Part shown: one piece after another, positions 1-25,743 of the stretch
How the letters are laid out: every line of letters begins with the position of its first letter
Numbering within the stretch: the first letter of the stretch is position 1
Assembly: GCA_032355985.1 (NCBI GenBank)
Contig: JAUKVZ010000021.1
Location: 1 to 25,743, forward strand
Direction: 5' to 3'
Length of the DNA stretch: 25,743 nt
Origin: Sarcodiotheca gaudichaudii
Taxonomy: Eukaryota > Rhodophyta > Florideophyceae > Gigartinales > Solieriaceae
Notes under the pieces: model-generated
Told to the model about the DNA's origin: nothing
Seen by the model: only the letters and a program-made list of their open reading frames with translations
Databases searched by the model: none
Program-made: the position numbers and the translations under genes

Positions 1-77
1 TAACTACGTGTATTATGTTTGCTTACCATTCCATGAACGGTTTTAGGCACATTTTGTGAGATTTAGAATTTTTCCTG
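1..77. repeat. terminal redundancy (left copy) of a circular map
   Basis: These 77 bases are identical to 25667-25743. The copy lies inside the sdhC reading frame, and the frame runs from the right copy into base 78 without a break. This shows a circular molecule whose linear record overlaps itself, not a biological duplication. Unique length is about 25,666 bp. Confidence 0.95.
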
Positions 78-176
78 AGTGTCAGAAGTTTAAATATATC
101 GTCTTTACTCCTTTTAGTTTCCATGTTCATAATTTCTTTAATTATTACTAACATAACTATTAAATATGTTCATTAA
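1..176 (+). CDS. sdhC: succinate dehydrogenase cytochrome b560 subunit, 3' part (gene crosses the circle junction)
   Basis: Continuation of the sdhC frame that starts at 25429; codon 80 is split across the junction and codon 81 is bases 3-5. It holds the hallmark AYHSMNGFRHILWDL (about residues 87-101); H89 is the expected axial ligand of heme b, and the W before DL is a UGA codon. A final membrane helix (about residues 112-130) precedes the TAA at 174-176. The last 11 nt overlap the start of sdhB at 166, which suggests co-transcription and coupled expression of the two complex II genes. Confidence 0.92.
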
Positions 177-918
177 CACTGTAAATCACAAAATTTCTAT
201 TAAAAACTTTTCATCAGACCTACATAAATTCTTGAGAATATACAGATGGAGCCCAGTTTTAAATCAAAGCCCGTGATTCTCGATTTATCCTGTATCTTCT
301 AGTTCCTGTGGCCCTATGATTTTAGATGCCTTAATAAGAATTAAAGACACCCAAGATTCAACATTGACCTTTAGACGTTCTTGTCGCGAAGGAATTTGCG
401 GAAGCTGTTCTATGAACATAGACGGGGTTAATTCTCTCGCTTGTCTTAAACCATTGGAATTTAGTAAGAAGTTTACAACGATTTATCCTTTACCTCATAC
501 ATATGTAATAAAAGATTTGATCCCGGATTTATCTAATTTTTATGCACAATATAAATCAATCAAACCCTGGCTAATAAGTTCAAATAAATCATCAAAAAAA
601 GAGCATCTTCAATCAAAGATCGATCGTTTAGAGTTAGATGGCTTATATGAATGTATTTTATGCGCCTGTTGTTCTGCAAGTTGTCCTAGTTATTGATGGA
701 ACCACGATCAGTATTTAGGGCCCGCGGTCTTGCTACAAGCGTACAGATGAATAATCGATTCAAGGGATGATCATAAAAGTAGCAGATTATCCTTTCTGAA
801 CCATAAAATGCGGTTATTTAGATGTCACACTATAATGAATTGTAGTAAAGCGTGCCCAAAAGCCTTGAATCCTGGAAAAGCCATTTCATCTATAAAACTA
901 CAAGTAGCAAAACTTTAA
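166..918 (+). CDS. sdhB: succinate dehydrogenase iron-sulfur subunit
   Basis: Iron-sulfur subunit of complex II, passing electrons from the nucleus-encoded flavoprotein SdhA to the SdhC/SdhD quinone site. It is 250 aa from ATG 166, the only in-frame ATG ahead of the conserved IYRWSP motif. The [2Fe-2S] ligands sit in [12 protein letters not shown] (C73, C78, C81) and C93. The first cubane motif [12 protein letters not shown] covers about residues 163-174, and the last Cys set is in [19 protein letters not shown] near the C-terminus. UGA codons at 274, 703 and 757 encode Trp; a standard-code reading shows only 316-696. It overlaps sdhC by 11 nt. Trp after the CP motif (SYWWN) is the usual quinone-site Trp region. 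Length is normal for the family. Confidence 0.96.
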
Positions 919-924
919 AATACG

Positions 925-999
925 GGCGAAAGGTGGGGTTCGAACCCACAACCTTTAGATTCACAATCTACTGCTCTAACCTGTCGAGCTCCTTCCGCC
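925..999 (-). tRNA. trnH(gug): tRNA-His(GUG)
   Basis: The reverse complement folds as a cloverleaf: acceptor GGCGGAA/TTTCGCC, T arm GTGGG-TTCGAAC-CCCAC, and anticodon loop with GTG. The adjacent base 924 gives C73, typical of tRNA-His. It is a lone minus-strand gene between sdhB and trnG on the plus strand. Confidence 0.93.
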
Positions 1000-1000
1000 T

Positions 1001-1074
1001 GCGAAAATAACTCAATGTGGTAGAGTATAATCTTGCCAAGATTAAAGTTGGGGGTTCGAACCCCCTTTTTCGCT
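1001..1074 (+). tRNA. trnG(gcc): tRNA-Gly(GCC)
   Basis: Acceptor GCGAAAA/TTTTCGC, anticodon loop TTGCCAA flanked by an AATCT/AGATT stem, T arm GGGGG-TTCGAAC-CCCCT. It begins one base after trnH on the opposite strand and lies 26 nt before nad6. A second tRNA-Gly, with UCC, is at 3210. Confidence 0.94.
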
Positions 1075-1100
1075 TTGTAAATTCAACTAAACCAACCATT

Positions 1101-1706
1101 ATGACTGTTGACATCTTTTTATTTTACTCGTTTTCTGTATTTACTATTATTTCTTCTTTAATGGTCGTTAGTTTAGGCAATGCCGTCCATTCCGTCCTTT
1201 TTTTGATTCTCGTCTTTTTTAATGTTTCGGCGCTGCTCCTTTTGCTCGGGGCTGAGTTTCTTTCTCTTATGCTCATAATTGTTTACGTCGGGGCTATCGC
1301 AGTACTTTTTTTGTTCGTTGTAATGATGTTAAATATAAAATCCAGTGCTAGCGCTATTAATATCTTTTCACTTCTCCCTGTAGGCAGTTTAATCTTTTTT
1401 ATATTGATTATACAACTTTTCTATTCAACTTGTGAATTTAACTTAGTAAAAGTAAAAGAGTTATTACCTTGAACTTCTTGGAGTTCGGAAAATAACGTTA
1501 TTACAAACGTTGAAGTAATTGGAAAGGTTTTGTATACTCACTACGCCTTATTATTTTTGGTGTGTAGCTTAATTTTACTTATTGCTATGACCGGGGTTAT
1601 AGTTTTAACCATGCATCAGCGCAGTAACTCAAAGAAGCAAAGGATAAATTTTCAATTGTCCCGTTCCGCTGGGAATGTAATTAAGTTCGTCGCATTGCGT
1701 AAATAA
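1101..1706 (+). CDS. nad6: NADH dehydrogenase subunit 6
   Basis: Membrane-arm subunit of complex I, part of the proton-pumping core (NuoJ family). It is 201 aa from ATG 1101; an upstream open frame from 1017 lies inside trnG and is not coding. Five hydrophobic helices are expected. The conserved helix 3 region reads AEFLSLMLIIVYVGAIAVLF (about residues 52-71), where VYVGAIAVLFLFVVMML is the best-known motif of the family. One in-frame UGA (1470) encodes Trp. The stop TAA at 1704-1706 is 4 nt before trnL(uag). The tail after the last helix is basic (RSNSKKQR), as is common in algal ND6. Confidence 0.94.
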
Positions 1707-1710
1707 AATA

Positions 1711-1793
1711 ACGGGTATGGCGGAAGTTGGTAGACGTGTTAGGTTTAGATTCTAGTGAGTGAAATCGTGAGAGTTCAAGTCTCTCTGCCCGTA
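1711..1793 (+). tRNA. trnL(uag): tRNA-Leu(UAG)
   Basis: Class II tRNA with long variable arm: acceptor ACGGGTA/TGCCCGT, anticodon loop TTTAGAT (UAG), T arm GAGAG-TTCAAGT-CTCTC. The discriminator base A at 1793 is also the first base of the long palindrome that separates this transcript from cob. Confidence 0.94.
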
Positions 1794-1854
1794 TAACTTA
1801 GCAATTTTAATTGAACTGAAAAGTTTTTCAGTTCAATTAAAATTGCTAAGTTAT
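1793..1854. promoter_or_regulatory. 62-bp perfect palindrome between convergent transcription units
   Basis: Two 30-nt arms (1793-1822 and 1825-1854) are exact reverse complements with a 2-nt GT centre. The left arm starts on the discriminator base of trnL(uag) (+) and the right arm contains the cob stop codon (1851-1853, minus). The hairpin thus fills the whole space between two converging units, and works as a stem-loop on either strand. Likely roles are 3'-end formation, bidirectional termination, or replication initiation. A hairpin is known at the cob-trnL junction of red algal mtDNA; the function here is inferred. Confidence 0.85.
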
Positions 1855-2993
1855 TGAAAATCCAGCAGAAACTTTTCAACTTTTCCAAGTGATGGTAAGA
1901 CCACTAAAAAAAACAAGAAGTAGTAAATGCTGGCAATTTGGCCAATTAGCACGTAAGGCTCTTCTACTGGCATTCCGCCAATTCATCCTAAAATAAGACA
2001 GCAACTTACAATTGTTCAGTAGAAAAATCTATACATTGGTCTGAATCGCGAGCTACGCACTTCTGTACTATGAAGTCAAGGCAATAACGCAAGAATTACT
2101 ATGGAAGAAACCATTGCTATAACCCCTCCTAATTTGTGCGGTATGCTTCTTAAAATAGCGTAAAATGGCAAGAAGTATCATTCGGGAACTATGTGTGCTG
2201 GAGTTACCATAGGATTAGCTTCGATGTAATTATCTGGATGTCCTAAAACATTAGGTGAAAAATAAACGAATAGGGAAAAAAATAGAACAAACACTACCAA
2301 ACCTAAGAAATCTTTTATTATGAAATAAGGAAACATACTTATCTTGTCGACATTGGAGTCTATACCAAGTGGATTCCCTGAACCGTCTTGGTGTAAAACA
2401 GCTAGATGTACCAGTGAAGCTGCTGCAATCACAAACGGTAATAAATAATGTAAGCTAAAAAATCTGTTCAAGGTTGCGTTGTCTACCGAGAATCCTCCTC
2501 ATAACCATGCTACAACGGAATCTCCTACCAACGGAATTGCTGACACCAAGTTCGTAATGACTGTAGCCCCTCATAAACTCATTTGTCCTCATGGTAAAAC
2601 ATAACCAATAAAAGCAGTTAGAATCATAAGGAGAAGAATTACAACGCCTATAACTCAAACTCAATGACGTGGTTTAGTATAGGAACCAAAGTACAGCCCT
2701 CTAAATACGTGGAGATAAACAACAATGAAAAACATGGAAGCTCCATTAGCATGGATATAACGTAGAAGTCATCCATAGTTAACGTCGCGCATAATATGCT
2801 CGACACTTATAAAAGCTAAGTCTACGTGTGGGGTATAATGCATTGCTAAGAAGATTCCGGTCACTATCTGAATTACTAAACACATTGCAGATAAAAATCC
2901 AAAACTTCATGCATAATGTATGTTTATGGGAGTGGGATAATCAATGAGGTGATTATTTACAATTGAAATTAATGGACGCTTAAGAAGACGCAT
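1851..2993 (-). CDS. cob: apocytochrome b
   Basis: Heme-binding core subunit of complex III in the inner membrane. It is 380 aa from ATG at 2993 ([20 protein letters not shown]). Heme-ligand regions are visible: LAMHYTPH and [11 protein letters not shown] in the N-terminal half, [10 protein letters not shown] and [17 protein letters not shown] in the second. The quinol-site motif PEWYF follows APAHIV-type sequence (here [20 protein letters not shown]). Many Trp are UGA, so standard code shows only fragments. It ends [14 protein letters not shown], with the stop TAA embedded in the palindrome. No intron. It is the last gene of the long minus-strand unit and lies 39 nt downstream of trnL(uaa). 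Confidence 0.97.
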
Positions 2994-3032
2994 AGAAAGA
3001 TAATTTTTAGTTAAATTTTTGAAAAAACAAAG

Positions 3033-3118
3033 TACTCGCTACTGGATTCGAACCAGTAACTCTTTTAAATGAGAACGGATTTTAAATCCATCGTGTTTAC
3101 CGCTTTCACCAAGCGAGC
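3033..3118 (-). tRNA. trnL(uaa): tRNA-Leu(UAA)
   Basis: Class II cloverleaf on the minus strand: acceptor GCTCGCT/AGCGAGT (with G-U at 1:72), anticodon stem ATGGA/TCCGT around loop TTTAAAA (UAA), long variable arm, T arm ACTGG-TTCGAAT-CCAGT. Confidence 0.93.
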
Positions 3119-3131
3119 TTGAAGATTATTT

Positions 3132-3205
3132 CTGGTGCAAAAGGACTCGAACCTTCAAATGATGGCATCAAAAGCCAATGCCTTACCTAGTTTGGCTACA
3201 CACCA
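3132..3205 (-). tRNA. trnQ(uug): tRNA-Gln(UUG)
   Basis: Acceptor TGGTGTG/TGCACCA, D stem GCC/GGC, anticodon loop TTTTGAT (UUG), T arm GAAGG-TTCGAGT-CCTTT. The first anticodon-stem pair (27:43) is a U-U mismatch; the rest of the fold is regular. Confidence 0.92.
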
Positions 3206-3209
3206 CCCA

Positions 3210-3282
3210 AGCGAGTAGCGGGACTCGAACCCGCAGATTTTAGCTTGGAAAGCTACTGAAGCTACCATTTTTCTATACTCGC
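3210..3282 (-). tRNA. trnG(ucc): tRNA-Gly(UCC)
   Basis: Acceptor GCGAGTA/TACTCGC, anticodon loop TTTCCAA (UCC), T arm GCGGG-TTCGAGT-CCCGC. Pair 27:43 is G-A. With trnG(gcc) it covers all four Gly codons. It lies 14 nt downstream of atp4. Confidence 0.93.
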
Positions 3283-3296
3283 ACGAAAGTTATTGA

Positions 3297-3839
3297 TTAA
3301 ATATTCCTCACGTACTCCCTTAGATTTATACTATATTTACACGAGAAAAGGGAAATTTTAAGTTTGTGGGTACAAAAGTTGTTTATCGCCACAATTTTAG
3401 ATAATTTCTTTGATATAATTAAAGGTAGTATTTTAATGGTGCGTTCTTCTAGATGTCTTATGAGTAAAAAACTTTGGGGATAGGTTTTTTCCGAATTTTT
3501 TGTTAAATGTTTAGGTAGGCTTTTTATTAAAACAGTATTTAAGTTAGAAAAATGCTTCTCTAAGGATTTGAAATCTGTAGCAATACTGTGAGGTGATTTT
3601 TTTGAACTAGCACCGTACATTATTATTTTAATTAACTGATTAAAAGAATTATTTAACGAAGTTTTTGATTTTAGTGAAGTTTCTGCTAAACCACTGTAAA
3701 CTACCTCTTTGAAATGATTGAAGACTATTCAACAAAAAGTACTGAAGCAGATAAGAATAAGGATTTCTTCATTTAACAAAATAACGTTTTTGTAAACCAA
3801 GACAAAAGAAAGTAAACCAATAACACTTGAATTTAACAC
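3297..3839 (-). CDS. atp4: ATP synthase F0 subunit b (ymf39)
   Basis: Peripheral-stalk subunit of mitochondrial ATP synthase, anchored in the inner membrane. It is 180 aa if GTG 3839 starts it; the frame is open only back to 3848 and holds no ATG before residue 75, so GTG, or one of two ATT codons at 3845 or 3848, must be used. Two hydrophobic segments near the N-terminus (about residues 4-16 and 25-42) flank LLNEE, a motif I associate with algal and plant ymf39. A UGA at about residue 36 encodes Trp. The remainder is a lysine-rich hydrophilic stalk. The frame begins just after the cox3 stop (3853), so the two are surely co-transcribed. Assignment rests on position, length, topology and that motif. 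Confidence 0.8.
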
Positions 3840-3852
3840 TTTAATAATTTAT

Positions 3853-4671
3853 TTAAGAACCGCCTCATCAATACATAGAGACAAACAAAAAAAGTCAGAC
3901 TACATCCACAAAATGTCAATACCAAGCAGCTGATTCAAAACCAAAATGATGCTCTTGTGTAAGTTGATATTGAAGCAATCTAATCAAACAAATAGTTAAT
4001 GATATCGTTCCGATAATGACATGAAAACCATGAAAACCTGTTACCATGTAAAATGTGGAACCATAAATACCATCTGAAAGTCTAAAATCAGCTGTGTTAT
4101 ATTCATACGCTTGAAAAAACGTAAAGACAACGGCTAAGATTACAGTAATGAATAAACTAAAAATTGCTTGGGTTCGTGATTTCGAAACAATTGCATGATG
4201 ACATCAAGTTACGGTACAGCCTGAAAGTAAGAGAATGAGTGTATTTAAGAATGGAATTTCTCAGGGGTTTAAAACATTGATACCTTTAGGTGGTCAAATG
4301 GAACCAATTTCTATTGCTGGGGATAGGCTACTGTGAAAAAAGGCTCAAAAGAATGCAAAGAAAAAAAGTATTTCCGATACAATGAATAACATTACACCAA
4401 AACGCAAACCTTGTTGCACAACTCCTGTATGGTGACCTTCAAAAACGGATTCTCTTACGACGTCACGTCACCACACAAACATTACTAATAGAAGCAGGCA
4501 AAAACTCGCTAAAAATATATACGTACCGTTCACGTATGCATGCATATACATGACTCCACCTACAGCACAAGAAAAAGAAGCTAGAGAGGCTACGAATGGT
4601 CACGGACTCGGATCCACAAGATGAAAGGGATGTCTCTGAATCGACTTGGAAATTTGAGATAAAGGAATCAT
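3853..4671 (-). CDS. cox3: cytochrome c oxidase subunit 3
   Basis: Core subunit of complex IV. It is 272 aa from ATG 4671 ([20 protein letters not shown]), with seven membrane helices. Diagnostic stretches include [63 protein letters not shown] and the C-terminal [20 protein letters not shown]. Most Trp codons are UGA. The stop TAA at 3853-3855 is immediately followed by the atp4 frame. Upstream only 3 nt separate its ATG from the stop of the small TatA-like ORF at 4675-4797. Confidence 0.97.
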
Positions 4672-4674
4672 TTT

Positions 4675-4797
4675 TTATTTTTTTTCGAAAAATTGTGTAA
4701 CTATTTTATAAATTCTCTTCATAGTCAAAGGCTTAACACAAAACAGGATTGAAAAAATGACTGCTAACAAAAATAATTGGATTAAGCTAATTTTCAC
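4675..4797 (-). CDS. 40-aa TatA-like ORF filling the cox2-cox3 spacer
   Basis: Not a routinely annotated gene. After the cox2 stop come two codons, then GTG 4797 opens a 40-codon frame ending in TAA at 4675-4677, 3 nt before the cox3 ATG; all three frames are in phase. The product has one hydrophobic helix (about residues 3-21, ISLIQLFLLAVIFSILFCV), a KP turn, and a basic amphipathic segment with KRIYKIVTQFFEKK at the C-terminus. This is the TatA layout: short N-terminal helix with Q at its start, F plus small residue at the hinge (usually FG, here FC), Pro, then amphipathic helix. TatC is encoded elsewhere in this genome (13530-14291), which makes a partner plausible. The start is GTG, there are no Trp codons, and short AT-rich frames can arise by chance, so this is a hypothesis. 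Confidence 0.5.
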   Translation of the reverse strand: MKISLIQLFLLAVIFSILFCVKPLTMKRIYKIVTQFFEKK

Positions 4798-4803
4798 ATT
4801 AAG

Positions 4804-5572
4804 TTATTCACTTAGTTTATTAGAGAGCCAAGAAATATAATTAGGTAGTGATACTGCTTCAACTACAATTGGCATAAAACCATGATTAATTCCACAAATT
4901 TCACTGCATTGCCCATAGTAAATGCCTTCTCGTTTTACGAACAATGATGTTTGATTAAGTCGGCCTGGTATGGCATCACATTTTATTCCGAGTGATGGAA
5001 TAGCTCAGCTATGTAAAACATCTGCTGCAGTGACGATGACACGAATATGCGTATTAATTGGAATAACCATTCTGTTGTCAACTTCTAATAGTCGTAATTG
5101 GCCTAGCTCTAAATCCTCTTCTGGAATCATGTAACTGTCGTAAACAACAGATTCATTGTTTTCATTTGTGTAATCTGAGTATTCATAACCTCAATATCAT
5201 TGATGACCTAATGTTTTTATTGTAATTGCAGGTGAAATAATCTCGTCCATCGCATATAAGAGAGAAAAAGATGGGATTGCGATTATTAGAAGTATGAGTG
5301 CTGGTGTAATTGTCCAAACCATTTCGATTAAAGTTCCGTGAGTTAACGTCGAAGGAGTAGGATTTTGGTTTTGATCAAAGTGTCAAAGCGTACGGAATAA
5401 CATCCAAGAAACAAATACAGAAATGACGCATATGAAGAACATTAGGTCATGATGTAAGTTGATAATTCCTTCCATAATAGGTGTTGCTGGATCTTGAAAG
5501 CCTACTTGTCATGTTTCTGCGAAATCTGCAGCCAATGTATTAAGAGGGAGAAAAAGAAAGAACAATTTGTTA

Positions 5573-5583
<11 letters not shown>
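4804..5583 (-). CDS. cox2: cytochrome c oxidase subunit 2
   Basis: CuA-bearing subunit of complex IV that accepts electrons from cytochrome c. From ATG 5583 it is 259 aa; an in-frame ATG at 5595 would add MKQP. A hydrophobic leader ([20 protein letters not shown]) precedes the mature-type start [20 protein letters not shown]. Two membrane helices follow, then the intermembrane domain with HQWYWGYEYSD and the CuA site in [12 protein letters not shown] with its Glu ligand in between. It ends SWLSNKLSE. The start overlaps the end of cox1 by 11 nt (23 nt from 5595), which is why I prefer the inner ATG. UGA encodes Trp in several places. The gene is whole, unlike split cox2 in some algae. Confidence 0.95.
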
Positions 5584-7174
<1,591 letters not shown>

Positions 7175-7216
7175 ATTAATTGAGTTTGTTTTCGACTTTA
7201 TTAATCTAGTTTTAAT

Positions 7217-7288
7217 CGAGAGAGGCGGGACTCGAACCCGCAAATTTTAGTGCGACAGACTAACACTTAACCTTTAAGTTTCTCCCCC
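7217..7288 (-). tRNA. trnD(guc): tRNA-Asp(GUC)
   Basis: Acceptor GGGGGAG/CTCTCTC with two G-U pairs, anticodon stem TTAGT/ACTAA around loop CTGTCGC (GUC), T arm GCGGG-TTCGAGT-CCCGC, discriminator G73 as expected for Asp. It lies between rpl16 and cox1. Confidence 0.93.
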
Positions 7289-7321
7289 TTTTCATTGATA
7301 ATGTTTAGTTTTCAGCTATAA

Positions 7322-7744
7322 TTATTTTCCAACAACAATCATCCGGAATGAAATCTGAGTAGTTAAAAAACAAAGAATTCTGTAAACTTGTTGTCTTGAG
7401 ATTCCTTCAAATTCCAAAATGATATCCCCTGGTCGTAAGAAAACGGTTTTGTCGTGTATCATACCTTTACCTTTACCCATTCGAGATTCAGAATTTAGTT
7501 TGGTAATGGTCATATTTAAACTTTTCATGAATCAAAGTTTTGTAATTTTCTTATTATTAGTTAACTTCTTAAGAAGCTTTAGTAGATTTCTTTTCAATGA
7601 GTGTATTTGGGTTCCTGTTAGTTGGTTAAAAGAAAGGACTTTAATACCCAATCGGCCTAAGCTGAGTGTGTGATTAGGTTGTTTGTTTTTTGTGGAATAG
7701 GAATTGTGAGTTTTTTTGTCCAGCATTTTAGTTTTGAATTTCAT
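7322..7744 (-). CDS. rpl16: ribosomal protein L16 (uL16m)
   Basis: Large-subunit ribosomal protein placed near the tRNA elbow and peptidyl-transferase centre. It is 140 aa from ATG 7744 (MKFKTKMLDKKTHNSYS); an ATG at 7768 would add eight residues and more overlap with rps3. The N-terminal half has LGRLGIKVL, matching the family's FG..GL region. A UGA (Trp) at 7529-7531 links the two halves. Then ESRMGKGKG, the L16 signature, lies at about residues 88-96, followed by the G-D-I-I-L-E-F-E-G stretch. It overlaps the end of rps3 by 17 nt, the usual rps3-rpl16 arrangement inherited from bacterial S10 operons. TAA at 7322-7324; trnD lies 33 nt downstream. Confidence 0.92.
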
Positions 7745-8417
7745 AGAATAATCAAATCTGAAGTCCACATATTCCTAGTTTTGAGTGAATATTTGTATTT
7801 AAGTATTCTATGGAACTTTTAATACGTGTTAATGGTAAGGTTCCAATTTTACATTCAATTTTTTTTGACATTGGGGTTTTTGAGTTATTGAAACGACCAG
7901 ATATTTGAATTTTAAAACCTTTAAGTCTTAAATCTAAAACTCCAAATTTAAAGTAAGATATTTTATTTGAATTCATTTCGGATTCAAGAAGTTCGCATAA
8001 ATTTCAAGTTATTTTTTTGGGTGAAATATTTTTTTCCATAAGGTGAGACACGTAATGTGAAAGTAGTATTGTTGTTGAAGTTTTTTGAAGTTTTAAGTGA
8101 GGGCAGATAATTACATATAAAGGAAATCATTGATTAATGATTTTAGACGCTTTTTTGAAAAGGGTTTGGACAGTAACATCTTTTAAGTGAGAATAATAAA
8201 CACTCAAAAGAATTTTATCTTTAAAGAATTCTCATCTTTGAAATTCAAGTAAAACAAAATTTAGAGAAAGATATTCACACAAATGTCTTTTTACTTCGAG
8301 GTATTTATGTATGAGAAGGAAATAACTGGAGTATGATTTGCCATAAAATTGTAGGGTAAAATTTCAAACTTGCGTTGTTCCAAGCCTAAAACTTATTGGG
8401 TTTATTTTCTGTGCCAT
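7728..8417 (-). CDS. rps3: ribosomal protein S3 (uS3m)
   Basis: Small-subunit ribosomal protein near the mRNA entry channel. It is 229 aa from ATG 8417. The N-terminus MAQKINPISFRLGTTQVWNF is the classic S3 opening (G-Q-K-x-N-P...R-L-G), and the C-terminal domain has GFKIQISGRFNNSK, the most conserved motif, followed by G-T-L-P-L-T-R-I-K-S-S-I-E-Y and GICGLQIWLFYE. The middle is AT-rich and poorly conserved. UGA encodes Trp at several places, including the one at 7752-7754. It starts 8 nt after the rnl 3' end and overlaps rpl16 by 17 nt. Confidence 0.93.
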
Positions 8418-8425
8418 TGATTTTT

Positions 8426-8703
8426 GGTTAAATTAGATTAAAGTCTTTATTGAATAATTTCGTATCTGTTTTGTATTGTTTATTACTAAATTGCCAATCA
8501 GACCGATCAACCTAATTATTCTTTTAGGGTTTTCTTGAAAAATGAAAAATAGTTTTAGTACTTTTGATTCTTTCAGTACATAAATACAAATCAACGTAGC
8601 TATCTGACAATGCCGAAGGCTCGACAATCAAGTTACTAGTGGTTGAAACATTTCGGTCCTCTCGTACTAGAAATAAATTTTCTTTTTTTCGGTACTCACA
8701 GTA

Positions 8704-8740
<37 letters not shown>

Positions 8741-11024
8741 ACTCACGTACCTTTTTAACTAGCGAACAACTAGACCCTTGAAATCTGCTTCAATTTCAGG
8801 ACAAGATGAGTCGACATCGAGGTATCAAACCGTGACATCGATATGAACTCTCAATCACGATGAATCTGTTATCCCCAGAGTTCCTTTTATCTGTTGAGCG
8901 ATATTGATTCCACACTCAAATATCGGGTCATTATGACTGACTTACGTCCCAGTTCGACTTATTGGTCTAACTATCAAGCAAGTTTTGCCATTATGCATGT
9001 ACTGATAAAACAGTCAAGTTACCTTCGTACGCCTCCGTTACATTTTAGGAGGCACTCGTCCCAAGTAAACTTTCCTTTTTATACGGTTCTTATCGCATTT
9101 AAGCAATAGGTAAGTAAACATAATAACGCAGAGTGGTATTTCACATATGCGATTAGCTTCCACTTATTCTGATCGACGTTGTAATTTTTACAGTATAAAA
9201 ATAAAGTAAAGGATCTGGGGTCTTTCCGTCTTACTGTGAGTAACCTACATTTTCATAGGTTTTGTAATTTCGCTGAATTCATGTTTGAGACAGTAGAACA
9301 ATCGTGACGCCATTCATGCAGGACGGAATTTACCCGTCAAGGAATTTTGCTACCTAAGGATTCTTATAGTTAGAACCGCCGTTTATCTAGAGTTAGAGTT
9401 TAAGCTTTCACTAAAACTTGTCTTTTTTAGACACCGGGCAGGCGTCAGACTCTATACTTACTAATTAGTTTGCAGAGTCCTGTGGTTTTGGTAACCAGTC
9501 GTTGTTCTTTGTTTTATGTCACCACCTAAGTGGTTCTCTTTTTTGCGAACGTACAGAGTTAATTTGCCGAGTTCCTTAAACATGATTCTTTCATTCATTT
9601 TAATCTTGTCGATAAGCTCACCAGTGTCGGTTTGGGTACGGTCTTAAATATTATAATTTTTTCTCGAGAAGTAGTAGTACATATCATTTAGCCTTAGTGT
9701 GTTTGATAGGTATTTGTTTTCTTTTCATGATGGAAATACACCACATATAAACGGTTAAATTTCCTATCGAGTACAGCTTTCGCTCACCTCTTAAGGACCG
9801 ACTAACTCAACGAGTTTGAAACTGCGTTGAAACCCTTGAGCAAAAATGATTGCGATTTGACGCAATTTACGCTACTCATGTCAGCATTAGCATTTCTGAT
9901 TCACAATTGTTTGTTTTACAACTAACAAAAACTTACAGAACGTTTCACTACCATTTTAATCCGCTACTTCGATATACAGTTTAAGTCTACTTTATTTTAG
10001 ATCAAAGAAAAAAAAATAGTGAGCTAAAACGCTTTCTCTAATAAAAGGCTGCTTCTAAGCCTATTTTCTGCTATTTGGTTTTTCACTGAGCTTCTTCACT
10101 AAACTGTAATTTTAAGATCTTAATATTCGGTCTGGATTGTTTTCCTTTTGTCTTCGGACCTTATCGCTCGAAGACTGTCTATCAGCTAAATTGAACTATA
10201 CTTAGGAGTTAAATTAAACTTAGTAAATTTTTAAATCCCTTTGTTTATTTTGTACTCTACGCAAAATTTATTTAAGCTGACGCTGTACTAAAATACATTT
10301 CGTGAAAAACCGGCTATCGCCGAGTTTGATTAGTCTTTCGCTCCTAACTACAAGTCATCTCCACATTTTGCCACATGTGTGAGTTCAGCCCTAAAAATCA
10401 TGTTAACAAATTTTCAGCTTGCTTGCAATTAGATCACTCGGCTTCAGGTCTATTAGGTGATACTTGAATTTGCATATAACTATTTAAATTTGCGTCACTC
10501 AATAACTTACTGACTCATTATGCAAAAGGCACTTCGTTATAAGTTAAACTTCGAAAAGTTGTAAGCACTCAATTTCAATTTTTAATATCCTTACGGATTT
10601 TTTCACCTTTCCTTCACAGTACTCGTGTACTATTGGTCGAAAATACATATACGGCTTAGAAGGTGGTTCTCCTTTCTTCACACAAATTACGTTCTCGCGT
10701 TACTTTGATTATTTTACAAGTTATTCGTTTAGGACAGGACTTCTACCTTCTATGGTACAATAAGTTTCTAAACTAAAACTAGTTCATAAGCCTTTTATCA
10801 GTTTCGTTCACCACTAATAATGATATCTCGTTTGATTTTTGTGCAATGTTAGTAAGATGATTCAATTCGCATTGCTAATTTAAGTATATTTGAGTTTACT
10901 ACTTAGGATAATTGCGGGTCACAGGTCAGTACCTCGTTTGCAAGTTTTCGCGGCGCAGCGTCCTTTATTTTTTCGCCAAGGATTTCGTTGAGTGCTCGTT
11001 TAAAAGATTTAAAATTACTTAACC
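8426..11024 (-). rRNA. rnl: large subunit ribosomal RNA
   Basis: Mitochondrial 23S-like rRNA, about 2.6 kb. On the minus strand the sarcin-ricin loop AGTACGAGAGGACCG is found near 8653-8669, the peptidyl-transferase region lies around 8700-8960 (GGATAACAG near 8868-8876), and the 5' domain reads GAGCACTCAACG...CCTTGGCG near 10975-11000. Ends were set by helix 1: GGTTAA at 11024-11019 pairs with TTAACC at 8431-8426. Ends are accurate to a few bases only. It lies between nad4L (5 nt) and rps3 (8 nt). No intron was noticed. Open frames on the plus strand here are antisense chance frames. Confidence 0.93.
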
Positions 11025-11029
11025 AAAAA

Positions 11030-11335
11030 TTAACCTTTCATCAGGTTCATTAACTCAATTGTTATGATACTTCTAATACGATAATAAATAACTAAAATGG
11101 CTAATCCTATCGAAGATTCAGCCGCAGCAACAGTCAAAATAAGGAGAGAAAAAATTTGGCCTGCGATATCATCCAAGTGAATAGATGAAAAGATTAAGTT
11201 GAAACTTACTGCCAAAAACATCATCTCAAGCGACATCAACATGACAAGGATATTTTTTTGATTGAGGAAAATTCCAATAACACTTATTAAAAATAATAGG
11301 GACGACACATTTATGCAATTTAATTGTTCTAACAT
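11030..11335 (-). CDS. nad4L: NADH dehydrogenase subunit 4L
   Basis: Small membrane-arm subunit of complex I (NuoK family). It is 101 aa from ATG 11335 (MLEQLNCINVSSLLFLISVI); an upstream ATG at 11377 would run into the conserved 3' end of rns, so the inner start is chosen. Three helices are visible: about residues 8-24, NILVMLMSLEMMFLAVSFNL (29-48) with the conserved Glu, and FSLLILTVAAAESSIGLAIL with a second conserved Glu in AAAESSIGLA. A typical length for the family. It sits between the two large rRNA genes, 41 nt after rns and 5 nt before rnl, so it must be cut out of an rRNA-containing precursor. Confidence 0.94.
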   Translation of the reverse strand: MLEQLNCINVSSLLFLISVIGIFLNQKNILVMLMSLEMMFLAVSFNLIFSSIHLDDIAGQIFSLLILTVAAAESSIGLAILVIYYRIRSIITIELMNLMKG

Positions 11336-11376
11336 AATAATTATTGTAAAGTGGGGTAGTAGATTTGTTGCGATCA

Positions 11377-11379
11377 TTT

Positions 11380-11421
<42 letters not shown>

Positions 11422-12021
11422 CTTCAGTCCTTCTTTCACCGTGAACTATTTACACAGTTTTCGAGTAAAAGAAATTTCCGTAGCGTGACGGGCGGTGTGT
11501 ACAAGACCTGAGAACTAATTCACCGTAACGTTCTAATTTACGATTACTAGCAATTCCAACTTCATACTTTCGAGTTTCAGAAAGTAATTCGAACGTAAGT
11601 TTTTTTGAAGATTCGCTGAAATTCACATTTTCGCTTCTTTTTGAAAAAGTTATTGTAGCACATGAAAGTAGCCCAGGTTGTTAGGGTCATGAGGACTTGG
11701 CGTCATTTTTGCCTTCCTCCAAAATATCTTTGGCAGTTTGTACTAAAAGCACACAAAAGTTTTGTCCGTTTATTGGAATTAACCAAACGCTTCACAGCAC
11801 GGACTGACGACAGCCATGCAACACCTGTAAGTTAACAACTTATACAAAAACTGGTAAGATTTCGCGCGTATTATCGATTTAAACCACATGCTCCACTGCT
11901 TGTGCAGGTCCCCGTCAATTCCTTTGAGTTTTAATTTTGCAATCGTAGTTCCCAGGCGAAGTGTTAAACGCGTTAGCTACGTCCCTGGTTATCAAGAACA
12001 AACACTTATCGTTCATAGTGT

Positions 12022-12055
<34 letters not shown>

Positions 12056-12738
12056 ACACTTTAATACCTCAGTGTCAGTACTAATTTAGATTACTGCCTA
12101 CGCTGTTGAGGTTCTTTTAAATATCAGAACATTTTACCGTTACATTTAAAGTTCCGTAATCTTCTCTTAGACTCTAGAAAATTATTGTGATAGCTTTCCC
12201 AAAAATGAAACTTAGGCTTTAAACTAAGATTTTATTTTCCACCTACGTATGCTTTACGCCCAATTAATTTGAATAACGCTAGCCCCTTCCGTCTTACCGC
12301 GGCTGCTGGCACGAAATTAGCCGGGACTTTTTTATGATTTGATCGTAATTGGATATCAAATAAAGTGTTTTAAAATTTTTTACTTTAATCACACACATGG
12401 TTTAGCTGGGTCAAGCTTTCACTCATTGCCCAAGATTCCTCACTGCTGCCTTAAAATAAAGTTTGGACCGTGTCTCAGTTCCAATGTGGTTGTTCATCCT
12501 CACAGACCAACTAAAGATCGTAAGCTTGATGATTTTCGCTACCAAATACTTAATCTTTTGTAGACTTTTTTCAAGACAATTAAATTTTATTGAATTGAAC
12601 AAAATTATTGAAATTAATTTCTACATTGTACTCACCCGTTCGCTACATAGTTATAATCAAAAAAACTTGTTTAGCTTGCATGTGTTAGGCTAACCATTAG
12701 CGTTCACTCGGAGCCAGGATCAAACTCTTTTACTTAAT
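11377..12738 (-). rRNA. rns: small subunit ribosomal RNA
   Basis: Mitochondrial 16S-like rRNA, about 1.36 kb. On the minus strand it opens with AAAGAGTTTGATCCTGGCTC (near 12732-12713). The 530 loop is at GTGCCAGCAGCCGCGGTAAG (around 12290-12310), the 790 region at GGATTAGATACCCC-like sequence near 12035, and the decoding-site/3' end at GTCGTAACAAGGTAGCCGTA with GGGGAACCTGCGGCTGG near 11381-11410. There is no anti-Shine-Dalgarno CCTCC after it (sequence reads GGCTGGAAAATG). Ends are approximate. Confidence 0.93.
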
Positions 12739-12775
12739 TTTTAGTTTACTTAATTTCTGACTACCCCATATCTAA

Positions 12776-13024
12776 TTAAAAAAATTTTTGGCGGGTGGCA
12801 AAAATTCAGTTCTCAAGGCTGAATAGAGTGCCTTTTTCAGTTCCAAATAATTGTGACAATATTTTACGATTAAGGAACAAATTTTGCTTTTTAAGGGAAT
12901 AAACAAGAAAACTATGTCGTATGGAATTTGACATTTTAGTCCTACGAGTGAAATTTTTTTTAATGTAACGTTTTTTTTGTCTACGACTAATTGTTTGGAT
13001 ATTGATTTTTTTAGCAAATTTCAC
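12776..13024 (-). CDS. rpl20: ribosomal protein L20 (bL20m)
   Basis: Large-subunit assembly protein. It is 82 aa from ATG 13024, strongly basic at the N-terminus (SRRQKKRYIKKNFTRR), followed by SFLVYSLKKQNLFLNRKILS that fits the family's S...F...L...N...L.RK.L..L stretch. A UGA at 12806-12808 encodes Trp near the end; reading it as stop would shorten the protein by ten residues. A second open frame at 12772-13017 in another phase is a shadow. The family is fast-evolving in red algal mitochondria and has been lost in some, so identification rests on the basic pattern, size and location between trnfM and rns. Confidence 0.78.
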
Positions 13025-13039
13025 GTTAAATATAAGAAG

Positions 13040-13113
13040 TTACGGGAACAGGATTTGAACCTGTAGTTTTAGGTCATGAGCCTAACGAGTTAACCAATTT
13101 ACTCTATCCCGTT
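13040..13113 (-). tRNA. trnfM(cau): initiator tRNA-Met(CAU)
   Basis: Anticodon stem TTAGG/CCTAA around loop CTCATGA (CAU); T arm ACAGG-TTCAAAT-CCTGT. Two initiator traits: the end pair 1:72 is an A-A mismatch (acceptor AACGGGA/TCCCGTA), and the D stem has A11:U24 (GAGT/ACTC). The other CAU tRNA at 24684 lacks both. Confidence 0.9.
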
Positions 13114-13117
13114 GTTT

Positions 13118-13189
13118 TACTCCTAGTGAGATTCGAACTCACATTTATGCTACGAAAAAACACTGTCTTGACCATTAAACGATAGGAAC
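13118..13189 (-). tRNA. trnE(uuc): tRNA-Glu(UUC)
   Basis: Acceptor GTTCCTA/TAGGAGT, anticodon stem GTGTT/AGCAT around loop TTTTCGT (UUC), T arm GTGAG-TTCGAAT-CTCAC. Its 5' end directly abuts the rps12 stop codon, so tRNA excision forms the rps12 3' end. Confidence 0.93.
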
Positions 13190-13558
13190 TTAGCAACGCT
13201 TTTTGCCATACTTGGATCTTGCTTGTTTTCTGTTTTGAACGGGGTATAAATCACAAGAACCCCTAATGAAATGATAGCGCACTCCTGGTAAATCTTTTAC
13301 TCGACCACCTCGTACTAGGACGAGTGAGTGCTCTTGCAGTGAATGTCCTTCTCCGGGGATATATCCAATAATGACTTTGCCATTTGTCAGCTGGACTTTT
13401 GCTACTTTCCGTTCCGCTGAATTAGGCTTTTTCGGATTGGTGACGTACACTTTCATACAAATGCCTTTTTGTTGAGGACATTTTTTTAATGCTATTGATT
13501 TGGTCTTATTTGGCTTAGCTTTTCTAGATTTACTGAGTAGTTGTTGAGTGGTGGGCAT
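13190..13558 (-). CDS. rps12: ribosomal protein S12 (uS12m)
   Basis: Decoding-centre protein of the small subunit. It is 122 aa from ATG 13558 ([15 protein letters not shown]). The conserved core is complete: [20 protein letters not shown] near the middle, then [50 protein letters not shown] and the basic tail RSKYGKKRC. There are no UGA codons, so the standard code also reads it in full. Its first 29 nt overlap the end of tatC in another frame, and its stop at 13190-13192 touches trnE with no spacer. Confidence 0.97.
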
Positions 13559-14291
13559 TTGAAGTTTGAAGTTTATAACAAATAGACAAGAAAATTACTT
13601 CGTACAGGGTAAGTATCATAAAAACGATATAGAATTGCAGATAAACATCTGGAGGGGAAGCAAAAAATAACAGTAGTATAGTTACAAAGGACATTTGTTT
13701 TCGATAGAGTTGTAAGCTACGAGATATGTCGGACAAGTGTAAGAAAGCGGTGAGTTGGATACTTAAAACAATGAACACGTAGAAAAAAGTCCCTAAACAA
13801 GATCGAGTACGTAGAATTCAGTGCACATAATCTGAAATTCGAAATTGAATTTTTATATTAAGTACTGAATCAGTTGCTCGGGTAATTTCTCATTGGGATA
13901 GAAAAATCAATATTGTGGGTAAGAGGTAAATATAACAAAATATCAAAAACATTCAGTAGAACACTAAGGAAAAAATATTAAGCTTCCTTAAGAGACGAAT
14001 TTGATAACTGTATCAGCTACTTTCTATAAATTTGGTTATTTGATAAATAAAAAGTGGGAAAATTAACATAAACGAGATAACTAGGGCCAATGTTCAAGAA
14101 ACGTCGATTAGTTCTGTGACTTGCGTCACAATAAATGTTTTCTTAGAGGATTTGAGAAACGGGTAAGTCTCTAAGAAAAGTAATGATTGTATATATCAAA
14201 ATGAAATTAGCGTACAGATTATGAAACTAACAAGGGTGTAAGCGAATCGATACAAAATTTCTTTCGTGTAGAGATATAGTAGAGGTTTCAC
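13530..14291 (-). CDS. tatC: Sec-independent protein translocase TatC (ymf16)
   Basis: Multi-pass inner-membrane receptor of the twin-arginine translocation pathway, known from mtDNA of red algae, plants and jakobids. It is 253 aa from GTG 14291; there is no ATG close by, and an ATT at 14297 is the other option. About six hydrophobic helices are visible. Family features: TELIDV near residue 60 with the conserved Glu, [10 protein letters not shown], then the C-terminal region [20 protein letters not shown] with PPDVYLQF and [11 protein letters not shown] (TatC T/S-PPDv...llYE). At least six Trp are UGA. It overlaps rps12 by 29 nt at its 3' end and begins 14 nt after trnK. A TatA-like ORF occurs at 4675-4797. 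Confidence 0.88.
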
Positions 14292-14305
14292 ATTAATTGG
14301 ATTTG

Positions 14306-14379
14306 TGAGCGTATTAGGATTCGAACCTAAGGTCTATAAATTAAAAGTTTACTGCTTTTACCGTCTAAGCTACACGCTC
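14306..14379 (-). tRNA. trnK(uuu): tRNA-Lys(UUU)
   Basis: Acceptor GAGCGTG/TACGCTC, anticodon stem GTAAA/TTTAT around loop CTTTTAA (UUU), T arm TTAGG-TTCGAAT-CCTAA. First of a run of five minus-strand tRNAs upstream of tatC. Confidence 0.93.
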
Positions 14380-14417
14380 TTTTTTCTCTTAGTCATCACT
14401 CGTTTGCTTATGCTAAA

Positions 14418-14492
14418 TATGTTTAGGAAGAATCGAACTTCCAATCGTTAAATTCGTAATTTAATGCTTTATCCTAATTAAGCTACAAACAT
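14418..14492 (-). tRNA. trnR(acg): tRNA-Arg(ACG)
   Basis: Acceptor ATGTTTG/TAAACAT, anticodon stem TTAAA/TTTAA around loop TTACGAA (ACG), T arm GGAAG-TTCGATT-CTTCC. The wobble A34 would be read as inosine or unmodified A to cover CGN codons. A 38-nt spacer separates it from trnK. Confidence 0.92.
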
Positions 14493-14498
14493 AAATTC

Positions 14499-14572
14499 TA
14501 AGCAATAATGGATTCGAACCATCAACTTTTTCGGTGTAAACGAAACACTCTAACCAATTGAGCTAATTGCTT
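14499..14572 (-). tRNA. trnV(uac): tRNA-Val(UAC)
   Basis: Acceptor AAGCAAT/ATTGCTT, anticodon stem TTTCG/CGAAA around loop TTTACAC (UAC), T arm GATGG-TTCGAAT-CCATT. Confidence 0.93.
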
Positions 14573-14577
14573 TTTTT

Positions 14578-14649
14578 CTTCTTGAGTGGGATTCGAACCT
14601 ACAACTTCGTGGTTAACAGCCACGCGCTCTACCGTTAAGCTATCAAGAA
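14578..14649 (-). tRNA. trnN(guu): tRNA-Asn(GUU)
   Basis: Acceptor TTCTTGA/TCAAGAA, anticodon stem CGTGG/CCACG around loop CTGTTAA (GUU), discriminator G73. The T stem GTAGG/CCCAC has an A-C mismatch in its third pair. A 63-nt spacer (14650-14712) with no recognisable gene separates it from trnS(gcu). Confidence 0.92.
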
Positions 14650-14712
14650 AAATACACATAACGTGGTTATAGGAAATATCTACACCTTGAATGCAATACA
14701 GTAACACTGGTC

Positions 14713-14795
14713 TGGAGAGAATGGGATTCGAACCCATGGCGTTTCACCGCGACGATTTAGCAAACCGTTGTTTTAAACCACTCAACCACCTCTCC
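14713..14795 (-). tRNA. trnS(gcu): tRNA-Ser(GCU)
   Basis: Class II tRNA: acceptor GGAGAGG/TCTCTCC, anticodon stem ACGGT/ATCGT around loop TTGCTAA (GCU), long variable arm (GTCGCGGTGAAACGCC), T arm ATGGG-TTCGAAT-CCCAT. It is the first gene of the minus-strand unit. Confidence 0.93.
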
Positions 14796-14807
14796 CAAAA
14801 AGGAGAA
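14796..14807. promoter_or_regulatory. 12-nt divergent strand switch between trnS(gcu) and trnA(ugc)
   Basis: Minus-strand genes run away leftward from here and plus-strand genes rightward, so both long transcripts must begin near this point, yet only 12 nt lie between the two tRNAs. A small stem, TCTCC (14791-14795) with GGAGA (14802-14806) around CAAAAA, bridges the gap and competes with the trnS acceptor. Promoter function is inferred from orientation only; no motif is identified. Confidence 0.4.
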
Positions 14808-14882
14808 GGGGGTATAGTTTAGACAGGCAAAAACATGTGTTTTGCATACACAAAATCATTGGTTCGAATCCAATTACTTCCA
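14808..14882 (+). tRNA. trnA(ugc): tRNA-Ala(UGC)
   Basis: Acceptor GGGGGTA/TACTTCC (two G-U pairs), anticodon stem TGTGT/ACACA around loop TTTGCAT (UGC), T arm ATTGG-TTCGAAT-CCAAT. First gene of the plus-strand unit. Confidence 0.93.
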
Positions 14883-14911
14883 TACCCGTAACATACCAAA
14901 TAATTACAACA

Positions 14912-15451
14912 ATGAATTTTTCTAAGTTTAAACCTCCTCGCTTGTATTTATATTACAACTACATATCCAAATTTGATCTATTAGATAAACAAATTCACGT
15001 ACATAAGTTTTTATCTCCCTCTTTACAATTGAATAAACTGGTTGTGAAAATTCAATTACCCAACCCCACTCCAAGTAAAACTAAACCTTATCATTTTTTT
15101 ATTTTATCAGAACTTTCAACCCAACAACGCCCTCTATTAATTCAACCACCAAAAAAATTCTTTTTCAAAATGTTCTCGTTAAAAACAACAATCCGAAAAG
15201 AAAAATTCGCTAATTTTTTAGATATCTTTACAAATTCTGTTTTTCTTACAAAACTTTCAACACTAAACTTTCAAAATAACTACGTAAACTCCAGATTGAG
15301 TAATTTTTTCTGCGTAGAAGAATTGAAAAATTTAAATCTCACGCTTTTTAATCGCCGATTAGAATCAAATGCAGATTTTACTTGCAAAATACAGTACAAT
15401 ACTGAGCAAGCTAAACTTTTAAAGACTTATAATTTACTACCTTTAGTCTAA
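14912..15451 (+). CDS. rpl5: putative ribosomal protein L5 (uL5m)-like protein
   Basis: It is 179 aa from ATG 14912; the frame is open further back but only inside trnA. Length equals bacterial L5 (about 179 aa). Family landmarks appear in order: LYYNYISKFDLLDK near residues 12-26 (L5: HY..v..DLl.K), LNKLVVKIQL at about 40-49 (pKleKIvlni), LSELSTQQRPLLIQ (l..isGQkP.itkA), SLKTTIRKEKFANFLDIFTN (kvtLRg.kMy.FLd+L), and a C-terminal ADFTCKIQYNTEQAKLLKTY (diTivTtakt.eEa..LL). No TGA or TGG codons occur. It is very AT-rich and basic. L5 is not on the usual gene list of florideophyte mtDNA as I recall it, so an uncharacterised ORF is the alternative. It lies 29 nt after trnA and about 50 nt before trnY. 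Confidence 0.62.
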   Translation: MNFSKFKPPRLYLYYNYISKFDLLDKQIHVHKFLSPSLQLNKLVVKIQLPNPTPSKTKPYHFFILSELSTQQRPLLIQPPKKFFFKMFSLKTTIRKEKFANFLDIFTNSVFLTKLSTLNFQNNYVNSRLSNFFCVEELKNLNLTLFNRRLESNADFTCKIQYNTEQAKLLKTYNLLPLV

Positions 15452-15503
15452 TGCTTGCAATCCAAGGAATCGTCAAATAAAAGACCATGACTTAAAAATA
15501 CGT

Positions 15504-15588
15504 GGAGAGGTGGCTGAGTTGGTCCAAAGCGGTAGACTGTAAATTTACTTATTAAATATAATCGTAGGTTCGAATCCTACTCTCTTCA
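15504..15588 (+). tRNA. trnY(gua): tRNA-Tyr(GUA)
   Basis: Class II tRNA: acceptor GGAGAGG/TCTCTTC, anticodon stem GTAGA/TTTAC around loop CTGTAAA (GUA), long variable arm, T arm GTAGG-TTCGAAT-CCTAC, discriminator A. Confidence 0.93.
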
Positions 15589-15594
15589 AACCCC

Positions 15595-15668
15595 GCGTTT
15601 TTAGTTTAACGGATAAAACATCAATCTTCTAAATTGATTATTGGGGGTTCAAATCCTTCAAAACGCAT
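15595..15668 (+). tRNA. trnR(ucu): tRNA-Arg(UCU)
   Basis: Acceptor GCGTTTT/AAAACGC, anticodon stem TCAAT/ATTGA around loop CTTCTAA (UCU), T loop TTCAAAT. It reads AGA/AGG as Arg, in keeping with code 4 and not an animal-type code. Confidence 0.92.
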
Positions 15669-15720
15669 TGCGAAATAATAAATCAGTAAAGACGACAGCT
15701 AAACCTAATCATCAACTGAA

Positions 15721-15792
15721 AAGAGAATAGCTCAAAGGTAGAGCTTTGGTTTTCAAAACCAATGGTTGAAAGTTCGAATCTTTCTTCTCTTG
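15721..15792 (+). tRNA. trnW(uca): tRNA-Trp(UCA)
   Basis: Acceptor AAGAGAA/TTCTCTT, anticodon stem TTGGT/ACCAA around loop TTTCAAA (UCA), T arm GAAAG-TTCGAAT-CTTTC, discriminator G. The UCA anticodon reads UGA as well as UGG, which explains the in-frame UGA codons in most proteins. The 52 nt before it (15669-15720) hold no recognised feature. Confidence 0.95.
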
Positions 15793-15810
15793 ATTAAACA
15801 AAAAATTAAA

Positions 15811-16572
15811 ATGTTAAGCCAATTTATCGTCCCAAGTCCCTTGGAACAATTCGAAATAGTAACTCTTATTCCCCTAAACTCGTTAGGGCTGAATTTTTCT
15901 CTAACAAATTCCTCATTGCTCTTGATATTAGCCTTCTCAACCTGTATTTTTTGAACCGGTTTAAGTTTCTATAATAACACATTAATCCCAAACAATTGAC
16001 AACTTGCGAAAGAATCAATCTATGAAATAACATCTAATATGGTCCAAGATAATTTAGGTGCAAAAGGAGAACTTTATTTTCCGTTTATATTCACGCTTCA
16101 TTTACTGTTACTGTATTGTAATTTCATTGGTATGATACCCTATAGTTTCACTGTAACAAGCCACATTGTTTTTACTTTTGGATTGGCTTTGTCAATATTT
16201 ATCGGAATCAATATTATAGGTATACAAACCCACGGACTAAAATTTTTTGCCTTATTTTTACCGCGTAACGTACCTTTAATAATTGTACCTTTACTTATAA
16301 CAATTGAGTTTTTATCGTACATTGTTAAAGTCTTCACACTTTCAATTCGTTTGTTTGCCAATATGACATCAGGACATACACTTTTAAAAATCATAGCTGG
16401 CTTTGCCTGAACTATGCTTTCATCAGGCGGCTTATTAGCTGTTTTTCATTTAATACCTTTAGCACTTTTATTAACACTTATAGGCTTAGAACTTGCTATT
16501 GCAGGTTTACAGGCATATGTCTTTACGTTATTGACATGCATTTATTTAAATGATGTCCTAGATTTACATTAA
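15811..16572 (+). CDS. atp6: ATP synthase F0 subunit a
   Basis: Membrane subunit forming the proton half-channels against the Atp9 ring. It is 253 aa from ATG 15811 (MLSQFIVPSPLEQFEIVTLI), 18 nt after trnW. The essential Arg lies in VFTLSIRLFANMTSGHTLLK (the family's lRLfaNm.aGH motif), and helix 4 carries YCNFIGMIPYSFTVTSH. The C-terminus GLELAIAGLQAYVFTLLTCI is also characteristic. UGA encodes Trp at four or more places (for example at 15949 and 16408). TAA at 16570-16572; atp8 starts 19 nt later. Confidence 0.96.
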
Positions 16573-16591
16573 GTCCTAATAAAAAACCAAA

Positions 16592-17005
16592 ATGCCGCAA
16601 TTAGATCGTATTATAGTATTCTCTCAAATATTTTGACTATTTTTCATGTTTAGTTTCTTGTATATTGTTTTAACTCACTTTTTTTTGCCCAAATTCTTAA
16701 AATCCATAAAATCCAGAAAACAAATTGAAAAAATAAACTCAGAAGAAATGTCGATAATGCATAGCAGCTCATCAAAAAGCTCAAATATGCTTAAACAAAC
16801 CCTCATTAAAAATTTAACCTTAATAGAAGAAACATCCACAAAAATTTTTGTGATAAATGATTTTCATACGAAATTCCAACGAAATTCCAACGAAATTCCA
16901 ACGAAACTTGGATTGGCTTTAGGTAATACTATTTTACATTGCAGTGATCAACTCTTAAATTCTATTTCATTTTATCCCAATTTGTTGAATAATTCAAAGT
17001 CATAA
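16592..17005 (+). CDS. atp8: ATP synthase F0 subunit 8
   Basis: Small stator subunit of ATP synthase. It is 137 aa from ATG 16592. The start MPQLDRIIVFSQIFWLFFMF is the hallmark of mitochondrial Atp8 (MPQLD...F..Q.FW), with one membrane helix at about residues 10-33 and a UGA Trp at 16634-16636. A hydrophilic, Lys/Ser-rich tail follows. Within it, three exact copies of an 11-bp unit (16869-16901) encode about residues 93-103, a likely lineage-specific insertion. It ends 2 nt before the nad5 ATG at 17008. Confidence 0.92.
16869..16901 (+). repeat. 11-bp tandem repeat, three copies, inside atp8
   Basis: CGAAATTCCAA is repeated three times without change, followed by a partial CGAAA. Three units make 33 bp, so the frame is kept although one unit would shift it. 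It encodes a KFQRNSNEIPTK-like stretch in the variable Atp8 tail. Confidence 0.95.
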
Positions 17006-17007
17006 TA

Positions 17008-19011
17008 ATGTATTTACTCATTTTGATATTGCCCCTAACAGGTTCTTTAATTTCGGGATTCGGAGGACGTTGATTAGGTTGTCACGGATCTAGTATTGTT
17101 TCGACTGTGTGCGTTTCGATATCCGCTACTCTATCTTTAATGGCTTTTTATGAAATTGGTTTGTCTGATACAATTTGTCATGTATCTTTAGGTTCCTGAA
17201 TTGATTCAGGAATTTTAAATATAACGTGAGGCTTCTTATTTGATAGTGTTACGGTCACAATGTTAATTGTTGTGACTTTAATTTCATCTTTGGTACATAT
17301 TTACTCAATAAGGTACATGGAAACTGATCCACACCTTCCCCGTTTTATGGCTTACTTAGAAATTTTTACATTTTTTATGTTAGTCCTTGTGACAGCTGAT
17401 AATGTAGCACAAATGTTTGTGGGATGAGAAGGAGTTGGATTAGCTTCTTATCTCCTTATTAATTTTTGGTATACACGTCTAGCAGCAAATCAATCCGCTA
17501 TAAAGGCCCTAATTGTGAATAGGTTGGGCGATTTCGGACTAATATTGGGAATACTTACAATCACTCTAATTTTTGGCTCAGTTGATTACTCCGTAATTTT
17601 TTCTACTGTACCTTTATTTGAGTTTCACTCACTAATTTTTTTGGGAATGGAAATTAATGGGTTAAGTTTGGTTGGTTTCTTCTTGTTAGTAGGTGCAGTT
17701 GGTAAGTCAGCTCAGTTGGGCCTACATACATGATTACCAGATGCTATGGAGGGTCCAACTCCTGTGTCTGCATTAATTCACGCTGCAACGATGGTTACCG
17801 CCGGTGTCTTTCTTATTATCCGATTTTCTCCACTTATAGAGTTCTCACCACTGATACTTTTCGCACTAGTAATTTTTGGATCACTCACAGCATTTTTTGC
17901 TGCAGTAACAGGATCTTTTCAAAACGACTTAAAAAAAGTTATCGCCTACTCGACTTGCAGTCAATTAGGATATATGGTTTTTTCTTGTGGAATGTCTTGT
18001 TACAATGTCAGTTTGTTTCACCTAACAAACCATGCCTTTTTTAAAGCTTTACTTTTCTTGAGCGCTGGTTCAATAATACATTCCATATCTAACGAGCAAG
18101 ATATGCGACGCATGGGTTCGCTGCGAAATATTTTACCTTTAACTTATTCTTTGATCTTGATAGGTTCTTTTGCATTAATCGGATTTCCATTCTTGGCTGG
18201 TTTCTATTCTAAGGATTTAGTTTTAGAGATAACTCAAATTCTATACCGTTCAAACTTAAATTTCACTTATGTAGCGTTTGCTTGTTGATTAGGAAATTTG
18301 TCTGTGTTGTTTACTTCCTTCTATTCCTTTCGCTTAATTTATTTAACTTTCATAAACAATACAAATTTGACTAGAATAAGTTTCAAAAATGTCCATGAAT
18401 CTTCAATTTTTATGAGCTTTCCTCTAATCATTTTAAGTTCTGGCAGCATTTTTATTGGTTATGTCCTCAACGATTTATTTGTTGGAGTTGGATCAGATTT
18501 TTGAGGCTCATCGATTTTCATTTTACCTAATCACTCCTATTTGGTGGAAGCAGAATGGCTACCGACGTGTACTAAATGATTACCATTTGGTTTCAGTGCA
18601 TTAGGATTGACGTTATCAACAATAATAAATTTTTCAAACATCGGCTTGTTTTTTCGCAGTATCCCCAACACCACGTCATTCTTTTCCTTTTTGGCAAGTA
18701 AAAAATGATATTGAGATGTCCTATATAATAGAATTCTTATATTTCCAACATTAAAATTCGGTTATATTATATCCTTCAAACTAATTGACAAAGGATTTAT
18801 CGAGTTAGCAGGTCCATACGGCTTTTCAAAACTTGTATCTGTATGATCCAAATTTTTTTCAGACCTACAAACTGGCCAATTAAATCATTATATTTTTTAT
18901 ATGATTCTGGGTTTATGCTTTTTTCTGTGAAATTTAACTCTTAATTCAGTCCTAATAAATTTCTACTTCCATATCTCCTCAATTTTTTTTATTCTTCTTT
19001 TTTACATATAA
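17008..19011 (+). CDS. nad5: NADH dehydrogenase subunit 5
   Basis: Largest membrane-arm antiporter-like subunit of complex I. It is 667 aa from ATG 17008 ([20 protein letters not shown]), a normal length for the family. Signatures: SWIDSG near residue 68, [60 protein letters not shown] with [19 protein letters not shown] directly after, [11 protein letters not shown] and [20 protein letters not shown]. The C-terminal extension with the long lateral helix follows. Trp is mostly UGA, so standard code breaks it into several pieces. It ends TAA at 19009-19011, 11 nt before trnI. Confidence 0.97.
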
Positions 19012-19022
19012 ATAACGTTTTT

Positions 19023-19548
19023 GAGTCTATAGCTTAAAGGTTAGAGCATACGCGTGTGACATGTTAATAATTCAAGCATTGAAATGTTTGTTTTTGATAT
19101 AAAATTAATTTTCGCTATAAGTGAAATTCTTATTGTTCTCGAAGATTTAGAACACCAATATAATTTATAGCGTGAGCTAAAGCTAAATTGTATAACAAAT
19201 TTACGAGTACATACAGGAACTTACTGAAAACATCATCACTCTAACAACAAAAATAAAACGAGATCAAAAAGCGTGTATTTGATTCAAATCTGTTTATTAT
19301 TTGGTGTAAAGTAAGACTCTACGAATTTTAGAAATAGAAAATTGAAACATGTAAATTAAGTCAGGAAGTAGTTCAAGCAAATGTTTTTTCGTAACAAAAA
19401 AAATAAGCCAACAATTACTCGGAAAGTTTCCCGAAATTAAGCTGTATGATAAGAAATTATCACGTACAGTTTGAAGCAAAGATGCGATAACAGCATCGAT
19501 TGCAACTTGATAAGCGTAATGTTGATTGTTCGAATCAATCTAGACTCA
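19023..19548 (+). tRNA. trnI(gau): tRNA-Ile(GAU), interrupted by a group II intron
   Basis: Exon 1 (19023-19053) gives the acceptor GAGTCTA, D arm and anticodon-stem 5' strand TACGC. Exon 2 (19507-19548) gives loop TTGATAA (GAU), stem GCGTA, T arm GATTG-TTCGAAT-CAATC, acceptor TAGACTC and discriminator A. Spliced length is 73 nt. The intron interrupts the gene exactly between the anticodon stem and loop (31/32). Placement between nad5 and nad4 with an intron matches what is known for florideophyte trnI. Confidence 0.92.
19054..19506 (+). other. ORF-less group II intron in trnI
   Basis: 453 nt, beginning GTGTGAC and ending AAC, as group II introns do. Domain V is a canonical 34-nt hairpin at 19439-19472: AGC triad, TGTA/TACA, TGATAA/TTATCA, GAAA tetraloop and a CG bulge. 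Domain VI follows at about 19476-19503 (GCAA/TTGC and GATGC/GCATC stems) with an unpaired A eight nt from the 3' splice site, the expected branch point. GCGTGT at 19271-19276 can pair with exon ATACGC (19048-19053) as EBS1-IBS1. No maturase frame fits, so splicing must rely on imported factors. Confidence 0.92.
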
Positions 19549-19574
19549 CAGCAAAATTTATTTCCCAATCGTAA

Positions 19575-21050
19575 ATGAATACAGAACCCTTTAACCCACT
19601 TTTAGTAACCTCCATAATTCCTCTAGGTGGAATTGTGTTTCTTTCCGCAGTACCTGCATCTTGAGAACTATCATGCCGCTATTCTGGTTTATGAACTTCC
19701 TGTTTGACATTTATATCATCTCTATTTTTATGAATTCAATTCGATTCATCATCTTCCTTCTTTCAATTCTCGGAAACATTTGCTTGATTCCCTCTTTTCA
19801 ATTTTTATTATGTAACTGGAATTGATGGAATATCTTTGTTTTTCATATTACTAACAACTTTCCTCACAATTATCTGCATTCTAATAAGTTGAACTTCAAT
19901 CCAAGTAAATTTAAAAGATTATTTATTGTGCTTCCTAGTCCTAGAATTCCTTTTGATTCAAGTCTTTTCGGTTCTGGACCTACTCCTATTCTACATCTAC
20001 TTTGAAAGTGTTTTAATTCCTATGTTTTTAATTGTAGGAATTTGAGGCTCCCGACAGCGAAAAATACGTGCGGCGTATCAATTTTTTCTATATACTCTGA
20101 TTGGCTCTTTATTTATGCTGCTAGGAATACTAATAATTTATTTCCAAACAGGTACTACCGATATACAAATTTTATGACATTCAAGATTTTCAGAAACTAA
20201 ACAACTACTTCTATGAATTGCTTTCTTTGCTAGCTTCGCGGTAAAAATACCTATGATACCATTTCATATTTGGCTTCCTGAAGCTCACGCAGAAGCGCCC
20301 ACGGGTGGTTCTGTAATTCTGGCAGGAATACTTTTGAAAATGGGGGGATACGGATTCATTCGATTCTCATTACCTATGTTTCCTGTAGCTTCTCTGTATT
20401 TTGCTCCCTTTATCTTTACACTAAGCATAGTCGCAGTGTTGTATGCCTCTTTGACTACCCTACGTCAAGTAGATTTAAAAAAAATTATTGCCTACTCCTC
20501 TGTATCTCATATGGGATTTGTTACAACGGGTATCTTCTCACTAAACATTCAAGGATTAGAAGGTAGTATTTTGCTCATGTTAAGCCATGGTTTAGTCTCA
20601 AGTGCTTTGTTTTTATGTGTTGGAGTTCTATACGATCGTTATAAAACCCGATTGATCAAATATTACAGTGGCATGACACAAGCGATGCCTGTTTTTGGAG
20701 CATTTTTATTCTTCTTTTCTTTTGCAAATATGGGTTTCCCTGGAACCAGTAGTTTTATTGGAGAAATACTAGTTTTATTGGGTTCATTCCGAACAAATAC
20801 CATTTTGACTTTCTTTGTCGCGCTAGGAACGGTATCTGGAGCTGCGTATTCGATTTGGTTTTTTAATCGAGTAAGCTTCGGCCCACTAAAACTCCAATAT
20901 TTTTCTTCTTTCCAAGATATCTCTCGACGAGAGTTCTGGATCTTGACTCCTTTTGTCATTTTAATTTTGTGAATAGGTCTTTATCCAAATTTACTTCTCA
21001 ATGAAATTCATTTTTCAGCTATAAATTTGTTGGAACTTATTTATCATTAA
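19575..21050 (+). CDS. nad4: NADH dehydrogenase subunit 4
   Basis: Antiporter-like membrane subunit of complex I. It is 491 aa from ATG 19575 (MNTEPFNPLLVTSIIPLGGI), 26 nt after trnI. Conserved stretches: FYYVTGIDGISLFFILLTTF, LVLEFLLIQVFSVLDLLLFY with the key Glu, YIYFESVLIPMFLIVGIWGS, KIPMIPFHIWLPEAHAEAPT, AYSSVSHMGFV and LSHGLVSSALFLCVGVLYDR. UGA encodes Trp repeatedly, including the one at 20970. TAA at 21048-21050; sdhD starts 17 nt later. Confidence 0.97.
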
Positions 21051-21067
21051 AAAACTAAAAAACTTTT

Positions 21068-21307
21068 ATGCCCAAATTTAAGTGATTGATTTTACGTATA
21101 CCTACTCTGTTCTTTGCTCTAGGTCTCATCTTCGATTTTGAAATAATTGGAATAGTTATAACTTTTGTGCTCCTGCACGTCAACTTAGGTTTGAGACAGA
21201 TAATTTACGATTATGTACACGTAAAAAAAATTAAAATTTTTTATGGGACTTCACTTCAAATTCTGACTGTTGAAATGTCGCGTCACCTTCTGGAGTTCTT
21301 AATCTAA
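21068..21307 (+). CDS. sdhD: succinate dehydrogenase membrane anchor subunit D
   Basis: Second membrane anchor of complex II. It is 79 aa from ATG 21068 ([20 protein letters not shown]). The diagnostic region [17 protein letters not shown] lies at about residues 35-51: H37 is the expected heme b ligand and D48-Y49 the quinone-site pair. It has fewer clear helices than bacterial SdhD, which is usual for the short organellar form and the reason the gene is often missed. One UGA (Trp6) lies near the start. It sits between nad4 and nad2, far from sdhB/sdhC but transcribed in the same direction. Confidence 0.88.
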
Positions 21308-21321
21308 TTAGTACAAAATCT

Positions 21322-22815
21322 ATGCCCAATTTTTTATATAATATTTATCCAATCATGGCCGAGATATTTATTGTCTTAAACGCTAATATTTTGCTCATTT
21401 ATGGTGTCTTGTTGGGTTCCTCCCTAAAATTCGGTCATCCTTTAGTATCGCAAAATTTAAATTGACTAACTTTTCAAATTTTAGCGCTTGCCCTATTGTT
21501 TCTTTACGGTCAAGAACATTTACATCTATTAAGTTGAAATAACCTTCTTATAACAGATTCCTTTGCGTATGGAGCAAAATTCATTGTTCTACTAATTTCT
21601 TTCAGTTGACTCCTAATGACATCTTCTTACCCGGTTCATGAAAAATTGAATTCTTTTGAGTATTGAATTCTCATTCTTTTGAGTATTGTGGCGATACTAT
21701 TAATCTTGCAATCATGTGATTTATTGATTATATACTTATCCATTGAATTCCAAAGCCTAATCTTTTACGTGCTAGCAAGTTTCAAAAGAACATCAGAATT
21801 CTCTACAGAATCCGGATTGAAATACTTTGTTTTGGGAGCATTCTCATCGGCCTTATTCTTATTCGGATGCTCCTTGATTTATGGATTGACAGGACTTACA
21901 AACTTAGCTGACTTATCTAAGTTTTTCACCGGCGTATTCTTGGACGAGGCTCAACCTTTCTATGGAATTTACGTTGGGTTGTTATTGATTATAGTATCAC
22001 TGTTGTTTAAACTTAGTTTAGCACCCTTCCACATGTGATCACCTGATGTGTATGAAGGAGCCCCAACTCCTATCACAGCATTTTTTTCCTTAATGCCAAA
22101 ACTAGGTATTGTTAGTTTACTTATACGCATATTAATTTTTAGCTTTCATGATTTTTTACCATTTTGAAGAAATATCATTTTAATAAGCGCAATTCTTTCC
22201 ATACTATTGGGAACATTAAGCGCGTTTTCCCAGACAAAATGAAAACGTTTTCTTGCTTATAGTTCCATTGTTCACGTTGGTTTCACCTTATTACCGTTGT
22301 TAGTTGGCAATCCTGAAAGCATTTCAAACACAATTTTCTATTTAATCGTTTACATGATAACTACCCTTGGTGTTTTTTCTTTCATACTGTCTCTACGATT
22401 TGTTCATTATCCAACTCATCACCAAACCCGATATTTACAAGATTTAACACTTTTATCGAAAGTGAATCCTGTTTTAGCTCTCTCCATGACAATTTTTTTA
22501 TTCTCAATGGCAGGAATACCTCCGCTTGCAGGCTTTTTTTCTAAGGTGTTTGCTTTGTTACCTGCATTATATATAAATGCCCTAGGTGTATCAATTTTTG
22601 TCATCTTAATTAGTTGCATTAGTTGTTTTTATTACATAAAATTAATTAAAAATATGTATTTTGATAATCCAAAAAAGTGAAGTGTAACTTATCCTATTGA
22701 TAAATTCAATTCCTTCACTATTGGACTTGCAACTTCGTTCTCTCTTCTCATTTTTTATGATATTGAATTCCTATCTATTATATCAAGGTTGATGTCTTTG
22801 TCGTTTTTAAATTAA
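21322..22815 (+). CDS. nad2: NADH dehydrogenase subunit 2
   Basis: Antiporter-like membrane subunit of complex I. It is 497 aa from ATG 21322, 14 nt after sdhD. An in-frame ATG at 21355 is a possible alternative start. Family signatures: [60 protein letters not shown] with [20 protein letters not shown] and [16 protein letters not shown]. Trp is read from UGA at many sites (for example 22036 and 22678), which splits it in the standard code. TAA at 22813-22815; nad1 begins 23 nt later. Confidence 0.96.
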
Positions 22816-22838
22816 AAAAGTAATTTACATTATTTGAC

Positions 22839-23819
22839 ATGTTTTTCATAAACTCAATCCTCAAATTCTTTTTAATAATAATCCCGCTTTTAATTGCAGT
22901 TGCTTATATGACGTTGGCAGAGCGTAAAGTTATGGCTGCTATGCAACGTCGCAAAGGACCAAACGTTGTAGGGATTTTTGGTTTGTTGCAACCTTTAGCT
23001 GATGGGCTAAAACTGTTTGTTAAAGAAACTATTTTACCATCAAGTGCTAATTTAATCATTTTCGTTTTAGCTCCGATTCTGACTTTTTTACTAGCCCTGA
23101 TCTCTTGATGTGTGATACCTTTTGGCGAAGGTATGGTGTACGCCGATATAAATATTGGCATTTTATATATACTAGCTGTATCTTCGCTAGGAGTATACGG
23201 AATCATAACATCCGGATGATCAAGTAATTCAAAATATGCGTTTCTCGGTGCGTTGCGCTCCGCCGCACAAATGGTATCTTATGAAGTTTCAATTGGCTTA
23301 ATTCTCATAAATATCATTGTTTGTACTGGCTCGTTAAATTTTACCGAAATTGTTTTATCCCAACAAAATATATGGTTTGCTCTTCCTTTATTCCCAATTC
23401 TACTTATGTTTTACATTTCCATCTTGGCTGAAACGAATAGAGCGCCTTTCGATTTGCCTGAGGCTGAGGCTGAATTGGTAGCTGGTTACAATGTTGAATA
23501 CTCCGCCATGGGATTTGCTCTTTTCTTTTTGGGAGAATACGCAAATATGATCTTGATGTGCAGCCTAACAACAATACTTTTCTTTGGAGGTTGATTGCCT
23601 GTTTTCAATATAACAATCCTTTATTGAATACCTTCTTCTGTTTGATTTGGACTCAAGACAACTGCTCTTCTTTTTGGATTTATTTGAGTACGCTCTTCCT
23701 TTCCAAGATACCGCTATGATCAACTAATGCGATTGGGATGAAAAATTCTTTTGCCTTTATCTTTAGGATGAGTCCTTTTAGTTTCGGGAATTTTAATTAG
23801 TTTCGATTGATTACCTTAG
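22839..23819 (+). CDS. nad1: NADH dehydrogenase subunit 1
   Basis: Membrane subunit of complex I at the quinone tunnel. It is 326 aa from ATG 22839. Conserved motifs: [96 protein letters not shown] and, near the end, [23 protein letters not shown] is Trp at 23106, 23217 and elsewhere. The stop TAG (23817-23819) is followed without a gap by the nad3 ATG. Confidence 0.97.
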
Positions 23820-24185
23820 ATGAGAATAATTTTTTCAGAATATTCAGCAATATTAATTTTTTTATTAGGATCAATATTCCTATCTTTTATAGTATTTTTC
23901 TTGTCCTATGTCTTTGCTTCACAAAAAGCAGACCAGGAAAAAATGAGTGCATACGAATGTGGATTTAATCCGTTCGACGACGCTAGAACAACTTTTGACA
24001 TCCGGTTTTACTTAGTGGCCATTCTTTTTTTAATTTTCGATTTGGAAATAAGCTTTTTATTTCCATGATCTCTATCTTTAGGTAAAATTTCATGGTTCGG
24101 CTTTTGAAGCATGATTGTCTTTTTAGTAATATTGACTATTGGTTTTACATATGAATGATGTAAAGGCGCTTTAGAGTGAGAATAA
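23820..24185 (+). CDS. nad3: NADH dehydrogenase subunit 3
   Basis: Small membrane subunit of complex I. It is 121 aa from ATG 23820, directly after nad1. Three helices; the conserved loop reads [20 protein letters not shown], including the Cys whose exposure reports the active/deactive switch in other eukaryotes, followed by [24 protein letters not shown] Trp follows FLFP and others are in the C-terminal part, which ends YEWCKGALEWE and TAA at 24183-24185. A 5S rRNA candidate begins about 10 nt downstream. Confidence 0.96.
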
Positions 24186-24195
24186 AATTCCGTAG

Positions 24196-24307
24196 GTTTT
24201 AACTAAAAGAGTAAAACTGATAATCGCCCGATCCCTTCTCGAACTCGAAAGCAGTTTTATCTCTACTAAATTTATTGTTAACAATGATAATCTTAGGCAG
24301 TTAAAAT
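24196..24307 (+). rRNA. rrn5: 5S ribosomal RNA candidate
   Basis: A 112-nt segment of the nad3-rps11 spacer folds as 5S rRNA. Helix I: TTTTAACT (24197-24204) with AGTTAAAA (24299-24306), extendable by a G-U. Helix II: AGAGTAAAACTG (24208-24219) with CAGTTTTATCTCT (24252-24264), leaving one bulged base as in bacterial 5S. Helix III CGA/TCG closes a 13-nt loop C TCCCTTCTCGAAC, close to bacterial CCCCAUGCCGAAC. Helix V CTAA (24266-24269)/TTAG (24293-24296) and helix IV ATTG/CAAT around loop TTAA complete the third arm with a loop E between. Size, arm order and loop C all fit. I recall early reports that red algal mtDNA lacks this gene. Confidence 0.85.
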
Positions 24308-24323
24308 AAATATTAACATATAT

Positions 24324-24683
24324 ATGGTAAAAACAGTTACGAAACTAATCGTTCTATCAATCTCGTTTACCTCTAATAACATTGTATTTACACTAACCCA
24401 GTTGAATGGTAATGTTATATTTTGAACATCTTCTGGAACAACAAGGGTCAAAGGTACAAAAAAGACTACATTAACTACATTAACTAATACAATTAAATCT
24501 CTAGTTGAGCACGTAAATGTTCGAGAATACGAATCGGTTTACATAAAAACCAAAGGATTTAATAAAAACAAAAAAAATATTTTAAAATATTTTAAAATAT
24601 TTTTCACAAAACCTTTTCTAATTTCTGAAGAAACTCGTTTCCCGCATAATGGATGTAGAATATCAAAAACAAGACGAATTTAA
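24324..24683 (+). CDS. rps11: ribosomal protein S11 (uS11m)
   Basis: Platform protein of the small subunit. It is 119 aa from ATG 24324. S11 features: GNVIFWTSSGTTRVKGTKKT at about residues 30-49 (family GNVI.WaSaGt.gfKGsKKsT), SVYIKTKGFNKNKKN, and the C-terminal EETRFPHNGCRISKTRRI (family D.TPiPHNGCRp.K.Rr). One UGA Trp lies in FWTSSG, which hides the gene from standard-code ORF finding. It carries two short AT-rich direct repeats (ACTACATTAA twice near 24464-24483 and TTTTAAAATA twice near 24580). TAA at 24681-24683 directly abuts trnM. Confidence 0.92.
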
Positions 24684-24758
24684 GACGGAATAGTTCAATT
24701 TGGTTAGAACATTGGAATCATAATCCAAAAGTTATGGGTTCAAATCCTGTTTCCGTTA
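24684..24758 (+). tRNA. trnM(cau): elongator-type tRNA-Met(CAU)
   Basis: Acceptor GACGGAA/TTCCGTT, D stem GTTC/GAAC (U11:A24, elongator type), anticodon stem TTGGA/TCCAA around loop ATCATAA (CAU), T arm ATGGG-TTCAAAT-CCTGT. A CAU tRNA could also be lysidine-modified tRNA-Ile; sequence alone does not settle it. It starts on the base after the rps11 stop. Confidence 0.88.
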
Positions 24759-24763
24759 ATCGC

Positions 24764-25105
<342 letters not shown>

Positions 25106-25121
25106 TAAATACACCATACAT

Positions 25122-25194
25122 TAGGGTATAACGAAAGGGTCATCGTGTTTGCCTTGGGCGCAAAAAACTGTAGGTTCGAATCCTACTACCCTAA
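25122..25194 (+). tRNA. trnP(ugg): tRNA-Pro(UGG)
   Basis: Acceptor TAGGGTA/TACCCTA, anticodon stem TTTGC/GCAAA around loop CTTGGGC (UGG), T arm GTAGG-TTCGAAT-CCTAC. Confidence 0.92.
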
Positions 25195-25217
25195 TAATAA
25201 CAATCAAACCAAATTCT

Positions 25218-25302
25218 GGATGAATGGCTGAGAGGTTTAAAGCAGTAATTTTGAAAATTACCATAAACAATTTTATCGTAGGTTCGAATCCTACTTTATC
25301 CA
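25218..25302 (+). tRNA. trnS(uga): tRNA-Ser(UGA)
   Basis: Class II tRNA: acceptor GGATGAA/TTTATCC, anticodon stem GTAAT/ATTAC around loop TTTGAAA (UGA), long variable arm, T arm GTAGG-TTCGAAT-CCTAC. Confidence 0.93.
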
Positions 25303-25309
25303 TAAAAAA

Positions 25310-25381
25310 GTCTAGATAGCTCAGTGGTAGAGCTTGAGATTGAAGATCTTAATGTCATGGGTTCGAATCCCATTCTGGACA
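25310..25381 (+). tRNA. trnF(gaa): tRNA-Phe(GAA)
   Basis: Acceptor GTCTAGA/TCTGGAC, D arm GCTC/GAGC, anticodon stem TGAGA/TCTTA around loop TTGAAGA (GAA), T arm ATGGG-TTCGAAT-CCCAT, discriminator A. A 47-nt AT-rich spacer follows before sdhC. Confidence 0.94.
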
Positions 25382-25428
25382 TTATTTTTTATTAATCTCG
25401 ATGTCTTTTTTATAAATTCCTAAATAAA

Positions 25429-25743
25429 ATGATTAAAAGAAACCCCGTATATAATCGCCCTGTGACCCCCCACCTTGTAGTTTATTCTCCGCAACTATCA
25501 TCTCTACTTTCTATATGACATAGAATTACAGGCTTTGTATTGATGTCACTTTTCGTTTCTACAATGTTATTTTTAAAAATATTTTCAAGCTGGACTTTTG
25601 CTTGTGGTATTTCAATATTTTTCTTCCATTCTCTTTTTTTATCGTGATTGAAAAAACTTTTGATTCTAACTACGTGTATTATGTTTGCTTACCATTCCAT
25701 GAACGGTTTTAGGCACATTTTGTGAGATTTAGAATTTTTCCTG
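25429..25743 (+). CDS. sdhC: succinate dehydrogenase cytochrome b560 subunit, 5' part (gene crosses the circle junction)
   Basis: Membrane anchor of respiratory complex II, which with SdhD binds heme b and ubiquinone in the inner membrane. Starts at ATG 25429 (MIKRNPVYNRPVTPHLVVYS). The family signature follows: RPVTPHL, then VYSPQLSSLLSIWHRITG at about residues 18-35, where the W is a UGA codon. Hydrophobic segments lie at about residues 36-50 and 56-73. The last 77 bases repeat the window start, and the gene continues at base 1 with stop at 174-176, giving 137 aa (414 nt over the junction). A 47-nt spacer separates it from trnF upstream, and it overlaps sdhB by 11 nt downstream. Confidence 0.93.
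25667..25743. repeat. terminal redundancy (right copy) of a circular map
   Basis: Exact copy of bases 1-77; see the left copy. It is the overlap left when a circular contig is written as a line. Confidence 0.95.

Follow-up and report, generated by a model that had tools for sequence, protein, structure and literature searches.

What does the interval between cox2 and cox3 in red algal mitochondrial DNA (mtDNA) encode, if it encodes anything at all? In the DNA analyzed here (25,743 bp, hereafter the window), a preliminary description had proposed that this interval holds a hidden TatA-like gene. The window, in which TGA is read as Trp and gene order is as in published florideophyte tables, has the look of a red algal mitochondrial genome that is complete or almost so; its gene names, except tatC, come from a reading of translations together with published gene order, without family searches. 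The features on which the argument rests are the following.

3297 to 3839, minus strand: atp4 (ymf39), no ATG start, GTG being the listed candidate.
3853 to 4671, minus strand: cox3, downstream neighbor of the open reading frame (ORF), named from its translation; 73% identical to the cox3 of L001, introduced below.
4672 to 4803, minus strand: the 132-nt "spacer" between cox2 and cox3, which the ORF fills almost entirely.
4675 to 4797, minus strand: the tatA-like ORF, GTG start, 40 codons plus TAA.
4804 to 5595, minus strand: cox2, upstream neighbor of the ORF, named from its translation; 79% identical to L001 cox2 over residues 17–263.
13530 to 14291, minus strand: tatC, GTG start; Pfam PF00902 at E 5.8e-19, TatC structure 4b4a at E 9.4e-12.

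Two other features of the window stand apart from this question. An unnamed 204-codon GTG frame lies between trnA and trnY (14837–15451, plus strand); unnamed frames, orf159 and orf173, occupy the atp6-tatC interval of two other florideophytes in the available text of PMC11050817 and PMC10455443. At 15721–15792 (plus strand) ARAGORN calls a tRNA-SeC(tca) which, because TGA is Trp in the window, is probably trnW(UCA), as the accessible part of PMC12189398 annotates it in Ahnfeltiopsis.

On the minus strand, the ORF runs from a GTG at 4797–4795 to a TAA at 4677–4675, and its product is MKISLIQLFLLAVIFSILFCVKPLTMKRIYKIVTQFFEKK (a plain translation gives V for the GTG). It is in phase with both cox2 and cox3, 6 nt from the cox2 stop (4806–4804) and 3 nt from the cox3 ATG (4671–4669); the 40 codons, the phase and the distance to cox3 had been given correctly beforehand, and only the distance to cox2, put at 7 nt, needs correction. 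Could such a frame have arisen by chance in non-coding DNA? The spacer is rich in AT and the code has two stop codons, which favors open frames, and the start is a GTG. Among 5000 dinucleotide-preserving shuffles of the spacer, however, a frame of at least 40 codons is found in only 0.24% when ATG and GTG starts are allowed on the sense strand, in 0.48% when TTG is added, and in 0.8% when both strands are read with all three starts. The non-ATG start also has precedent in this genome, because atp4 and tatC likewise lack an ATG start and are listed with GTG: the first in-frame ATG is codon 74 in atp4, with an in-frame TAA four codons upstream and no ATG in between, and codon 75 in tatC. In relatives, tatC starts are annotated as GTG, ATA or TTG, according to the available portions of PMC12189398 and PMC10455443.

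A second red algal sequence provided the comparison on which the coding argument depends. A single scan with a cox3 motif, run over the 84,980 prokaryote species genomes of genome_contigs, returned two stretches, L001 and L002; the motif required TGA for Trp, and algae with TGG there would be missed. L001 (contig WTKB01000062.1) belongs to a metagenome-assembled genome (MAG) labeled Aquimarina and carries red algal-like mtDNA. Identity to the window in L001 or its MAG is 87% for cox1, 79% for cox2 and 73% for cox3; nad5 from the same MAG is 61% identical over residues 1–562, and the order around cob, atp4, cox3, cox2 and cox1 matches. From these likenesses we infer that L001 is red algal mtDNA present as a contaminant in the MAG; no RuBisCO was found in that MAG. 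Two DNA patterns and three protein-based scans of viral_contigs gave no further red algal loci, and the peptide pattern, used in two viral_contigs scans, matched 40 and 56 stretches, none of which encodes a relative. With blastn, the cox3-cox2 stretch had no match in phages and met two plasmid records with partial matches at 66–76%. Cryptophyte mtDNA surfaced in none of these scans.

These searches also brought up several cases of apparently misplaced organellar DNA. The Aquimarina-labeled MAG SS36427bin_21 (G001, a species representative) apparently contains at least three red algal mtDNA contigs (L001, L007 and C270, the last being L058) as contamination. NZ_CP053901.1 (L003; 26,385 bp), named as Proteus mirabilis plasmid pJPM35-3, carries a mitochondrial-type cox2 with six in-frame TGA codons and a cox3, and is apparently the mitochondrial genome of a eukaryote that was deposited under a plasmid name. 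NZ_CP110133.1 (L004), named Peribacillus frigoritolerans plasmid unnamed1, has mitochondrial cox3-like pieces at 4941–5090 and 515–604 and may also be organellar. Finally, L002 (JAFDXD010000160.1, from the Bacteroidetes MAG SZAS-14), with ribosomal protein genes beside nad1, nad4, cox3 and nad6 and with TGA as Trp, reads as a protist-like mitochondrial genome, its gene names being taken from translations.

In L001, the cox2-cox3 spacer is 131 nt long and contains an ATG frame of 39 codons (6526 to 6407, minus strand) whose TAA touches the cox3 ATG and whose product is MRISLFQLTLLFIFFVFLFYPKVLQNFIRRFLRYFKKNK; as in the window, the frame lies between cox2 and cox3 on their strand. A 39-codon ATG frame is expected in 0.12% of 5000 shuffles of this spacer. 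The L001 frame is out of phase with cox2. A leader extension of cox3 or a read-through product of cox2 had been considered for the ORF and was dropped: a TAA separates the ORF from both genes, and the L001 ORF does not share the phase of cox2.

The two frames were compared codon by codon over codons 2–24, where the alignment is gapless (23 sites). Codon position 1 is identical at 7 of 23 sites (6.1 expected) and position 3 at 8 of 23 (6.9 expected), while position 2 is identical at 15 (11.3 expected, p 0.033). Even so, 12 of 23 residues are identical when both are read in frame, compared with 3 of 22 for either other frame, and eight of these twelve are specified by different codons, the other four by the same codon: Ser4 is AGC in one ORF and TCG in the other, and the codons for Leu5, 8, 10 and 11 each have two differences. 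Eight matches with different codons occur in 66 of 20,000 codon-order shuffles. When the window product is shuffled within its two halves, 12 gapless identities are reached once in 20,000 shuffles and the pairwise alignment score three times in 20,000; full shuffles never reach that score (0 of 20,000). Two-sequence BLASTP with default handling gave no alignment between the two ORFs, and their C-terminal halves align less well, having basic charge and amphipathicity in common more than residues. Because positions 1 and 3 are at chance and yet residues match in frame through different codons, this comparison demonstrates, as far as two diverged red algal sequences permit, that the frame is conserved as protein and not as DNA. 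The claim of a hidden gene is thereby supported, and for the check suggested with it, an alignment of many florideophytes for a conserved frame, one relative speaks in its favor (two species only).

Published gene tables are consistent with this picture. In the available parts of the reports on Fushitsunagia (PMC11050817), Grateloupia (PMC10455443) and Ahnfeltiopsis (PMC12189398), the gaps between cox2 and cox3 are 131, 144 and 170 nt and those between cox1 and cox2 are 4, 3 and 17 nt, respectively. An overlooked gene would leave just such a gap of gene size among closely packed neighbors, although only gene tables, and no spacer sequences, underlie this point. The literature also holds evidence in favor of a chance frame: a barcode paper describes the cox2-cox3 spacer as non-coding, in keeping with the preliminary statement that it is generally so treated, and reports fewer indels in cox1 and cox2 (PMC3527623, available text). 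More indels in the spacer than in these genes weigh somewhat against strict coding. Against this stand the rarity of such frames in shuffled spacers from both algae and the in-frame conservation of residues with different codons, and we find a chance frame barely credible. That the cox2-cox3 spacer is a gene can be taken as almost certain.

Which protein, then, does the gene encode? Both products begin M-(K/R)-I-S-L-x-Q-L and have L-F at positions 18–19; E. coli TatA has I-S-I-W-Q-L followed by L-L-F. In both ORFs the Gln and Phe in question are Q7 and F19, and E. coli TatA has them one residue later, as Q8 and F20; the step from one to the other is 12 residues throughout. One criterion for TatA, a polar residue near position 8 of a short N-terminal membrane helix and 12 residues before the hinge Phe, is therefore met by the ORFs. 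A second, the Phe-Gly hinge, is not: the Phe is kept, and the Gly is replaced by Cys in the window and by Tyr in L001. The Gly after the hinge Phe, Lys24 and Asp31 are invariant in ten of ten proteobacterial TatA, and none of them is kept in the algal ORFs. The criterion of a second conserved Phe is met in the window ORF, whose F37 aligns with F39 of E. coli TatA; that column is Phe in 10 of 10 rows (the two ORFs and eight of the ten bacterial TatA, with gaps placed by MAFFT).

An AlphaFold2 model of the window product, made from the two-row alignment, has helices at residues 5–21 and 23–39 (pLDDT 82, pTM 0.38), and a hydrophobic moment as large as that observed is found in 1.9% of 5000 shuffles for the window ORF, 0.04% for the L001 ORF and 8% for E. 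coli TatA. On the model helix 23–39 and the hydrophobic moment together, the criterion of an amphipathic helix after the hinge is met. As a prediction, the model fits TatA, but it also fits other small proteins, and Foldseek found no match for it in the PDB. The N-terminal half demonstrably has the TatA layout, in which a short membrane helix opens with Ser-x-x-Gln and a Phe stands 12 residues after the Gln; beyond it, a break followed by a basic amphipathic helix is predicted. Of the TatA pattern first described for this ORF, the short helix, the Gln, the hinge Phe and the basic amphipathic helix stand; the glycine of the TatA hinge is absent, its place being taken by Cys.

Profile searches gave a weak signal pointing in the same direction. 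A search that was not steered towards TatA, in which a two-row profile of both ORFs was run against 177,635 distinct PDB sequences, yielded five matches at E up to 10, of which the four best are E. coli TatA, all weak (E 0.03–0.6), and the fifth is YidC (E 7.7). None of 1000 column-shuffled two-row profiles reached the E. coli TatA score, and none of 500 reached the mean over 11 TatA. The comparison of hidden Markov models that had been recommended as a check came out in favor of TatA, with hhalign probabilities of 87% for E. coli TatA and 70% for 10 proteobacterial TatA. Single-sequence phmmer searches of the PDB with each ORF found nothing.

A proteobacterial TatA profile was then built from ten fetched TatA plus E. 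coli TatA. Against it, the window ORF has the top score, 9.7 bits, among the 203 small ORFs taken from the window and L001, and 5 of 3000 shuffles do equally well; the L001 ORF comes second with 5.6 bits, a score that 11 of 2992 scored shuffles attain. It should be noted that the ten sequences were hand-picked, leaving pathogens aside, among 60 listed of 94 matching records and were found by likeness to E. coli TatA, and that a TatA-family annotation is present at the site in three of the ten picks and absent there in the other seven. The proteobacterial descent of mitochondria was a reason for building this set, but E. coli TatA had by then already come up, and because of this order the p-values obtained with it are optimistic. 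In the reverse direction, the two-row profile scores 6 of the 11 proteobacterial TatA at 1.4 bits or less.

Other profiles gave little or nothing. With a profile of 32 Bacteroidota TatA, picked by a pattern that requires the Phe-Gly hinge (one of 33 loci, L011, gave no pick), neither ORF beats its shuffles (247 of 3000 for the window and 251 of 3000 for L001; ranks 2 and 6 of 203), and the best Bacteroidota score of the two-row profile is equalled by 153 of 1000 column shuffles. With a combined TatA profile, the window ORF is equalled by 10 of 3000 shuffles, and the L001 ORF shows no excess over its own (247 of 2990). Pfam PF02416 (TatA_B_E) matches neither ORF at a limit of E 10. In NCBIfam, the sole match of the window ORF is TatA (E 0.27; 11.7 bits vs a cut-off of 121), and the L001 ORF has no TatA match; curated TatA family cut-offs in Pfam and NCBIfam are thus reached by neither. 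Matches to other families are weak as well: five in PHROGs for the window ORF, the best of unknown function at E 0.033, and MotB_plug in Pfam for the L001 ORF (E 0.076).

These results leave room for a real, conserved gene for a small membrane protein other than TatA, such as a small subunit of the respiratory chain or of its assembly apparatus, built of a membrane helix and a basic tail. The coding evidence is independent of TatA, family profiles match weakly or not at all, the ORFs lack the hinge glycine and the neighbors are cox genes, all of which such a protein would accommodate. It would not account for TatA being the best match in the unsteered PDB-wide search, for a Ser-x-x-Gln-Leu start and a Gln-to-Phe spacing the same as in E. 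coli TatA, for the presence of tatC in the window, or for what is annotated at the same place in cryptophytes. There, in the available text of PMC5910586, the mtDNA contains an annotated cox2-tatA-cox3 block, and cryptophyte and red algal mtDNA group together. The blocks common to all compared cryptophytes are two others, not this one (same source); cox2 and cox3 stay together in nearly all the cryptophytes, Hemiselmis excepted, and Hemiselmis orf45 has "marginal" similarity to Rhodomonas tatA, as far as the accessible parts of PMC5910586 and PMC2397417 go. In our analysis, an annotated tatA in the same slot, in mtDNA that groups with that of red algae, is the strongest single argument for the tatA name. 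We therefore regard a gene unrelated to TatA as unlikely, and the spacer gene as very likely a TatA homologue. The earlier TatA-like assignment is supported by the best, if weak, PDB matches, by ranks 1 and 2 of 203 and by the cryptophyte gene order; family cut-offs and Bacteroidota TatA lend it no support.

Among the matches listed in our literature search, with subscription journals and gene records outside its scope, no paper places tatA in the red algal cox2-cox3 spacer. The tat genes (tatA, tatC) are said to occur in rhodophyte mitogenomes in the available text of PMC9551565, which counts 282 red algal mitogenomes, and "tatA", without tatC, is listed for Mastocarpus papillatus (PMC7800575). 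Because a later table gives tatC for another record of this species (PMC12189398, available part), we think that this "tatA" names tatC. Earlier recognition of a red algal tatA is not excluded. As to naming, we call the ORF a TatA-like gene that is probably tatA by position, formal membership by score or by the Phe-Gly hinge not being met.

TatC is the expected partner of the product, and the earlier statement that it is encoded in the same genome holds: the frame at 13530–14291 is the one window gene named by family search. In the MAG of L001, a TatC-like frame with three TGA codons lies on a separate contig (L007, 479–1225, plus strand) and adjoins rps12, as tatC does in the window. The name is weakly supported, resting on 25% identity (E 9.1e-4) to window TatC and on place, and the frame has no Pfam or NCBIfam match. 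Both algal TatC have Gln where the bacterial row has Glu, a residue that we take to be E. coli Glu103. As a separate observation, an (S/T)PPD stretch found both in window TatC and in a bacterial TatC is absent from the L007 protein, and tatC may be fast-evolving in that lineage.

The ORF might be only a relic of tatA, decayed or reused, that has dropped out of any working translocase with TatC. It retains no counterpart of Gly21, Lys24 or Asp31, it is without the C-terminal part of TatA, the partner in the other alga escapes both family databases, and the Glu-to-Gln change affects both algal TatC. Decay, however, would not leave an intact frame with residues conserved despite saturated codon positions 1 and 3, and we rate a relic as very unlikely. 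We consider it likely that the spacer is the gene for a minimal, diverged TatA that works with TatC, with the translocase function inferred, without expression data and from two species. In such a scheme, the ORF would share a transcript with cox2 and cox3, and its translation would begin at GTG in the window species and at ATG in L001; the product would insert in the inner membrane, its basic helix facing the matrix. Bacterial TatB Glu8 bonds with TatC Thr208 (PMC13323110, available text), and algal Gln7 is at the place equivalent to this Glu8; the Gln of the membrane helix may thus dock on TatC in the same manner, and several copies would gather at TatC, letting a folded protein cross.

Taken as a whole, the data make it reasonably probable that the florideophyte spacer is a mitochondrial tatA of 39–40 aa, in an ancient cox2-tatA-cox3 order as in cryptophytes, and that it completes a TatAC machine in place of a TatC-only one. 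If so, red algal mitochondria have TatAC and fewer mitochondria remain in the "TatC-only" class; the cargo of mitochondrial Tat can then be sought in a group that is multicellular and farmed, and a marker treated as spacer DNA is subject to selection on a protein, with consequences for the modeling of its indels and substitutions.

Among known systems, E. coli TatA (PDB 2LZR, 2LZS and 2MN7) resembles the ORFs in its I-S-x-x-Q-L start and in the Phe 12 residues after the Gln. Both have a short membrane helix, an amphipathic helix and a second Phe near its end. Proteobacterial TatA differs in having the Gly after the Phe, Lys24, Asp31 and a C-terminal tail, for which the ORFs have no equivalent. 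E. coli TatA is also longer, at 89 aa, than the window product of 40 aa. The nucleus-encoded mitochondrial TatB of plants and oomycetes (PMC6251230, available text) is, like the ORF product, a small TatA-type partner of mitochondrial TatC, but it is nuclear, longer and has Glu in the membrane helix, whereas the red algal ORF is mitochondrial and has Gln. In the jakobid Andalucia godoyi, TatA and TatC are both mitochondrion-encoded, and the red algal pair would be of the same two-component type; the Andalucia pair rescues Tat export in E. coli, whereas no such data exist for the red algal pair, and both TatC-only machines tested, those of Naegleria and Malawimonas, failed there (PMC6251230, same portion). 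The main text of that paper, as available, names jakobids, cryptists, ochrophytes and Ancoracysta as carriers of TatA and includes archaeplastids in the groups that have TAT, without the terms "red alga" or "rhodophyt". A further counterpart is cryptophyte mitochondrial TatA, in a block that is broken or inverted in some cryptophytes (accessible parts of PMC5910586 and PMC2397417). Compared with it, the red algal product, at 39–40 aa, is unrecognized by profiles and shorter than the 45-codon tatA-like frame of Hemiselmis, and the likeness rests on position, with no direct alignment. Like the red algal ORF, cryptophyte TatA (PMC5910586; Hemiselmis orf45, PMC2397417) is encoded in mtDNA, sits in the cox2-cox3 slot and has tatC in the same genome, and the cox2-tatA-cox3 order common to both bears on the history of red algal and cryptophyte mtDNA.
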